Positions 1-64,000 are shown, numbered from the stretch's first letter. The stretch is DNA of 64,000 bases from Entomospira culicis (GCF_028748145.1 NZ_CP118181.1:1364211-1428210), one strand, 5' to 3'. Numbers and translations: made by a program. The notes: generated by a model from the letters alone, not told the origin.

Positions 1-161
1 ATACAGTATATCATGGTAAATTTAAGTTGTCAATAAAAAATAAATTATAATTTACAAAGTAATACAAAAAGAATAAATATACAAAATAACCACATGTAAA
101 TAAATTATAATTCTATTTTTACAACAAAAGAGCATCGTCATCCACAGTAGATCCACCCCTC

Positions 162-190
162 TTGACAAAAATGCCTTTACGTTTTAAAAT
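162..190 (+). promoter_or_regulatory. Promoter of tRNA-Thr
   Basis: A perfect -35 box TTGACA (162-167) and a TAAAAT -10 box (185-190) are 17 bp apart. The tRNA starts 17 bp after the -10 box. The 160 bp before it are very AT-rich and contain a 14-bp direct repeat (AATAAATTATAATT at 39-52 and 99-112). I see no gene there. Confidence 0.8.
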
Positions 191-206
191 AACCATGTTC
201 TTTCAC

Positions 207-278
207 GCCAAAATAGCTCAGGGGTAGAGCAACGCATTCGTAACGCGTAGGTCGTGGGTTCAATTCCCACTTTTGGCT
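207..278 (+). tRNA. tRNA-Thr (anticodon CGT)
   Basis: A 72-nt cloverleaf can be folded by eye. The acceptor stem is GCCAAAA/TTTTGGC, the D stem GCTC/GAGC, and the T arm GTGGG-TTCAATT-CCCAC. The anticodon loop TTCGTAA puts CGT at positions 34-36, so it reads the threonine codon ACG. The closing anticodon-stem pair is an A-C mismatch. The 3' CCA is not encoded. Confidence 0.93.
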
Positions 279-340
279 TGCTCTTTTTCTTGAATAATAT
301 CGCTTGTGATGAGTTGTTCAAATCACTTACTTTGGTTACA

Positions 341-1345
341 ATGATGCATATGAAGCTAATTCAATCCATTTTTCCAGGCGTTTTATTATCTATCGCTACG
401 GCGATGGTCTCCGTGCTTTTGAGCAAGTTGGTTCCCCACCTAGGCGCTACGACGATCGCAATATTACTAGGAATTTTGGCAGGAAATGTCCTCTTTTCTC
501 AAGCGATATGGAAGGCTGGCACGCGCATTGCCGAGAGCAAATTTTTAGAGCTTGCCGTACTCATGCTAGGCTTTATGATTACCCTGCAACACCTCCAGCA
601 GATAGGCTTGGGAGCTGTTGGTTACATCCTTCTCCTTGTTATTCTCACCATTACGCTCAATCTCTTGATGGGGAAACTTTTTGGCTTTACTCCCACATTT
701 TCGTTATTGATGGGCGCGGGGAATGCCGTCTGTGGATCTTCTGCCATTGCCTCGGTGTCGCCGGTGGTACGTGCAAGCGAGGAAGAGAAGGGGCAGAGCA
801 TCACGATGATTAACCTGATGGGCACGATTTTTATGCTCACGCTCCCGATTGTTGCTATGCTCCTCTACCCGCAAGATGCTCTACGGATGGGGGCGCTCCT
901 TGGGGGAACATTGCCGTCGGTGGGACAGGTGGCTGGGGCTTCGCACTTAGTAGGCGAGCAGGTCGCCTCTCATGCGATGCTCTTTAAAGTGATGCGCGTC
1001 TCTCTCCTAGGATTCGTGGTGATCCTCATGCAACGGCTAGCCTCTGATAAAAGCCAAAAGCAACAAACATCGCATGCTACGCGCATAGCAACATTCTTAC
1101 CATGGTATATCTTGGGATTCTTTCTAACGCTCCTGATAAATACGCTTTTACCCATCTCTCCCGCCGTACATAAATATACAGCATCGGCGAGTTTCTGGTT
1201 AGAAATCACTGCCTTATCGGCCATCGGGCTCCGCCTAAACCTAGCGTCTCTCATAAAAAAAGGCGGCAAGCTCTTACTCTTTTCGCTTCTTGTAGCGTGC
1301 CTCCAAGTTGGGGTAGCTCTGCTATTGCTGGCTTGGATCTTATAA
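341..1345 (+). CDS. YeiH-family (UPF0324) putative sulfate exporter
   Basis: This is an integral membrane protein of about 334 residues with roughly ten hydrophobic segments. The motif GNAVCGSSAIASVSPVV is the hallmark of the YeiH/UPF0324 family, whose members are called putative sulfate exporters; the substrate is not well proven in the family. The open frame reaches back to 254, but that start lies inside tRNA-Thr, so I chose the ATG cluster at 341/344/350; MKLIQSIFPG at 350 is also possible. No strong ribosome-binding site is visible before any of them. The gene stands alone, convergent with the acyltransferase 24 bp downstream. Confidence 0.85.
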   Translation: MMHMKLIQSIFPGVLLSIATAMVSVLLSKLVPHLGATTIAILLGILAGNVLFSQAIWKAGTRIAESKFLELAVLMLGFMITLQHLQQIGLGAVGYILLLVILTITLNLLMGKLFGFTPTFSLLMGAGNAVCGSSAIASVSPVVRASEEEKGQSITMINLMGTIFMLTLPIVAMLLYPQDALRMGALLGGTLPSVGQVAGASHLVGEQVASHAMLFKVMRVSLLGFVVILMQRLASDKSQKQQTSHATRIATFLPWYILGFFLTLLINTLLPISPAVHKYTASASFWLEITALSAIGLRLNLASLIKKGGKLLLFSLLVACLQVGVALLLLAWIL

Positions 1346-1369
1346 TTTTATAAATGACATTTTTTTGTT

Positions 1370-2491
1370 TTATGCTCCTAAAACGCGAGCAATGCGCTTG
1401 GGTAACAAACTGATTAGATAGGCAATGAGATAACTAATCATAATCGTGCTGAATAACTCTATTATAAGTTGTGCATGTATTTGTACCCCCCGTGGTGGAA
1501 AATACTTAAACAATGCATGACGCATAACCGCTAAAACCATAGCATGGACAAGGTAAGCCGAAAAAGATAAAGAAGACAATTTTTTAATTATTTTCTGAAA
1601 AGTACGCATTTGAAACAAAGGAAAAGATTTGTAGCTATATTTTATCACATAAAATATAGAAATAGATTGAATCAAAACGTAAATGGCTAAATTATCAAAC
1701 GTAGGAATAATCAATTCAGAGAAATTCTCTGTTTGTAATCTGATTAACATAATAAAACTAATCAAAATATACATAAGGAGCCAAGCAGACATTCGCCATG
1801 CAGAATTCTGGGTACTCGTATTTCGCCCATGTAAATAATGCAGATAATAGCCTAAAAAAAGATAGCCTATATAATCACTAAAGATAGGCAAAGAAATAGA
1901 GAGGTAAGGAAATTCCTGCGGAAAAAATTCTTGAAATGTCACAACAGTATTCCAACCAATAGTGAAAGCTAACCAAAGTAATAGCCCATAGCGTAACTCA
2001 TTTTTAGCACTATTTTGCGCTATTTTTTGTAAAAAAGGCATTGCTAGATAAATTCCAACTATCATATATAAATACCATAAATGATATACAATTCCTTGAT
2101 TATGAAAGAACATAAACACTAAAGAACGTTTAAGACCTAAAGTAGAAAGATAATCGCCATAAGAAATCAGATCAACTGGATACAAAATATACCTATATAA
2201 AAATAAGTATATCACTGTCCAAATAATCATAGGTACGATAATATCCCTTAATCGTTGCCTAAGATTGAACGTAGATTTAGAGAGAAATAATACACCGGTG
2301 ATCATCACAAAAATGGGTACTGCTCCACGAGAAAAAGCATTCATTAATAACAAGAATGCCGGAAAATTGTCTTCTTTATATTGAAATAGAATTAGCCCAC
2401 TCACCACATGAGTGAGTACCACTAGCACGCTCGCTACAACACGTAATAAGTAAAGATATTGCATGTCTTGAGTATCTTTTATTGGTTGCAC
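1370..2491 (-). CDS. Acyltransferase 3 family membrane protein
   Basis: This 373-residue protein has about ten membrane segments. It fits the acyltransferase-3 (OafA/WecH-like) family, whose members O-acetylate or acylate surface sugars: the N-terminal segment runs into LTHVV, with the family histidine, and is followed by FSRGAVPIFVMITGVLFL. The longest start is a GTG at 2491; an ATG at 2464 (MQYLYLLRVV) begins just before the first membrane helix and is equally plausible. The gene is clearly more AT-rich than the protease gene next to it, which may point to separate acquisition. Its target sugar cannot be told from sequence. No glycan cluster lies beside it; the nearest glycosyltransferases are over 33 kb away. 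Confidence 0.85.
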   Translation of the reverse strand: MQPIKDTQDMQYLYLLRVVASVLVVLTHVVSGLILFQYKEDNFPAFLLLMNAFSRGAVPIFVMITGVLFLSKSTFNLRQRLRDIIVPMIIWTVIYLFLYRYILYPVDLISYGDYLSTLGLKRSLVFMFFHNQGIVYHLWYLYMIVGIYLAMPFLQKIAQNSAKNELRYGLLLWLAFTIGWNTVVTFQEFFPQEFPYLSISLPIFSDYIGYLFLGYYLHYLHGRNTSTQNSAWRMSAWLLMYILISFIMLIRLQTENFSELIIPTFDNLAIYVLIQSISIFYVIKYSYKSFPLFQMRTFQKIIKKLSSLSFSAYLVHAMVLAVMRHALFKYFPPRGVQIHAQLIIELFSTIMISYLIAYLISLLPKRIARVLGA

Positions 2492-2626
2492 AAACCCAAT
2501 CCCCCACTATTAAATAGTTTGTACTCATAATTAAGTATTACTTTATCATAGAGAAAATGAATATTTATGTCAAGAGAAAATCGCCATTACTTGATCTTTC
2601 TTGATATGCGCATTATTATAGATCAT

Positions 2627-5545
2627 ATGAAAGAGTTTACACATTATACCTTACTGTCTGAAAAACCCGTGCCTGAGTATCGATCGCATGGCTATCACCT
2701 GCGCCATAATCAATCGGGGGCGGAGATTTTTTTACTCCAGAACGACGATGAGGAGAATTTCTTCTCGTTTGGCTTTAGAACGCCCTCGGAGAATGATTAT
2801 GGGCTGGCGCATATTTTGGAACACTGTGTCTTGGCTGGGAGCAAGCATTACCCGATCAAAGATCCCTTCTTGACGCTTCTACGCAGTAGCATGCAGACCT
2901 TCCTCAATGCAATGACCTATCCTGACAAGACCTTATATCCGGCAGCCAGTCCGGTGAAGCAAGATTTTTTTAATCTTTTCGATGTGTATGGCGACGCTGT
3001 CTTCTTCCCGTTGATCAACGAGGAGACCTTTTGGCAGGAGGGCTATCGGCTGGTTTACGATCCCAATCAAGATGCTTTGAGCCATGGGGGCGTTGTTTAC
3101 AACGAGATGAAGGGTGCGTATAGTAGCATCGAGAGCTATGCCTTTGATGCGGTGGTGCAGTCGTTGCATCCTAGTAACAGCTATCAGTATGATTCGGGTG
3201 GCAATCCCGACGCGATTCCTGGCATCACGCACCAGATGATGGTGGATTTTCACCAGAAGTATTACCATCCTAATAACGCAAAGATATTTCTTTATGGCAA
3301 TGTCGATATCGAAGAGAAGCTCGCGCGGTTGCACGATAAATTTTTGCAACACTTCACGGATAGCACGCCCAGTCAGAGCCAAGTCGCCGAAGAACCCGCC
3401 TTTAGCGCGCGCCGTTATGAGCATCGTGAATTCCCCAGCCGTGGCGAAGACGACACCAGTTACATCTCGCTCAACTGGCTTACCGCGCCCCTCACCGAGA
3501 CCAAAACCACCCTCGCGCTGGAGGTGCTTAACCATATTCTCTTTGGATCTAGCGGAGCCCCGCTCTATCTAGCCTTACAGAGCTCGGGATTGGGGCAAGA
3601 TCTCTCACCAGTCTGTGGCTTTAGCTTCGACTTCAATCGCGCCATCTTTAGCGCCGGCTTACGTGGCATCAAGCCCGAGGATCAAGGGAAATTTGAGAAG
3701 CTTGTGGATGAGACGCTACAGAATATCGTAAAAACCGGCATTAGCCACGAGATGATCGAATCGGCACTACGCGCTATCGAGATGCAACGCCGAGAATTAC
3801 GCAGTGGATCGTTTGGCTTGCGCCTGATGAGTCGCCTGTACAAGGGCTGGAATTATGATCTTAATCCCTTTGATGCGATTCTTTTTGCCGAACCCATGGC
3901 GGCCTTGCGTCAAGAGGCATTCACCGTCGGCTACTTTGAACAACTCATCCAATACTACCTCATCGATAATACCCACGCCTCGCTCACACTCATCACACCC
4001 AATGCCGAGCTTGCCAAGCAAAAAGATCGCAACATAGAGGAAGATCTCAAGCAAAAGCTCCTCTCGATGAGACAAGCCGATAAAGATGCCCTCCAAGTGC
4101 AGAGCGCCCAGCTCGAAGCGCACCAAAATCAAACCGACGATCCCACCGTGATGCCCCGCTTGAGCCGTAGCGATATCCCCGAGAAGATCAAAGAGATCGC
4201 TAGCCGACAAGAGAGCATCTTTGCCCAACGTCCCTTGTATGTTGTTGACCAATTTAGCAACGGACTCTACTATTGGAACACCACCTTTAATCTCAATGAC
4301 TTTGATCAAGAGGCGCTCCTATGGCTTCCGCTCTTCTGCCGTGCCATGAGTGGCATGGGTAGCGATAAGAAGAGTTACATCGAGATGGCGCAAGCCATTG
4401 CCCGCGACAGTGGCGGTTTTAACTTTATTTTAGATACGGGGGAGTATCTCGACGAACAAGGGCAAGCCAGCGAACGCAGTGCAGTGTTGCATATCAACTT
4501 TAAAGCGCTGGAGAGTCAACTCCAAGAGCTACCCGCCACCCTGCAAGAGGCAATCTTCTCTATCGACTTTACCGACATTCAGCGCCTCCAAGAGCTCTAC
4601 TGGGAGCTTTACAATGAGATGGCGGCTGCCGTTGTGCCTTCGGGTTCAGGGGTGGTGGGCTTGCGTCTTAGCGCGCTCTTTAGTCAGAGTGCCTACACCG
4701 AGGAACTTTGGCACGGGGTAACGCAACTACAATTTCTCGAGCAGATGCAGAGTCGCTGGCAAGAGGATAGCTTTAAAGCCGAAGTGGTTAGCCGACTCCA
4801 AGCGATTGCCGATCGTATTTTGGTGCAAGAGCGCGCCACCTTTGGTCTCCTCGCACCCAATGTAGCGCAGGCCAAAGAGATGATCACCAAGCTCTTTGCT
4901 CCGCTAGCCAGCCGAAAAGATCTCACGCTCATCACCGCACCCCTCACCCTGCCTAGCATCAAGAGCCAGATGATTACAACCAACACCGAGGTCAACTTTG
5001 TTGGTCTCGCTCTCAAGGCACATAGTTTTCATCAGCCACAGCGTGCTTCAGAAATTCTCCTTGGACAGTATCTCACCGTTGGCGAACTTTGGCATGCCAT
5101 CCGTATGCAAGGCGGAGCTTATGGCGTATCAGCAAGTGCTACGGGCAATGCACAAGGTATTTTTACCATGACCAGCTATCGCGATCCGCACATGGAGCGC
5201 ACGCTAAATGCCTTTAAAGCGATTCTTCGTACATTTGAGACTATCTCACAAGACGATCTTGACGATACCCTCATCGCACGCATTGGCAAAGAGAATCGCC
5301 CGCAAGGCCCACAAGAGGCATTAAGCCTCGCCATGAAGCGCGCCATCTACAACATCACACCAGCTACACGACAACGCATCCGCAACCATCTCTTAGCCGT
5401 AACCCCGCAATCGATGATCGAGAGTGCACGTTATCTCGCGCACCAATTAGAGGAAGTTAAGGTTGCCATCATCACCAACACCGAGCAGGCAACCAAAGAG
5501 CAAAAACCACTAGGTATCGATCAAGTGATTACACTCGCGAAATAG
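2627..5545 (+). CDS. M16C-family metalloprotease (PreP/Cym1-like insulinase)
   Basis: A zinc peptidase of about 972 residues, the normal size for the presequence-protease (M16C) group. These enzymes form a closed chamber that degrades peptides. The inverted zinc motif HxxEH is seen as HILEH in LAHILEHCVLAGS, with the third ligand region in NEMKGAYSS. Four domains of about 230 residues are expected; the C-terminal part (MQGGAYGVSASATGNAQGIFTMTSYRDPH) matches the family's R/Y-containing substrate site. Frame and homology-like sequence start at MKEFTHYTLL (2627). The frame stays open to an ATG at 2567, adding 20 residues that look non-conserved. Neither start has a good ribosome-binding site. 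No signal peptide is seen, so a cytoplasmic role in peptide turnover is likely. Confidence 0.92.
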   Translation: MKEFTHYTLLSEKPVPEYRSHGYHLRHNQSGAEIFLLQNDDEENFFSFGFRTPSENDYGLAHILEHCVLAGSKHYPIKDPFLTLLRSSMQTFLNAMTYPDKTLYPAASPVKQDFFNLFDVYGDAVFFPLINEETFWQEGYRLVYDPNQDALSHGGVVYNEMKGAYSSIESYAFDAVVQSLHPSNSYQYDSGGNPDAIPGITHQMMVDFHQKYYHPNNAKIFLYGNVDIEEKLARLHDKFLQHFTDSTPSQSQVAEEPAFSARRYEHREFPSRGEDDTSYISLNWLTAPLTETKTTLALEVLNHILFGSSGAPLYLALQSSGLGQDLSPVCGFSFDFNRAIFSAGLRGIKPEDQGKFEKLVDETLQNIVKTGISHEMIESALRAIEMQRRELRSGSFGLRLMSRLYKGWNYDLNPFDAILFAEPMAALRQEAFTVGYFEQLIQYYLIDNTHASLTLITPNAELAKQKDRNIEEDLKQKLLSMRQADKDALQVQSAQLEAHQNQTDDPTVMPRLSRSDIPEKIKEIASRQESIFAQRPLYVVDQFSNGLYYWNTTFNLNDFDQEALLWLPLFCRAMSGMGSDKKSYIEMAQAIARDSGGFNFILDTGEYLDEQGQASERSAVLHINFKALESQLQELPATLQEAIFSIDFTDIQRLQELYWELYNEMAAAVVPSGSGVVGLRLSALFSQSAYTEELWHGVTQLQFLEQMQSRWQEDSFKAEVVSRLQAIADRILVQERATFGLLAPNVAQAKEMITKLFAPLASRKDLTLITAPLTLPSIKSQMITTNTEVNFVGLALKAHSFHQPQRASEILLGQYLTVGELWHAIRMQGGAYGVSASATGNAQGIFTMTSYRDPHMERTLNAFKAILRTFETISQDDLDDTLIARIGKENRPQGPQEALSLAMKRAIYNITPATRQRIRNHLLAVTPQSMIESARYLAHQLEEVKVAIITNTEQATKEQKPLGIDQVITLAK

Positions 5546-5575
5546 CATTATTTTGACATTTTTTATGACTTATAC

Positions 5576-5613
5576 AAAAAAAGAGAGGAAGTGGCTACTC
5601 CTCCTCTCTTTTT
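5576..5613. terminator. Bidirectional terminator between M16 protease and lacI-type gene
   Basis: A 12-bp stem AAAAAGAGAGGA / TCCTCTCTTTTT (5578-5589 and 5602-5613) has A and T runs on both sides, so it can end transcription from both converging genes. Its right arm overlaps the last codons of the repressor gene. Confidence 0.85.
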
Positions 5614-6587
5614 GCGTAAAGACTCTTACGAGATATCAAGGTTACGGGCAATTTTTCGTGCATTTCCCCTTCATCTAAAATTAAGTGCATCACACGCCTT
5701 GCCATCGCGTCGATAGGTTGACGAACAGTAGTCAAGGGTGGAGATAAATAGCGAACAAACTCAATATCATCATAACCAATAATGGCATACTGCTCCTGAA
5801 TGGAAATCGCGGCCTCCATGCAGGCGTGATAAAATCCAATTGCCATCAGGTCATTCATAAAAAAGATCGCTTTATAGGGATGCTTAAAAATCGTCTTAGC
5901 TAAACGATCTCCGGCATCAACGGTGAAATCGCCCTCTAAACAGACCACATCATAAGGATGGTTATTCTGCTGATAGACCTCTCTAAAACCGGCCAATCGC
6001 TCTTGCACATTGGTAAAATGGGAAGGACCAGTCACACATAACACGTGATAATGATGATGCGCTATCAACGCTCTTGCCACAAGTGCCCCACCTTGATAAT
6101 CATCGCTACCCACCCAGCAAAACGCAGGTTTCGTAATAATACGATCAAGAAAGATAACGAAATGATTGAGCCGATGCTCTTCCACAAAGTGATACGTGCT
6201 CACATGGGAGGCCACCAGAACAATTTTTTCCACATGGAGTTGTTTAAATCGTTTAATCGCCATAATCTCTTGTATCGCCACGCCGTCGGTGTGATTGAGA
6301 AGTAGGAGGTATCCTGCCTGCGTTAAGTGATACTCAATACGTTTTGCCATCTGCGTAAAAAAGGCATTCGTGATATCAGGCAAGATTAACCCAATTGTCT
6401 GGGATTGTTTGGTCTTTAAACTCTTGGCATGTAAATTGGAAACAAACCCTAACTCCTTTGCCAGGCGCTCCACCCGATCGATCGTCGCTTGGCTAAGATG
6501 CGACGCTTTCTTATTCAACACCAAAGAGACTGTAGCAACCGATACTCCAGCCTCTTTAGCTAAATCTTTCATTGTAATACGTTTCAA
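5595..6587 (-). CDS. LacI/GalR-family repressor, probable ribose operon regulator
   Basis: A 330-residue DNA-binding regulator. The N-terminal helix-turn-helix is clear (MKDLAKEAGVSVATVSLVLNKK), followed by the hinge and a periplasmic-binding-protein-like sensor domain (TIGLILPDITNAFF...). The start is a TTG at 6587 preceded by AGAAGAGA; an ATG at 6572 (MKDLAK) is the alternative. It is the last gene of the leftward rbs operon, 87 bp after the DcuC-type gene; a TATAAT-like box in that gap may add a weak promoter of its own. The 20-bp palindrome in front of rbsD has the central CG typical of LacI-family operators, so this protein most likely represses its own operon in response to ribose or a nucleoside. 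The effector is inferred. Confidence 0.88.
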   Translation of the reverse strand: MKRITMKDLAKEAGVSVATVSLVLNKKASHLSQATIDRVERLAKELGFVSNLHAKSLKTKQSQTIGLILPDITNAFFTQMAKRIEYHLTQAGYLLLLNHTDGVAIQEIMAIKRFKQLHVEKIVLVASHVSTYHFVEEHRLNHFVIFLDRIITKPAFCWVGSDDYQGGALVARALIAHHHYHVLCVTGPSHFTNVQERLAGFREVYQQNNHPYDVVCLEGDFTVDAGDRLAKTIFKHPYKAIFFMNDLMAIGFYHACMEAAISIQEQYAIIGYDDIEFVRYLSPPLTTVRQPIDAMARRVMHLILDEGEMHEKLPVTLISRKSLYAKREEE

Positions 6588-6674
6588 TCTCTTCTACTTG
6601 TCCTTAGCACAGATCATTCCCTTTATTATAGTACGGCATAATGCCCTAGATAAATGAAGCAATTTAAGCTAAAG

Positions 6675-8063
6675 TTACACAGTAAAACGCATCATCGAGA
6701 GGATAAACATAAAAACGACGCCTACCACCATGGGCACAGCAGTTCGCCTAACAATCTTAAGCGGATCTTGTTGTGTCGTACCCGCCACAATAACCACGAC
6801 CGCAGCCACAGGGGATACAGCGCGCAATAAATTCCCCGTAAATCCAACAGGAATACTTATCGCTAAAGGATTAATTCCTGCAGCCAGCGACAACGGAATT
6901 ACCAGAGGAACCATCGCATAAAAGAGCGCCAACCCACTACCAGATAACAAGACAATCAATGCGCTAAATAGCACCAAAATCAATGGTAACGTGAATCCTG
7001 GCACGGCGGTGCTACGCATCACCTGTTCTAAATGTTGCATCAATCCTATCGATTTTAATCCTTCCACAAAGACGCCGGCAGCCACCAACAGCGCAACAAT
7101 CCCCATCGCGTTACCCATTCCCTTAAAAAATGCCTCACTCTCCTCTAGCACCATCGCTAAATTACGATAACGAACCGCTTGTATCAAAAGAGCAAGAAAA
7201 AAGGAGAGTATCGAGACCACCTCTACCGAAGGCATAACTTGTTGCTCTTGAGGTAACCTTAAATTCATTGCATAGAACAACAACAGAAGCAGAATGGGCA
7301 ACATCGGTAAGACTGAATATACAATCCTAAAGAGTCGCCCATAGCTCAATTCCTCGGAGACATCTACCACCTCTTGCGCCAGATTGGCTTGACTTATACC
7401 CTCTTTTTTATCCATGTAGCGTTGCCAAACATAGTGCGCCACTGCTACTACAAGCAAAGTGGGGATAGATATCATCGCATGGTGATGAAACACATACTCC
7501 GTTACTGGCATCCCCAACTCCATTGCCATAGCCACATTATCCCCCCCTAGCGGTGTGGGCATTATGGTTGCCGTAGTAGCAATCACCCCAGCAGCCGTTA
7601 AAGAGGACATACCCACGCGTCTTAATACCGGATAGAGTGTCGCTAAGAGGATAACCGCAAGATTAGCTGCACTGGGAATTACTAAGGAGAGAAAATTCCC
7701 TAACAAAAAAACAATCGGAACCAACATATACACCGACTTAATGCGTAACAGGGGCTTCGTAAGCATATGGACACTCACCTCATTGGCACCAATTTTACTC
7801 ATATATGTCGTATATCCACCCAAAATCAAGATAATCAACCCCGCACGCGGTAAAACACTCTTAAACTGATCGACAATCAACGTAAAGGGGGCAAACCAAT
7901 CCAGCATCGCGTTGGGCGCACCATCTAGCAACAGACTAAAAAAGACCAAAACCATACCCACCGATAAAAGAGTCATTTTGATGTCCATCTTCTTCAACAG
8001 CATCCACACCACGATAACGACACTAATGAAGGCCAATCCATACATTATCCAAATATGCATCAT
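6675..8063 (-). CDS. dcuC: DcuC-family anaerobic C4-dicarboxylate-type carrier
   Basis: A 462-residue membrane protein with about 12 hydrophobic segments. Several stretches resemble E. coli DcuC as I remember it: GGYTTYMSKIGANE, WQRYMDKKE, LLVAAGVFVEGL and RAVSPVAAVVVIVAG. DcuC exports succinate or exchanges it for fumarate during fermentation. Its place inside a ribose/nucleoside operon, directly after nucleoside hydrolase, is unexpected: either it exports a fermentation end product made from ribose, or this subfamily carries something else, such as a nucleobase. The ATG pair at 8063/8060 follows a GGGGATAAG stretch. Family assignment is firm; substrate is not. Confidence 0.8.
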   Translation of the reverse strand: MMHIWIMYGLAFISVVIVVWMLLKKMDIKMTLLSVGMVLVFFSLLLDGAPNAMLDWFAPFTLIVDQFKSVLPRAGLIILILGGYTTYMSKIGANEVSVHMLTKPLLRIKSVYMLVPIVFLLGNFLSLVIPSAANLAVILLATLYPVLRRVGMSSLTAAGVIATTATIMPTPLGGDNVAMAMELGMPVTEYVFHHHAMISIPTLLVVAVAHYVWQRYMDKKEGISQANLAQEVVDVSEELSYGRLFRIVYSVLPMLPILLLLLFYAMNLRLPQEQQVMPSVEVVSILSFFLALLIQAVRYRNLAMVLEESEAFFKGMGNAMGIVALLVAAGVFVEGLKSIGLMQHLEQVMRSTAVPGFTLPLILVLFSALIVLLSGSGLALFYAMVPLVIPLSLAAGINPLAISIPVGFTGNLLRAVSPVAAVVVIVAGTTQQDPLKIVRRTAVPMVVGVVFMFILSMMRFTV

Positions 8064-8081
8064 CTTACTTATCCCCTTTTA

Positions 8082-9005
8082 TCACAAGCACGCAGCGATA
8101 GAAGCTAATAGCCACTGGCGAAACATCTGCCCATCAATATCCACACACACACGCGCATTCTTAGGACGATCGCCTAAATAACCTCGAAAATCAACAATCG
8201 TCATCCCCTTGGTCATCTTCCCATCCAACTCAATATCTACCACCCCTGGTATCACCTCAAACATTTCTGGTTGCAGTAAATAAGCCATCACGCATGGATC
8301 GTACATCTTTAAACCTGTATTAAACGTTCCACTACGGTACTTCTGAAATAAGGAAACCATCATTTCTCCCGTAGCACCCATCTGCATAATCTTATCACTA
8401 TCCTCTCGGTAAACCAGCGCCTTCCAACCTACATCTAATCCCACCATCACAATCGGTAATCCACAGTCAAAAACAATTTTAGCCGCCTCTGGATCCGTAG
8501 CGATATTAAATTCCGACATCACCCCCTTATTTCCACGAGTGGTAGATCCCCCCATCAGTACAATCTCCTCGATATACTCTACAGCATCAGGATGCATCCG
8601 TAATAGTAAAGCGATATTCGTTAAAGGCGCAATCGGTACCAATGTAATCTTCTCCTTACTGCTCACCAACTCTTGATAGATAGCCTCTACGGCATGAATC
8701 GATAATAAATTATGCTTCGCTGGTGAGGGAAAGTCATATCCATCCATGCCCGAGAGCCCATGCACATTCGCAGCATCTATCAAGGGCAAAACCAGCGGAC
8801 GCGCAGCTCCCTTAGCTACGGGCACATCTTTTTGCCAAAATGCCAATAACTTTAACGTATTATTGGTGACATTCTCCAAACCCACATTTCCAGCTACCGT
8901 GGTAATTAAACGAACATCTAACTCCTCACTAAATAATGCAATGGCTATTGCAATTGCATCATCAATTCCAGGATCAGTGTCTATAATAATTGGTCTTTTA
9001 CTCAT
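8082..9005 (-). CDS. Nucleoside hydrolase (IunH/RihA-C family)
   Basis: A 307-residue enzyme that splits ribonucleosides into base and ribose. The calcium- and ribose-binding motif DTDPGIDDAIAIAIAL lies at the N-terminus; the family also shows as EIVLMGGSTTRGN and the EFNIATDPEAAKIVF segment that helps hold the ribose. It starts with an ATG after GGAGAGAAG and overlaps the end of the ribokinase gene by 8 bp, which suggests translational coupling. The coupling fits a pathway in which the released ribose is immediately phosphorylated by RbsK. Whether purine or pyrimidine nucleosides are preferred cannot be read from the sequence. Confidence 0.93.
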   Translation of the reverse strand: MSKRPIIIDTDPGIDDAIAIAIALFSEELDVRLITTVAGNVGLENVTNNTLKLLAFWQKDVPVAKGAARPLVLPLIDAANVHGLSGMDGYDFPSPAKHNLLSIHAVEAIYQELVSSKEKITLVPIAPLTNIALLLRMHPDAVEYIEEIVLMGGSTTRGNKGVMSEFNIATDPEAAKIVFDCGLPIVMVGLDVGWKALVYREDSDKIMQMGATGEMMVSLFQKYRSGTFNTGLKMYDPCVMAYLLQPEMFEVIPGVVDIELDGKMTKGMTIVDFRGYLGDRPKNARVCVDIDGQMFRQWLLASIAACL

Positions 9006-9927
9006 CTCTCTTCTCTCCTTTCATCACTGCTTTGATATCTTCTCTCTTACCCATTGCCTGCTCCACCCCTACGTGCAAACAAGCGTACGCACCCGCTGCG
9101 TTAGCAAAATATAACGCATCTTTCATCGAGCTGCCTTGCGCCAATGTGGCGACAAAAGCCCCCACAAAAGCATCACCAGCACCTGTGGTATCCACCGCAT
9201 CAATACGGTAACTTGGCACAAAGATTGTTTGATAGGCATCTACATACAACACCCCTCCTGCGCCTAAGGTTACAACTAATCGCTGTAAACCCAATTGACG
9301 TAGTTGTGTAAAAGCCAGTTGAACATCTACCTCCTCCCGTGGATAAATCGTAGTAAGTAGCTCTAGCTCTCTCTGATTGACAATTAAATAGTCTACATAG
9401 GGCAAAATATCCTGGACATCTAATCGAGCCGGAGCTAGGTTTAATATAGTGGTCAACCCATTCGTCTTTGCCACCTTCATTCCCATCAAAACCAAAGAGT
9501 AAGGCACCTCTAATTGCGCAAGAAAAAATCCACCTGGTTTAACCGCTAACAACGGACTCAATACCTTCTCTGTCATAGCAAAATTTGCTCCAGCGTGAAG
9601 AATAATACGATTTTCAGCCCGCATACGTATAATACAGGCTAAACCAGTAGCAACATGAGACATCACCTCAATATAATTATCGCTTATCCCCCAGCCTCTC
9701 AACGAAGCTAACACTTTCTCACCCATCGCATCGCCACCCACAGCTCCTAACATAACCACCTTTGCCCCAAGCTCATGCATGGCGCGCACTTGGTTTAATC
9801 CCTTACCCCCAAGATTCTCCAAATAATCCAACCCATGAAGAGTTTCCCCTGCTTGCGGTATGTTATCTACGGTAAACATCAAGTCAACATTGATGCTCCC
9901 CAATACATAAATCTCTCGTTCTCCCAT
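8998..9927 (-). CDS. rbsK: Ribokinase (PfkB family)
   Basis: A 309-residue PfkB-type sugar kinase that makes ribose 5-phosphate. Family motif 1 is present near the N-terminus (GGKGLNQVRAMHELG) and motif 2 with the catalytic aspartate near the C-terminus (DTTGAGDAFVGAFVA). I start at the ATG (9927) because GAGGAG sits 7 nt before it; a GTG one codon upstream is too close to that site. It lies between rbsB and the nucleoside hydrolase gene in the leftward operon. With RbsD feeding the correct ribose ring form and the hydrolase feeding ribose from nucleosides, it is the junction of both ribose sources. Confidence 0.9.
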   Translation of the reverse strand: MGEREIYVLGSINVDLMFTVDNIPQAGETLHGLDYLENLGGKGLNQVRAMHELGAKVVMLGAVGGDAMGEKVLASLRGWGISDNYIEVMSHVATGLACIIRMRAENRIILHAGANFAMTEKVLSPLLAVKPGGFFLAQLEVPYSLVLMGMKVAKTNGLTTILNLAPARLDVQDILPYVDYLIVNQRELELLTTIYPREEVDVQLAFTQLRQLGLQRLVVTLGAGGVLYVDAYQTIFVPSYRIDAVDTTGAGDAFVGAFVATLAQGSSMKDALYFANAAGAYACLHVGVEQAMGKREDIKAVMKGEKRDE

Positions 9928-9988
9928 CACAATACTCCTCTAAAGAGGCGAAGCTCTTGCCTATCCTCTGCCTCTTCATTAGCTATTT

Positions 9989-10888
9989 TTATTCAACTAA
10001 AACCAAACTAATTGGATAATAACTATCCACTTTCTGTGCGCTTAATAACTGATGCGCCACCTGCATGCCTTGCATGCCTATGTCTTGAGGTTTTTGGGCA
10101 ATCGTTGCGCGCATCAATCCACTAGAGACAGCACTACGTGCATCATCCGTCGCATCAAATCCCACAACCAACACCTCTGTTAAGCCCGCATCTTGCAGCG
10201 CCTTCATCGCACCCAAAGCCATTTCGTCGTTATGCGCAAAGACCGCATTGAACCTAGTACCAGATTGAATGATATTCTCCATCACATGCAACCCTTGCGT
10301 GCGATCGAAGTTGGCTACTTGACGCACCACCACATACTTTTTCACCACATCATTAAATCCCTGACCTCGCTCACGCGCTGCGGAGGCACCAGTAATGCCT
10401 TCTAACTCTACTACAGCAAGCCTCTCACCCAGTTCTTGAAGCAAAAATTCACCAGCCATCCTACCACCAGAGATGTTATCCGAAGCAATATGCGCCGTAA
10501 CCGACACCCCATTTACCGATCGATCCAAAGAGATCACAGGGATACTCGCATCCTGCGCCAGCATGACTGCTCGCACCACCGCATCAGAATCGGTAGGATT
10601 AATAAGAATAGCACTCACACCTTGCGTAATTAAATCCTCTACATTCGCCAACTCCTTGCTTGGATCATTTTGCGAATCTAACACCACCAGCTCATAAGGC
10701 AACGAACTCGCCTGCGCTCTCATTCCACTCACCAAATCGACAAAAAATGGATTATTGAGTGTAGAAACGACTACCCCAATCTTCTGCTTTTTACTCTCCC
10801 CACCAGAACTCTCCGTGCGTCCCTTCTCTGCTGGACAAGCGACAAATAATACCATTGTCAAGACCAACCATAAACCTTTTTTCTTCAT
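9989..10888 (-). CDS. rbsB: Ribose-type ABC transporter substrate-binding lipoprotein
   Basis: A 299-residue periplasmic-binding protein of the ribose type (peripla_BP_4). The signal peptide ends in a lipobox (VLFVAC, Cys near residue 20), so it is membrane-anchored, unlike soluble RbsB of E. coli. The mature part opens with IGVVVSTLNNPFFVDLVSG and carries FNAVFAHNDEMALGAMKAL, both typical of RbsB-like proteins. The ATG at 10888 is preferred over an upstream TTG, which would sit only 3 nt from the AAGGAG site. The gene comes 21 bp after rbsC. The ligand may be ribose or a nucleoside. Confidence 0.9.
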   Translation of the reverse strand: MKKKGLWLVLTMVLFVACPAEKGRTESSGGESKKQKIGVVVSTLNNPFFVDLVSGMRAQASSLPYELVVLDSQNDPSKELANVEDLITQGVSAILINPTDSDAVVRAVMLAQDASIPVISLDRSVNGVSVTAHIASDNISGGRMAGEFLLQELGERLAVVELEGITGASAARERGQGFNDVVKKYVVVRQVANFDRTQGLHVMENIIQSGTRFNAVFAHNDEMALGAMKALQDAGLTEVLVVGFDATDDARSAVSSGLMRATIAQKPQDIGMQGMQVAHQLLSAQKVDSYYPISLVLVE

Positions 10889-10909
10889 CCTCAAACACTC
10901 CTTACAACC

Positions 10910-11857
10910 TTATTTTTTTATATTGCGGTTCAATAACACCGCCACTAAAATGACTAATGCTTTCACTATCATCTGATAATAAGAACTAACTTGTAACAAA
11001 TTAAGCGCATTGTTCAAGACACCAATCAGTAAGGCTCCCATTAACGTACTCCCAATACCGCCTACCCCACCAGCCAAGGAGGTGCCCCCTACCACCACGG
11101 AAGCAATCGCATCCAACTCATAATTTGCCCCGGCAGTAGGTTGCGCCGATAATAATCTCGAGCTAAGAATCACGCCGGCAAGCGCAGCTAAAAACCCCAT
11201 ATACCCATAAATAATCACCTTAACGCGAACAACATTAATCCCTGACAAATGTGCAACCTGTTCATTGCCCCCCACCGCATAAATATAACGCCCCAATTTA
11301 GTATGATACAATAAGTAATAGGTCAATCCAAACACAAGCAACATCACCACAACCGGCATTGGAATGATGCCCAACTTGCCATTACCGATAAAATTATAAA
11401 AAGCATCCACCCGCGTAAAATCTAATGTAATTGGTTTCCCGTCGGTAAAAACCAACGTTGCACCTCGTAGTAAATTCATCATAATCAAGGTAACAATGAA
11501 CGGCTGTAATTTAGCCTTGGCAATCAACAAACCCGTGCTCATGCCCATCAATGTACCAGCAACTAAAGCAATAAACATCGCTACCCCGCCACCTTGACCT
11601 GCAACCAAGGAAGACATCGCAAGCGCACTAGAGATTGCCAAAATCGATCCAACTGAGAGATCAATTCCACCAGAGAGGATCACCAGTGTCATGCCAAATG
11701 CAATAATCGCATTTATTGAACTCTGTCTTAACATGTTCATCATGTTGTTTATTGTTAAAAAATTATCGCTCAATAAACTTGCCACCATCACCAATAAGAC
11801 CAACGCAAACACTGTTTGATATCGCTTAGTCCATCCTTTAACATCCATCTTCTTCAT
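10910..11857 (-). CDS. rbsC: Ribose-type ABC transporter permease
   Basis: A 315-residue inner-membrane permease with about eight to ten hydrophobic segments. It has family signatures: GMTLVILSGGIDLSVGSILA in the first third, and AIASVVVGGTSLAGGVGGIGSTLMGALLIGVLNN near the end, as in RbsC. It would form the channel with RbsA energising import and RbsB delivering the sugar. The ATG follows TAGGAGCGAGT at ideal spacing, and the start lies 8 bp from the rbsA stop. Confidence 0.93.
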   Translation of the reverse strand: MKKMDVKGWTKRYQTVFALVLLVMVASLLSDNFLTINNMMNMLRQSSINAIIAFGMTLVILSGGIDLSVGSILAISSALAMSSLVAGQGGGVAMFIALVAGTLMGMSTGLLIAKAKLQPFIVTLIMMNLLRGATLVFTDGKPITLDFTRVDAFYNFIGNGKLGIIPMPVVVMLLVFGLTYYLLYHTKLGRYIYAVGGNEQVAHLSGINVVRVKVIIYGYMGFLAALAGVILSSRLLSAQPTAGANYELDAIASVVVGGTSLAGGVGGIGSTLMGALLIGVLNNALNLLQVSSYYQMIVKALVILVAVLLNRNIKK

Positions 11858-11865
11858 ACTCGCTC

Positions 11866-13341
11866 CTAATTCATGCTCATTGCCATAATTTTTTGCGCAT
11901 CAAAAGCCTCACGCACAAGCAGACCTTTGGCTTTTCCTGCATGTAATACTATAATCCGATCACTAAGTCCCATAATCTCTGGCAATTCTGAGGAGATCAG
12001 TAAAATAGCTAACCCCTCGCGCTTCAACTGGTTAATCAATTGATAAATCTCTTTTTTTGCGCCCACGTCGATACCACGCGTAGGCTCATCTAAAATAAGC
12101 ACCTTAGGTTTTAATAACAACGCCTTAGCAATCGCTACTTTTTGCTGATTGCCCCCGCTTAGTTCTCCGACCTTCTTGTCTCTACTGGGGGTTTTAATAT
12201 GCAATTGTGCAATAAAATCATCCACTAATCCATGAAGAATAGAGCGTCGAAGACGCCTCTTGAGGGTAGTCAATAAAGATAAAACCATATTCTCTGCCAC
12301 CGACAGCGATAAGACCAACCCATCTTGCTTACGATCTTCAGAGACATACACCAAACGATGCGCCAGAGACTCCTGAATGGAATGCGTCTTTAATGGTCTA
12401 CTATCTACATAAACCACGCCTTCGTAAGGATATACCCCCGCAAGACTTTTTACTAACTTAGTACGACCACTTCCCATTAATCCTGAAATCCCCAACACTT
12501 CCGAAGCATGCAAAGTAAAAGAGATATTCTGCACATAAGCGTTACGCACCTGATGCACCTTCAACATCTCTTTACCTCGAGGAACCCTTTCGAAAGGGAA
12601 TTGCTCGGTAATGGTACGACCAACCATTAGTTCAATCAGCCGATCCTCATGAATATCGGTCACAGGATACTCTCCCATCCATTTACCATCACGTAAAATC
12701 GTTACGTCATCGGCAATGGCAAAGACCTCTTTCAGGCGATGAGAAATAAAGACAATACCCTTGCCTTGCGCTTTCAATTTTTGGATGATTGCAAATAGTT
12801 GTAGACTCTCCTTCTCGGTCAAGGCATCCGTAGGCTCGTCCAAAATAATCACCTTTGCCTGCATCGACAAACATTTAGCAATCTCCACCAACTGCTGCTG
12901 GGCGATACTCAACGTTCCCACCAGCGCATCCACATCCAAAGAGAAGTGAAGCTCGTCTAATAACCCCTGCGCCGCCTTACGCTCACGTTGGTGACGCAAT
13001 GGGGCGCATAATGCGCTAGACTCCTTGGCTAAAAAGATATTCTCGTAAACCTTCAACTGCGCAACCAAGTTGAGCTCCTGATGCACAATACCAATACCAA
13101 GACGTTGCGAAGCAACCACCCCCTGATACTGAACCTCCTGATGGTTAACATAAATTTTCCCCGCATCTTGTTGATAAATACCACTAAGAATTTTCATCAA
13201 TGTCGACTTACCCGCGCCATTCTCCCCCATCAATGCCATCACTCTACCGGCATACACCCGAAGATTTGCCTCATCGAGTGCTTTGACCCCCGGAAAACTT
13301 TTAGAGACCCCTTCTAGTGATAGTAAACATTCACCTTTCAT
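11866..13341 (-). CDS. rbsA: Ribose-type ABC transporter ATP-binding protein (two ABC domains)
   Basis: About 491 residues with two fused ATPase halves, as in RbsA/MglA. The first half has Walker A GENGAGKST, signature LSIAQQQLVEIAK and Walker B VIILDEP. The second has the usual degenerate P-loop (GLMGSGRTKLVKSLAG) and signature LSGGNQQKVAIAKAL with VLILDEPTRGIDVGAK. The start MKGECLLSLEGVSKSFPG at 13341 follows a CAGGAG site and lies 1 bp after the rbsD stop. A longer frame to 13380 would overlap rbsD and is rejected. Only the first site is expected to hydrolyse ATP efficiently, by family precedent. Confidence 0.93.
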   Translation of the reverse strand: MKGECLLSLEGVSKSFPGVKALDEANLRVYAGRVMALMGENGAGKSTLMKILSGIYQQDAGKIYVNHQEVQYQGVVASQRLGIGIVHQELNLVAQLKVYENIFLAKESSALCAPLRHQRERKAAQGLLDELHFSLDVDALVGTLSIAQQQLVEIAKCLSMQAKVIILDEPTDALTEKESLQLFAIIQKLKAQGKGIVFISHRLKEVFAIADDVTILRDGKWMGEYPVTDIHEDRLIELMVGRTITEQFPFERVPRGKEMLKVHQVRNAYVQNISFTLHASEVLGISGLMGSGRTKLVKSLAGVYPYEGVVYVDSRPLKTHSIQESLAHRLVYVSEDRKQDGLVLSLSVAENMVLSLLTTLKRRLRRSILHGLVDDFIAQLHIKTPSRDKKVGELSGGNQQKVAIAKALLLKPKVLILDEPTRGIDVGAKKEIYQLINQLKREGLAILLISSELPEIMGLSDRIIVLHAGKAKGLLVREAFDAQKIMAMSMN

Positions 13342-13342
13342 C

Positions 13343-13735
13343 TTAAAATTGTACTCCTGCTTGCAAAATAACATTAGCATAAGCGCTAGCTTCTCCGGTA
13401 CGAATCACCGCAATCGCCTTTGCTGTTCGCTCCTTAAATGCATCGTGAGAACAAAATGTTGCCTTACATCCACTCAACTGCTCAATAGTTGCAGACAACG
13501 CTCCATTATGAAGAAGAATTTCCTCTGCCATCACAATAGACTCCACCACCATCTCGCTAAGCACCGCATCCAACACATCACGTAAAGAGGGCATTCCACG
13601 TATAACAGCCAAATCAATACGTTCCACACCCAAGGGAATAGGCAAGCCGGCATCAGCTAACACAATCGTATCTGTATGCCCCAATCTAGCAATAAGATAG
13701 CTTAATTGACTGTTAAGAAGTTTTCCTCGTTTCAT
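13343..13735 (-). CDS. rbsD: D-ribose pyranase
   Basis: A 130-residue protein that interconverts the pyranose and furanose forms of ribose so that ribokinase can use it. It shows the family start MKRGKLLNSQLSYLIARLGHTD with the catalytic histidine, DAGLPIPLG, and the end EASAYANVILQAGVQF. The ATG at 13735 has the ribosome-binding stretch GAGGAAAAGAG directly upstream. The open frame continues to 13822, but that part overlaps promoter and operator and is not coding. This is the first gene of the operon. Confidence 0.95.
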   Translation of the reverse strand: MKRGKLLNSQLSYLIARLGHTDTIVLADAGLPIPLGVERIDLAVIRGMPSLRDVLDAVLSEMVVESIVMAEEILLHNGALSATIEQLSGCKATFCSHDAFKERTAKAIAVIRTGEASAYANVILQAGVQF

Positions 13736-13757
13736 CTCTTTTCCTCTCTTTTTAGAC

Positions 13758-13777
13758 TTAGTTAAACGTTTAACTAA
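13758..13777. promoter_or_regulatory. Operator palindrome of the rbs operon
   Basis: The sequence TTAGTTAAACGTTTAACTAA is its own reverse complement over all 20 bases. It has the central CG step typical of LacI/GalR-family operators. It lies at and just downstream of the expected transcription start of rbsD, where a bound repressor would block RNA polymerase. The likely binder is the LacI-type protein encoded at the end of the same operon. Confidence 0.85.
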
Positions 13778-13781
13778 ATTT

Positions 13782-13810
13782 AGTGTATACCCACTTTCTC
13801 CTCTTGTCAA
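13782..13810 (-). promoter_or_regulatory. Promoter of the rbs operon
   Basis: On the minus strand a perfect TTGACA (13810-13805) is followed after 17 bp by TACACT (13787-13782). The operator begins 4 bp downstream of the -10 box. Confidence 0.8.
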
Positions 13811-13840
13811 GAAAATTTCCATAAAAATTTATCAGCACTC

Positions 13841-13869
13841 TTGACATCTTTTCTTCTCTATGCTATCAT
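13841..13869 (+). promoter_or_regulatory. Promoter of tRNA-Phe
   Basis: TTGACA (13841-13846), 17 bp, TATCAT (13864-13869). The tRNA starts 11 bp after the -10 box. This promoter is back to back with that of the rbs operon. Confidence 0.8.
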
Positions 13870-13880
13870 AAGGTTGTTAT

Positions 13881-13953
13881 GCTGCTGTAGCTCAGTTGGT
13901 AGAGCAGTGGACTGAAAATCCACGTGTCAGGAGTTCAATTCTCCTCGGCGGCA
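13881..13953 (+). tRNA. tRNA-Phe (anticodon GAA)
   Basis: A 73-nt cloverleaf with acceptor stem GCTGCTG/CGGCGGC (three G-T pairs), D stem GCTC/GAGC and T arm AGGAG-TTCAATT-CTCCT. The anticodon stem is GTGGA/TCCAC with loop CTGAAAA, giving GAA for phenylalanine. CCA is not encoded. Confidence 0.95.
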
Positions 13954-13958
13954 CTTCT

Positions 13959-13994
13959 AAGACGATCCTAAATTTTTAGTGATCGTCTTTTTTT
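13959..13994 (+). terminator. Terminator after tRNA-Phe
   Basis: A 9-bp stem AAGACGATC / GATCGTCTT closes a 13-nt loop and runs into seven or more T. The right arm and T run lie in a 21-bp unit that is exactly repeated in tandem (13982-14002 and 14003-14023). Confidence 0.85.
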
Positions 13995-14047
13995 ATCCTC
14001 ACATCGTCTTTTTTTATCCTCACCTTATATTTTTTTATAAAAAGTAT

Positions 14048-14077
14048 TTGACAAACCAACACATATCCTCTTATAAT
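14048..14077 (+). promoter_or_regulatory. Promoter of the hydrolase-MFS pair
   Basis: Perfect TTGACA (14048-14053) and perfect TATAAT (14072-14077) with an 18-bp spacer. It lies 32 bp before the start codon of the hydrolase gene. Confidence 0.85.
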
Positions 14078-14109
14078 GACTCTATACAAAACCAAAAAGG
14101 ATGCAAATA

Positions 14110-14934
14110 ATGCACAAAAAAGTATGCGTAAATGACATTCATATCAATTACGATGAGAGTGGTACGGGTAAAGACGTTCTTGTTTTTCTCCATGGATTAG
14201 GCGAGAATATCGCCTCTTGGCAAGCCCAAATTGATTATTTTCAACAAACCTTCCGTGTTATCACCCCCGAAATGCGCGGGCATGCCCAAAGCGATGACGG
14301 TGAAGAAGTCATTACTCTCGCCTTAATGGTGAAAGATATTTTCGCACTCCTCGATCAGCTTGATATCAAACAAGCACACTTTTGTGGTCTCTCCATGGGT
14401 GCGCTCTTGTGTCAAGAGATTGCGGTACAAGATAAGAGCCGTATTTTATCGATGACCCTTGCCAACGGGGCGGGCTTCTACCCCGAGGAGATGGCAACCA
14501 CTGGTCTGGAAGCGCGTCTTAAACGGATTGAGGATTTGAGTATGCAAGAGCTTGGGTACGCCATCGCTAAGGCCGCAAGCAAGCCCGATACCGCCGAAGA
14601 GCAATTGATCAAAACGGCAACGATCTTTCAAGCCAATCGTAAAAAACCGTACGCGCAAGCCACGCAAACCACCCTCACGGCCGACTATCGCGCGCATCAT
14701 GCATCGATGGGGGGAATCCCCACCTTTATCTTGGTAGGCGAGCTTGATCCCGTAACCCCGATCGCCTTTTCGCAATACCTCAACGAGCATATTCTCGGCT
14801 CGAAAATGCAAATTCTGCCTAAGGTATCCCACCTCTCTAAAATCGATGATCCTATGCTCTTTAGTCGTGCTTTAACCGAATTCCTCTGTGCTTATAGTAA
14901 TAGCGCACGGCTTCTTTTGGAGGTAACTGTATGA
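14110..14934 (+). CDS. Alpha/beta-fold hydrolase
   Basis: A 274-residue hydrolase of the alpha/beta fold. The oxyanion-hole HG (FLHGLGENIASW), nucleophile elbow GLSMGALL, the late acid VGELDPVTP and the histidine in KVSHLSKIDDP give a complete Ser-Asp-His triad. The layout resembles 3-oxoadipate enol-lactonase or ester hydrolases, but the substrate is unknown. The ATG at 14110 is favoured: AAAAGGA ends 9 nt before it, whereas the ATG at 14101 directly abuts that site. Its stop overlaps the start of the MFS gene (ATGA), so both are probably translated together, and the transporter may bring in the ester or lactone cleaved here. Confidence 0.88.
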   Translation: MHKKVCVNDIHINYDESGTGKDVLVFLHGLGENIASWQAQIDYFQQTFRVITPEMRGHAQSDDGEEVITLALMVKDIFALLDQLDIKQAHFCGLSMGALLCQEIAVQDKSRILSMTLANGAGFYPEEMATTGLEARLKRIEDLSMQELGYAIAKAASKPDTAEEQLIKTATIFQANRKKPYAQATQTTLTADYRAHHASMGGIPTFILVGELDPVTPIAFSQYLNEHILGSKMQILPKVSHLSKIDDPMLFSRALTEFLCAYSNSARLLLEVTV

Positions 14935-16118
14935 TCAAAACCCATCAACCCAACAAATATATGATTGAAGCGTTGCTCTTTTTAAGCTATGTGCTCTTTG
15001 GGATGAGCTGGCAAGCGACGGCGCTCTTTTTACCCGATATTCGCGAGCAGATGGGGGTTAATTCCACGGCGGAGCTTAGCTGGATTACTAATGTCGTCTC
15101 GATCTCGCGCATTATTGGTACGTTTTTAGCCTCGACAATCCTCATAAAATTGGGTACGAAAAAGGCCGTCAGCCTCTCGATGCTCCTCATGAGTATTGGT
15201 GCGTTTGCCGGCTTGGTGAATAGCTACTTTATGCTTTTACTCGTACGCTTTATCGCAGGCTTGGGAAGCTCCTTGATCATTGCTTTCTTTGCACCGCTGG
15301 TGTTTGAACTCTTTGAGCCTAAAGAGCGTCCGATTGTCAACGGAATGAATAGCGTTGCCCTCAATTTGGGCATGGCGATCATCGCCTTTGGTCTAGGCGC
15401 AATGATGTCGCTCTTCAACAACAACTGGCAACATGTCTTATTGACAATCTCGGTAGGTAGCTTGATCATCTTTATCTTATGGCTCGTCTACGGCACCGAC
15501 ACCAAGCCAGCCGTTGCGAAAAGCACCAAGAGCTACACCATCATCGACGGACTCAAAGAACCCTTCAACTGGCTCTACGCCCTCACCTATGCGGGCACGC
15601 TCTCCTTCTACCTTATCTTGTTGACATTCTACAGCCATGCGAATATCCCTGCGGTCAAATATATCTTCTTAATGGGCATTGTTGGTACAATTTTTGGCAT
15701 TATTGTGGCACAAAAAACGTATTATCGACGCCCCATTCTCCAGATCTCTGGTGCAGTTCAAATTCTTGCCATTATCGGTGTGCATAGCCAGACGTGGGGC
15801 TGGTTTGATAGCCAAATTTTAGTCAACATTTCGGCCTTAATGATTGGATTCTTCCTCTTCTTCCCCATGACTAGCTTAGTCCTCTTTGCTCAAGAACGTA
15901 AAGGCGCTACCGCGGAGAATCTAGGGCCTACCTTTAGCCTCTTTTGGAGCATTAGCTATCTCATTTCGGCCTTTGCTCCTTATATCTTTGGCATGCTTGT
16001 TGACAACTTTAATGGCAATTACAGCGTCGCCTTCGTCTTTAGTACGATAGCATCGAGCAGTTTTTTAATCGGTGCGATGATCATGAAAGAGACCAAAGCG
16101 CCAAAAAACGCTAGCTAA
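14931..16118 (+). CDS. Major facilitator superfamily transporter
   Basis: A 395-residue protein with 12 predicted membrane segments in two halves of six. The loop between helices 2 and 3 reads ILIKLGTKKAVSLS, a divergent form of the MFS G-x-x-x-D-R-x-G-R-R/K motif, and the start YMIEALLFLSYVLFGMSWQATALFLPDIREQMG fits the CynX/NNP-like part of the superfamily. It shares 4 bp (ATGA) with the upstream hydrolase gene and the two form one transcription unit. The substrate cannot be named. Confidence 0.87.
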   Translation: MIKTHQPNKYMIEALLFLSYVLFGMSWQATALFLPDIREQMGVNSTAELSWITNVVSISRIIGTFLASTILIKLGTKKAVSLSMLLMSIGAFAGLVNSYFMLLLVRFIAGLGSSLIIAFFAPLVFELFEPKERPIVNGMNSVALNLGMAIIAFGLGAMMSLFNNNWQHVLLTISVGSLIIFILWLVYGTDTKPAVAKSTKSYTIIDGLKEPFNWLYALTYAGTLSFYLILLTFYSHANIPAVKYIFLMGIVGTIFGIIVAQKTYYRRPILQISGAVQILAIIGVHSQTWGWFDSQILVNISALMIGFFLFFPMTSLVLFAQERKGATAENLGPTFSLFWSISYLISAFAPYIFGMLVDNFNGNYSVAFVFSTIASSSFLIGAMIMKETKAPKNAS

Positions 16119-16131
16119 TCATGTTAATTAT

Positions 16132-16178
16132 AGAGAAAAAGATCGAAAAATAAGAAAAAAATCCTGATCTTTTTCTCT
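16132..16178 (+). terminator. Terminator after the MFS gene
   Basis: A perfect 13-bp inverted repeat, AGAGAAAAAGATC (16132-16144) and GATCTTTTTCTCT (16166-16178), 14 bp after the stop codon. The stem carries its own U-rich arm; the remaining bases to 16330 are AT-rich and hold no gene. Confidence 0.75.
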
Positions 16179-16330
16179 TATGACGCAGGCAAAAAGAACA
16201 CTTACTTAAAGGCAAAAACTTTTCATATTATATGGAAACAACGCGCATTTAAGACCGTATATATAGGATTTTTTGTCCTCAATAAATACAAAAAATTCCA
16301 TGCTAAATCTTTTTTTATGCTATATGAGAG

Positions 16331-16359
16331 TGGACATTATCCCCTTTTCGTGGTATATT
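16331..16359 (+). promoter_or_regulatory. Promoter of the AbgT-type gene
   Basis: TGGACA (16331-16336), 17 bp, TATATT (16354-16359), 42 bp before the start codon. Confidence 0.65.
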
Positions 16360-16401
16360 GAGAGAATATTGTATGCATAAACAAAAATAGGGAGAGTCAT
16401 C

Positions 16402-17901
16402 ATGTCAACAGAACGTAAGAAAGGATTCGTCGAGCGTATCGGCGAATTACTGCCGGAGTCAAATCTTTTATTCCTTATCTTAATCAGTTTTATTATTGTT
16501 GCAAGCTTCTTTGCAAAAGGCTCTCATCCCTCGGCAATGGAGGGCGCGCCTAACTACACCGTACAGAATCTCCTCTCGGTGGAGGGCTTTCGTTGGATTT
16601 TATCTAATGTGTTAGATAATTTTCGTAAGTATCCGCCACTGGCGTTAGTCGTTGTGGGTGTGTTGGGCTTTGGCTTTGCCGAAAAGAGCGGATTACTAGG
16701 TACCCTCATTAAGATTGTGGGGCATAATACTTCCGAAAAAATGATCCTACCGGTTATCATCTTGATAGGTATTAATAGTTCCATCGCCTCGGATGCGGGG
16801 TATATCGTCTTGATTCCCCTATCAGGTGCACTCTACGCAGGGCTGGGGAAGAATCCTCTCATTGGAATTGTTGCTTCTTTCGCTGCCGTCTCTGCGGGCT
16901 TTGGCGCGGCGATGATCCCCTCTACAGCCGATGGGCTCTTAGGCAAAATCACACAAGATGTCTATGAAAGTGCCTTTGGCGGAGATTTCCCCCATGATCC
17001 AGTCATGATGAACTATATCTTTATGTTTGGCTCTACCATCTTTTTGACCATCTTTTTAACCTTTATTACCAAAATGTTTGTCGAAAAGCGCGTAGAATCG
17101 TATGATTATACCCTACCAGAAAACACCATGACCATTGGGGAGCTACACCCCGAAGAAAAAGAAGCTCTCAAAAAGGCCGGAATAGCCGTTGCTATCACGC
17201 TATTAGGAATTGTCCTTTTATGGGTGGTCGGGGTGCTTAAGAGTTATCCCGATGGTAAAGGCGGGATGACTAGCCCGATTCTCAATAATATTATTGTACT
17301 CTTGATTGCGCTCTTCCTCTTTCCTGGGCTTGCCTATGCGCGCTCGCTCAAAAAGATCAATAATGGGCAAGAGTACATCAAAATGACGGTGGATGCAATG
17401 CGTGATATTGCCTATATCCTTGTCTTTGCCGTCTTTGCGGGAAACTTTTTAGCGATCTTTAGCCACTCAGGATTAGATAAATATATTGCCAACCATGGAG
17501 CGTTCTTTCTGATTAATCAGAATATCCAAAACCCGATCTTCTTAATTGTGAGCTTTATCTTTATCTCGGCATTCATCAACTTCTTTATGGGATCCGCCAG
17601 TGCCAAGTGGGCAATCCTCGCGCCCATCTTCATTCCGATGTTGATGATCGCCTCCGACAATCAACTTGGCCCCGATGTCATTCAAGTTGCCTACCGTATT
17701 GGCGACTCCTCTACCAATATTATCAGCCCACTCATGACCTATATGGGTATCGTTCTTATTGCTGCGCGCCACTACGTTCCCAAATTTGAGATTGGGAACC
17801 TAATCAGCCTCATGCTCCCTTATTCTCTCTCCATTTTACTGGGCTGGACTGCATTCTTCGTTCTCTGGCTTCTTCTCAAACTACCCATTGGCTGGGGCTA
17901 A
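16402..17901 (+). CDS. AbgT-family p-aminobenzoyl-glutamate transporter
   Basis: A 499-residue membrane protein that fits the AbgT family in length and in motif: GVLGFGFAEKSGLLGTLIKI, INSSIASDAGYIVLIPLSGALYAGLGKNPLIG, FMGSASAKWAILAPIFIPML and YRIGDSSTNIISPLMTY. Known members import p-aminobenzoyl-glutamate, a folate fragment, or export sulfonamides. The ATG follows AGGGAGAGTCATC. It is monocistronic, with its own promoter and a strong terminator. No pAB-Glu hydrolase (AbgA/B) is next to it, so an efflux or general peptide role is possible. Confidence 0.92.
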   Translation: MSTERKKGFVERIGELLPESNLLFLILISFIIVASFFAKGSHPSAMEGAPNYTVQNLLSVEGFRWILSNVLDNFRKYPPLALVVVGVLGFGFAEKSGLLGTLIKIVGHNTSEKMILPVIILIGINSSIASDAGYIVLIPLSGALYAGLGKNPLIGIVASFAAVSAGFGAAMIPSTADGLLGKITQDVYESAFGGDFPHDPVMMNYIFMFGSTIFLTIFLTFITKMFVEKRVESYDYTLPENTMTIGELHPEEKEALKKAGIAVAITLLGIVLLWVVGVLKSYPDGKGGMTSPILNNIIVLLIALFLFPGLAYARSLKKINNGQEYIKMTVDAMRDIAYILVFAVFAGNFLAIFSHSGLDKYIANHGAFFLINQNIQNPIFLIVSFIFISAFINFFMGSASAKWAILAPIFIPMLMIASDNQLGPDVIQVAYRIGDSSTNIISPLMTYMGIVLIAARHYVPKFEIGNLISLMLPYSLSILLGWTAFFVLWLLLKLPIGWG

Positions 17902-17925
17902 CCGCCCAACCAAAAGAGAGCAATT

Positions 17926-17953
17926 AAACCCTAGTATCGTGCTAGGGTTTTTT
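17926..17953 (+). terminator. Terminator after the AbgT-type gene
   Basis: A 9-bp stem AAACCCTAG / CTAGGGTTT with a 7-nt loop and a T run. Confidence 0.9.
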
Positions 17954-17976
17954 AAAGGTGATGATATCTTACGCAT

Positions 17977-18007
17977 AAAAAAAAGCCCTAGCATCCACAC
18001 TAGGGCT
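17977..18007 (-). terminator. Terminator of lon
   Basis: Read leftward, an 8-bp stem AGCCCTAG / CTAGGGCT is followed by eight T. It faces the AbgT terminator, whose stem shares the CCCTAG core. Confidence 0.9.
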
Positions 18008-18014
18008 CGCTATC

Positions 18015-20396
18015 CTACTCTTCACTAAAGAGTAGCTCGATCACCTTATCCATGCGATCGACAGGGTGAAAGAGGATATTCTCCTTCACATGCTCGGGAA
18101 TTTCTTGTAAATCCTTGGTGTTGGCCTTGGGGATAATCACCTCTTTAATTTTTAAGCGACGGGCAGCCAGGCTCTTCTCTTTAAGCCCACCAATGGCTAA
18201 GACATTACCCACCAAGCTTAATTCACCCGTCATCGCTAAACCCTTTTTCACCTGCTTACCTAGCGCCAAGCTAATCATGGCACTTGCCATGGTGATACCG
18301 GCACTAGGGCCATCTTTGGGCGTAGCACCTGCAGGGATATGTAAATGGATCGTATGCTTATCGAAGAAGTCGCGCTGGTCGCTATCTTTCCCTTTATTGG
18401 CAAGGTAGAGACGTGCGTAGGTGTAGGCGATTGTGGCCGACTCCTTCATCACATCACCCATCTGACCCGTAAGTTGTAAGCCACCTTTACCCGGTAGTGC
18501 GACGGCTTCAATCATAAGCGTATCACCGCCAAAGGCCGTCCATGCCAAGCCCACCACCATACCTGGACGGGTGATCTTTTTGGTCTCTTCATCTTTAAAC
18601 GGTGCGCGCTTAAGATAAATCTCCAAGCTAGATTCGGTGATCTTGATGGGCAACTCTTCCGCCTCGTTGAGCGCAACTTTTTTGGCTACTTTACGATGAA
18701 TACGGTCGATCAGTTGCTCGTAATGGCGCATACCCGCCTCTCTGGCGTAACCTAACGCAATCGCTTTCAAGGCACTGCGATCATAACGCACGTGCGTCTT
18801 ATCTAAACCGCTCTTCTTGAGGCTCTTGGGGATAATATAACGCTTGGCGATCTCGACCTTTTCATCTTCGGTGTAGCCCGATAAGCGAATCACCTCCATA
18901 CGGTCGAGGAGCGGATGCGGGATGGTATCGAGGGTGTTGGCCGTGGCGATAAACATCACATCCGAGAGATCGAAGGGAAGATCGAGGTAATTATCGCGAA
19001 AGGTAGCGTTCTGTTCAGGGTCGAGCACCTCAAGCAGAGCGCCTGCAGGATCGCCTTGGTAGCTAACCCCCAGCTTATCGATCTCGTCGATCATGAAGAC
19101 AGGGTTGCGCGACTTGACCACCTTCATCCCTTGAATAAACTTACCCGGCATTGCGCCTACGTAAGTGCGTCGATGCCCCTTAATTTCGGCCTCATCGCGC
19201 ATACCACCCACACTAAAACGAAAGAATTCGCGCCCCAAGGCACGGGCAATGCTACGCCCAATGCTCGTCTTACCGACACCGGGAGGGCCAACCAAACAGA
19301 TAATCGATCCTTTGGCATCTTGTTTAAGCTTGCGCACGGCAAGATACTCTAAAATACGCTCTTTGACATCCTCCAAGCCATAGTGATCTTCGTCCAAAAT
19401 TTGTCGACCTTTTGCCAAGTCAATCGCCTCGTTAAGCGTGGCGTGCCATGGCAAGGTGATAATTAAATCGAGGTAGTTGCGAATTACGCTATACTCCGAA
19501 GAGTTGGGCTCAATCATGGTGAATTTCTCTAACTCGCGCTCCACCTGCTCTTTAACCTCGCCTGTTAGTTCTAGCTTGGCAATTGCCTCGCGAAAACGCT
19601 CAACCTCCATACTCTTAGGATCGCCGTTATTCTCGCCCAACTCTGCTTTGATTGCTTTAAGTTCTTCGCGTAAAAAGTACTCGCGCTGGCTCTTTTCGAT
19701 ACGCTCGTTGAGCTGTTTGCTCACTTTTTGCTGGATGCGTGAGACCTCCTGTTCGCGCTTAATGAACATGAGGGCACGCTCAAGGCGCTCTTTGATGTCT
19801 AAAATTTCAACCATCTCTTGGAGCTTTTCACGATCGATATTGAGCATCGAGGTGATTACGTCGGCGATCTTACCGGGTTCGTCAATGTTGAGCATGTTGA
19901 GGCGAATCTCTTCATTAAAGAAGGGATTATTCTCGCTGACGCTCTTCATCTCTTGGAGAAGGGAGCGCACCATGGCTTTAAGTTCGTTGGAATTTTTATC
20001 GCCAATCTCATCCAAATACTTAACCGCCACGACAAAAGGCACCTCTTTACTGACAAACTTAACTACCCGAAAACGCTTCTGCGTGGCAATAAAGATATTG
20101 AGCGATCCATCAGGCAGGTTGACCTTCTTCATGATCTTTGCGACCACGCCCACCTCGTAAAAACTCTCCTTTGTCCTCGTCTCCTCGTGGCTCTCCTTAA
20201 CCAAAAGTAAACCAACAAAGCCCCCCGCCTCCTCGGCCAACTCCACCGCCCGCAAATCCGCCGGAGTATTAATCATCATCGGCAAAAATATCCCCGGAAA
20301 AATCGGCTTATTCAACAGGGCAATCACTGGTAACCGCATCGGCATCGCCAACTGCGCCGGAATCAAATTCTTCTCTTGCATATCATCTTCTTGCAT
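18015..20396 (-). CDS. lon: ATP-dependent protease Lon
   Basis: A 793-residue bacterial (LonA) protease. The order is an N-terminal substrate-binding domain (LPVIALLNKPIFPGIFLP), coiled-coil region, AAA+ module with Walker A GPPGVGKTS and Walker B VFMIDEIDK, and a C-terminal peptidase with the catalytic serine in PKDGPSAGITMA and lysine in GGLKEKSLAARR. It degrades misfolded and regulatory proteins in the cytoplasm. The first ATG (20396) lies 12 nt after GGAGGA; a second ATG five codons on is possible. It is transcribed alone, divergent from the M18 aminopeptidase gene. I see no obvious heat-shock (CIRCE) element upstream. Confidence 0.97.
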   Translation of the reverse strand: MQEDDMQEKNLIPAQLAMPMRLPVIALLNKPIFPGIFLPMMINTPADLRAVELAEEAGGFVGLLLVKESHEETRTKESFYEVGVVAKIMKKVNLPDGSLNIFIATQKRFRVVKFVSKEVPFVVAVKYLDEIGDKNSNELKAMVRSLLQEMKSVSENNPFFNEEIRLNMLNIDEPGKIADVITSMLNIDREKLQEMVEILDIKERLERALMFIKREQEVSRIQQKVSKQLNERIEKSQREYFLREELKAIKAELGENNGDPKSMEVERFREAIAKLELTGEVKEQVERELEKFTMIEPNSSEYSVIRNYLDLIITLPWHATLNEAIDLAKGRQILDEDHYGLEDVKERILEYLAVRKLKQDAKGSIICLVGPPGVGKTSIGRSIARALGREFFRFSVGGMRDEAEIKGHRRTYVGAMPGKFIQGMKVVKSRNPVFMIDEIDKLGVSYQGDPAGALLEVLDPEQNATFRDNYLDLPFDLSDVMFIATANTLDTIPHPLLDRMEVIRLSGYTEDEKVEIAKRYIIPKSLKKSGLDKTHVRYDRSALKAIALGYAREAGMRHYEQLIDRIHRKVAKKVALNEAEELPIKITESSLEIYLKRAPFKDEETKKITRPGMVVGLAWTAFGGDTLMIEAVALPGKGGLQLTGQMGDVMKESATIAYTYARLYLANKGKDSDQRDFFDKHTIHLHIPAGATPKDGPSAGITMASAMISLALGKQVKKGLAMTGELSLVGNVLAIGGLKEKSLAARRLKIKEVIIPKANTKDLQEIPEHVKENILFHPVDRMDKVIELLFSEE

Positions 20397-20517
20397 ACTA
20401 CTTACTTATCCTCCATCTTTTCTCATCGCTCTTTTCTACACCTAAAAGATAATACCCAAAAAGCCTCCAAGGCAAGCAATATTTTGGAAAAATCAGCATT
20501 TATATAGGTGAATTCAC

Positions 20518-20546
20518 TTGTATTGTTTGCATACATTTGGTATAAT
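20518..20546 (+). promoter_or_regulatory. Promoter of the M18-alr-serS operon
   Basis: TTGTAT (20518-20523), 17 bp, perfect TATAAT (20541-20546), 56 bp before the chosen start. Confidence 0.7.
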
Positions 20547-20602
20547 CTTAAAGAAAGATATGTCCATCCTAAGAGAACTGCAGGATGAAAAGGAGAAGAT
20601 CG

Positions 20603-22006
20603 ATGCAATTCGAGCGTCCTAAATTTAATCAATTCTTTGGTAAAAAAGAAGAAGTCGAAGCCGTTTTTTCATTCGCCAATCGCTACAAAACCTTCCTTAA
20701 CGTAGCCAAAACCGAACGCGAAAGCATTACCGAGGCGATCCGCCTTGCCCAAGAGGCAGGCTACGTGGATGCCACCAGCCTCACCAGCGTAAAGCCCGGC
20801 GATAAACTCTACATGGTCAATCGAGAGAAGAATTTAGCTCTCTTCCACATTGGCGAAAATCCCATTCATCAAGGCATCAACCTCGTCGCCAGCCATGTCG
20901 ATAGCCCTCGCCTCGACCTAAAGCCCATGCCTCTACAAGAAGATATCAATCTTGCCCTACTCAAGACACACTACTACGGTGGCATCAAAAAGTACCAATG
21001 GGTGAGTAAACCTCTCGCCATTCATGGTGTGGTGATCCTCAAAAATGGCAAAAAAGTAGAGATTGTTATCGGTGAAGAGAAGAGCGACCCCGTCTTTATG
21101 ATTCCCGACATTGAACCCCACCTCTCGCGCCATATCCAAAACGATCGTAAAGCAACCGAGACCATCAAGGGCGAAGAGATGCAACTCGTCGTCGGCTCCC
21201 TGCCACTCATTCAAGACGATAAACATAAAGGCGCGGTCAAAAAGGCCATCCTCAAGATCCTCAACGAAAAGTACGGGCTTGAAGAGGCTGACCTCTTTAG
21301 CGCCGAACTCTCCATCGTGCCTGCATCTAAAGCACGCGACGTTGGCTTCGACCGCTCGCTGATTGGTGCCTATGGTCATGACGACCGTAGCTGTGCCTTT
21401 ACCTCGCTTATCGGTCTACTAGAACAGACCAGCACACCTAAAAAAACCGCGATGGTCTTCCTTGCGGACAAAGAAGAGATCGGAAGCACCGGCTCTACGG
21501 GTATGCAGAGCGACTACTTTGTCTACGCGATGAGCAAAGTCTTAAAGATGAGCGGAAATTCCGCCAGCCCCCTTGATGTGCAAGAGATGCTCTGGAATTC
21601 TATCTGTATTAGTGCGGATGTAAAACCTGCGTTTGAGCCTATCTTTAGCTCGGTTTACGATGAATCTAATAGCGCGCGCCTTAATGGTGGGCCATCGATT
21701 ACCAAGTATACCGGTGCGCGTGGAAAATCTGGTGCAAGCGATGCCGATGCCGAACTCGTAGCGGGCTTACGCGCCCTCCTAAGTAGCGCTAATATCCCTT
21801 ATCAATGGGGCGCTAGCGGTAAAGTGGACGAAGGCGGCGGTGGAACTGTCGCTAAATTTGTAGCACATCGTGGAGTTCGCACCATCGATTTAGGGCTACC
21901 CATGCTCAGCATGCACGCGCCCTATGAGCTAGCCAGCAAGTTCGACGTGTACAGCTATTATCAAGCGATGAAAGCCTTCTTTAGTCAAGGCATCCAGATC
22001 GGATAG
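20603..22006 (+). CDS. M18-family aminopeptidase, copy 1
   Basis: A 467-residue zinc aminopeptidase of the M18 (aminopeptidase I) family. It shows the metal-ligand segments SHVDSPRLDLKPMPL, DKEEIGSTGSTGMQSDYF and a C-terminal MHAPYELASK, plus HYYGGIKKYQW. M18 enzymes form large dodecamers and remove N-terminal residues from short peptides, usually acidic or neutral ones. The ATG at 20603 has AAGGAGAAG at good spacing; the ATG at 20585 precedes that site. The next gene is a paralogue only 10 bp downstream. Confidence 0.93.
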   Translation: MQFERPKFNQFFGKKEEVEAVFSFANRYKTFLNVAKTERESITEAIRLAQEAGYVDATSLTSVKPGDKLYMVNREKNLALFHIGENPIHQGINLVASHVDSPRLDLKPMPLQEDINLALLKTHYYGGIKKYQWVSKPLAIHGVVILKNGKKVEIVIGEEKSDPVFMIPDIEPHLSRHIQNDRKATETIKGEEMQLVVGSLPLIQDDKHKGAVKKAILKILNEKYGLEEADLFSAELSIVPASKARDVGFDRSLIGAYGHDDRSCAFTSLIGLLEQTSTPKKTAMVFLADKEEIGSTGSTGMQSDYFVYAMSKVLKMSGNSASPLDVQEMLWNSICISADVKPAFEPIFSSVYDESNSARLNGGPSITKYTGARGKSGASDADAELVAGLRALLSSANIPYQWGASGKVDEGGGGTVAKFVAHRGVRTIDLGLPMLSMHAPYELASKFDVYSYYQAMKAFFSQGIQIG

Positions 22007-22016
22007 GAGGAGAGAG

Positions 22017-23417
22017 ATGAGTCACTTAACATTACGCAATATTGAGTATAGCGAAGCAAAGGTACAAGAGGCCTTTGGCTTTGCCGAAGGGTACAAAAAA
22101 TTTTCCAATGAGGTGAAAACCGAACGCGAAGCGGTGCGTTACTCCCAGCAACTTGCCGAATCAATGGGCTACAAGAATGGCTTTGAAGCGACCTCGGTCA
22201 AGGCAGGCGATAAGATCTACTTTATCAACCGCCACAAGAATATCGCACTCATCCACATTGGCAGTGAGAATATCCAAAAAGGTGTCAATATTGTCGCAGC
22301 CCACGTGGATGCCCCTCGCCTTGACCTCAAGCCCATGCCCCTCTACGAATCCGCCGACATGGCGCTCTTGCGCACGCACTACTATGGTGGTATTAAAAAG
22401 TATCAATGGGTCAATACTCCCCTTGCCTTGCATGGCGTGGTTGTCCTTAAAGATGGCACGACCAAGGAGATCCGTATCGGGTATGACGACGAAGATCCGA
22501 TCTTTGTTATCCCAGATATCCTCCCGCACCTTAGCGCCAATGTACAAAACGAGCGCAAAGCCACCGAGACCATCAAGGGCGAGGAGCTCCAGCTACTAGC
22601 AGGAAGCATGCCCAAAATTTCGTTAGATAATAGCAAAGAGCAAGCGAAACATCCCATCAAACTTGCGATTTTAGAACATCTACACACCCAATACGGCATG
22701 ACCGAAGAGGACTTTTGTAGTGCCGAAATCGAGGTGGTTCCCGCCCTTGAAGCGCAGGATATCGGTTTTGATCGTTCGATGATTGGCGCCTATGCGCACG
22801 ACGATCGGATGTGTAGCTATAGTGCTCTACAGGCGATCCTCAACCTTAAACACACACCCAAAAGAACTGCGATGGTCTTTCTTGCGGACAAAGAGGAGAT
22901 CGGGAGCACTGGCTCTACCGGCATGGAGAGCGACTTCTTTGTCTATGCTCTTGCCAAAACGGTAAAAGCGCTGGGCTTCTCCTACGACGCGACGCAGATG
23001 ATGGAGCTTCTGTGGAACTCCAAAGCCCTTAGTGCCGATGTGGATGTTGCGCTCAACCCCAACTTCAAAGGGGTGCATGACGAGAGCAACGCCCCCGTCA
23101 TCAACAAGGGTATCACCATCGCTAAGTACACGGGATCGGGTGGTAAGTACATGGGTAGTGAGGCAGACTCCGAATTTGTCGCGGCTCTACGTCAACTGCT
23201 TACCCAAAAAGGCATTCCGCATCAATTTGGCGAGATGGGTAAGATCGACGAAGGTGGCGGTGGTACGGTGGCGCAATTTCTTGCCCATCGTGGGGTGCAG
23301 GTGGTCGATTGCGGAGGCCCGGTTATGGGCATGCATGCGCCAATGGAGCTTATCAGTAAGATCGATCTCTTTAGCAACTACGAGACCTACCACATCTTTT
23401 TAGAGGAAGGATTATAG
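22017..23417 (+). CDS. M18-family aminopeptidase, copy 2
   Basis: A 466-residue paralogue of the preceding gene. The two are alike over their whole length and keep the same metal ligands (AHVDAPRLDLKPMPL, DKEEIGSTGSTGMESDFF, MHAPMELISK). A strong GGAGGAGAG site lies before the ATG. Tandem copies of the same length and fold suggest either two substrate preferences or a mixed complex. They sit upstream of alanine racemase, so they may supply amino acids, including L-alanine, to wall synthesis; that link is inference. Confidence 0.93.
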   Translation: MSHLTLRNIEYSEAKVQEAFGFAEGYKKFSNEVKTEREAVRYSQQLAESMGYKNGFEATSVKAGDKIYFINRHKNIALIHIGSENIQKGVNIVAAHVDAPRLDLKPMPLYESADMALLRTHYYGGIKKYQWVNTPLALHGVVVLKDGTTKEIRIGYDDEDPIFVIPDILPHLSANVQNERKATETIKGEELQLLAGSMPKISLDNSKEQAKHPIKLAILEHLHTQYGMTEEDFCSAEIEVVPALEAQDIGFDRSMIGAYAHDDRMCSYSALQAILNLKHTPKRTAMVFLADKEEIGSTGSTGMESDFFVYALAKTVKALGFSYDATQMMELLWNSKALSADVDVALNPNFKGVHDESNAPVINKGITIAKYTGSGGKYMGSEADSEFVAALRQLLTQKGIPHQFGEMGKIDEGGGGTVAQFLAHRGVQVVDCGGPVMGMHAPMELISKIDLFSNYETYHIFLEEGL

Positions 23418-23420
23418 ATA

Positions 23421-24536
23421 TTGTCCCCTAACCTCCCCACAGAGCTCACCTATCTGGAAATTCATTTAGATCACATCACCGCAAATGTGCAGACGCTACG
23501 ATCGCACATCGGTGGAGAGCGTCTTATCTGTGGGGTGGTGAAGGCCAATGCATATGGACATGGGTTGATCCCCGTCGCAAAACACCTTATAAACATCGGG
23601 GTGGAGTGGTTAGCAGTGGTCAGTTTACCCGATCTTATCGCCTTGCGCCAAGCTGGCATTACCCATCCAATCCTCCTGATGACCGTGGTTCATCCTGCCG
23701 ATCTCAACACCGCTATGCACTACCAAGCCACGCCGTTCATCAGCTCGATAGAAGAACTGCTTTACTGGCAAGCAGAGGCAAAACGTCTGCAACAGGGGCT
23801 CTCTTTTCACCTCAAAATGAACAGCCAGATGAATCGATTAGGCTTAGAGTCCGCCCAACTCGACGCATTTTTGCAACAGCTGAACCAAGAACCTTTCCTC
23901 AAACTCACGGGAGTAGCACTCCACTTTGCGCAAGCCGACACGCCGGATCTGCCTAACATGCAAGACGATATCGCCATGTTGATGCAGATAAAAGAGACGT
24001 TGGATGCGCGTTATCCCGATCTTGTTTATCATCTAGCGAGCTCTTTGGCCGTTAGGCACTACCCCCAGAGTGTAATCTCGATGATTCGCCCTGGTATTGC
24101 GCTCTATGGCTATGAGCTACCGCACCTAAAGCCCGCGCTCAGTTGGATTAGTCATATCATCCATATCCGACGCGTGCCAGCTCATACTCCCATCTCTTAT
24201 GGCGCGATCGAAGAGACCACCAAGGCATGCGACATCGCGGTGATTCCCGTGGGTTATGCCGATGGGTACCCTCGCGAATTTATCCACACGCCATATATCA
24301 TTATTAATGACAAACCCTATCCCCTTATTGGGCGCGTCTGCATGAACCAATTAATGGTCAATTTAGGCGAACATCATAATATCAAGCGCTTTGATAAGGT
24401 CTATCTCCTTCACCCAACACACTTTACTGCGCAGCATCTAGCAGAAGCTAGTGGTACGATTAGCTATCGTATTCTCACTGGGTTATCTCAACACTTGCCT
24501 CGAAGATACTCCTCGTCGTCGGCACAGGAGCAGTAA
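23421..24536 (+). CDS. alr: Alanine racemase
   Basis: A 371-residue PLP enzyme that makes D-alanine for peptidoglycan. The PLP-lysine motif is present near the N-terminus (GVVKANAYGHG) and the second catalytic base region reads PISYGAIEE, where most homologues have SYGRTW/Y; the tyrosine is kept. RPGIALYGYE and the end segment IGRVCMNQLMV are typical. The start is a TTG, 11 nt after GAGGAAGG and 3 nt after the upstream stop. Its own stop overlaps the next start (TAATG). Confidence 0.93.
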   Translation: MSPNLPTELTYLEIHLDHITANVQTLRSHIGGERLICGVVKANAYGHGLIPVAKHLINIGVEWLAVVSLPDLIALRQAGITHPILLMTVVHPADLNTAMHYQATPFISSIEELLYWQAEAKRLQQGLSFHLKMNSQMNRLGLESAQLDAFLQQLNQEPFLKLTGVALHFAQADTPDLPNMQDDIAMLMQIKETLDARYPDLVYHLASSLAVRHYPQSVISMIRPGIALYGYELPHLKPALSWISHIIHIRRVPAHTPISYGAIEETTKACDIAVIPVGYADGYPREFIHTPYIIINDKPYPLIGRVCMNQLMVNLGEHHNIKRFDKVYLLHPTHFTAQHLAEASGTISYRILTGLSQHLPRRYSSSSAQEQ

Positions 24537-24892
24537 TGGGATACGCAATCATTGTGCTATCCTTTGTTGTACTATTACGAAGGATAGAGCGAGGTAAATC
24601 CTCTTTATTTATCGTTAAATTACTCACCGCCTGCATCTGGTTTATCCTATCTACCATGATGCGCCATAGTTATCGTTGGCAGGAGAGCCAAGAGTGGCAG
24701 ATAAGCTACACGCTCTACTTTCTCTTGAGCGCCAGCGCCCTCTACTATGCCTCCCATATCATTTTGATGCAGTGGGCGCATCCGTGGCAAAAACGCCTTA
24801 ACAAACCGATGCTACGCACCCTGCTTTTTTATCTTTTACTGATGATGAGTTTACTTTTGTTTACAATAAAATTATTTATGGAGCACCTTTAA
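24536..24892 (+). CDS. Small hypothetical membrane protein
   Basis: A 118-residue protein with about three hydrophobic segments (near residues 2-14, 24-41 and 55-75) and a fourth at the C-terminus (about 92-113). I do not recognise the family. It overlaps alr by one base at the start (TAATG) and the methyltransferase gene in the same way at the end, so it is translated as part of the operon. The charged, tryptophan-containing segment RHSYRWQESQEWQ lies between the second and third helices. Confidence 0.7.
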   Translation: MGYAIIVLSFVVLLRRIERGKSSLFIVKLLTACIWFILSTMMRHSYRWQESQEWQISYTLYFLLSASALYYASHIILMQWAHPWQKRLNKPMLRTLLFYLLLMMSLLLFTIKLFMEHL

Positions 24893-26619
24893 TGGAAGAA
24901 TTTTTAACCAGCGCTCATGCAATTGAAGAGCGCATTCGTGCGAAGCATCCAGCTAACACCCTCTATTACGACAAAGAGAGCGAGAAGAACGCTCCGTTGT
25001 TACGGCTGGCCAAGCTCTTTGGCATTCCAAGCAAAGAGGTATCGCGCGAAGAGCTGAAAAGCTACGGTGCCTTTCATGTTGCCTTAAGCATTCCGCAGGA
25101 GAGCCTTAAAGGCGGAACACAGTGGCTTAAGCAACAGATCAAAACCTTGCGGGCGCTCCCCAAAGCTTCTATTTTACTGCTCGATAGCATTACCGACGTG
25201 CACAATATCGGTGCAATTTTACGTAGTAGCGCGCTCTTTGGGGTCGATTTGGTTATCTACCCCGAGCGTCGTTCGGCCTCAGGCGATCATGATATCGTCT
25301 CTCGCGTGAGCGCTGGTGGATCGGAAGTCGTCAATCACGGAGCAATCGTCAACCTCAATTACGCGATTGATCTGCTCAAGGAGAATGGTTTTTGGGTCTA
25401 CGGGGCGGATATGCAAGGCAGTAATATTCGTCAGCTAGGAGCAAGTCAGGGAAAAATTGCGCGCCATTTCGGTCTCGTCTTGGGCGCCGAGGGGAAGGGT
25501 ATTAGCCAGAAGGTAAAAGAGAATTGCGACGAAATATTGACAATTCCCACGAATCAGCGCCTCAATAGCCTCAACGTCTCGGTGGCCGCGGGCATCTTAC
25601 TCTACACGCTCCTTGGCGATCGATTACCCACCAACACCAAAATTAAACGACAAGAGATGCCACACACCCAACAGGAAGAGCACGCCGAACCTCACTATCC
25701 TCGCCAAAGAGAAGAATCCTCTTCGAACGACAATCCCTACAAAAAGGATCACTCAAGAGACTCAAACTTTCGCCCCAACCGTGATGACAACCCTTACAAA
25801 AAAGAACGCTCAAGAGACTCAAACTTTCGTCCCAACCGCGACGACAATCCCTACAAAAAGGAACGCTCAAGAGACTCAAACTTCCGTCCCAACCGCGATG
25901 ATAATCCCTACAAAAAAGAGCGCTCCAGAGACTCCAACTTTCGTCCCAACCGCGATGACAATCCCTACAAAAAAGAGCGCTCCAGAGACTCCAACTTTCG
26001 TCCCAACCGCGATGACAATCCCTACAAAAAGGAACGCTCCAGAGACTCAAACTTTCGTCCTAACCGCGACGACAATCCCTACAAAAAGGAACGCTCCAGA
26101 GACTCAAACTTTCGTCCTAACCGCGACGACAATCCCTACAAAAAGGAACGCTCCAGAGACTCAAACTTCCGTCCCAACCGCGACGACAATCCCTACAAAA
26201 AAGAACGCTCCAGAGACTCAAACTTTCGTCCCAACCGCGACGACAATCCCTACAAAAAGGAACGCTCCAGAGACTCCAACTTCCGTCCCAACCGCGACGA
26301 CAATCCCTACAAAAAAGAGCGCTCCAGAGACTCCAATTTTCGCCCCAACCGCGATGATAATCCCTACAACAAAGAACGCTCAAGAGACTCAAACTTTCGT
26401 CCTAACCGTGATGATAATCCCTACAAAAAAGAGCGCTCAAGAGACTCAAACTTCCGCCCCAACCGCGATGATAATCCCTACAAAAAGGAACGAAACAACC
26501 GAGAAGAGGCACAACGCCCTCCTCGCAGTATAAATAAAGAAGAAAGGAGAAAGCCTTATGATCAACCTGCATTTAATCAAAGAAAACCTCGAGGCGATCA
26601 AAGAAAACGTCAAAAATAG
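24892..26619 (+). CDS. TrmH/SpoU-family rRNA 2'-O-methyltransferase with a long repeat tail
   Basis: The first 245 residues are a SPOUT methyltransferase like RlmB/TrmH: an N-terminal substrate-binding part, then motif 1 (DSITDVHNIGAILRSSALFG), motif 2 (LVLGAEGKGIS) and motif 3 (NSLNVSVAAGILLY), which form the knot that binds S-adenosylmethionine. RlmB methylates G2251 of 23S rRNA; the exact target here is unproven. The remaining 330 residues are a disordered, basic tail made of 13 copies of a 19-residue unit (DDNPYKKERSRDSNFRPNR) plus a partial copy, then more R/K/P-rich sequence. Such a tail is not part of the normal family (about 250 residues) and probably binds RNA or ribosomes. The 3' end overlaps serS by 62 bp in another frame. 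Confidence 0.9.
   Translation: MEEFLTSAHAIEERIRAKHPANTLYYDKESEKNAPLLRLAKLFGIPSKEVSREELKSYGAFHVALSIPQESLKGGTQWLKQQIKTLRALPKASILLLDSITDVHNIGAILRSSALFGVDLVIYPERRSASGDHDIVSRVSAGGSEVVNHGAIVNLNYAIDLLKENGFWVYGADMQGSNIRQLGASQGKIARHFGLVLGAEGKGISQKVKENCDEILTIPTNQRLNSLNVSVAAGILLYTLLGDRLPTNTKIKRQEMPHTQQEEHAEPHYPRQREESSSNDNPYKKDHSRDSNFRPNRDDNPYKKERSRDSNFRPNRDDNPYKKERSRDSNFRPNRDDNPYKKERSRDSNFRPNRDDNPYKKERSRDSNFRPNRDDNPYKKERSRDSNFRPNRDDNPYKKERSRDSNFRPNRDDNPYKKERSRDSNFRPNRDDNPYKKERSRDSNFRPNRDDNPYKKERSRDSNFRPNRDDNPYKKERSRDSNFRPNRDDNPYNKERSRDSNFRPNRDDNPYKKERSRDSNFRPNRDDNPYKKERNNREEAQRPPRSINKEERRKPYDQPAFNQRKPRGDQRKRQK
25726..26487 (+). repeat. In-frame 57-bp tandem repeat (13 full units and a partial)
   Basis: The anchor AATCCCTAC or a close variant recurs every 57 bp from 25732 to 26473, giving 13 exact periods. 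Units differ mostly at third codon positions (for example GAC/GAT, CGT/CGC, TCA/TCC), so the peptide is nearly constant: one unit has N for the second K, and the first unit reads KDH instead of KER. As 57 is a multiple of three, gain or loss of units keeps the frame. The repeat also leaves other frames open on both strands. Confidence 0.97.
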
Positions 26620-27841
26620 AAACATGAGCGTTGACCTTGATTTGGTTTTGCATCTCTTTGAGAAGAAGAATTCGCTTAAGGCGCAGATTGACAAACAGCG
26701 AAATCTTCGCAACGAAAATGCCAAGCAACTCAAGGGCAAGGTCGATCAAAATCGGCGCGAATTCTTGGTTGCTGAAGGTAAAGCCCTCAAAATTGAGGTC
26801 GCTAAGCTCGAGCAAGAGATGGATCATATCAGCGATCTCCTTCAGGTAGAAGCCCTCAAAATCCCTAATATGGCGCACCCTGATGCGCCTTTGGGTGCTG
26901 ATGATCGTTCCAACAAAGAGCTCAAACAGATCGGCAACATCCCTCAATTCTCCTTCAAACCCCTCGACCATGTTGAGCTAGGGGAAACGCTCGATCTTGT
27001 CGATTTTGAGGCTGGCAGTAAGGTCTCTGGTTCTAAATTTTACTTTCTCAAAAACCAAGCCGTCTTGCTCGAATTCGCTCTAGTGCGCTATGCCCTAGAC
27101 ATCCTCATGCGCCATGGCTTCACCATCTATCAGACCCCAGACATTGCTCGAGAATCTATTTTACAGGGCATCGGCTTTAACCCGCGTGGGGCGGAAAGTA
27201 ATATCTACCCACTCGAAGGCGAAGAGACCTGCCTTGTGGGCACTGCCGAGATCACCCTTGGTGGCTATCATGCCGGCGATATTGTTGATGTGAGCAAAAA
27301 ACCTATTCTCATGGCGGGAGTTAGCCACTGTTTTCGTCGCGAAGCAGGTTCGGCTGGACAATTTAGCAAGGGGCTCTATCGCGTGCATCAATTTACCAAA
27401 GTAGAGATGTTCTGTTACTGCAAGCCTCAAGAGAGCGATCAGCTCCATGAATTCCTACGCGATATTGAAGAGGAGATCTTTATCGGTCTTAACATCCCCT
27501 TTCGCGTCGTAGATACGGCGATCGGAGATCTGGGCGCGCCAGCCTACCGCAAGTATGATCTGGAGGCGTGGATGCCCGGTCGTGGCGAACATGGCGATTG
27601 GGGCGAAATTACCAGTACCAGTAACTGTACCGATTTCCAAAGTCGTCGCCTCAACGTGCGCTATAAGGATAGCGATGGGAAGAATCAATTTGTCCACACC
27701 CTCAACGGCACCGCTATCGCCATTAGCCGTGCCATGGTCGCTATCTTTGAGAACTATCAGCAAGCCGATGGCAGCATCCGCATGCCCACCATCCTTGTGC
27801 CTTACCTCGGCTTCGACCATATCCCCAATCCTAATATATAA
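26558..27841 (+). CDS. serS: Seryl-tRNA synthetase
   Basis: A 427-residue class II synthetase that charges tRNA-Ser. The N-terminal antiparallel coiled-coil arm (about residues 25-105) is followed by the catalytic core: motif 2 in HCFRREAGSAGQFSKGLYRVHQFTKVEMF, the serine-specific E-S-x-CSN-like segment GEITSTSNCTDFQSRRLNVRY, and motif 3 in HTLNGTAIAISRAMVAIFENYQ. The ATG follows GGAGAAAGCCTT. Start codon and ribosome-binding site lie inside the last 62 bp of the methyltransferase gene, just after the repeat array, so both are probably translated from one mRNA. Confidence 0.97.
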   Translation: MINLHLIKENLEAIKENVKNRNMSVDLDLVLHLFEKKNSLKAQIDKQRNLRNENAKQLKGKVDQNRREFLVAEGKALKIEVAKLEQEMDHISDLLQVEALKIPNMAHPDAPLGADDRSNKELKQIGNIPQFSFKPLDHVELGETLDLVDFEAGSKVSGSKFYFLKNQAVLLEFALVRYALDILMRHGFTIYQTPDIARESILQGIGFNPRGAESNIYPLEGEETCLVGTAEITLGGYHAGDIVDVSKKPILMAGVSHCFRREAGSAGQFSKGLYRVHQFTKVEMFCYCKPQESDQLHEFLRDIEEEIFIGLNIPFRVVDTAIGDLGAPAYRKYDLEAWMPGRGEHGDWGEITSTSNCTDFQSRRLNVRYKDSDGKNQFVHTLNGTAIAISRAMVAIFENYQQADGSIRMPTILVPYLGFDHIPNPNI

Positions 27842-27853
27842 CCTCTAAACATG

Positions 27854-27910
27854 AAAAAAAATCACCCAATCTACGCTCTTCCCTAATAAAAGGAGATGCA
27901 GAGATTGGGT
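27854..27910 (-). terminator. Terminator of the leftward symporter-recG unit
   Basis: Read leftward, a 9-bp stem ACCCAATCT / AGATTGGGT with a long internal loop is followed by a run of seven to eight T. It sits 36 bp past the symporter stop. The rightward T run is poor, so it mainly serves the minus strand. Confidence 0.75.
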
Positions 27911-27945
27911 ATTTATGATGATTTATTTAGTGAAAAAAGAGTGAT

Positions 27946-29163
27946 CTAAATATAACTACGATTGCGGATAAAGTCGTGCTGATAGGCGAAGACGCGCAGT
28001 AAGAAAGCCAAAATCAGCATATCAATTAGACTTGCAAGCGGGGAGAGGTAGGGCATGATGACATCTAACGCGCGAAGTCCGTTGCTAATGTCGTTAGGGT
28101 AAAAACTGGCGGCCAAGTGTAAGCTCTCCTGTAACTGACTACCCACACTGCTCAAGGGTAAAAAGAGCGAAGAGACCATCGCGCCCAAGACGATGCTCAC
28201 CAAATTACCAAATTCAATATCTAGCACGGAGTACGACTTAACAATCAAAGTCAAACTCATCGCCACCACCAAGGCACTTCCCGATCGGATAAACAACAGG
28301 AAAAAGGGCACATTAAACCCAGCAAGATCGCGCTTAATGTTTTGATTTTTATGCGATTGCACACTATATAAACTGTAATTCGCATGATTGGGCGATCCAA
28401 CCAGAGTAAAAAGAAGCGTCATCCCCACGCCATAGATCCACCCAAAAGGATTTCTACGTCCGGCTAAAAGATAGTAAGCAATGCTAAAGATCAAGAATAA
28501 TCCCCCTGCCACCCCAACAATTGTCCACAAAAAGGGGTGATAGTGCGTAATCGCCTCGCTGAAGCGCAAGGTACGTACCACTTTAAGTAAAAGAAAGAAG
28601 ATCGGAATAAAGATGACATAAAAGGTACGATAAATGATATGAAAGAAGATCCGTGAGAGCGAATCAAAGAGGTTAAAGGTCGGCTCGATTGACTCCATAT
28701 CAAAATTCATGTTTAAGCCCAAAATCATCGCAAAAAGAAAGAGTGGTAAGAACCAAAAATCGGTAAAAATGGTCAAAAGATTGTGCGGTAAGAGACGCAT
28801 CATAATCGTCTTGGCATCTAGGCTTGAACTGACCACGGTTTGGTCGAAAAAGATGATAAGTCTAGGTAATGGCAGTAATTGCACCAAGACGACGCCCAAG
28901 ATCGCCAATCCAAACGATAAGGCAATGCCCCATATTAAAGACTTTAAAAGCACCCGCATCAGTAAGTGGCGACGCTTGAGATAAACCACCGAAACCGTCA
29001 TGCTAAAAAAGAGAAACGGCATGCCCAAATACGCCAAATATTGACTAAAAAGATCCCCACCAACCCAAATCATTGTATCTAGCCACACGACATCTTGTGG
29101 TGCCAAAAATCCTGCTACAACTGCCAATACCCCCGCTAAGAGGGTAACATGCCACAACCTCAT
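27946..29163 (-). CDS. Dicarboxylate/amino acid:cation symporter family (SDF) protein
   Basis: A 405-residue membrane protein with eight or more hydrophobic segments and the layout of the sodium:dicarboxylate symporter family (SLC1/GltP/DctA-like). The N-terminal part GMPFLFFSMTVSVVYLKRR matches the conserved P-L-I-F-xx-M region, and FVLGAMVSSLFLPLSSVGSQLQESL occupies the place of the HP2 hairpin. The hallmark NMDG of helix 7 is not apparent, so it is a divergent member and transport of a typical acidic amino acid is uncertain. It is the last gene of the leftward unit containing recG. Confidence 0.72.
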   Translation of the reverse strand: MRLWHVTLLAGVLAVVAGFLAPQDVVWLDTMIWVGGDLFSQYLAYLGMPFLFFSMTVSVVYLKRRHLLMRVLLKSLIWGIALSFGLAILGVVLVQLLPLPRLIIFFDQTVVSSSLDAKTIMMRLLPHNLLTIFTDFWFLPLFLFAMILGLNMNFDMESIEPTFNLFDSLSRIFFHIIYRTFYVIFIPIFFLLLKVVRTLRFSEAITHYHPFLWTIVGVAGGLFLIFSIAYYLLAGRRNPFGWIYGVGMTLLFTLVGSPNHANYSLYSVQSHKNQNIKRDLAGFNVPFFLLFIRSGSALVVAMSLTLIVKSYSVLDIEFGNLVSIVLGAMVSSLFLPLSSVGSQLQESLHLAASFYPNDISNGLRALDVIMPYLSPLASLIDMLILAFLLRVFAYQHDFIRNRSYI

Positions 29164-29192
29164 TCTTCGCTCCTTCGTTTTTTATCCATTCA

Positions 29193-29816
29193 TCAACGCT
29201 TCGATCCCAATCCAAAAAAGCTCGGCTTAGGATACACCAACCATGCATTAGCGCGCTTTTCACTGCGCTCACTGGCCATCTTGATAATATAATCGACAAA
29301 ACCCTCCTCATCATTGCCGACCAACTCACATCCCGATAAATAAATCTGCGGGCCACTGCTCATCAAGGTGCGCGCATACGCACGAAACCCTTCCGCCGCC
29401 GCATTACCCAACGGACGTTTATTATCTTCTAAGTTCTCTGCCACAAAGTAAATAGCCATCTCTTTATTCTGTTCTAATGCGCGCTTGTAAAGCTCTTGGG
29501 TGAGATAGACCAATGCTTTTAAATCGTAATCTAACACCTCATCAATCAGCGAGGCGCTCTCTTGCGGAAAGACCTCCTCGCGCTTGCGACCAAAGACAAT
29601 AAAGACATCACTAGGAAAACCGTAAACGCGTTGTAGCTCGCGCAAGGAAGTAATCGTCGAGATAAAACCCGATCGATTCCAAGGAATCACCCGCACCGAC
29701 TTCGTGCTATCTGCCACAAACGTAACCACATCACGTCCATTCAACGATAATTTTTCTACCAACTTCGCGCCAATAAAACTCTCTTTTCCGATCACTAGTG
29801 CTGTATTACTACTCAT
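29193..29816 (-). CDS. Rossmann-like hypothetical protein downstream of recG
   Basis: A 207-residue protein. The start MSSNTALVIGKESFIGAKLVEKLSLNG looks like a nucleotide-binding fold of the short-chain dehydrogenase type, but the loop is G-K-E-S-F-I-G, not the usual G-x-x-G-x-x-G with all three glycines. A segment NAAAEGFRAYARTLM stands where SDR enzymes have helix 5, yet the catalytic Y-x-x-x-K is not evident. It may be a degenerate, non-catalytic relative. The ATG at 29816 follows AAAGGAAATAGA and lies 33 bp after recG. No function is assigned. Confidence 0.7.
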   Translation of the reverse strand: MSSNTALVIGKESFIGAKLVEKLSLNGRDVVTFVADSTKSVRVIPWNRSGFISTITSLRELQRVYGFPSDVFIVFGRKREEVFPQESASLIDEVLDYDLKALVYLTQELYKRALEQNKEMAIYFVAENLEDNKRPLGNAAAEGFRAYARTLMSSGPQIYLSGCELVGNDEEGFVDYIIKMASERSEKRANAWLVYPKPSFFGLGSKR

Positions 29817-29849
29817 TCTATTTCCTTTTCCATCTTCCACGTGTCTACA

Positions 29850-31901
29850 CTACGAATACCATGGCTGGCGCTCAATATACTGATACAATCGGTGGGCAAC
29901 TTTGTCCGCTTGGGCAAGCTCGACATAAGTATCCAACCACTGACGCGCCAACGCCTGACTCTCCTGCCAAAGATCCGCATCTTCGGCAACGTCTGCCACC
30001 AAAAAACGCATAAAACCACTCTGCTTGATGCCACCAAACTCACCTGGCCCACGCAAACGTAAATCTTGTTCGGCAATCATAAAACCATCGGTATGTTCAT
30101 ATAAAATTTTTAATCGCTCTTTGGCAATCTCGGTTAAATCTTCATGATACACCAAAAAACACCGCCCCTGATGCCCACCTCGCCCAATACGTCCGCGCAA
30201 CTGGTGCAATGCCGATAGACCAAAGCGCTCGGCATTAAAGATCACCATCGCCGTGGCATTGGGTACATCAACTCCCACCTCAATCACGCTGGTAGAGAAG
30301 AGAATCTGGATCTGATTCTGTACAAAGAGTTGCATGATGCTCTTCTTGCTCTCTTCGTCTAAACGCGAGTGGATCATCGCCACAGTATAATCACGAAATT
30401 CCCCCGCTTGAAGCGCCTCAAACATCTGGGTTAGCGCGCGTCGTTCGTCCTCTTGCTGCTCGATAAGCGGATAGACAAAGTACGCTTGCCGACCTTCATC
30501 CAACATTACTTTAATCATGCTATAGAGTTTTTCCTCGTTGCCAGCGCGTACTAAGTGCGTCAAAATCGGTTGCCGACCCTTAGGTAGTTGATGCATGGTC
30601 GAGATCTCTACATTACCCAAGTAGCTCATCTGCAAGGTCTGGGGGATAGGTGTTGCCGACATCAAGAGGAGATCGACAATCGGTGCTTTTTGATGCATCT
30701 TTTTGCGTTGCTGTACCCCAAAACGGTGTTGTTCATCGACAATCACGTACCCTAAATTGTTATAATGCACATCGTCGGAGAAGAGCGCATGCGTACCAAT
30801 AATCAGCTGAATCTCCCCATTAGCAAGACGCTCCAAGGTATCTAACCGTCCCTTAGCGCGCACATTCCCCGAGAGAAATCCCACCGAGATACCCAAGGGA
30901 TGCAACAGGCGATACGCATTATCGGCGTGCTGTTTCGCCAGAAGCTCGGTGGGTGCCAAGAGCGCCACTTGCTCACCGGCTTGTATCACATACATCGCAC
31001 TTAAAAAGGCCACCAACGTCTTGCCCGCGCCCACATCTGCCTGTAATAGACGTTTCATCGGGTGAGAGGCGCCCAAATCATCGCCAATCTCCACCAACAC
31101 GGCCTCTTGAGCTTGGGTTAGTTCGAAAGGTAACCTAGCAAGCAGTTGCTGATAAAGTAAATTTTCTAAACAACGCGGAGAACGCACCGCTTGCTTATTT
31201 TGGCGAATATGAAATTCCTTGGTTAAGTGAAAGAGCAAAAACTCCTCCAAAGCCAGCGTACGACGCGCCTCTTCAAGCTTCTCATAGCTAGTGGGGCGAT
31301 GCAAATTCTCTAGCGCCTCATGCTTAGACATCGGTAAAGACGCTTGCGCCATCAACACAGGAGGAATCAGGCTCTCGATGGCACTAGGCAAAAGATCAAA
31401 TGCACCCGCGACACTTTGGGCAAGGCGATGCTGGGTTAGTTTTGCCGTCAAAGAATAGATAGGGTTGAGGCGTAAGAAATTCTTTGGCGAAGGGGTGTAG
31501 GCTTCAAAGTCAAAGCTAGAGCTCTGCCAGTGGTTGTAACGAAAATGAAAGCTAGCATAAAGATAGAATTTTCTACCCACCTGTAAGATATCTGCCAAAA
31601 AAGGGCGACCAAAACAGATAAGCTCAGCACTACCTCCAGCATCGGCAACGATCACCTTGAGCACCTTCTCTCGGTTGGTCAAGATATGCTGATGCTCCAC
31701 CACTTCTACCAGATAAGTAGCCGGCATGGCTTGAGGAATGGCATCCAGCGTATAGAGAGTGAGACGATCTTCATAGCGGAAGGGAAAGTAGAGCAAAAGA
31801 TCACGAACCAGCGTCATGCCCAACGTAGCAAAAGCACGATAACTCTCGGGTCCCACACCCTTAATGTGGCTAATCGGTAGCTCCAGCTCCTCTAAGACCA
31901 T
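29850..31901 (-). CDS. recG: ATP-dependent DNA helicase RecG
   Basis: A 683-residue helicase that reverses stalled replication forks and processes Holliday junctions. The N-terminal wedge/OB domain (about residues 1-235) includes LPISHIKGVGPESYRAFATLGM. The motor follows with Walker A QADVGAGKTLVAFL, the DExH box VIVDEQHRFGVQQR, SATPIPQTLQM, and the C-terminal LRGRIGRGGHQGRCFL. The TRG-like end RLRGPGEFGGIKQSG is present. Length is normal. It lies between the YggT-like gene (20 bp upstream) and the Rossmann-like gene. Confidence 0.97.
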   Translation of the reverse strand: MVLEELELPISHIKGVGPESYRAFATLGMTLVRDLLLYFPFRYEDRLTLYTLDAIPQAMPATYLVEVVEHQHILTNREKVLKVIVADAGGSAELICFGRPFLADILQVGRKFYLYASFHFRYNHWQSSSFDFEAYTPSPKNFLRLNPIYSLTAKLTQHRLAQSVAGAFDLLPSAIESLIPPVLMAQASLPMSKHEALENLHRPTSYEKLEEARRTLALEEFLLFHLTKEFHIRQNKQAVRSPRCLENLLYQQLLARLPFELTQAQEAVLVEIGDDLGASHPMKRLLQADVGAGKTLVAFLSAMYVIQAGEQVALLAPTELLAKQHADNAYRLLHPLGISVGFLSGNVRAKGRLDTLERLANGEIQLIIGTHALFSDDVHYNNLGYVIVDEQHRFGVQQRKKMHQKAPIVDLLLMSATPIPQTLQMSYLGNVEISTMHQLPKGRQPILTHLVRAGNEEKLYSMIKVMLDEGRQAYFVYPLIEQQEDERRALTQMFEALQAGEFRDYTVAMIHSRLDEESKKSIMQLFVQNQIQILFSTSVIEVGVDVPNATAMVIFNAERFGLSALHQLRGRIGRGGHQGRCFLVYHEDLTEIAKERLKILYEHTDGFMIAEQDLRLRGPGEFGGIKQSGFMRFLVADVAEDADLWQESQALARQWLDTYVELAQADKVAHRLYQYIERQPWYS

Positions 31902-31921
31902 TTACCCGCCCATCACTTCGA

Positions 31922-32512
31922 TTAAGCGAGTGTCTGTAGTAACAGGTTAAGAAGCGTACCAACCCAAAAAGACCATAGGTAGTAGCCCACCGCCAAGGCA
32001 AGAAGTAGGTAGACCAAAAGACGTTGATGCGAGATAAAGCGCTTTTTACTCACCAGTGCCTTGATGCTCTGCACCATAGGGTTTAACACCATGTCCATCA
32101 TGGTACCGGCGTGCCGACCTTGGGGCGACTGGGTTTTATAGAAGATCAAACGTACGATGGTTAAGATCAACAAGATGAGGAGCAGGCTCTGAATAACTTG
32201 AAAGACCATTATAATGAACATTGCCAGCACCGTGAAGATACTTACCGTACGCCCAGCCTGTGCGATGCTAATAATCCTAAGGAGAAGCGACCAAAAGAGG
32301 ATTGCCCAGAGAAAGGAGATATCGAGCATGCCGATGCGACTGAAGCGCCCACGAAAGAGGCGAACATAAGGCTCGGTGAGCGCATAAAGCACTCCACCAA
32401 TCGCTGAGTGGCGTAGCGAAGGAATCCAAGAGATAATCACCGTGCTTAAAAGGACATAGTAGTAGACCCTAAACACGCGCTCCAGCATGAAGAAAAAGAA
32501 TTGTTGATCCAT
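31922..32512 (-). CDS. YggT-family membrane protein with two YggT units
   Basis: A 196-residue protein with about five membrane segments. The first part (YYYVLLSTVIISWIPSL...LTEPYVRLFRGRFSRIGMLDISFLWAILF) is a good match to the YggT family, whose usual repeat is P-(Y/F)-L-xx-F-R. The second half has a related but weaker arrangement (LNPMVQSIKALVSKKRFISHQRLLVYLL). YggT proteins are of unclear role, linked to osmotic stress or cell division. Start choice is uncertain: the ATG at 32512 lies only about 12 nt from the -10 box and has no ribosome-binding site; the ATG at 32488 is possible. Confidence 0.82.
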   Translation of the reverse strand: MDQQFFFFMLERVFRVYYYVLLSTVIISWIPSLRHSAIGGVLYALTEPYVRLFRGRFSRIGMLDISFLWAILFWSLLLRIISIAQAGRTVSIFTVLAMFIIMVFQVIQSLLLILLILTIVRLIFYKTQSPQGRHAGTMMDMVLNPMVQSIKALVSKKRFISHQRLLVYLLLALAVGYYLWSFWVGTLLNLLLQTLA

Positions 32513-32523
32513 ATACTCTTTAT

Positions 32524-32551
32524 ATTACAATGAACTGCTAAGCTTTGTCAA
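32524..32551 (-). promoter_or_regulatory. Promoter of the yggT-like/recG unit
   Basis: On the minus strand a perfect TTGACA (32551-32546), 16 bp, TGTAAT (32529-32524). The predicted transcript start falls within about 5-6 nt of the first ATG, so translation may be leaderless or use the ATG at 32488. Confidence 0.65.
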
Positions 32552-32567
32552 GCGAATTTATCTGATT

Positions 32568-33884
32568 TTACTCCAAGAGGTGGTAGCCCTTCTCTTCGAC
32601 GACTTCTTGCATGATGGCTTTATTGTGATAAAAGGATTGTTCATATAATTCCTTGTATTTTAGATAGCTTTCCGCTTCGCTAAAGCCAATCATCTCGCGC
32701 AAGACGAGGTGTCCTGCATCGATATCTGGGAGCAGGCCTTGAGAGAGAACGAGTCCGTGGAAGTAGATGTTGCCGTTGGCCGAATACTCGATGAAGTCTA
32801 GCCCCTCCTCAAGGAGTTTGAAATCGGGGTGTTGCGCCTTAAGGCTTTCGATAAGCTCTTGACGCAAGGCCTCTAAGCCCTTCTGTACCGTGGGGATACG
32901 CGTGATGATTTCATAGTGAAAATCGAGGTCGTCATTGGCGATATAGTCGAGATCTTCCAGTAATCCTGGGGCAGTGCTCCCGTCGTTGTAGGGCATGAGG
33001 GTACGAAATTTCTCCAGATAATAAATGCGATCCAACACCGCATTGTTGGCAAAGACTAATAAATCATAATCGCCATAATTAATCGGAATGGCATCGGGAT
33101 ACGTGGTATCGCGCGGTGGGTTCTCTACCATTCTCCCACCCTCATAATCAAAATCTCTATCCACCGAGGCAATAAAGTGATTAAGCTCATCCATGCTATA
33201 GGGAGGCAGATAACCCTGTTTGTAGGCGTGATAGAGCATGATATTTCGATTGGTGATAAACGATTGACGATAGGCCTCGCGGTACTGGGCGTAATGCTCC
33301 TTACTACTATAGCCCACCAGTTCGCGCAAGGTGAGACTCTGCGCCTCATCCTCGGCAAGAAGCCCTTTGGAGAGCACAAGTCCATGAAAATACGTATTGC
33401 CATCGGCAACATACTCGATATAATCACTGCCCTCGCTCACCAGCTCGAAGTGTTCATATTTTTGTTGGAGAAAACGTTTGAGCTCGGCTTTAATATCGGC
33501 AAGATTATCTTCGGGCTTGGGCATACGGGTGATAATCTCATAGTGAAAATCTGCCTCGGCATTCTCCACATAATCGAAATCTTCTAAGGTTAAGGGGATA
33601 ATCTTGCCCTCCCCATCGGTGCTAGCGCGGTGCTTCCCCACATGATAGAGATCGCCATGGGTTGCATCGCCAAGGTAGGCATAGAGTTTGTAATCGCCGT
33701 AGTTGATAAAGTACCAACGTTCATCGGCATCGCCCTCACCAACCAGCCAGCCATCCTCATAACGACGCGTCGTAAAAGAGTCCTCATCAGCAACCCCAAA
33801 GAGCGCGCCCCTTTCGTTTTGCCCCTTCATACAACTCACCAGCAGGAACACCCACATCAATAGCAATCCAAAACGACTCTTCAC
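32568..33884 (-). CDS. Lipoprotein with an internal duplication, function unknown
   Basis: A 438-residue predicted lipoprotein. I place the start at a GTG (33884): it gives a compact signal peptide MKSRFGLLLMWVFLLVSC ending in a lipobox, and AAGGAGG stands 5 nt upstream. The frame stays open to 33977, but that would bury the signal. The mature protein holds two similar halves, roughly residues 57-225 and 265-435. Each starts with a NYGDY-L segment, then DLDFHYEIITR-P, a D-x-IEY-A-GN-YFHGLVLS-GLL segment, LRE--G-S, and Y-QSF--N--IM. I know no such domain. It is monocistronic with its own promoter and probably sits on the outer surface or in the periplasm. Confidence 0.8.
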   Translation of the reverse strand: MKSRFGLLLMWVFLLVSCMKGQNERGALFGVADEDSFTTRRYEDGWLVGEGDADERWYFINYGDYKLYAYLGDATHGDLYHVGKHRASTDGEGKIIPLTLEDFDYVENAEADFHYEIITRMPKPEDNLADIKAELKRFLQQKYEHFELVSEGSDYIEYVADGNTYFHGLVLSKGLLAEDEAQSLTLRELVGYSSKEHYAQYREAYRQSFITNRNIMLYHAYKQGYLPPYSMDELNHFIASVDRDFDYEGGRMVENPPRDTTYPDAIPINYGDYDLLVFANNAVLDRIYYLEKFRTLMPYNDGSTAPGLLEDLDYIANDDLDFHYEIITRIPTVQKGLEALRQELIESLKAQHPDFKLLEEGLDFIEYSANGNIYFHGLVLSQGLLPDIDAGHLVLREMIGFSEAESYLKYKELYEQSFYHNKAIMQEVVEEKGYHLLE

Positions 33885-33924
33885 ACCCGCCTCCTTCCGT
33901 CTCATCCAGATAAAACCTCTCTTT

Positions 33925-33953
33925 AGTATACCCAAAACCGCTGCTTTAGACAA
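33925..33953 (-). promoter_or_regulatory. Promoter of the duplicated-domain lipoprotein
   Basis: On the minus strand TTGTCT (33953-33948), 17 bp, TATACT (33930-33925). It leaves a leader of about 35 nt before the GTG at 33884, which supports that start. Confidence 0.7.
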
Positions 33954-34106
33954 GAATCCCCATAAATTTCCCTCCAACCCACTTTACCTAAGCGCGCTTT
34001 TTCGTGTATCTTTAAACGTGATGAGTGCAATCTTTTATTTTCAATCTAAGGCGAAAAGGTTTTTGCTTGTCAACCATAGTATATTTTCCATTCTAGGAGT
34101 TATTGT

Positions 34107-35759
34107 ATGAAAAAAATTCTCGTAGTTGGCGGAGTCGCCGGTGGGGCAACCACCGTTGCACGTCTACGTCGTCTCGATGAAGAGGCACAAATCATCCTCT
34201 TCGAACGCGATCCTTATGTCTCGTTTGCCAATTGTGGTCTGCCCTACTATATCGGCGGAAGCATTACCGAGCGTAGCAAACTTCTCCTGCAAACCCCCGA
34301 GAGCTTTAAAGCGCGCTTTAATCTCGACGTGCGCGTTAATAGCAAAGTCGTCGCCATCGACACCAAAAAACAAGAGGTCAGCGTCGAAGAATCCGACGGT
34401 AAGCACTACACCGAGAGCTACACCCATCTTGTCCTCTCTCCTGGTGCAAAACCGTTTGTTCCCCCCATCAAGGGCATCGACCTCCCACGCATTCTCTCCC
34501 TACGCAACGTTCCCGATACCGATAAGATCAAAGAGATGGTCGACCTCCAGAGCACCAAAGATGTTGTGGTCATCGGGGGTGGATTTATCGGGGTAGAGAT
34601 GGCTGAAAATCTTGTCGAAATCGGCTTGAACACCCACCTTGTTGAAGCTGCGCCCCACATCCTCGCCCCCTTCGATAGCGAAATTGCTACCATGATCGAA
34701 GGCGAGCTAAGCAAGCATGGTGTCAACTTAATGCTAGGCAAAAAGGCCATCGAATTTAGCGAAGAAGGCAACCAAGTTGTTATCCACTTTGAAACAGGCG
34801 AAACACTCAAGGCCGATCTCATCGTGCTGGCGATTGGTGTACAGCCCGACACCCAATTCATCGCCAACAGTGGCATCAATCTCGATGAACGCGGGCGTAT
34901 CCTCGTCGATGAGCACCTCCAAACCAACGTTCCCAACGTCTATGCCCTTGGTGATGCCATTATGGTTGACCATCGCGTGCTAGGGGGCAAGGCACATATC
35001 CCCCTTGCAGGGCCTGCCAACCGTCAGGGACGTATCGTTGCCAATAATCTTCACTTCGATAAAAAAGAGTCCTTTACCTCGGTTCTTGGCACCTCCATCC
35101 TCAAGGTCTTCGATCTCGCAGCAGCCGCCACCGGAAGCAATGAACGCTCCCTGCAAGCCGTCGGTCGCGCCTATCAGCCGATCTACATTCACCCCAACAG
35201 CCACGCCACCTACTATCCAGGGGCTACCGCGCTCACCATCAAGATGCTCTACGACCCCAACACCTACGAGGTTTTAGGTGCGCAGGCGATTGGCCAAAAT
35301 AGCGTAGATAAATTTATCGATAGCGTTGCCATGGCGATGCACTTTAAAGGCACGGTATACGATCTCGCCGAAGTGGAGCTTACCTATGCTCCGCCCTACT
35401 CCTCGGCAAAATCGCCTCTCAATATGGCGGGCTTTGTGGCGCGCAATATCATTGAAGGGCTGATGCCTCACGCGCGCTTTGAAGAGGCGCTAAACATCGA
35501 CCCTAGCAAGCAAATCTTGCTCGATGTGCGCGACGACGCCGAAGTTGCCGAACGTAAACTCGAACAGAGCATCCATATCGCTGTAAACGAACTCCGCCAT
35601 GGACGCGAGAACGAGCTAGATAAATCCAAAGAGATCCTCGTCTACTGTGCGGTGGGCGTGCGTGGCTACATCGCTACCCGCTACCTGCTAAGCAAAGGCT
35701 TTAAAGCGCGCAACATTATGGGTGGCATGAAGCTCTCTGGGGGCTATGGTATCCAATAG
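34107..35759 (+). CDS. CoA-disulfide reductase with C-terminal rhodanese domain
   Basis: A 550-residue flavoprotein. It begins with the FAD-binding GGVAGGATTVARLRR, then the single redox cysteine in SFANCGLPYYIGG, typical of CoA-disulfide reductase and NADH oxidase/peroxidase, a second NAD(P)H-binding GGGFIGVEMAENL, and a second FAD motif NVYALGDAI. The last 100 residues are a rhodanese domain with its active cysteine in ILVYCAVGVRGYIATRYL. The fused form (CoADR-RHD) reduces CoA disulfides or persulfides and polysulfide. It may keep thiols reduced, important if glutathione is absent, as in Borrelia. The ATG follows TAGGAGTTATTGT. It is monocistronic. Confidence 0.93.
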   Translation: MKKILVVGGVAGGATTVARLRRLDEEAQIILFERDPYVSFANCGLPYYIGGSITERSKLLLQTPESFKARFNLDVRVNSKVVAIDTKKQEVSVEESDGKHYTESYTHLVLSPGAKPFVPPIKGIDLPRILSLRNVPDTDKIKEMVDLQSTKDVVVIGGGFIGVEMAENLVEIGLNTHLVEAAPHILAPFDSEIATMIEGELSKHGVNLMLGKKAIEFSEEGNQVVIHFETGETLKADLIVLAIGVQPDTQFIANSGINLDERGRILVDEHLQTNVPNVYALGDAIMVDHRVLGGKAHIPLAGPANRQGRIVANNLHFDKKESFTSVLGTSILKVFDLAAAATGSNERSLQAVGRAYQPIYIHPNSHATYYPGATALTIKMLYDPNTYEVLGAQAIGQNSVDKFIDSVAMAMHFKGTVYDLAEVELTYAPPYSSAKSPLNMAGFVARNIIEGLMPHARFEEALNIDPSKQILLDVRDDAEVAERKLEQSIHIAVNELRHGRENELDKSKEILVYCAVGVRGYIATRYLLSKGFKARNIMGGMKLSGGYGIQ

Positions 35760-35772
35760 TTATTACGACAAG

Positions 35773-35803
35773 AAAAAAGCAGGGTGATAGCGCCCTGCTT
35801 TTT
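35773..35803. terminator. Bidirectional terminator after CoA-disulfide reductase
   Basis: A stem AAAAAGCAGGG / CCCTGCTTTTT serves both the reductase gene and the leftward GT8 cluster, whose last stop lies 6 bp away. Confidence 0.88.
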
Positions 35804-35808
35804 ATCTA

Positions 35809-36906
35809 TTATGTGCCGATAGAGATCGTGCTGATAAGACCAAGGACAAATCCAACCCCTAAGGCGAATAGCAATGCCACCTTTATTTTTCTATGTAATT
35901 TATAAATGTTCTTTCCACGCAGAGAGTTTTTAATGATGTGAAAATTAGTATTTTGATATCTTTTTTTAAGTGGAGGTATCTCTAACCCAACACGATCGGC
36001 ATAAGGTTTAAACATGGGTACAAATTCATCTCTGGGTCTAGTTGAGCGCCAAGGGCTTAACCCAGATAAATGGAAAATAATAATTTTATCCCTTATTAGA
36101 GATGGATCACGCACCAACTGATTTCGTCGAGCAATCCCAGCATGAAATTTTAGATCATCACATGTTGCACTCTCTGCATCAAATGTAATCCTTTGCTCTT
36201 TATGATGAGCCCCAAAAAGGTATAGGCTATTATAATTTGCAGGTAAATAATAAATACGATTTACCCCATCTTTTATAGCTAAATAATTGATAACATCTTG
36301 GTCTGGACATCCCAATACCTGCGCATCAACCCCTTTTTTTAATACTTGCAAAAAATCTTGCGAAAAATTATTTTGGCGTAAATATGCTAAATTCATGAGC
36401 AACACACCAGCATTAATATAATTATAATTCAGCACAAGATCCACAACCTTATGATTACTTTCCACACACGCTAAATTTAAGATTTGCTTATTATGATCAA
36501 ATATATCTCGGCATCCCGCGTAGTAATATCCATCTAAATCGATATTCATCAGATGCGCTAAATCTTCTATTACTAACGTATCAGCGTCCAAGTAAAGCAA
36601 AACATCTATATCAGGCAATAGTCTTGGTAGAAATCCTCTAAAATCAGTTTCTTTAGGCCACTGTCCAAGCAACGGAATCTGTTTATATTCAGCATCCGTA
36701 ATATCTAAGAACGTTACCTTCGCCTCTGTTTTAAGCTCGCCTACTAAATTCGTAATAAGCTTGCGATTTTCTTCTTTTAATTGATAGTTTAAAATATATA
36801 AGTCATAAATTGTCTCTTTCTTTGCATGTTCATACAAAGCTACCAGTTGCGCCATTAACGGCTTGGTGTAACCATCATTAATGGCATAGGCGATGGGCAT
36901 TCGCAT
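35809..36906 (-). CDS. GT8-family glycosyltransferase, type A, copy 1
   Basis: A 365-residue glycosyltransferase of family 8 (LgtC/WaaJ-like), which transfers a hexose from a UDP-sugar with retention. The start MRMPIAYAINDGYTKPLMAQLVALYEHA is the nucleotide-binding end; the metal-binding D-x-D is in VLLYLDADTLVI; NAGVLLMNLAYLR and CPDQDVINYLA are family segments. The last 25 residues form a hydrophobic helix after a basic stretch, so it is probably anchored in the membrane by its C-terminus. It is the last gene of a four-gene GT8 operon and is AT-richer than the two middle genes. The acceptor is unknown, probably a surface glycolipid. Confidence 0.9.
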   Translation of the reverse strand: MRMPIAYAINDGYTKPLMAQLVALYEHAKKETIYDLYILNYQLKEENRKLITNLVGELKTEAKVTFLDITDAEYKQIPLLGQWPKETDFRGFLPRLLPDIDVLLYLDADTLVIEDLAHLMNIDLDGYYYAGCRDIFDHNKQILNLACVESNHKVVDLVLNYNYINAGVLLMNLAYLRQNNFSQDFLQVLKKGVDAQVLGCPDQDVINYLAIKDGVNRIYYLPANYNSLYLFGAHHKEQRITFDAESATCDDLKFHAGIARRNQLVRDPSLIRDKIIIFHLSGLSPWRSTRPRDEFVPMFKPYADRVGLEIPPLKKRYQNTNFHIIKNSLRGKNIYKLHRKIKVALLFALGVGFVLGLISTISIGT

Positions 36907-36949
36907 CTATTTCTTCTCCTTTTTCCTGCTTATTATACATGGTTTATCT

Positions 36950-38050
36950 CTAAAAGACAAGCCAGATCGTCATTATCATTAGAACTAATCCTACCATAAG
37001 CATATTAAGCGCCAAGAGTGCCATACCCTTACGCCCCCAAGCATCGCGCGTGGTTTTGCGATAAAAGAAACGACGCTTAGCCCATGTTATCAGGTTGATA
37101 AGCCACTTGTTCGGGAGCTTCCAACCAATCTCCTTGGCATACGCGCGATAGAGCGCTTCATAGGGGACAAGCCCACGCCTTTTACTCCAAGGGGCGCTAT
37201 CGGCATAGTGAATAATCGCTGGTTGATAATCCTCCCACGTTTGCGATGCATGCTTGCCAGCCAAGCTATCAATGTAACCTAGCCAGTGCGCATACGCTTC
37301 TTGTGAGGCGAATTTTGGCATATCCTTATAATAATAGTAACCCACGATATGATTATAGCGATCGGGTAAGTGGCGCACGCCCTTGCTAGATTGATAGGCT
37401 AGGTAGTATAAGATATCTTGATCGGGCATCAGGAAGAAGTCGTAACGACTATTCTCAAACCAGTGAGCGGGTAATCGTGCTAAAAGATGCAACGCACGTG
37501 GGGTGATATCTTTTTCTCGCATCAACGCAACATTGAGCACCAAAACTCCCGCGTTAATATAGGGCGAACGTTGAGGCACAAATGTAAGCTCTTGCGCTTC
37601 GGCCTGCGCCATAAAGCTCGCGATAGTATAATTACGATAGCCAGCCCGCTCCTCCATGGCAGCTGCCAACCAACAGTCATCCAGCTGAGTGCGAAAGAGA
37701 TCGGCCAAATCGGCTAGCACCAGCACATCGGTATCCAAGTAGATGACCTTATCTCCCTTAGGGATAAGTTCTGGTAGTAACAAGCGAAAATTGGTCTCCT
37801 TACCCCAGCGACCCACCAATGGAATTTTTGTATATTGCTCATCAGATAGCCTCACAAACTCCAGTGCGCCTCGCGTATGGAGTTTCTCTTGCTCGGCGCA
37901 AATCAGCTCTTGACTATCAATCGTTACATCGTAATGCAGGACATACACCTGATATTGCGTCGCCTCTTTCGCATGACGATAAAGCGAAAGCAACGCCACC
38001 CGCAACTGCCGCGTATACGCCTGATTAATTGCAAAGATCACAGGAATCAT
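36950..38050 (-). CDS. GT8-family glycosyltransferase, type B, copy 1
   Basis: A 366-residue family 8 enzyme. It starts MIPVIFAINQAYTRQLRVALLSLYRHA, has VIYLDTDVLVL as metal-binding site, SPYINAGVLVLNVALMR and MPDQDILYYLA. The end KGMALLALNMLMVGLVLMIM is a membrane helix. In its N-terminus (V-I-F-A-I-N-x-A-Y) and central region it is closer to the gene at 39153 than to its direct neighbours. The ATG at 38050 follows TAGGAGGAGCTACA; the six-codon longer frame is unlikely. It sits 11 bp after the preceding GT8 gene. Confidence 0.9.
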   Translation of the reverse strand: MIPVIFAINQAYTRQLRVALLSLYRHAKEATQYQVYVLHYDVTIDSQELICAEQEKLHTRGALEFVRLSDEQYTKIPLVGRWGKETNFRLLLPELIPKGDKVIYLDTDVLVLADLADLFRTQLDDCWLAAAMEERAGYRNYTIASFMAQAEAQELTFVPQRSPYINAGVLVLNVALMREKDITPRALHLLARLPAHWFENSRYDFFLMPDQDILYYLAYQSSKGVRHLPDRYNHIVGYYYYKDMPKFASQEAYAHWLGYIDSLAGKHASQTWEDYQPAIIHYADSAPWSKRRGLVPYEALYRAYAKEIGWKLPNKWLINLITWAKRRFFYRKTTRDAWGRKGMALLALNMLMVGLVLMIMTIWLVF

Positions 38051-38061
38051 TGTAGCTCCTC

Positions 38062-39138
38062 CTACCAAAGTAAAGATATCAGATAGCTCAACCCTAATAC
38101 CGATAATATATTAAATAAAAATAAGAGATAAATCCACTTGTGATACGGTTTAAGTTTTTTCCACACCCGTGATGGCGTGAGAGCAGGGCGCTTACGCGGT
38201 GCTAGCACCAAGCCAACGCGATCGGCATAAGGTTTAAAGAGTGGTACAAATCGATCAGTAAAGCGATAGTGCGCCCAAGGCTTATTACTAACAAAATGAA
38301 GGATCATCATGCGATCTATCTCCAGTAAAGTGTTCGTACGATCGACATAACTATCGCGCTGATTACGCTGGATTTCGGAGAAGAGGCGATGATGAAACCC
38401 ATGACGCGCCATATCCACCTGCCTATCCGCTAAAGAGTCCGTACCCATCGTATAAGAGGTATTATAGGTTGTCGGTAGATAAAAGATACGGTTGACCCCG
38501 TCTTTAATCGCCAAATAATTGAGCACGTCCTGATCGGGTAAGGCGTTCATCTTCTTCTCTTTAATAATATTGAGTAAAGAGATAAAGTGCGCTTGCAACT
38601 GATGCGCTCGCCAATAAGCAAGATTCATCAAGAGCACACCAGCGTTAATGTAGCCAAAAGTACGCACAATCGGCTCAATAGCAAAGTTATTCTCCTGTAC
38701 CCCAAGCTCAATGACATTACGATTGGTAGCAAAGTAATCGGCTGTGGCAGCAAAGAGATAGCCTTCTAAGTCAAGGTGCATTAAGTGCGAAAGATCCCCT
38801 AGTACGAAGGTGTCGGCATCTAAGTAGAGAATTTTCTCGATATGCGGAAGAAATTCGGGGAGTAAGCCTCGATAATTGGTCTCTCTACCCCAAGGGGCGA
38901 TATCAGGAATCGCTTGTTGCTGGGCGAAGCTGACATCCAAAAAAGTTACCTGCGCCTGCGCATTAAGTTCTGCTACCAAGCCAACGATTGCCTCACGGTG
39001 CGATTTGGTAAGCTTGCCATTCAAAATGTAGAGATCGTAAATCGTCTCTGGATTCGCATGTTCATACAGGGCAATCAACTGCGCTAACAATATCTTGGCA
39101 TAACCATCATCTATAGCATAAGCAATCGGCACTCGCAT
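38062..39138 (-). CDS. GT8-family glycosyltransferase, type A, copy 2
   Basis: A 358-residue family 8 enzyme with start MRVPIAYAIDDGYAKILLAQLIALYEHANPETIYDLYILNG, nearly the same as that of the gene at 35809. It has ILYLDADTFVLGDL, GYINAGVLLMNLAYWR and LPDQDVLNYLAIKDGVNRIFYLP, also shared with that gene. The C-terminus again ends in a basic stretch and a membrane helix (WIYLLFLFNILSVLGLSYLI). The gene starts 14 bp after the first GT8 gene of the operon. Confidence 0.9.
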   Translation of the reverse strand: MRVPIAYAIDDGYAKILLAQLIALYEHANPETIYDLYILNGKLTKSHREAIVGLVAELNAQAQVTFLDVSFAQQQAIPDIAPWGRETNYRGLLPEFLPHIEKILYLDADTFVLGDLSHLMHLDLEGYLFAATADYFATNRNVIELGVQENNFAIEPIVRTFGYINAGVLLMNLAYWRAHQLQAHFISLLNIIKEKKMNALPDQDVLNYLAIKDGVNRIFYLPTTYNTSYTMGTDSLADRQVDMARHGFHHRLFSEIQRNQRDSYVDRTNTLLEIDRMMILHFVSNKPWAHYRFTDRFVPLFKPYADRVGLVLAPRKRPALTPSRVWKKLKPYHKWIYLLFLFNILSVLGLSYLISLLW

Positions 39139-39152
39139 CTTGTTCTCCTCGG

Positions 39153-40202
39153 TTACACACGCTTAAAAACACGGCGCATTTGCTCTTTAAAATCGGGCAA
39201 TAGCAAACGATGCTTAATATAATTCCTCACTTTTGCCAAAAAATAAAAATAACTATACTTCGTACTATTCCAACCAATTTTTTTCGCATACACATGATAA
39301 CGATCGGCATAACGCCCTTTCATGTGTAACACTTTCCACGGATGCATCGCAGCAAAATGAATCATGACTGGTGATGACGGCAAGGCTACATCTTTAGGTA
39401 CGCGTCGATTTAAAAACGCCAAATACGCCTCGTACTCCGCACTGGCCTCATTCTCTATCTGCGATTTAGCCAGCACAAACAACAGATAGTTGTAGGCAAA
39501 AGGCACATAAGTAATGCCATCGGTATAGGCGAATGCCAGATAAAAGAGAATATCTTGATCAGGCATAATCAGAGGATCAATATGAGGCGGACGAAAATGC
39601 TCCAACCAGAAGCCACTTTTCGGCAACAAAGAGAGCAAACGTAATGCCTTCTCCTCCAAATCGATAGCACGTAATTTTTTCAAATTCAGGAATAAAATTC
39701 CTGCATTAATATATTCCCAATCTGCTTGATAACTCATATGTTGCTTGTCTAGCTTTGCCAACTGCGTAAAAACATAGTATCGACGAAAAGCCAAAATATC
39801 TTCTATCACACTACCAAACGCAGTTTCTTTTAAGTCTAGTGCATAATACTCCGTCAGGTCAGCCAAGACCAAAACGTCGGCATCCAAGTAGATAATTTTA
39901 TCCAGATGCGGTAAAAGATTTGGTAAAAAAAGACGATAATTCGTCTCCTTACCCCACTTGCCCACAAACGGAATGCTCTGCCACTGTGCCTCGCTCATCC
40001 CTAAAAAGGTCAATCTACCGCGAAAATTCTCTTTTTTATAGAATATTTCTAGTGCTTCTTGCGTCTCTAGCGATAATTTATAATGTAAAATATAGACATC
40101 ATAACGTGTCTCTTCTTTTGCATTATCATACAGGGAGTAGATAAGTACTTTCGCTTGTTGAAGATAAGCATCATTGATCGCTAAAACCACAGGTATCTGC
40201 AT
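39153..40202 (-). CDS. GT8-family glycosyltransferase, type B, copy 2
   Basis: A 349-residue family 8 enzyme and the first gene of the operon. It starts MQIPVVLAINDAYLQQAKVLIYSLYDNA; the metal-binding site is IIYLDADVLVLADL and the later segments EYINAGILFLNLKKLR and MPDQDILFYLA are conserved. Unlike the other three it has no C-terminal membrane helix, ending in a basic segment (FKEQMRRVFKRV) that could still bind membrane. The ATG at 40202 (MQIPVV) is preferred to the one eight codons upstream. It is AT-richer than the two middle copies. Confidence 0.9.
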   Translation of the reverse strand: MQIPVVLAINDAYLQQAKVLIYSLYDNAKEETRYDVYILHYKLSLETQEALEIFYKKENFRGRLTFLGMSEAQWQSIPFVGKWGKETNYRLFLPNLLPHLDKIIYLDADVLVLADLTEYYALDLKETAFGSVIEDILAFRRYYVFTQLAKLDKQHMSYQADWEYINAGILFLNLKKLRAIDLEEKALRLLSLLPKSGFWLEHFRPPHIDPLIMPDQDILFYLAFAYTDGITYVPFAYNYLLFVLAKSQIENEASAEYEAYLAFLNRRVPKDVALPSSPVMIHFAAMHPWKVLHMKGRYADRYHVYAKKIGWNSTKYSYFYFLAKVRNYIKHRLLLPDFKEQMRRVFKRV

Positions 40203-40263
40203 GCAATTTCCCCCATATAGAGACAATTCTTCTTTCTATATTGCGTCAAACTAGAGCAAAACA

Positions 40264-40292
40264 AGTATAGCATATAACAGGATTTGCATCAA
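40264..40292 (-). promoter_or_regulatory. Promoter of the GT8 operon
   Basis: On the minus strand TTGATG (40292-40287), 17 bp, TATACT (40269-40264), about 60 bp before the first GT8 start. Confidence 0.65.
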
Positions 40293-40388
40293 GCTTAGCA
40301 GGGAAAGAAGATGGAAAGAGAGTAAACTTAGATTATGCATAATTTATCTTCTGTCTAATTTTATAGCGCACAATAGAAATAAGATACA

Positions 40389-40412
40389 TAAAAAAAGAAG
40401 CTCATGGCTTCT
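40389..40412 (-). terminator. Terminator of the 23S-5S unit
   Basis: Read leftward, AGAAGC-CATGA-GCTTCT followed by seven T, about 50 nt after 5S. A first T run (seven T) follows the 5S 3' end directly. Confidence 0.85.
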
Positions 40413-40460
40413 ATTCTTCGTGGTATGTCTTGATTTATTTGTCCTTGAGAAATAAAAAAA

Positions 40461-40571
40461 CCTAGCGATAACCTACTCTCCCACATTACTGCAGTACCAT
40501 CGGCAAAAGAGGACTTCACTTCCGTGTTCGGGATGGGAACGGGTATTTCCCCTCTTTTCATCATCGCTAGG
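40461..40571 (-). rRNA. rrf: 5S ribosomal RNA
   Basis: A 111-nt gene read leftward. Terminal stem CCTAGCGAT / ATCGCTAGG is perfect. The conserved core CCCATCCCGAACACGGAAGT and the late GGGAGAGTAGGTTATCGC are present. It lies about 66 nt after the 3' end of 23S and is co-transcribed with it. Confidence 0.96.
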
Positions 40572-40637
40572 ATATTTATTACTATTCTTTATATAGTTCT
40601 AAATTATCTCCTATCACCAAGAGATAAAGAGTAATAT

Positions 40638-43612
<2,975 letters not shown>

Positions 43613-43763
43613 ATATTAATCTTTATCCCTTCGCTCTATATAAAACTATCAAGCCTCTTCTAGTGCCTTACGCTACGCCTTAGCCACCACTTAATAATCT
43701 CGTCTGTAATTTAAAACCATTAGCCGATTTAAAACTCAATCTCGTTTCGCTTCAACCTCCTAT

Positions 43764-43792
43764 ACTATAACTCATTGCCCAACTTTTGTCAA
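43764..43792 (-). promoter_or_regulatory. rRNA promoter in front of 23S-5S
   Basis: On the minus strand TTGACA (43792-43787), 17 bp, TATAGT (43769-43764). A leader of about 145 nt then leads into 23S. This strong promoter shows that 23S-5S is transcribed apart from 16S. The remaining intergenic bases to 43,916 are AT-rich and hold no gene. Confidence 0.82.
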
Positions 43793-43916
43793 CACCTTTT
43801 TCCCACAAATTACAAAAAAAGTTGTAAACCTGCCCAAAAACACAAGCTATATCCATACTAAACAACAACTTATCTATCCAAAAAAATTATCAAAAAATAC
43901 CTTTAAGCCCTGTCCT

Positions 43917-43946
43917 TTGACACACATCTCCACAAAAGAGTATAAT
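43917..43946 (+). promoter_or_regulatory. Promoter of the exported protein at 43976
   Basis: TTGACA (43917-43922), 18 bp, TATAAT (43941-43946), both boxes perfect. It is divergent from the rRNA promoter. An AAAAAAGGAG ribosome-binding site follows. Confidence 0.85.
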
Positions 43947-43975
43947 AATACGAAAACCCCAAAAAAGGAGTTAGA

Positions 43976-45109
43976 ATGAAACGTTCTACCATGCTAAAAC
44001 TTGCGCCACTTCTCTTAATCGGTGCTTTGGCAAGCATCGGAATGCTCTTTTTTAATGCAAAAAGCCCGCAAACCACTGGCTACCTACTTAGCATCAGCAG
44101 TCTCAAAGAGATTCATACCATCAACTTAACCACTAATCAAAGAGAATCTCGCAATATTCTCAATGCTTGGCACCCTTATCGAGCTGAATGGGATATACTA
44201 AACTACACTATTGACGAGCAAGAAGGGCGCTACTTGTTTAGCTTTGAACAACACAGTAGGTATGTAAATGGCAAATTTATCGATCCGCCACACGGTCTTC
44301 ATGCCATTCGCTACGATCTCTATACAGGAGAGAAAGAGATTCTAGAACTCGATAGCTTTCTCCATGAAGCTATCAACAATTCAGCCTATATTTATGCGCT
44401 AAATAAAAACGATCTGCTCTTACACCACACGCACAATCCGCACAAAAATTCTAGTGAGGAGTATTTCTACGAAGGATATATTATCTTGGAACTTTTTTCC
44501 ATCGAAGAGAACAAAGTTCTCCAATCGCACACCATTGCCTATACCGACTTCCCCGACTTATTTGCTCCCTCAAAGGAGAAAACTTTATCCATTAAATACT
44601 ACAATCCCCAAGAAAAATTTTTATTATTCACACAATATGGCAAACTCTATCGACTCGATTTAACCACAATGCAAACCAGCCAGATCGACGGCATAGAAAC
44701 TCAATTCACGACTCACCATCCCTTCGGTTATACCCGTAGTTCTAGCTCTTGGACAAAGGAGTATCTCTTAGTGACGCATCATAACAAGTATGCCATCTAC
44801 CATCTAGCCAGCCAGCAGATAGCCACCTACCTACCCGAGAGTCTACCCCATGGCGACTATTACCTTATTGATAGCGACAAGATTTTAGTACACACCAGCC
44901 GAAGAACGCTCTGGGATAAGTTAATAAATCAAATCTTCCATCCTGCATTTTACGGCACAAGCTCTACACAAAAATATCAGATCTACCAAATTCAAGAAGA
45001 GACCGCAACCCTCCTCTGGCAACAGCAGAAGGCTACTTATGTCGGTTGGAGTAAATTCTACTACCCTCCACAACTAATACTGCCATCAGAGGCGCGAAAG
45101 AAGCGCTAA
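43976..45109 (+). CDS. Exported protein of unknown function, family member 1
   Basis: A 377-residue protein with one N-terminal signal or anchor helix (LAPLLLIGALASIGMLFF) and no lipobox cysteine. The rest is made of short beta-like stretches such as GYLLSISSLKEIHTINL, GRYLFSFE, HAIRYDLYTGEKEIL, GKLYRLDLTTMQTSQI and KYAIYHLAS. The recurrent 'RYDL.TGE' and 'YRLDL.TMQT' phrases suggest a beta-propeller-like fold, but I recognise no known family. Two related genes lie at 45734 and 49818. The ATG follows AAAAAAGGAG. It has its own consensus promoter. Confidence 0.8.
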   Translation: MKRSTMLKLAPLLLIGALASIGMLFFNAKSPQTTGYLLSISSLKEIHTINLTTNQRESRNILNAWHPYRAEWDILNYTIDEQEGRYLFSFEQHSRYVNGKFIDPPHGLHAIRYDLYTGEKEILELDSFLHEAINNSAYIYALNKNDLLLHHTHNPHKNSSEEYFYEGYIILELFSIEENKVLQSHTIAYTDFPDLFAPSKEKTLSIKYYNPQEKFLLFTQYGKLYRLDLTTMQTSQIDGIETQFTTHHPFGYTRSSSSWTKEYLLVTHHNKYAIYHLASQQIATYLPESLPHGDYYLIDSDKILVHTSRRTLWDKLINQIFHPAFYGTSSTQKYQIYQIQEETATLLWQQQKATYVGWSKFYYPPQLILPSEARKKR

Positions 45110-45134
45110 AAATCCAACACCTGCTAAAGGGGGC

Positions 45135-45163
45135 TTGACAAAATAATATCCGGCTCCTATACT
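45135..45163 (+). promoter_or_regulatory. Promoter of the cupin gene
   Basis: TTGACA (45135-45140), 17 bp, TATACT (45158-45163), 49 bp before the start codon. Confidence 0.82.
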
Positions 45164-45211
45164 AACGGCACATAAAATGGATAACATGAAACCACCCAAG
45201 GAGCGATTATC

Positions 45212-45649
45212 ATGAAGAAGAGCGAAATTACCGATATACAGACCCTTCCCAAGCAAACCACCACCCGCGATGGCAGTACCTACCACGTACAGGCCACCAG
45301 CAGTGAGGGCTTACTACAGAAGTGCCATGCGAATATTGTTGAGGTAGAACCCGGTAGTACCGCATACGGCTACCACTACCACGAGGCGAATGAGGAAATT
45401 TTCTATATTATTAAAGGAGAGGGCATTATCGAGACCGTCGATGGCGAGATTTCGGTAAAAGCTGGCAATATCATCTCCTTTCCTACCGGTGCTGGGGGTG
45501 CGCACGTCATCAAAAACCCTTCTACTGACCAAACGCTTACCTACTTAGACTTTAGTACCCACAGCGATGTGGAGGTGGCGCATCTGCCCAAAATCAATAA
45601 GATCATGGTGATTAGCAAAGAGGTTTTTGGCGTCTTTGACAAGCCCTAA
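45212..45649 (+). CDS. Cupin-domain protein
   Basis: A 145-residue protein with a single cupin barrel. Motif 1 is G-(X)5-H-X-H-(X)4-E as GYHYHEANEEIFYIIKGEG with both histidines and the glutamate for metal binding; motif 2 includes GNIISFPTGAGGAHVIKN with the last histidine. Such small cupins are often sugar isomerases, dioxygenases or metal-binding regulators; the reaction here is unknown. The ATG follows AAGGAGCGATTATC. No partner gene in the neighbourhood explains its substrate. Confidence 0.9.
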   Translation: MKKSEITDIQTLPKQTTTRDGSTYHVQATSSEGLLQKCHANIVEVEPGSTAYGYHYHEANEEIFYIIKGEGIIETVDGEISVKAGNIISFPTGAGGAHVIKNPSTDQTLTYLDFSTHSDVEVAHLPKINKIMVISKEVFGVFDKP

Positions 45650-45733
45650 ACTATTTTATTATTGGTAAAAAAGAACAAGGGGGCAAGCGATTGTACCCTT
45701 GTTTCTTCTATCGATTTTTGCTATCATATAGAT

Positions 45734-46807
45734 ATGAAGCGAATCTTTCTCCTGATGACTCTATTGGCATCGTGCGCCAAGCCACAACCCGATAGCAATC
45801 GCATAACCGATGGCTACTTTGTCAACCTTACCGATCCCTATCGCATGATGACCATCAATACACGTTCTAAAGAGTTAACCTATCGCGATATTGCTAAGCC
45901 GTGGTATCAGGAGCGTCAACGCTACCTTACGCCCCTTTTCATTAGTGATAAGCAAGAGAGTCGCTATCACTTTTTTCGTTTACAGGATTATAAATACGCC
46001 AATAGTATCACAGATAACACCATATACAGTCACCAACCTTTTTACCCGCTAGCTAGAGACTTTATTCGCTGGGACATGTTTACAGGCGAGACCTATGCCT
46101 TTAATCTCGAAGAGCTGATTGGGCAACTAGACCCCAATCGATCCTATCACATATTAAGTGCCCTCGATGCCCAACGCCTTAGCATTATCAGTTCTTTTCC
46201 ACGAGAAGAACCCTGGCATTTTCTCGTTTATAATATCGAAAGCAACACGATTGAAAAAGAGCTATTTACCAATACAAATTTCAACGTATATAGCCACCAC
46301 GTTCTTCATTATGATCCGCTATATCAACGTATTTTTTATTTTTATGGCGAAGCGCGACAACTACACTATTACGATATTCCCAAAGCAGAGAGTGTTGCCT
46401 TGCCTATCTATCTGCTATCATTTAAAAATGGCGGTTATTACAGCGCAACCACGAACATTCGCAATCATCAGTGGCTCTTTACCGAGCGCGACCTTGGCTT
46501 GGTGCGTTTCCACTTTCAAACCCTCGCGCTTAAGCCCATTCCACTATCCATTAAGGTAAAAAAATCAGACGCGTATACGCCTTTTACCCTAGTAATGGTT
46601 AAGCCCGATCAACTCCTGATTGTCGACCAGAGTGGGCCACCAAGATTCTCTTCCTATCGAATGCGCCTCTATCAGGTAGAAAATGACGAGCGCGCCACCC
46701 TACTCTGGCAAAAAGATATCATTGATTGGTGGTTTCTAGGAGGGGATCGTACCAATCCCGCCCTCACATTTTACTATCTACCCCAATTTGCCCCGCCCAA
46801 AGGCTAA
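45734..46807 (+). CDS. Lipoprotein of unknown function, family member 2
   Basis: A 357-residue lipoprotein: MKRIFLLMTLLASCAKPQ has a clear lipobox (LASC). The frame opens at 45662, but only the ATG at 45734 puts the signal peptide at the end. It looks like a distant relative of the genes at 43976 and 49818: GYFVNLTDPYRMMTINTRSKEL matches their first strand pair, FIRWDMFTGETYAFNLEEL matches RYDLYTGEKEILELD, and the end LYQVENDERATLLWQKD matches IYQIQEETATLLWQQQ. A beta-propeller-like fold is guessed. No strong ribosome-binding site is visible. Confidence 0.78.
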   Translation: MKRIFLLMTLLASCAKPQPDSNRITDGYFVNLTDPYRMMTINTRSKELTYRDIAKPWYQERQRYLTPLFISDKQESRYHFFRLQDYKYANSITDNTIYSHQPFYPLARDFIRWDMFTGETYAFNLEELIGQLDPNRSYHILSALDAQRLSIISSFPREEPWHFLVYNIESNTIEKELFTNTNFNVYSHHVLHYDPLYQRIFYFYGEARQLHYYDIPKAESVALPIYLLSFKNGGYYSATTNIRNHQWLFTERDLGLVRFHFQTLALKPIPLSIKVKKSDAYTPFTLVMVKPDQLLIVDQSGPPRFSSYRMRLYQVENDERATLLWQKDIIDWWFLGGDRTNPALTFYYLPQFAPPKG

Positions 46808-46829
46808 ACAAAGAACCACCAAATCACTC

Positions 46830-46859
46830 TTGACTAAAACAAATCAATTATGCTAAAAT
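46830..46859 (+). promoter_or_regulatory. Promoter of the 87-residue orphan gene
   Basis: TTGACT (46830-46835), 18 bp, TAAAAT (46854-46859), 32 bp before the ATG. Confidence 0.7.
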
Positions 46860-46891
46860 ATAGTTACTATTTAAAGCACAAAGAAGTTATT

Positions 46892-47155
46892 ATGTCTGAA
46901 GTAAACGGAAAGGGCGGTAGGTGGCAATGGCCTGATCCTAATAATCGTTCACCTAATGAGCCACAGATTGTTATGAATAGAGAAAAAATATTAGGTCTCT
47001 ATGTTAAAAAGACTGGTATAGAAGCCACAAATGTTACTAGTACCGTTAAAGATGCAATCACAGAAGAGGCTAAATCTCGAGGTTGGGATAATGTAGCGTT
47101 TATGGTTGATCAAACAACCAACATTCCCTTTTGTGTATTGACAAAAAACTTTTAA
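46892..47155 (+). CDS. Small hypothetical protein (87 residues)
   Basis: A soluble 87-residue protein starting MSEVNGKGGRWQWPDPNNRS after AAAGAAGTTATT. The first 25 residues are rich in Gly, Asn, Pro and Trp and look flexible; the rest may form a small alpha/beta domain (NREKILGLYVKKTG..., TSTVKDAITEEAKSRGWDNVAFMVDQTT). I do not recognise the family. It has its own promoter and a hairpin behind it, and its codon use is AT-richer than most neighbours. The frame extends to 46850, but this overlaps the -10 box. Confidence 0.72.
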   Translation: MSEVNGKGGRWQWPDPNNRSPNEPQIVMNREKILGLYVKKTGIEATNVTSTVKDAITEEAKSRGWDNVAFMVDQTTNIPFCVLTKNF

Positions 47156-47163
47156 ACGAATAA

Positions 47164-47193
47164 AGGAGAGAACTAGATTAAGGTCTCTCTCCT
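47164..47193 (+). terminator. Possible terminator after the orphan gene
   Basis: An 8-bp stem AGGAGAGA / TCTCTCCT is followed by a T-rich but interrupted stretch. Moderate support only. Confidence 0.5.
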
Positions 47194-47209
47194 AATGTTA
47201 TATTCTTTC

Positions 47210-47884
47210 TTATTCACAATACTTGCCATAGCTATGCCCTAGGATAACCGCATCTTTTTGACGGATCGCCATATAGCCCGGTATGGCTAGCTGGTTTACA
47301 CCCAGACGCACGTACCAAATCACATCTTGCTCTGCTTCGCTGTAGTAAGGAAAAACCTCATAGCTCATCTGTTCGCGCCCCTTGCCTGCGTCAAGGTATG
47401 CGCGCTTTACCGCCAAGTCTGCATCGTAAACAAACCCTTCGTTCATCAGACGTTGTTGCTTTGCGTTTTCCCCGAAACCAGCCATGCTCACGATACCACC
47501 ATCACTTTGACGCATTTGCATCACGGCTTTTTTCTTATGATACACGTGCCAAATGCCATCCTCTAACACCGCCGATAAATCTTTCCTCTCTAAAAATCCA
47601 CCATGATAAAGCGTTGTACGCGATCCGTAAATCCAACCATAAGTATCCTGCAAGTAAAAAAAAGCTATGCCCACGACACCTAATTCGCTTTTTATCTCTG
47701 TACTCACATTCTGTTTAGTAAACGCAAGCTCTGCCTGCTCCCTGATTACTGCCATCTTTTGAGGATCGCTGATCTGTAGAACCTCTAGCGTATCATAAAT
47801 TTGTGCTCTCTCCCACCGACACCCCAAGAGAATCATCAGCACCATTATGGCAACAAAAAAACGATATCCCTTCATGCTATCCAT
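47210..47884 (-). CDS. Lipoprotein of unknown function
   Basis: A 224-residue predicted lipoprotein. The signal (MKGYRFFVAIMVLMILLGC) ends in a lipobox. I chose the ATG at 47884, 6 nt after AGAGAG; the ATG at 47875 is the alternative and the frame stays open to 47923. The mature part holds short, Tyr-rich stretches (SYEVFPYYSEAEQDVIWYVRLGVNQLAIPGYMAIRQ) and a segment GGFLERKDLSAVLEDGIWHVYHKKKAVMQMRQSDGG. I recognise no domain. It is convergent with the small orphan gene and divergent from guaC. Confidence 0.72.
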   Translation of the reverse strand: MDSMKGYRFFVAIMVLMILLGCRWERAQIYDTLEVLQISDPQKMAVIREQAELAFTKQNVSTEIKSELGVVGIAFFYLQDTYGWIYGSRTTLYHGGFLERKDLSAVLEDGIWHVYHKKKAVMQMRQSDGGIVSMAGFGENAKQQRLMNEGFVYDADLAVKRAYLDAGKGREQMSYEVFPYYSEAEQDVIWYVRLGVNQLAIPGYMAIRQKDAVILGHSYGKYCE

Positions 47885-47944
47885 CAATCTCTCTCTTATA
47901 TTCTTATATGCTATTATACGCATCTTAATCGTGCCTGTCTACCC

Positions 47945-47972
47945 TTGACAAAGCGATAATTATCATTATACT
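47945..47972 (+). promoter_or_regulatory. Promoter and structured leader of guaC
   Basis: TTGACA (47945-47950), 16 bp, TATACT (47967-47972). The roughly 70-nt leader holds an imperfect hairpin between GTAAAGACGC (47979-47988) and GCG...TCTTTAC (47998-48016). It does not match the purine riboswitch pattern as I know it. Confidence 0.65.
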
Positions 47973-48049
47973 ACAATAGTAAAGACGCTTGCTAGTTGCG
48001 TACTGGCTATCTTTACCACCTATGGAATTTTTTTGCAATATAGGAGTAA

Positions 48050-49129
48050 ATGATGCGGATTATCGATGACGTGAAGCTAGATTTTAAAGATGTGCTCTTT
48101 ATGCCCAAGCGCAGTACCTTGAGTAGCCGAAAGCAGGTGAGCCTAGAGCGCACTTATACCTTTAAACATAGCCAGAAACAGTGGCAAGGCGTGCCCATTA
48201 TGGCAGCCAACATGGACGGCGTAGGTACGGTGAGTATGGCAAAGGCGCTTGCCTCGCACAAACTCTTTACCACCTTGGTGAAGAGCGTTAGTGCCGAAGA
48301 GATTACCCAACTCGCGCAAACCATTTCGCCCCATCACTTTGCCGTGAGTACCGGTACGGGAGAGGCAGATTGGCAACGTCTGCAAGATATCTTGCGGGAC
48401 AACCCACACATCACCTTTATCTGTATCGATGTTGCCAATGGCTATAGCGAGAGTTTTGGCGATTTTGTCGCAAAAGTACGCAACCTCTATCCCAACCACA
48501 CCATCATGGCCGGCAATGTGGTTACTGCCGATATGACGCAAGAACTTATTTTGCGTGGGGCTGATATTGTGAAGGTAGGCATCGGGCCAGGTTCGGTCTG
48601 TACCACCCGTAAACAGACGGGCGTGGGCTATCCGCAACTTAGCGCCATCATCGAGTGCGCCGATGCTGCGCATGGCTTGGGCGGACACATCATTGCCGAT
48701 GGCGGATGCACCAATCCTGGTGACGTAGCAAAAGCCTTTGGCGCGGGCGCTGATTTTGTGATGCTTGGGGGCATGCTCGCAGGGCACGACGAGGGCGAAG
48801 GTCAGTTAATCGAAGAGCATCACCTCACCCAGCAACTCGATCAAGCAACCCAGCAACCTATCATCGAGACCAAACGTTTTGTTCAATTCTACGGGATGAG
48901 TAGCGACACCGCAATGAAAAAGCATCACGGAGGCGTGGCTGAGTATCGGAGCAGTGAGGGCAAAACCGTAAAAATCCCCTATCGCGGTGCCGTACAAGCC
49001 ACCATCCTCGATCTTTTGGGCGGTATTCGTAGCACCTGCACCTATGTGGGTGCACAAAATCTTAAGCAGTTGAGTAAGTGTACCACCTTTGTGCGCGTAA
49101 CCCAGCAGATCAATAATATCTTTTCATAA
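48050..49129 (+). CDS. guaC: GMP reductase
   Basis: A 359-residue member of the IMPDH/GMP reductase family. The catalytic loop reads [20 protein letters not shown], with the cysteine that attacks the purine. GMP reductase is favoured over IMPDH because the protein is short, lacks CBS domains, and reads [32 protein letters not shown] at the N-terminus. It turns GMP into IMP with NADPH, which links guanine salvage to adenine nucleotides. The ATG follows ATAGGAGTA. The gamma-carbonic-anhydrase-like gene begins 24 bp after its stop. Confidence 0.92.
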
Positions 49130-49153
49130 AGAAGCGAGAAAAAGGAGGATTTT

Positions 49154-49675
49154 ATGATCTATCAATTAGCCGATAAGCGCCCTAGCCTTGCCGAGCATAG
49201 CTTTATTGCTCCCTCTGCCGATGTGATTGGCGATGTGCGTATTGCTGGTGATGTCTCGATCTGGTTTAATGTAACTTTACGTGGCGACGATAATTATATC
49301 GAAATTGGCGAAGGCTCCAACGTACAGGACAATACAGTGGTGCATGTTGCCCACGAATTTCCTACGATTATTGGTAAGGAGGTTACCATCGGACATGGCG
49401 CGATCATTCATGGGTGCACCATTGAGGATCATTGCCTTATTGCCATGGGCGCGATTATTTTGAACGGGGCAACCATCGGTGCAGGCTCGATTGTCGCTGC
49501 CGGTGCAATGGTTGGCGAAGGCAAAGTGATTCCCCCCAACTCACTGGTGGCTGGCGTACCGGCCAAAGTGCTCACAACCATCACCCCCGAGCAACAAGCA
49601 CGCTTTGCCAAAGGCGTGGAAATCTACAAAAATAATATCGAACTCTATAAAACACTCAAACCGATCACGCCATAA
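49154..49675 (+). CDS. Gamma-carbonic-anhydrase-like hexapeptide protein
   Basis: A 173-residue left-handed beta-helix protein of the gamma-CA/YrdA group. Hexapeptide repeats run through IAPSADVIGDVRIAGDVSIWFNVTLRGDDNYIEIGEGSNVQDNTVVHV and VTIGHGAIIHGCTIEDHCLIAMGAIILNG. The metal-binding histidines are in VVHV, IGHG and IIHG. Many such proteins bind zinc or iron without measurable carbonic anhydrase activity. The ATG follows AAAGGAGGATTTT; it is probably co-transcribed with guaC. Confidence 0.92.
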   Translation: MIYQLADKRPSLAEHSFIAPSADVIGDVRIAGDVSIWFNVTLRGDDNYIEIGEGSNVQDNTVVHVAHEFPTIIGKEVTIGHGAIIHGCTIEDHCLIAMGAIILNGATIGAGSIVAAGAMVGEGKVIPPNSLVAGVPAKVLTTITPEQQARFAKGVEIYKNNIELYKTLKPITP

Positions 49676-49750
49676 CCATATCATTACCTTTCGATCTGAT
49701 ACGCTATGGGTCATGCCTCTTAACCAAGCGGGATCACATATACGAATAAC

Positions 49751-49790
49751 TTACCTACGTTCATCGCGTAGGTAATATCTCATTCTTTTG
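49751..49790 (+). terminator. Probable terminator after the guaC unit
   Basis: A perfect 9-bp stem TTACCTACG / CGTAGGTAA with a 7-nt loop, followed by a mixed T-rich stretch (TATCTCATTCTTTT). Confidence 0.6.
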
Positions 49791-49817
49791 ATTGCTGTTG
49801 CCGATAAATAAAAAAAT

Positions 49818-50756
49818 ATGAAAAATCTACCGAAATCTTTAGTAATTATTGGGTTACTCCTCACCATGTTCTTCATCGGCGCTATCACGACTTCAGCCAA
49901 TCAAGCGAGAAAATCAACGAATTTTGGTTACTTGATCAACGTGAGTAGTCTTAGTCGCGTGAGTGCGATCAATGTAAACACCCAAAACATGCAGTCGTTT
50001 AATGTGCTTGAATATTGGCCTGATTGGAGGAGAGATGAGTGGAAGATACTCCACGCAAACCATCCCATCATCGATTGGCAAGAGGGGCGCTACCTCTTTA
50101 GCTTTGCACAACGTATACAAATTATCGATGCACCAGAGGAGATGCGCATCCTTCGCTACGATCTCCACACCGGAGAAGTAAATTCCTTAGCACTAGATAC
50201 CTCTCTTCATGCAGAGATTGCTAACGCCACGGCTATTTATGCAATCAATGATAATAACCTTTTACTCGAACATTATCATGCCGAGTATACAACATTAACG
50301 CTCTTTTCCACAGAAAAAAAGCGCGTACTCCGCAAATATATCCTTAACCATGAGCACTTTCCTTCATTTTTTTTCAATGACTATAATCGAACCCTAAGAA
50401 TTCTTTACTATCATTCAGAGCAAGCGTATTTACTCTTTCAGTCAGAACTCGGAGAGCTTTATCGTCTGGATTTACTAACCATGCAAACAACCCATATGGC
50501 AGGAATTTCTACGAGATTTATAACCTCTCACCCCCAAGGCTATGGTGGAGTTTCTCAATCTCTAGTGCGAGAACATCTCTTAATTGGCCAACCAACCAAA
50601 AAGAGAGAGCCTACAGATAATATCATAGATCTGCCTCAAGCTAGCGCCATCTACCATCTACCATCTACCTACCATGCAAGGCGTCGTGGGGGCATTTATT
50701 GCCAAGGAATTGTCTCACTACGACGTGAAGGTACTAGTGCTAGACAAAGAGAATGA
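49818..50756 (+). pseudogene. Exported protein of unknown function, family member 3, truncated at its 3' end
   Basis: The first about 280 codons encode a close relative of the protein at 43976: N-terminal helix, GYLINVSSLSRVSAINVNT, WQEGRYLFSFAQ, RILRYDLHTGEVNSLALD, GELYRLDLLTMQTTHM, then ASAIYHLPS. At the point where the relative continues with QQIATYLPES (about 50,660), similarity stops. The frame then runs about 25 codons through the shifted start of the next gene (ARRRGGIYCQGIVSLRR) and ends. About 85 C-terminal residues of the family, including the LLWQQ end, are missing. No ribosome-binding site or promoter is visible before it. A deletion that joined two genes is the simplest reading. 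Confidence 0.75.
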
Positions 50757-52071
50757 TTTCGCCAATCAGACCACCATGGCAAACAGCGCGATTATTCATT
50801 CAGGGTACGACCCCAAACCCGGCACGCTCAAAGCGAAGCTCAATGTGCAGGGTAATCAGATGTACAAAGATATTTGTCATTACTATAAGATCCCCTTCAA
50901 TCAAATGGGATCCCTTACCGTTGCCTTCGATGAGGCGGGCGTTGCGCGTCTGCATGAGCTAAAAGATCAAGCGACCATCAATGGGGTAGAGGTAGAGTTG
51001 TTGAGCGCAGAAGAGGTCTTAGCCCAAGAGCCTGCGATCAACCCAACCGTCAAGATGGCGCTCTTAGCACCAACGGCAAGCATTGTCTATCCTTGGCAGA
51101 TTACCTTCGCACTCTTTGATCACAGTATCAGTAACGGGGTGGAGGTTAAGCTAGGACAAGAGGTTGTTGCACTGCGTAAGGCGCAAGAGGGATATACCAT
51201 TGAGACCAAGAGTGGCGAAGAATTTCAGGCACATCATGTCATCAATTGTGCTGGTCTCTTTGGAGTAGAGATCCAAAAGATGATCGAGCCAACCGAAGAT
51301 GCCATCACCCCACGTAAAGGCGAATACTTCGTCCTTACGCGTGGAGCCTATAAGTATGTCAATCATATTATCTTTCCATTACCCACCGAAAGAGGCAAGG
51401 GCGTCTTGGCGGTGCCGATTAGCAATCGAGAGATTTTGATTGGCCCTACCTCCGAGGTGATCGATGACTTTGATGATGTTACGACCACGAAAGAAGGACT
51501 CTCCTATCTCATTAAAGAGATCAAAAACACCATGAGCACCGTACCTACCGATCGGATTATCCACGAATTTGCGGGGCTTAGAGCCTCTTCTACACGTCAT
51601 GATTTTATTATCGAGGAGTCTAAATACAATACAGGGCTCTATCACGTTATCGGGATTGAGTCGCCCGGACTAGCTAGCGCACCTGCTATTGCTAAGTATC
51701 TTGCTGATCTCGCTGCGTTTGAGCAATTACCTCGCAAAACGAACTTCAAAGAGTATCAACCTACCACCCTCATCACTAAGCACAAGCAGGTAAAAGATCA
51801 CCCTGATTACGGTGTGATAATCTGCCACTGCGAGCATGTTAGCCGACAAGAGATCCGCGATGCAATGCACGGCAATGTGGGTAGTCACACCATCAAAGGC
51901 ATTAAAAAGCGCGTGCGTGCTGGCTTTGGTCCTTGTCAAGGGGGATTCTGTGAGCCTACCATTGTACGCCTTATTTCGCAAGAGATGGGCATATCGCCAA
52001 AAGAGGTGTTGCACGACGGCCCGAATTCAGCAGTATTAAAACGCGACAGTAAGGAGATTTTTAAGACATGA
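50674..52071 (+). CDS. FAD-dependent oxidoreductase (GlpA/LhgO-like) with BFD [2Fe-2S] domain, 5'-truncated
   Basis: A 465-residue remainder of an oxidoreductase like the catalytic subunit of anaerobic glycerol-3-phosphate dehydrogenase. It continues with GAFIAKELSHYDVKVLVLDKEN, TTMANSAIIHSGYDPKPGTLKAKLNVQGN and, at the C-terminus, a bacterioferritin-associated-ferredoxin-type domain with four cysteines (ICHCEHVSRQEI...GFGPCQGGFC). The normal start, about ten residues with the first glycines of the FAD motif (VIIIGAGVVG), is lost: the frame starts MQGVVGAF, with no ribosome-binding site. FAD binding may be impaired, so it could be a pseudogene or a strain-specific deletion. The gene overlaps the next by 4 bp. 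Confidence 0.85.
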   Translation: MQGVVGAFIAKELSHYDVKVLVLDKENDFANQTTMANSAIIHSGYDPKPGTLKAKLNVQGNQMYKDICHYYKIPFNQMGSLTVAFDEAGVARLHELKDQATINGVEVELLSAEEVLAQEPAINPTVKMALLAPTASIVYPWQITFALFDHSISNGVEVKLGQEVVALRKAQEGYTIETKSGEEFQAHHVINCAGLFGVEIQKMIEPTEDAITPRKGEYFVLTRGAYKYVNHIIFPLPTERGKGVLAVPISNREILIGPTSEVIDDFDDVTTTKEGLSYLIKEIKNTMSTVPTDRIIHEFAGLRASSTRHDFIIEESKYNTGLYHVIGIESPGLASAPAIAKYLADLAAFEQLPRKTNFKEYQPTTLITKHKQVKDHPDYGVIICHCEHVSRQEIRDAMHGNVGSHTIKGIKKRVRAGFGPCQGGFCEPTIVRLISQEMGISPKEVLHDGPNSAVLKRDSKEIFKT

Positions 52072-53333
52072 AAGCACGTAAAGAGTACGACGTAATCATT
52101 ATTGGCGGAGGCCCGGCCGGGTTAGCGGCCGCCGTAGAGGCGCATGCACGCGGGCTTAGAAGTATCCTCATTGTCGAACGTGAGAATCAACTTGGGGGCA
52201 TTCTGCTACAATGTATTCATAATGGCTTTGGTCTGCATGAATTTAAAGAAGAGCTTACCGGGCCTGCTTTTGCCCAGCGCTATATCGACAAGGTGTATGA
52301 ACTTGGCATTGAGTATCTGCTAGAGGCATCGGTTACCATGCTCAACCCCGATCGTAGTGTCATGATTGTCTCCAAAGAAGGCTTTGTGCGCTACTTTGCC
52401 AAGGCAGTGATTCTTGCCATGGGTTGCCAAGAGCGCCCACGTGGAGCAATCTCGATTCCGGGGAGTCGCCCAGCTGGGGTCCTAACCGCGGGAGCTGCGC
52501 AAAAATATCTCAATATGGATGGCTATCTTGTAGGAGAGAAGGTCTTTATCTTGGGCAGTGGTGATATCGGGTTGATTATGGCAAGGCGCATGACCTTGGA
52601 GGGCGCAAAGGTCGTGGGTGTTGCGGAGATTCAGCGTCAGCCCAATGGTATTACGCGTAATATTGTGCAATGTCTGCACGATTTTCACATTCCACTTTAT
52701 CTCTCGCACACCGTTACCAGAATTTACGGCAAAGAGCGTATCCAAGCGATTGAGCTCTCGCAAGTAGATGAAAATCTAAAGCCAATCGAAGGAACAGAGC
52801 AATATATCGAGGTGGATGCTCTGCTCCTCTCCATTGGATTACTACCCAATAATAGTTTGAGTGAAGGCGTGGGTATCGCATTAAGCAAGGCAACCAAAGG
52901 CCCGATTGTAAGCAACGATTTACAGACCTCGATACCCGGTTATTTCGCCTGTGGTAATGTGCTTCATGTGCATGATGTGGTCGATTATGTCGTGGCCGAG
53001 GCAAGGCGCTGTGTGGATGGAGTGATGCACTATCTCTCTAACCAAATATCCGAAGAGAGACATATCGAGGTAACTGCACATACGGGGTTGCATTACGTGG
53101 TGCCTCAATCTATCAAACCGCAGACACTTGGTGCTAAACAGCGCTTCTACTTTAGAGTAAAGAGCCCCGATCATCGTGTAAAGATACAGATCTTTGCCGA
53201 TGGCATGCTGATTAAAGAGAGTCTCAAGTCGCACGTGGTACCCGCCGAGATGGAGTACATCGAAGTTGATATCAATGATGCGGTGCGTCAAGCCCAGCAC
53301 ATTACCTTAGCGCTACACAAGGAGGAGGCATAA
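52068..53333 (+). CDS. FAD-dependent NAD(P)H oxidoreductase, partner subunit
   Basis: A 421-residue flavoprotein of the pyridine nucleotide-disulfide reductase type. FAD motif DVIIIGGGPAGLAAAVEAHARG lies at the N-terminus, the cysteine-bearing GGILLQCIHNGFGLHEF follows, then ILAMGCQERPRGAISIPGSRPAGVLTAGAAQ and the second nucleotide site VFILGSGDIGLIMARRMTLEGAKVVG, ending with YFACGNVLHVHDVVDYV. This type is regularly found between a GlpA-like gene and a DUF1667 gene in Firmicutes, Thermotoga and spirochaetes; the trio is believed to oxidise glycerol 3-phosphate. AAGGAG lies before the ATGA overlap. The gene itself looks intact. Confidence 0.9.
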   Translation: MKARKEYDVIIIGGGPAGLAAAVEAHARGLRSILIVERENQLGGILLQCIHNGFGLHEFKEELTGPAFAQRYIDKVYELGIEYLLEASVTMLNPDRSVMIVSKEGFVRYFAKAVILAMGCQERPRGAISIPGSRPAGVLTAGAAQKYLNMDGYLVGEKVFILGSGDIGLIMARRMTLEGAKVVGVAEIQRQPNGITRNIVQCLHDFHIPLYLSHTVTRIYGKERIQAIELSQVDENLKPIEGTEQYIEVDALLLSIGLLPNNSLSEGVGIALSKATKGPIVSNDLQTSIPGYFACGNVLHVHDVVDYVVAEARRCVDGVMHYLSNQISEERHIEVTAHTGLHYVVPQSIKPQTLGAKQRFYFRVKSPDHRVKIQIFADGMLIKESLKSHVVPAEMEYIEVDINDAVRQAQHITLALHKEEA

Positions 53334-53334
53334 C

Positions 53335-53706
53335 ATGAACGAACTTCAAGAAGTCATCTGTATTATCTGCCCCAAAGGCTGTCATATTGAGGTCGATCGC
53401 CGACAAGAGCCATGGGAATTTAGTGGCAATAGTTGCAAGCGTGGCCCGATTTATGCGCAAAAAGAGCTTACCGCCCCCAGCCGAATGCTCACCACCACAA
53501 TCGCCATTAAGGGAGCGATTGTTCCGCGCTTACCCGTGGTTACCAGTAGCGACGTACCTAAAGAGCGCATGATGGATGTGATGAAAGCCCTCGCTAAGAC
53601 CCAAGTAGATGCGCCTATCAAAGTGGGCGATGTTATTGTCAGCAATATTTTAGATCTAGGCGTAGATATTCTTGCTACCCGCACGCTAGAGCGAATTTCT
53701 CACTAA
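53335..53706 (+). CDS. DUF1667 small cysteine-rich protein
   Basis: A 123-residue protein of the DUF1667 family, starting 1 bp after the upstream stop with GGAGGAGG at ideal distance. The N-terminus holds a cluster CIICPKGCHIEV and a later SCKRG, giving four cysteines that may bind an iron-sulfur centre or zinc; the rest (LTTTIAIKGAIVPRLPVVTSSDVPKERMMDVMKAL) is characteristic of the family. It is thought to be an electron-transfer subunit of the FAD/FAD complex. It ends the operon. Confidence 0.9.
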   Translation: MNELQEVICIICPKGCHIEVDRRQEPWEFSGNSCKRGPIYAQKELTAPSRMLTTTIAIKGAIVPRLPVVTSSDVPKERMMDVMKALAKTQVDAPIKVGDVIVSNILDLGVDILATRTLERISH

Positions 53707-53715
53707 TATAACATG

Positions 53716-53762
53716 ACCCATAAAGCAGACCTAGCTATGTTGCTTTATGTGGTTGTCTTTTT
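53716..53762 (+). terminator. Terminator of the FAD/FAD/DUF1667 operon
   Basis: A stem ACCCATAAAGCA / TGCTTTATGTGGT with nine perfect pairs in CATAAAGCA/TGCTTTATG (53719-53727 and 53741-53749), followed by T-rich sequence. Confidence 0.75.
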
Positions 53763-53781
53763 AATATAATTGTGATAAAAT
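53753..53781 (+). promoter_or_regulatory. Promoter of the P-loop protein at 53816
   Basis: TTGTCT (53753-53758), 17 bp, TAAAAT (53776-53781). It overlaps the T run of the preceding terminator. Confidence 0.65.
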
Positions 53782-53815
53782 AAGAATATAACCCATCTTC
53801 AAGAGGAGATAATTT

Positions 53816-55561
53816 ATGAATGAACCCTTTACAATGATCGATGCTTTTTCTGTTAGCCATGCTAATGCAATCTTAAATTTCACCAAGGACTACTGCGCCG
53901 GTAAGAGCGAATTGCTCAATAGCATGAGCTTTAAGCGCGTGTTGCAGATGCACATTGCCTATCTTAAGCGAAAGGATAAGCCCTTGTATCATACGCTTAT
54001 CGCTATCAGAAACAACGACGAGGAGCTTGCCGAGGATCTCTTAAATATCCTTAAAATGCTCCTTGTGCTCGACACCAAGAGTCTCTCTAGCGCCCACCCA
54101 GATTTACAAAAATATCTCCTCAACAAGCCTGCGCTTATCGACTTTGTAGAGACACTCTTTGCCTATTGGCGATCGCTCCAACGTTATGCTGTCATTTACA
54201 GCACGCAAGAGGGGCAAGATATTCAAAATGCTTACTTCGTGCAGTCGCACAACGACTTTAAAGAGATGATATTAAGCTCCTATAAAATCGTCATGGAGAA
54301 GCTTACCAAGCGTTCGCAGTCGGTCTATCGACAAGTCATCGCTGGGGTCAATGCAGGCTTGGTGCTCAATAGCACCCCGTTAGATTTTGCTACCGATACC
54401 TATGCGATTTTTAGGGAAATTCCTGTCATTCAATCGATCTATCTTACGCCACCCTTTATTACCTACTCGCGCCGTAACACTCGCGACGGTATTTTTCAAG
54501 AGGTTATGGAGAATCCTCTCACAAATCAACGCCTTGATGCCCAAAAATTTATCTGCTATCCTGCCAAAGTGGGCAAGTATCTTGCGCTTGTCTACTTTCA
54601 TACCGACTTTATGGCGATGGGTATCACCCTTGCCAACCTCTTTGAGATGGCAAGTCCTGCCGAAGTCCATAGCCGAAAACCCGATCTCATCTATGCCTAT
54701 GGGGTAGAAGATGGCAAGCAGGGCACCGCGTTCTATCACGATAAAGAACGCAACATGATGGTAGGCTACGCCTCTTACAGCGAGGAGATCGACTACTTTG
54801 GCTACATGAAGAAGATGCTCCTCACGCTTCATAATGTTAAAGGCATTAATGGGCAAGGACTCCCCTTGCACGGTGCGATGGCGGTTATCACCATGAATAA
54901 TGATGTAACTAAGCACGTGGTGATTATTGGAGATAGCGGAGCTGGAAAATCTGAAACACTAGAGGCTCTGCGCGGACTAGAGGATAATGGCATTAAAGAG
55001 ATCAAAATTATCTTTGACGACATGGGCATTATCTACGACGAAGGTGGACAAGTACGCGCCTACGGTACTGAGATTGGTGCGTTTGTGCGTTTAGATGACC
55101 TTGACCCCAGCTATGCCTATAGTGAGATCGATCGGGCTATCTTTATGAACCCCGATCGCATCAACGCACGCGTGGTGATTCCCGTAGCTACCTATGAAGA
55201 GATTGTTCGTGGCTACCCCATCGACCTCTTCTTATACGCCAACAATTACAGCGACGATCCCAATAATGCGATGGATATTATGACCAATCTTGAGGAGGCT
55301 AAGCAAGTCTTCATCGACGGCGCACGCATGGCAAAAGGGACAACCCAAGAGGTGGGCTTGGTGAAATCGTACTTTGCCAACCCCTTTGGCCCAGTGCAAC
55401 GTAAGGAGCAAACCGATAAGCTTTTGGATCAATTCTTTACTCTATTGGCGAAGAATCGTACCGAAATTGGGCAACTCAAGACGCGTCTTGGTATTAAAGG
55501 CAACGAAACATCTGGCCCTAAGGATGCGGCTATCGCACTGCTTGCCTATCTTAATAAATAA
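53816..55561 (+). CDS. HPr kinase/PEP carboxykinase-like P-loop protein, function unknown
   Basis: A 581-residue protein. The first 360 residues show no known motif and look alpha-helical at the start and alpha/beta later. The C-terminal third starts with HGAMAVITMNNDVTKHVVIIGDSGAGKSETLEAL; the GDSGAGKSE loop is like that of HPr kinase (GDSGIGKSE) and of PEP carboxykinase. It is followed by KIIFDDMG (a DD pair in place of Walker B) and GTEIGAFVRLDDLDPSYAYSEIDRAIFMNPDRINARVVIPVATYEEI, which resembles the PEPCK fold. It may be a protein kinase or a small-molecule kinase. The ATG follows AAGAGGAGATAATTT. Monocistronic. Confidence 0.82.
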   Translation: MNEPFTMIDAFSVSHANAILNFTKDYCAGKSELLNSMSFKRVLQMHIAYLKRKDKPLYHTLIAIRNNDEELAEDLLNILKMLLVLDTKSLSSAHPDLQKYLLNKPALIDFVETLFAYWRSLQRYAVIYSTQEGQDIQNAYFVQSHNDFKEMILSSYKIVMEKLTKRSQSVYRQVIAGVNAGLVLNSTPLDFATDTYAIFREIPVIQSIYLTPPFITYSRRNTRDGIFQEVMENPLTNQRLDAQKFICYPAKVGKYLALVYFHTDFMAMGITLANLFEMASPAEVHSRKPDLIYAYGVEDGKQGTAFYHDKERNMMVGYASYSEEIDYFGYMKKMLLTLHNVKGINGQGLPLHGAMAVITMNNDVTKHVVIIGDSGAGKSETLEALRGLEDNGIKEIKIIFDDMGIIYDEGGQVRAYGTEIGAFVRLDDLDPSYAYSEIDRAIFMNPDRINARVVIPVATYEEIVRGYPIDLFLYANNYSDDPNNAMDIMTNLEEAKQVFIDGARMAKGTTQEVGLVKSYFANPFGPVQRKEQTDKLLDQFFTLLAKNRTEIGQLKTRLGIKGNETSGPKDAAIALLAYLNK

Positions 55562-55575
55562 CTAATCAAAAAAAG

Positions 55576-55622
55576 ATAAGCGCCTAGTACATAATATGAT
55601 ACGTGCTAGGTGCTTATTTTCT
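55576..55622 (+). terminator. Terminator after the P-loop gene
   Basis: A 15-bp stem between ATAAGCGCCTAGTAC and GTGCTAGGTGCTTAT followed by TTTT. Its two non-Watson-Crick pairs are G-U on the plus strand but A-C on the minus strand, so it is built for the rightward transcript. Confidence 0.8.
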
Positions 55623-55639
55623 ATTAATAAGGATGACCT

Positions 55640-56287
55640 TTATAATAGCTGTGCGCCCTCAATCTTCACTAACCCAGTAAGTAGGTCTGTACGATCCGAG
55701 CCGGCAGGAAGGCGAATCGTTATCTTCATCACGCCAGTCTCCTTACGGGCGATACGCTCAACTTTTCCACCAAATTCGCCAACAAGATCCAACAACGGCG
55801 CAAGCGCACTTACTTGATCGACGCGTATCTTAATAAAGCGCAAGTTGCGTTGGCGATGCGATAACCAGCGCTCAAAGTCGGTGGAGACGTGCAAGAGAAT
55901 CAGCACTAAAATCGTTGCGCTAATCGCCAAAAAGTAATACCCGATACCCACCGCCAAGCCTAAGCCCGCCGTAAGCCAGATGATCGCCGCCGAGGTGAGC
56001 CCAATGATCGCTTTGCGTTGCGTAATCAAAATCGTACCCGCGCCGATAAAGCCCACCCCACTCACCACTTGCGAGGCTAAACGCGTCATATCTATCTGCT
56101 CACTCACAAATCGATGCCCGTAATCACCGATAATCATAATCAGACTCGCGCCCAAGCTCACTAAGGCGTGCGTTTTAATCCCCGCTGGTTTATCCTCTTT
56201 GCTACGTTGTAAGCCAATCAAAAAGCCCAAAATCAACGCCACACTCATTCTTAATAATACATCTAGGTGATATGTCCATTCTATCAT
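55640..56287 (-). CDS. MgtC/SapB-family membrane protein
   Basis: A 215-residue protein. The N-terminal membrane domain has the MgtC signature: LRMSVALILGFLIGLQRSKEDKPAGIKTHALVSLGASLIM and RLASQVVSGVGFIGAGTI. The C-terminal 70 residues form a cytoplasmic ACT-like domain (RFIKIRVDQVSALAPLLDLVGEFGGKVERI). MgtC proteins support growth at low magnesium and in hosts, partly by inhibiting ATP synthase; some are only YhiD/SapB-like. The ATG at 56287 has no good ribosome-binding site. It stands alone, convergent with the P-loop gene. Confidence 0.92.
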   Translation of the reverse strand: MIEWTYHLDVLLRMSVALILGFLIGLQRSKEDKPAGIKTHALVSLGASLIMIIGDYGHRFVSEQIDMTRLASQVVSGVGFIGAGTILITQRKAIIGLTSAAIIWLTAGLGLAVGIGYYFLAISATILVLILLHVSTDFERWLSHRQRNLRFIKIRVDQVSALAPLLDLVGEFGGKVERIARKETGVMKITIRLPAGSDRTDLLTGLVKIEGAQLL

Positions 56288-56364
56288 GACACAAATATCG
56301 TCAAAAAAAGAAAAAATTGCAAGAAAACCCCTTTACCTTTGCCCAAAAGAGGTGTACATTAATC

Positions 56365-56445
56365 ATGTATCCATTTTTAATCACTTTTTTCAAAGAACGA
56401 TATTTGCTGTTGGCTATATCGTTCTTTTTTTGTAAAATTCTATAA
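56365..56445 (+). other. Short hydrophobic ORF and/or small RNA ending in a hairpin
   Basis: A 26-codon frame (MYPFLITFFKERYLLLAISF then FFCKIL) could encode a one-helix peptide. It overlaps a perfect inverted repeat AAAGAACGATAT / ATATCGTTCTTT (56392-56403, 56416-56427) followed by T, which looks like an intrinsic terminator. A weak promoter (TTTACC, 17 bp, TACATT) lies just upstream. Either the hairpin ends a small RNA of about 65 nt, or the frame is translated as a type I toxin-like peptide; both cannot be fully true at once. Confidence 0.35.
56392..56430 (+). terminator. Terminator-like hairpin upstream of the nucleotidase genes
   Basis: A perfect 12-bp stem with a 12-nt loop and a run of T after the right arm. 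On the minus strand the T run is missing. No known plus-strand gene precedes it, so it may end a small RNA. Confidence 0.7.
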
Positions 56446-56451
56446 AATAGA

Positions 56452-56481
56452 TTGCATTTTTTCCCATTATCATGTTATAAT
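56452..56481 (+). promoter_or_regulatory. Promoter of the 5'-nucleotidase genes
   Basis: TTGCAT (56452-56457), 18 bp, perfect TATAAT (56476-56481), 32 bp before the start codon of the first gene. Confidence 0.72.
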
Positions 56482-56513
56482 AGAAATAATTCATAATGTG
56501 AGGAGTCTCCCAA

Positions 56514-58064
56514 ATGATGAAAAAATGGTTTATCCCTTTATTAATCGTCGCGCTCTTTGGTGCTTGCCAGAAAGAGAAGCCATCTTTAGTGCTAGAGGTT
56601 ATCAGCACCACCGACGTACACGGCTATGCATTAAGCCCCAACGAAGAGACCATCGGCTATGCCACCATCGCCAACTACACCGAAATGGTGCGCGAGGCAC
56701 ATCCGCATGTACTACTCCTAGATGCTGGCGATTATCTCCAAGGTAGCGCGCTAACCAATCTTACCGAAGGTGCGGATGTCATTCAAGTGATGAACGCCAT
56801 GCACTACGACGCAGTAACCGTGGGGAATCATGAATTTGACTTTGGCTGGGAGAATCTGCTGCAACGTCAAAGCGAGGCAACCTTTCCGCTCATTACTGCG
56901 AATGTCCAACAAGTGGGAGTAGGTAGCCCCTTTGCTAGCCATCAAACCATCGAGAAAGGTGGCGTAAAAATTGCCATTGTCGGTCTAACCACACCAGAGA
57001 CAAGCTGGAAAACCTCCGCGCAAAATGTGGAAGGATGGCAATTCCTCGATCCCATCACGACGCTTACCCCGCTCATCAATCAATTGAAAAAAGAGCATGC
57101 GATCATCATCGTCCTTGCGCACCTAGGCGAAGAGGGCGAATATCGCGCTTCCGACCTCGCTCATGCGATTCCTGCTATTGATCTAATTATTGATGGGCAC
57201 GATCATACGCCGACGATCACCCTTGGTAACGCCGAAAACAACTTCACGCCCAGCTATGGTAAACGTATCGGAAATACACTTATCGTAAATAGTGGCGGAA
57301 ACGCCCAATACCTCGCGCATACAACCATTACCCTCGAGAAGGGAAAAGTTGTTGATATTAGCGCCAAAATTCTTAATGCTTCTGACGAGGAACTTAACGC
57401 AGGGTATACCATGCGTCCTAACGCCCAACAGGTTGTCGCCCTGCTTGAAGAGATTCATCAACGCTCCCAAGTCATTTTACAGCAAGTCGTTAGCTACTCC
57501 CCCATCTACCTAGATGGCACGCGCGAGGTGGTTCGCATGCAAGAGAGCGCATTGGGTCGCCTAATTGCCGATAGCTATCGCTATGAAGCCCAAACCGATA
57601 TCGCCCTCATGAACGGCGGAGGTATTCGCACCTCTATCGATGCAGGTGATATCACCTTACAAGATCTGCTTAGCGTGCTTCCCTTTAATAATACCGTGGT
57701 GCGCATTGACCTTACTGGAGCGGAGATAAGAACAGCGCTGGAGCATGGGCTTAGTCAATACCCCGATGCCAATGGTGCCTTCATTCACGGATCGGGCTTT
57801 ACCTATAGCTATGATCTCTCTGCACCAGTTGGATCTCGCGTGGTGGATATCTGGATAGCCGAGACACTTATCGATCCGCAAGCAACCTACTCTTTAGCGC
57901 TCTTGAACTTTCTAGCGACGGGGGGTGATGGCTTTACCATGCTCGATAAGCCAATTGTTGGTGAATTCTCTAGCGATGCGGACATTCTTATTCGTTACAT
58001 CAAAGCCTACCCCGAAGAGGCATTTACCTTGATTGAAGCGCCACGTAGTTGGCAAACATCATAA
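56514..58064 (+). CDS. 5'-nucleotidase/metallophosphatase lipoprotein, catalytically complete
   Basis: A 516-residue lipoprotein (ALFGAC lipobox) of the UshA/5'-nucleotidase family, which strips phosphate from extracellular nucleotides. The metallophosphatase domain keeps every ligand: D34-x-H36 (TTDVHG), D73 (DAGDY), N105-H106-x-x-D109 (GNHEFD), H203 (AHLG), H229 and H231 (DGHDH). The C-terminal domain, about residues 310-500, holds the nucleoside site with NGGGIR, LPFNNTV, HGSGFTYSYD and FLATGGDGF. The ATG follows GAGGAGTCTCCCAA. It is the first of three tandem paralogues and the only one expected to be an enzyme. Released nucleosides could feed the rbs/nucleoside hydrolase operon. Confidence 0.94.
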   Translation: MMKKWFIPLLIVALFGACQKEKPSLVLEVISTTDVHGYALSPNEETIGYATIANYTEMVREAHPHVLLLDAGDYLQGSALTNLTEGADVIQVMNAMHYDAVTVGNHEFDFGWENLLQRQSEATFPLITANVQQVGVGSPFASHQTIEKGGVKIAIVGLTTPETSWKTSAQNVEGWQFLDPITTLTPLINQLKKEHAIIIVLAHLGEEGEYRASDLAHAIPAIDLIIDGHDHTPTITLGNAENNFTPSYGKRIGNTLIVNSGGNAQYLAHTTITLEKGKVVDISAKILNASDEELNAGYTMRPNAQQVVALLEEIHQRSQVILQQVVSYSPIYLDGTREVVRMQESALGRLIADSYRYEAQTDIALMNGGGIRTSIDAGDITLQDLLSVLPFNNTVVRIDLTGAEIRTALEHGLSQYPDANGAFIHGSGFTYSYDLSAPVGSRVVDIWIAETLIDPQATYSLALLNFLATGGDGFTMLDKPIVGEFSSDADILIRYIKAYPEEAFTLIEAPRSWQTS

Positions 58065-58092
58065 ATTATGTAGACAATATTTTGGAGTTACC

Positions 58093-59613
58093 ATGAGTAA
58101 AGTAAAACCCATCATTCTTCTTACTGGTCTTCTGGCTCTGTTGAGCGGATGTAGCAAGCAAAAAGCCTCGTTTGAGCTGGAAATTATTACCACGTCTAAC
58201 CTTAGTGGACAGGCGCTCACGCCATCTGAGGAGAATATCAATTATACCACCATTGCCAATTACAAAGCATTCTTGCAAGAAGAGCAGGAGAATGTCTTGC
58301 TCTTTGATTTGGGCGATTACATCCACGGCACGGCGATTGCTAATTTTGATAAAGGTCTAAATGTGGTTAAGGTGATGAACGCGGTGGGATATGATGCAGC
58401 GACGATAGGTAATCTTGAATTTAACTTTGGTGGCGCCCAGCTAGCCATCCTAAAATCTGAAGCTGACTTTCCAATTTTAGTAGGTAATGTGCGTAAACGC
58501 GGGGAGATGGAGAGTTTTCCCCAATACAAATCCTTTACCATAAATGGTGCGCGCATTGCTGTGGTGGGTGTAACAACGCCAGACATTCAATGGAAGGTTG
58601 CGCAGAAGAATATCGAGGGGTGGGAGGTGAGTGATCCTATCAAAGTATTAAAAGAGATCATTCCAAAACTACGTAAGGAGCATGACTTTATCATTCTCCT
58701 CTCCCACCTAGGCGACGAAGGGGAGATCACCCCGGCCATTCTCGCTGAACGCGTTAATGGGATTGATCTAATCATCGACCAACACGATCCCACAATCCCT
58801 GCAGAAGGAACAGTTGTCGGAAAAACCACAATCCTTAGTGGCTTTATCGATGCCCATGGCTTGCTCCACACCTCCATTGCGGTGGAAAAGGGCAATATCA
58901 CAGCAATCGTAAACCGCCCGCTAGACCTCTCTGCCGAAGAGCTTAACGCTGGGTACACCTTGCGCGAATCGGCACAAAGCGTCCAAGTGTTATTACGTAA
59001 TATCAATCGTGGCTTTGACGACTTTCTAAATACCGTCTTGAGTTTTAGCTCTATCTACCTTGACGGAACCAGAGAGAGCGTACGCACATCAGAAACAAAC
59101 CTAGGTCGCCTTATTGCCGATGGGTTGAGAGCCGATGCCGGCACACAATTGGCCTTTATGAATGGCGGAGGAATTCGTAGTTCGATGAATGCAGGTGATA
59201 TCACCTTTGGGAACATCCTAAGCGTGCTACCCTTTGACGGCGATATCGTAAGTATCGAAGTTACCGGGCAAGATCTCAAAGATGCCCTAGAACATGGTCT
59301 CCGTGAATATCCAGAACCCAATGCCGGCTTTCCTCATGTATCAGGTTTTACGTATAGCTATAACCTCTCTGCTCCTGCTGGTAGCCGTATTGTAGAGATA
59401 TGGATAGACGAAAAACCCATCAACCTTGAGGCTACCTACACCATCGCGCTTCTGGACTTCTTAGCAACAGGTGGCGATGGATACACCATGTTTAAAAAGC
59501 CCATCATTCAAACCTTTAGTAAAGAGGCTGATGCCTTCACGTCCTATATCCGCAATGGATCTGAAGAGATCTTTACACGTGTTACCCAGCCACGTAGCTG
59601 GTCTGCCCAATAG
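58093..59613 (+). CDS. 5'-nucleotidase-family lipoprotein lacking catalytic residues (paralogue 2)
   Basis: A 506-residue lipoprotein (LLSGC lipobox), close to the preceding protein over its full length. The start at 58093 follows TTTTGGAGTTACC; the frame opening at 58033 overlaps the upstream gene and is not used. In the metallophosphatase domain several key residues are replaced: D-x-H becomes N36-x-S38 (TTSNLSG), GNHEFD becomes GNLEFN (catalytic H and D both lost), and GHDH becomes QHDP. D75, N107 and the SHLG histidine remain. The C-terminal nucleoside site is intact (NGGGIRSS, LPFDGD, HVSGFTYSYN, FLATGGDGY). It is probably a non-enzymatic binding protein, co-transcribed with the first gene, 28 bp apart. 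Confidence 0.9.
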   Translation: MSKVKPIILLTGLLALLSGCSKQKASFELEIITTSNLSGQALTPSEENINYTTIANYKAFLQEEQENVLLFDLGDYIHGTAIANFDKGLNVVKVMNAVGYDAATIGNLEFNFGGAQLAILKSEADFPILVGNVRKRGEMESFPQYKSFTINGARIAVVGVTTPDIQWKVAQKNIEGWEVSDPIKVLKEIIPKLRKEHDFIILLSHLGDEGEITPAILAERVNGIDLIIDQHDPTIPAEGTVVGKTTILSGFIDAHGLLHTSIAVEKGNITAIVNRPLDLSAEELNAGYTLRESAQSVQVLLRNINRGFDDFLNTVLSFSSIYLDGTRESVRTSETNLGRLIADGLRADAGTQLAFMNGGGIRSSMNAGDITFGNILSVLPFDGDIVSIEVTGQDLKDALEHGLREYPEPNAGFPHVSGFTYSYNLSAPAGSRIVEIWIDEKPINLEATYTIALLDFLATGGDGYTMFKKPIIQTFSKEADAFTSYIRNGSEEIFTRVTQPRSWSAQ

Positions 59614-59620
59614 TTCATAC

Positions 59621-59653
59621 GCTCTATCCTCCGCGCTAGGCGGATAGAGCTTT
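59621..59653 (+). terminator. Terminator after nucleotidase paralogue 2
   Basis: A 9-bp stem GCTCTATCC / GGATAGAGC with a GC-rich inner part and a short TTT tail, 8 bp after the stop codon. Confidence 0.65.
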
Positions 59654-59679
59654 ACAAAGCGCGCTAAATATGCTATCAT
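59651..59679 (+). promoter_or_regulatory. Promoter in front of a 13-codon ORF
   Basis: TTTACA (59651-59656), 17 bp, TATCAT (59674-59679). It overlaps the tail of the preceding hairpin and could also serve the third nucleotidase paralogue, 175 bp downstream. Confidence 0.65.
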
Positions 59680-59714
59680 GGGCGCATTATCAACATCAAA
59701 TAGGAGTTCGTCAT

Positions 59715-59756
59715 ATGCTAGAAAATCCTCCTCATATTCTTCCTAACATCGCTTGA
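59715..59756 (+). other. 13-codon ORF with ribosome-binding site: leader peptide or gene remnant
   Basis: ATG at 59715 follows TAGGAG at 8-10 nt and encodes MLENPPHILPNIA before a TGA. A promoter lies in the right place upstream. It looks like the intact front end of a gene whose body has been lost, or a short leader peptide. The 97 bp between it and the next gene hold no other recognisable gene. Confidence 0.4.
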
Positions 59757-59853
59757 ATATATTCCATTTCTATATTAATTTCTATACAAGAGACCTCTTG
59801 CTGTTACACAATATTTGGTTGATATACTCTAAAATAAAGCAGGTTAGCTTCCC

Positions 59854-61377
59854 ATGAGATACATATTTTTTTCTTTGCTATTACTTACACTTTTGATTAG
59901 TTGCCCAAAAACCAAGGAGCCAAAAATCCATGAGCTTCACATTCTAAGCACGGGCGACACTTATGGTTATATGCTCTTAGATCAGCAACAAAATATTCAC
60001 TATGATCAACTCCTTGCCTATAAACTTGCACTAGAAGAGCAAGGGCATCAGGTTATCCTCCTAGACTCAGGCAATACCATTCAGGGCTCTCTGTTCACCA
60101 ACATGAAAAAAGGCGAGACCACCATCGAGGTGATGAATATGGTAGGTTATGATGCCATCAATGTCGGCTACCACGATATGATCTTTGGCGATCAGCAATG
60201 GCGTAATCTTCATCAAATTGCCTCCTTTCCGATCCTTAGCAGTAACTTAATCTGGAATGAAGATCCGATCACCTTACCCTATACGATGTTTACTGTCGAT
60301 CAGTTAAAGATCGCTGTGGTGGGATTAACCTCCCCCCGCGTTGTAGAGATCAACCAACATCAGCTTAGTGAATCTCGCATCATTGATCCCTTTGCGCACA
60401 TTACCTCTCAACTAGAAGAGCTTAGTACCCAAGCCGATCATATCATCCTCATGACCAGTTTGGGCGAAAATTCCAGCGAAATGGCAAGTCGCATTATTAC
60501 CCTCTTTCCTGATATCCTACTCATCATCGATAGCGATCACATTCTCCTTGATTCCGATGGGGAGATTGTACAAAATTCCTTGATTATCAATAATGTGCGC
60601 TATGCAAAGTCGATGAACCACACCACACTAACCATCCAAGATAATCAAATTCTCACCGTGCATAACAAGCGCTTAACTACCGAAGATTTACACCTCAACG
60701 AAGCGCAACAACAGCATCCGGCTGTGCAAGAAGTGCGCGCACTCATGCAACGCTTACGTGCCGAAGCAGAAGCGCTCACCCAAGAGACGATCATCCTCCT
60801 TCCTCAACGACTCAATGGCGAAAAAGAGAGCGTGCGCACACGTCAAACGCTCCTAGGTAGCATAATCACTGACAGTTTTCGTCTCATGAGCAACGCCGAT
60901 ATCGCCTTTATTAATGGTGGAGCCATCCGTGCATCCCTCCCCAAAGGCGAGATCAGCTATGCCAATATTTTCAATGTGATGCCTTTTGACAACTCCATTA
61001 TTATTATCACCTTGACTGGCCAGCAAATTAAAGAGGCACTAGAGCACAGTGTTAGCCAATTACCCGAGGATTTTAGCGGGCTTCTCCATGTTTCTGGTCT
61101 CACATATAATTATATAGTTACTCCTGAAGGTAACAGCGTCTTAGACATTTGGTTCCATCAGCGCCCGCTCAATCTTACCAAAAACTACAAAGTTGCTATC
61201 ACGACCTTCTTGCATCAAGGCGGCGACGGTTTTAGCGTCTTTGAACAACCCATTGAAGAGGAGATCGACAAAGATATCAATCTCTTCACCTCTTATATCT
61301 CTAGCTATCCCTACGACACGATCTACAACACTGCGCTTCTGCCTCGCGCGCTACGCTTACTAGAGACAAAATCCTAA
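59854..61377 (+). CDS. 5'-nucleotidase-family lipoprotein with nearly all metal ligands lost (paralogue 3)
   Basis: A 507-residue lipoprotein (LLISC lipobox) of the same family. The metallophosphatase domain is further degraded: D-x-H is D35-x-Y37, the GD motif is GN (N74), GNHEFD is GYHDMI, AHLG is TSLG, and GHDH is SDHI. Only the first aspartate and the GNHE-position histidine survive, so hydrolysis is not expected. The C-terminal domain still has NGGAIRAS, MPFDNS, HVSGLTYNY and HQGGDGFSVF. The start codon has only a weak GCAGG site upstream. It probably binds a nucleoside, nucleotide or other ligand at the surface. The stop lies 20 bp before hrpA. Confidence 0.88.
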   Translation: MRYIFFSLLLLTLLISCPKTKEPKIHELHILSTGDTYGYMLLDQQQNIHYDQLLAYKLALEEQGHQVILLDSGNTIQGSLFTNMKKGETTIEVMNMVGYDAINVGYHDMIFGDQQWRNLHQIASFPILSSNLIWNEDPITLPYTMFTVDQLKIAVVGLTSPRVVEINQHQLSESRIIDPFAHITSQLEELSTQADHIILMTSLGENSSEMASRIITLFPDILLIIDSDHILLDSDGEIVQNSLIINNVRYAKSMNHTTLTIQDNQILTVHNKRLTTEDLHLNEAQQQHPAVQEVRALMQRLRAEAEALTQETIILLPQRLNGEKESVRTRQTLLGSIITDSFRLMSNADIAFINGGAIRASLPKGEISYANIFNVMPFDNSIIIITLTGQQIKEALEHSVSQLPEDFSGLLHVSGLTYNYIVTPEGNSVLDIWFHQRPLNLTKNYKVAITTFLHQGGDGFSVFEQPIEEEIDKDINLFTSYISSYPYDTIYNTALLPRALRLLETKS

Positions 61378-61397
61378 AAGGATCGACCATTATCGCT

Positions 61398-64000
61398 ATG
61401 AAAGCATCCCAAAAACAACATATTCGGCAGTGGTCGATAGAGCGACAAAAAGAGCGTTGGGCTAAGCGTCCAGCGCTTCTCTATCCCGATAATCTCCCTA
61501 TTCTCCAGATAAAAGAAGAGATTCTTGCTCAGCTTAAAACACATCAAGTACTCATCATCGCTGCCGAGACCGGTAGTGGTAAGAGCACCCAACTACCCAA
61601 AATTCTTTTAGAGGCGGGCATGGGCAAGCATGGGAAAATTGCGTGTATTCAACCTAGACGTATCGCCACCACTTCCATCGCCAAACGTATTGCGTATGAG
61701 CTCAAAGAAAATCTTGGGCAGAGTGTAGGCTATCGTATTCGCTTTGATGACAAGAGCCATCCGCAGACTTTTATCCAAGTGATGACCGACGGGATGCTTC
61801 TCTCCGAGATCCATCACGATCACCACCTCTTGGAGTACGATGCCGTCATTGTCGACGAGGCACACGAACGTAGCCTCAACATCGATCTCCTCTTAGGATT
61901 ACTCAAAAAGATCCTTGTACACCGCCCTCACTTCAAGATTCTCATCGCATCGGCAACCATCGACACCGAGCGCTTTTCAACATTTTTTCACCAAGCACCT
62001 ATCCTCTTAGCCAAAGGCCGCCACTACGTAGTAGAAATTCGCTACCAAGAACCCACCCACAAAGAAGAAGATATCTTAGAGCAAGCCCTGCGCGCCTTAG
62101 AGAGCATCGCATTGGAATCTACCAGTGATGATGTCTTGATCTTTTTGCCTACGGAAGATTTTATTAAAAATTTTATCGAGCTAGCAAAAAAAGCATCCAG
62201 CAAAGAAAAACGCACCTTCTTACCGCTCTATGCGCGCCTAAGCCAGAGCGAACAGCAACTCATCTTTGAGCATGTCGAAGGGCGTAAGGTCATCGTGGCT
62301 ACCAACATTGCCGAGACCTCGATTACACTGCCTAATATCCGTTATGTTATCGACGCGGGACTGGCGCGTATCAACCAATACTCCGCCCAATCACGTATCC
62401 AAAACCTCCCCATTGTGCCGATCAGTCAGGCCTCTGCCAACCAGCGCGCCGGACGTTGTGGTCGTGTAAGTAACGGTATTTGTATTCGGCTCTACAGCGA
62501 AGAGGATTTTCATAGTCGTGCGCCCCACACCGAACCCGAAATCAAACGGGCTAATCTTGCCGAAACCATCTTGCGTATGATGGCGATGCACATCAAAGAA
62601 CCCGAAGCATTCGAATTTATCGATCAACCGCAACAGCGTCTCTTTAACGAGGGCTTTAAAACCCTATTTGAACTTCAAGCGATTCCGTCCCTTAAAAAAT
62701 CGCAACGCAAATTGACTCCCCTTGGGCGTGCCATGAGCCATCTCCCCCTCGATCCGCGCCTAGCGCGCATGCTCATCGCCGCCGATGAAGAGGGCGCGCT
62801 AGAAGAAGTTACCATCATCGCCGCCGCCCTCTCGGTGATGGATCTGCGTAGTGTCCCCGAAGATAAACGTGAGGTAGCTAAAGCCATCCACCAAACATTC
62901 CATCAGAGTGCTAGCGATCTCCTGTGGTACCTTCAATTATACGATAAAGCCATTGAACGTAAAGTGATAAGCCAGAATCAACTCAAACGCTTCTGCCAAG
63001 AACAGTACCTGCATCCCATGCGCGTCAATGAGTGGCTCTCGCTCACCGAGCAGATCCGAAACCTCATGCAAGAACGTGGCTACAAGCCCTCGGCTGTGGG
63101 CAAAGAGCGCCCTTGGCAAGGCGCCACCAAAGAGAGATTCCCCATCGGGTATATTGCAATCCATCGAGCTATCTTAACGGGTTACTTGAGTCAAATCGGT
63201 GTCTATCAACCTGCTGAGGAGAAGCAAACCTACAAGAAAAATCAAAAGGATCGCCCTAAAAAACAAGCGCACTACCTTGATATGCGCATGCAAGAATTCT
63301 CTCTCTTCCCGACAAGCTCCCTGCTTAGTCAAGGCTGGCAATGGGTCTTTGCCACCAAGATGTGGCGAACCTCGCGCCTCTTTGCCCGCGAAGTTGCCAG
63401 CATCGATCCCCAATGGCTGGAGGATCTTGCCAAGCACCTCATCCAAAAGCGCGCAAGCTTACCTGTCTATAGCGAGAAGAGCCAAGAGGTTGTCTGCACC
63501 GAGACCCACTACCTCTACTCCTACCCTATCGCGCAATACCCGAATCGAAGCTATCTTGCCTACAATCCAGAACAGGCAACGCTCCTATTTGTTACCCAAG
63601 CGCTCACCCAGCCCGAAATGATTACCACGCTCTTAGAGGAAGAGCTATTTGCCTTTTTACGCCACAATGTCGCACTTCAAGAGAGCCTTGCCACTAGCCA
63701 AGCCAAGCTTCGCCGAGAGACCATTCTTCTGGATAAAGAGGCAATTGTGCAATTTTATCTGCCTAAAATGAAGGGCATTGCTAGCGTCGTGGCGCTACGC
63801 AAAAAGCTTCAACAAGATTTAGCGTGGGAGGCGAGTCTCTACCTCAAAGAGAGCGATTTGGCGATCGATCCCGATCTCCTTGCCGAACTCCAAGCCTATC
63901 CCAGCCAAGTGATCGTAGAGGAGCAGGCGATCGTCATGGAGTATCGCTTTGCCCCCAACCAGCCCACCGATGGCGTTACTGCGATCCTCACCCCCAAGCA
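61398..64000 (+). CDS. hrpA: ATP-dependent RNA helicase HrpA (partial, runs off the window)
   Basis: The first 867 codons of a DEAH-box helicase. Motif I AAETGSGKSTQLP, Ia CIQPRRIATTSIAKR, II IVDEAHERSLNID, III ASATID, V VATNIAETSITLP and VI QRAGRCGR are all present, followed by the helicase-associated HA2 and OB regions and an HrpA-type C-terminal DUF3418-like part (FAREVASIDPQWLEDLAKHLI, HNVALQESL). The family is about 1,200-1,300 residues, so a third is missing. HrpA unwinds RNA and helps rescue stalled ribosomes. The ATG lies 20 bp after the nucleotidase stop, with AAAAGGA overlapping that stop, so it may be co-transcribed. Confidence 0.95.
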   Translation, partial: MKASQKQHIRQWSIERQKERWAKRPALLYPDNLPILQIKEEILAQLKTHQVLIIAAETGSGKSTQLPKILLEAGMGKHGKIACIQPRRIATTSIAKRIAYELKENLGQSVGYRIRFDDKSHPQTFIQVMTDGMLLSEIHHDHHLLEYDAVIVDEAHERSLNIDLLLGLLKKILVHRPHFKILIASATIDTERFSTFFHQAPILLAKGRHYVVEIRYQEPTHKEEDILEQALRALESIALESTSDDVLIFLPTEDFIKNFIELAKKASSKEKRTFLPLYARLSQSEQQLIFEHVEGRKVIVATNIAETSITLPNIRYVIDAGLARINQYSAQSRIQNLPIVPISQASANQRAGRCGRVSNGICIRLYSEEDFHSRAPHTEPEIKRANLAETILRMMAMHIKEPEAFEFIDQPQQRLFNEGFKTLFELQAIPSLKKSQRKLTPLGRAMSHLPLDPRLARMLIAADEEGALEEVTIIAAALSVMDLRSVPEDKREVAKAIHQTFHQSASDLLWYLQLYDKAIERKVISQNQLKRFCQEQYLHPMRVNEWLSLTEQIRNLMQERGYKPSAVGKERPWQGATKERFPIGYIAIHRAILTGYLSQIGVYQPAEEKQTYKKNQKDRPKKQAHYLDMRMQEFSLFPTSSLLSQGWQWVFATKMWRTSRLFAREVASIDPQWLEDLAKHLIQKRASLPVYSEKSQEVVCTETHYLYSYPIAQYPNRSYLAYNPEQATLLFVTQALTQPEMITTLLEEELFAFLRHNVALQESLATSQAKLRRETILLDKEAIVQFYLPKMKGIASVVALRKKLQQDLAWEASLYLKESDLAIDPDLLAELQAYPSQVIVEEQAIVMEYRFAPNQPTDGVTAILTPK

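What the first reader, a model, noticed from the sequence alone, without database searches (positions are those of the whole stretch)
56514..61377. Three tandem 5'-nucleotidase lipoproteins that lose their active site step by step
Copy 1 keeps all seven metal ligands and the catalytic H-D pair. Copy 2 loses D-x-H, the catalytic His and Asp and one GHDH histidine. Copy 3 loses nearly all ligands. All three keep the lipobox, the full length (506-516 residues) and the C-terminal nucleoside-binding motifs (NGG-IR, PF, HxSGxTYxY, GGDGF/Y). Keeping a full open frame while losing catalysis points to selection for another job, such as binding of nucleosides or host ligands on the cell surface, or regulation of copy 1. 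The family chemistry is known; this graded series as a working set is inference.
Basis: partly seen in the sequence, partly recalled or inferred. Interest (0 to 1): 0.72.

Follow-up and report, generated by a model that had tools for sequence, protein, structure and literature searches.

The report
Nucleotidase beside two dead nucleoside-binding copies
A mosquito-gut spirochaete carries three neighbouring surface-protein genes of one nucleotide-cutting enzyme family: one looks like a working enzyme, and the other two have each lost different parts of the cutting machinery while keeping the pocket that grips the nucleoside, which suggests they now bind nucleosides instead of cutting them.

Summary
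Three intact tandem genes (56514-58064, 58093-59613, 59854-61377) encode full-length UshA-type lipoproteins. Copy 1 keeps all seven metal ligands and the catalytic His. Copies 2 and 3 do not, yet keep most of the C-terminal nucleotide pocket. The losses are exceptional: 121 of 126 aligned rows keep all eight N-site residues (two more only swap His for Asp); besides copies 2 and 3 only one other gene fails. Three corrections. (1) It is not a stepwise series: the lost sets share only position 43 (Ser versus Tyr). Copy 2 lost the metal-1-only ligands plus His117; copy 3 lost the bridging and metal-2 ligands. (2) Copy 2's Asn for Asp120 is no sign of loss: 48 of 89 mostly spirochaete homologues have it. 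(3) Copy 3 may have its own promoter. The genome (by size, GC and contig count Entomospira culicis) has no detectable PurF or PurD and has two PnrA/Bmp-type nucleoside receptors, so purine salvage is the likely setting. Best reading: copy 1 makes nucleosides; copies 2 and 3 are non-catalytic nucleoside/nucleotide-binding lipoproteins. Binding, partner and location are inferred. No paper on dead bacterial members of this family was found in the held literature.

The parts
56514..58064 (+). Copy 1: lipoprotein 5'-nucleotidase of the UshA type, 516 aa, complete dimetal site and catalytic His117
   Evidence: (PF00149 + PF02872)
58093..59613 (+). Copy 2: pseudo-nucleotidase lipoprotein, 506 aa; metal-1-only ligands (41, 43, 254) and catalytic His117 lost, metal-2 ligands and most of the nucleotide pocket kept; 28 bp behind copy 1, so probably one operon with it
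   Evidence: (PF02872 only)
59854..61377 (+). Copy 3: pseudo-nucleotidase lipoprotein, 507 aa; bridging and metal-2 ligands lost (84, 116, 217, 252) plus His43; most of the nucleotide pocket kept; the fastest-evolving copy
   Evidence: (PF02872 only)
56452..56481 (+). Candidate promoter of copies 1 and 2: TTGCAT, 18 bp, TG-T-TATAAT (extended -10)
   Evidence: read by eye in the sequence; consensus only
59621..59650 (+). Hairpin after copy 2 (11 pairs, whole 61-nt stretch -19.7 kcal/mol, z -2.2) followed by a short U stretch; possible terminator
   Evidence: the terminator scan did not list it
59651..59679 (+). Candidate promoter of copy 3: TTTACA, 17 bp, TATCAT with TG extension (10 of 12)
   Evidence: best-scoring of 12; the number found equals chance
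59715..59756 (+). 13-codon ORF (MLENPPHILPNIA) behind an AGGAG site, in the gap before copy 3; role unknown
   Evidence: sequence

Best explanation
An active surface or periplasmic 5'-nucleotidase (copy 1) turns extracellular nucleotides into nucleosides. Two paralogues born by tandem duplication in this lineage have lost phosphohydrolysis but kept the C-terminal pocket that grips base, ribose and phosphate. Copies 2 and 3 most likely serve as nucleoside/nucleotide-binding lipoproteins in purine salvage, catching ligand at the cell surface or in the periplasm so that copy 1 and the PnrA/Bmp-type nucleoside importer can use it. Shown from sequence: tandem paralogy, intact frames, loss of the dimetal site, retention of the pocket, predicted retention of the two-domain fold, absence of purF and purD hits, presence of two Bmp receptors. 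Inferred: no catalysis, real ligand binding, hand-over to the importer, outer-surface location.
For: Metal ligands and His117 are kept in 121 of 126 aligned rows but lost in copies 2 and 3. Pocket residues are mostly kept, and conserved C-domain columns are kept better than N-domain ones. The three copies form one clade (98/96 with active-site columns masked), and the only other genome of the family held has one intact copy. Silent sites are near saturation (4-fold 0.64 and 0.70 v 0.73 and 0.71 expected) while non-degenerate sites differ by only 0.32 and 0.45, so selection has on average been purifying. AlphaFold2 gives confident UshA-like models (pLDDT 88.7 and 85.3), and copy 2's best PDB matches are a 5'-nucleotidase with bound cytidine and uridine. 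The H117A mutant of the related CpdB is essentially inactive on 3'-AMP yet is still inhibited by adenosine almost normally (PMC7922932), so binding survives loss of catalysis. In other spirochaetes the pocket domain exists as a separate exported protein with all eight pocket residues. PurD and PurF not found, two Bmp receptors found.
Against: No binding or expression data. Copy 2 has lost Asn431, and copy 3 has R375K; both changed Gly458. Copy 3 evolves about three times as fast as copy 1 (branch 2.02 v 0.62), which also fits partial relaxation. No sister species could be examined. The N domain has been kept whole, which simple C-pocket binding would not require.
Confidence: 0.45

Rival explanations
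1. Copies 2 and 3 are regulatory partners of copy 1 (like the dead 'prozyme' paralogues of trypanosome enzymes), forming mixed dimers that tune its activity or stability.
For: Copy 2 lies 28 bp behind copy 1, so the two are probably made together. The whole two-domain fold is kept, not only the pocket.
Against: UshA works as a monomer (own knowledge). Nothing in the sequence marks an interface. Copy 3 may have its own promoter.
Confidence: 0.17
2. Copies 2 and 3 have become binders of something else (insect or microbial ligands, adhesins, decoys), and the pocket is kept only because it is part of the fold.
For: Fast evolution of copy 3 and its unusual amino-acid make-up.
Against: The specific ligand-contacting residues are kept, not only structural glycines.
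Confidence: 0.17
3. They are relaxed duplicates on the way to loss, without a present function.
For: Rates above that of copy 1; conserved catalytic-domain columns lost freely.
Against: Both frames are open after divergence to 50% and 33% identity, where drift would bring about 10 or more stops. Non-degenerate sites are much less diverged than silent sites. Signal peptides and C-domain columns are kept.
Confidence: 0.11
4. They are still enzymes: copy 2 keeps all four metal-2 ligands (84, 116, 217, 252) and could bind one metal and cut another substrate slowly.
For: In copy 2 the lost ligands are exactly the three that serve only metal 1 (site assignment from own knowledge of UshA).
Against: The catalytic His117 is Leu in copy 2. 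In CpdB, H117A removes nucleotidase activity (PMC7922932). Copy 3 lacks both metal sites.
Confidence: 0.1

Closest known systems
UshA / ecto-5'-nucleotidase (CD73, 2z1a, 3ivd) family, PF00149 + PF02872
   Same: Copy 1: both domains, all ligands. Copies 2 and 3: same fold, length and C-domain pocket; best PDB and NCBIfam relatives.
   Different: Copies 2 and 3 lack the dimetal centre, and copy 2 the catalytic His; their N domains no longer match PF00149 at E 0.001.
Multi-copy surface 5'-nucleotidases such as SntA-SntD of Streptococcus suis (PMC11407386)
   Same: Several diverged surface paralogues in one genome.
   Different: From the abstract only: they are described as 5'-nucleotidases and anchored to the cell wall. 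Whether any is dead was not checked here.
PnrA / Bmp nucleoside-binding lipoproteins (BmpD of Borrelia, PMC7093131)
   Same: Proposed job: lipoprotein that binds nucleosides for a purine-dependent spirochaete.
   Different: Unrelated fold; a true ABC-importer receptor. The genome has two of these in addition.
Split 5'-nucleotidases in other spirochaetes (L149-L159)
   Same: The nucleotide-pocket domain exists apart from the catalytic domain and is exported.
   Different: There the catalytic half is intact and separately encoded, so the two halves may still work together.
Dead paralogues of trypanosome purine enzymes and 'prozymes' (e.g. APRT isoforms, PMC8836349, title and abstract only)
   Same: One active and one or more inactive paralogues in the same cell.
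   Different: Other families and a eukaryote; a regulatory role is not shown here.

Membership tests
UshA-type 5'-nucleotidase | C-terminal 5_nucleotid_C domain (PF02872) | tested here: met
   All three copies, 136-156 bits
UshA-type 5'-nucleotidase | N-terminal metallophosphoesterase domain (PF00149) | tested here: inconclusive
   Copy 1 matches (42.5 bits); copies 2 and 3 do not at E 0.001, though models keep the fold
UshA-type 5'-nucleotidase | Seven metal ligands and catalytic His117 | tested here: not met
   Met by copy 1 only; copies 2 and 3 fail
UshA-type 5'-nucleotidase | Substrate pocket R375, R379, R410, F429, N431, G458, F498, D504 | tested here: met
   Copy 1 8/8; copies 2 and 3 keep 6/8 each
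UshA-type 5'-nucleotidase | Phosphohydrolase activity | not testable with these tools
   No assay possible
Pseudoenzyme | Homologue of an enzyme that lacks essential catalytic residues but is kept as an intact gene | tested here: met
   Copies 2 and 3
Pseudoenzyme | Shown lack of activity and a shown other role | not testable with these tools
   Needs purified protein and mutants
Bacterial lipoprotein | Signal peptide with lipobox cysteine | tested here: met
   FGAC, LSGC and LISC read by eye; copy 1's box is non-canonical; no predictor was run
PnrA/Bmp nucleoside receptor | PF02608 domain | tested here: not met
   No such match in the three copies; two separate Bmp genes in the genome

The most novel reading that the evidence does not exclude
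A 5'-nucleotidase has given rise, by tandem duplication and two separate losses of the dimetal site, to a new class of nucleoside- or nucleotide-binding lipoproteins that work beside the active enzyme in a purine-dependent insect spirochaete.
Probability: 0.42. Interest if true: 0.6.

Novelty: new variant of a known kind. Interest (0 to 1): 0.42.

Why it matters
Dead enzymes that keep their substrate pocket show how a binding protein can arise from an enzyme. Here the living enzyme and two differently disabled copies lie side by side in a small genome, in a family whose structure and mechanism are known in detail, so the idea can be tested with ordinary binding and growth assays. It would also say how insect-gut spirochaetes feed on host nucleotides, a poorly known matter, and it warns against annotating copies 2 and 3 as active 5'-nucleotidases.

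Tried and rejected
(a) Sister species: E. entomophila and E. nematocerorum are described (PMC11636382, PMC7554043), but family and order searches held only one other genome; the single genome-contig scan with copy 3 brought only distant relatives, nearly all Elusimicrobia and Cloacimonadota, and viral contigs gave nothing. So the trio's age and per-species dN/dS stay open. (b) Pairwise dN/dS: NG86 dS was mostly undefined (saturation) and YN00 failed, replaced by degenerate-site counts. (d) 'Loses the catalytic Asp' in copy 2, rejected because Asn is common there. (e) 'Step by step', rejected as non-nested. (f) RNA family in or between the genes: none. (g) Horizontal gain of copies 2 and 3: rejected, since they group with copy 1 and have similar third-position GC (0.51, 0.47, 0.50). 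(h) Literature: no paper joins nucleotidase, pseudoenzyme and lipoprotein, and the single hit for PF02872 with 'catalytically inactive' concerns trypanosome pyrimidine salvage by its abstract and was not opened. The library holds open-licence papers only.

Full report
Where it is. The window is bases 1,364,211-1,428,210 of contig 1 of a 1,769,585-bp, four-contig genome. Window GC is 46%. Size, GC and contig count agree with Entomospira culicis (chromosome about 1.64 Mb plus replicons of 98.6, 28.4 and 3.0 kb, 45.8% GC; PMC11636382), a spirochaete from the mosquito midgut. This identification is an inference from those numbers. A published survey lists Entomospira as having both ushA-like and cpdB-like genes (PMC10454023); the word 'inactive' does not occur in its main text.

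The genes. Three genes on the + strand, 56514-58064, 58093-59613 and 59854-61377, code for 516, 506 and 507 residues, each with a signal peptide and a lipobox-like cysteine. Copies 1 and 2 are 28 bp apart, with GGAG before copy 2, so they are probably co-transcribed. Copy 3 follows a 240-bp gap that holds a stable hairpin, a -35/extended -10 match and a 13-codon ORF behind AGGAG. The promoter scan found no more sites than expected by chance, so its own promoter is only a candidate. The neighbours, an MgtC-family gene on one side and an HrpA-like helicase (named by eye, not searched) on the other, give no functional link. The same genome has two more distant family members elsewhere.

Active sites. 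Aligned with E. coli UshA, copy 1 has all seven metal ligands and His117. Copy 2 has N41, S43 and P254 in place of the ligands that serve only metal 1, and L117 in place of the catalytic His, but keeps D84, N116, H217 and H252. Copy 3 has Y43, N84, Y116, S217 and a deletion at 252, but keeps D41, H117 and H254. (Which ligand serves which metal is from my own knowledge of the UshA structure.) The lost sets overlap only at position 43, with different replacements. In 89 homologues, mostly spirochaete, Asn (48) is as common as Asp (41) there, so that change carries no weight.

How unusual this is. In an alignment of 126 rows (the three copies, UshA, one plasmid-collection record and loci from Spirochaetia, Elusimicrobiota and Cloacimonadota), 121 have all eight N-site residues (seven ligands and His117). 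Two have Asp in place of two His ligands, a substitution that can still bind metal. Only copy 2, copy 3 and one gene in another spirochaete (L066: H117N, H252F and three lost arginines) lack the site. The sample was found by similarity to copy 1, 2 or 3, so it is not a random draw. Among the matches listed for 297 genomes of the class I saw no other tandem group, but the list is cut off at its weak end.

Pocket and domains. UshA grips its substrate with R375, R379, R410, F429, N431, G458, F498 and D504 (F429/F498 stacking is stated in PMC7922932; the others are from own knowledge). Copies 2 and 3 each keep six of eight. Over 89 columns conserved in 27 other spirochaete homologues (the same-family G001 protein included), copy 2 keeps 61% in the N domain and 84% in the C domain (Fisher P=0.019), copy 3 keeps 41% and 74% (P=0.003), and copy 1 keeps 76% and 87% (P=0.28). 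So the extra loss is concentrated in the catalytic domain.

Origin. The three copies form one clade within spirochaete nucleotidases (99/95; 98/96 with active-site columns masked). The only other held genome of the family, a 130-contig assembly about 95% complete, has one intact copy. The duplications therefore fall in this lineage. The order within the trio is less sure: copies 1 and 2 pair with support 94/82, while pairing copies 2 and 3 is not rejected (p-AU 0.17) and nor is pairing copies 1 and 3 (0.08).

Selection. Four-fold sites differ by 0.64 (copies 1-2) and 0.70 (copies 1-3), close to the saturation values of 0.73 and 0.71. Non-degenerate sites differ by 0.32 and 0.45. As tandem paralogues have had equal time, branch lengths (copy 1 0.46, copy 2 0.68; copy 3 2.02 against 0.62 for the path to copy 1) say that copy 2 changes about 1.5 times and copy 3 about 3 times as fast as copy 1. 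Average constraint is clear; recent relaxation cannot be excluded. Unconstrained drift to similar identity leaves about 10 stops per gene, and no simulated gene stayed open. Indels were not simulated and would make it less likely still.

Structure. AlphaFold2 with a 20-row alignment gives mean pLDDT 88.7 for copy 2 and 85.3 for copy 3, both two-domain UshA-like. The best PDB matches are 3ive/3ivd, a 5'-nucleotidase with cytidine or uridine, for copy 2, and 2z1a for copy 3. The alignments contained active relatives, so fold retention is expected; pockets were not inspected atom by atom.

Setting. The genome has no PurF match. The only PurD-domain hit is a sub-threshold match in a 495-aa ATP-grasp-like protein that is not PurD (naming is mine). 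It has two PnrA/Bmp-type receptors. So it very probably needs outside purines, and copy 1 can make nucleosides for the importer. The word 'purine' does not occur in the paper that describes the genus (PMC7554043).

Mechanism proposed. Copies 2 and 3 bind nucleosides or nucleotides without cutting them. Two facts make this plausible. In the sister enzyme CpdB, replacing the catalytic His abolishes nucleotidase activity but hardly changes adenosine inhibition (PMC7922932). And in several spirochaete families the C domain is made as a separate exported protein with all pocket residues, so the domain is a natural module. Against a pure binding role stands the retention of the entire N domain; a partner or regulator role for copy 1 remains a serious rival. 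Confidence in the main reading is 0.45; in loss of 5'-nucleotidase activity of copies 2 and 3 about 0.9.

Novelty. The fold and the enzyme are known, and pseudoenzymes are a known kind. I found no paper on dead UshA-family paralogues in bacteria, within an open-licence library. I class it as a new variant of a known kind.

Noticed in passing
L154:3642-5457, L155:3657-5451, L159:3342-5112 (same strand); L157:3537-5376, L158:194-1978 (divergent); L149-L153, L156 (single halves): In several spirochaete families the UshA-type nucleotidase is split into a separately exported catalytic half (PF00149 only, metal site intact, sometimes with a Tat-like SRRxF signal) and a pocket half (PF02872 only, 8/8 pocket residues). 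May be a natural two-subunit nucleotidase.
   Followed up: partly
L053 and L085:7123-8646 (-) (G111:C2): A close relative of the trio shows the mirror image: metal site complete but the pocket residues F429, F498 and D504 replaced (M, I, P).
   Followed up: partly
L066 and L083:228-2051 (-) (G030:C12): An independent nucleotidase with H117N, H252F and all three phosphate-binding arginines replaced; a possible second, unrelated dead copy.
   Followed up: partly
L136, L147: Large (825-1079 aa) spirochaete nucleotidases with Asp for His at positions 43 and 252; possibly another metal preference.
   Followed up: no
window 59715-59756: 13-codon ORF with a good ribosome site between copies 2 and 3, behind a hairpin and a promoter-like site; leader peptide or gene remnant.
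   Followed up: no
L088 (NZ_CP154629.1, Acetoanaerobium noterae, listed as a 2.63-Mb plasmid): A Clostridia record holds an intact homologue 41% identical to copy 2 that nests within the spirochaete proteins; possible gene transfer. The record's plasmid label looks doubtful for its size.
   Followed up: partly
L004:1192-2970 (-), L005:1189-2910 (-) (same genome): Two further, distant nucleotidase-family genes of 592 and 573 aa; L004 keeps its metal site, L005 appears to lack a signal peptide.
   Followed up: no
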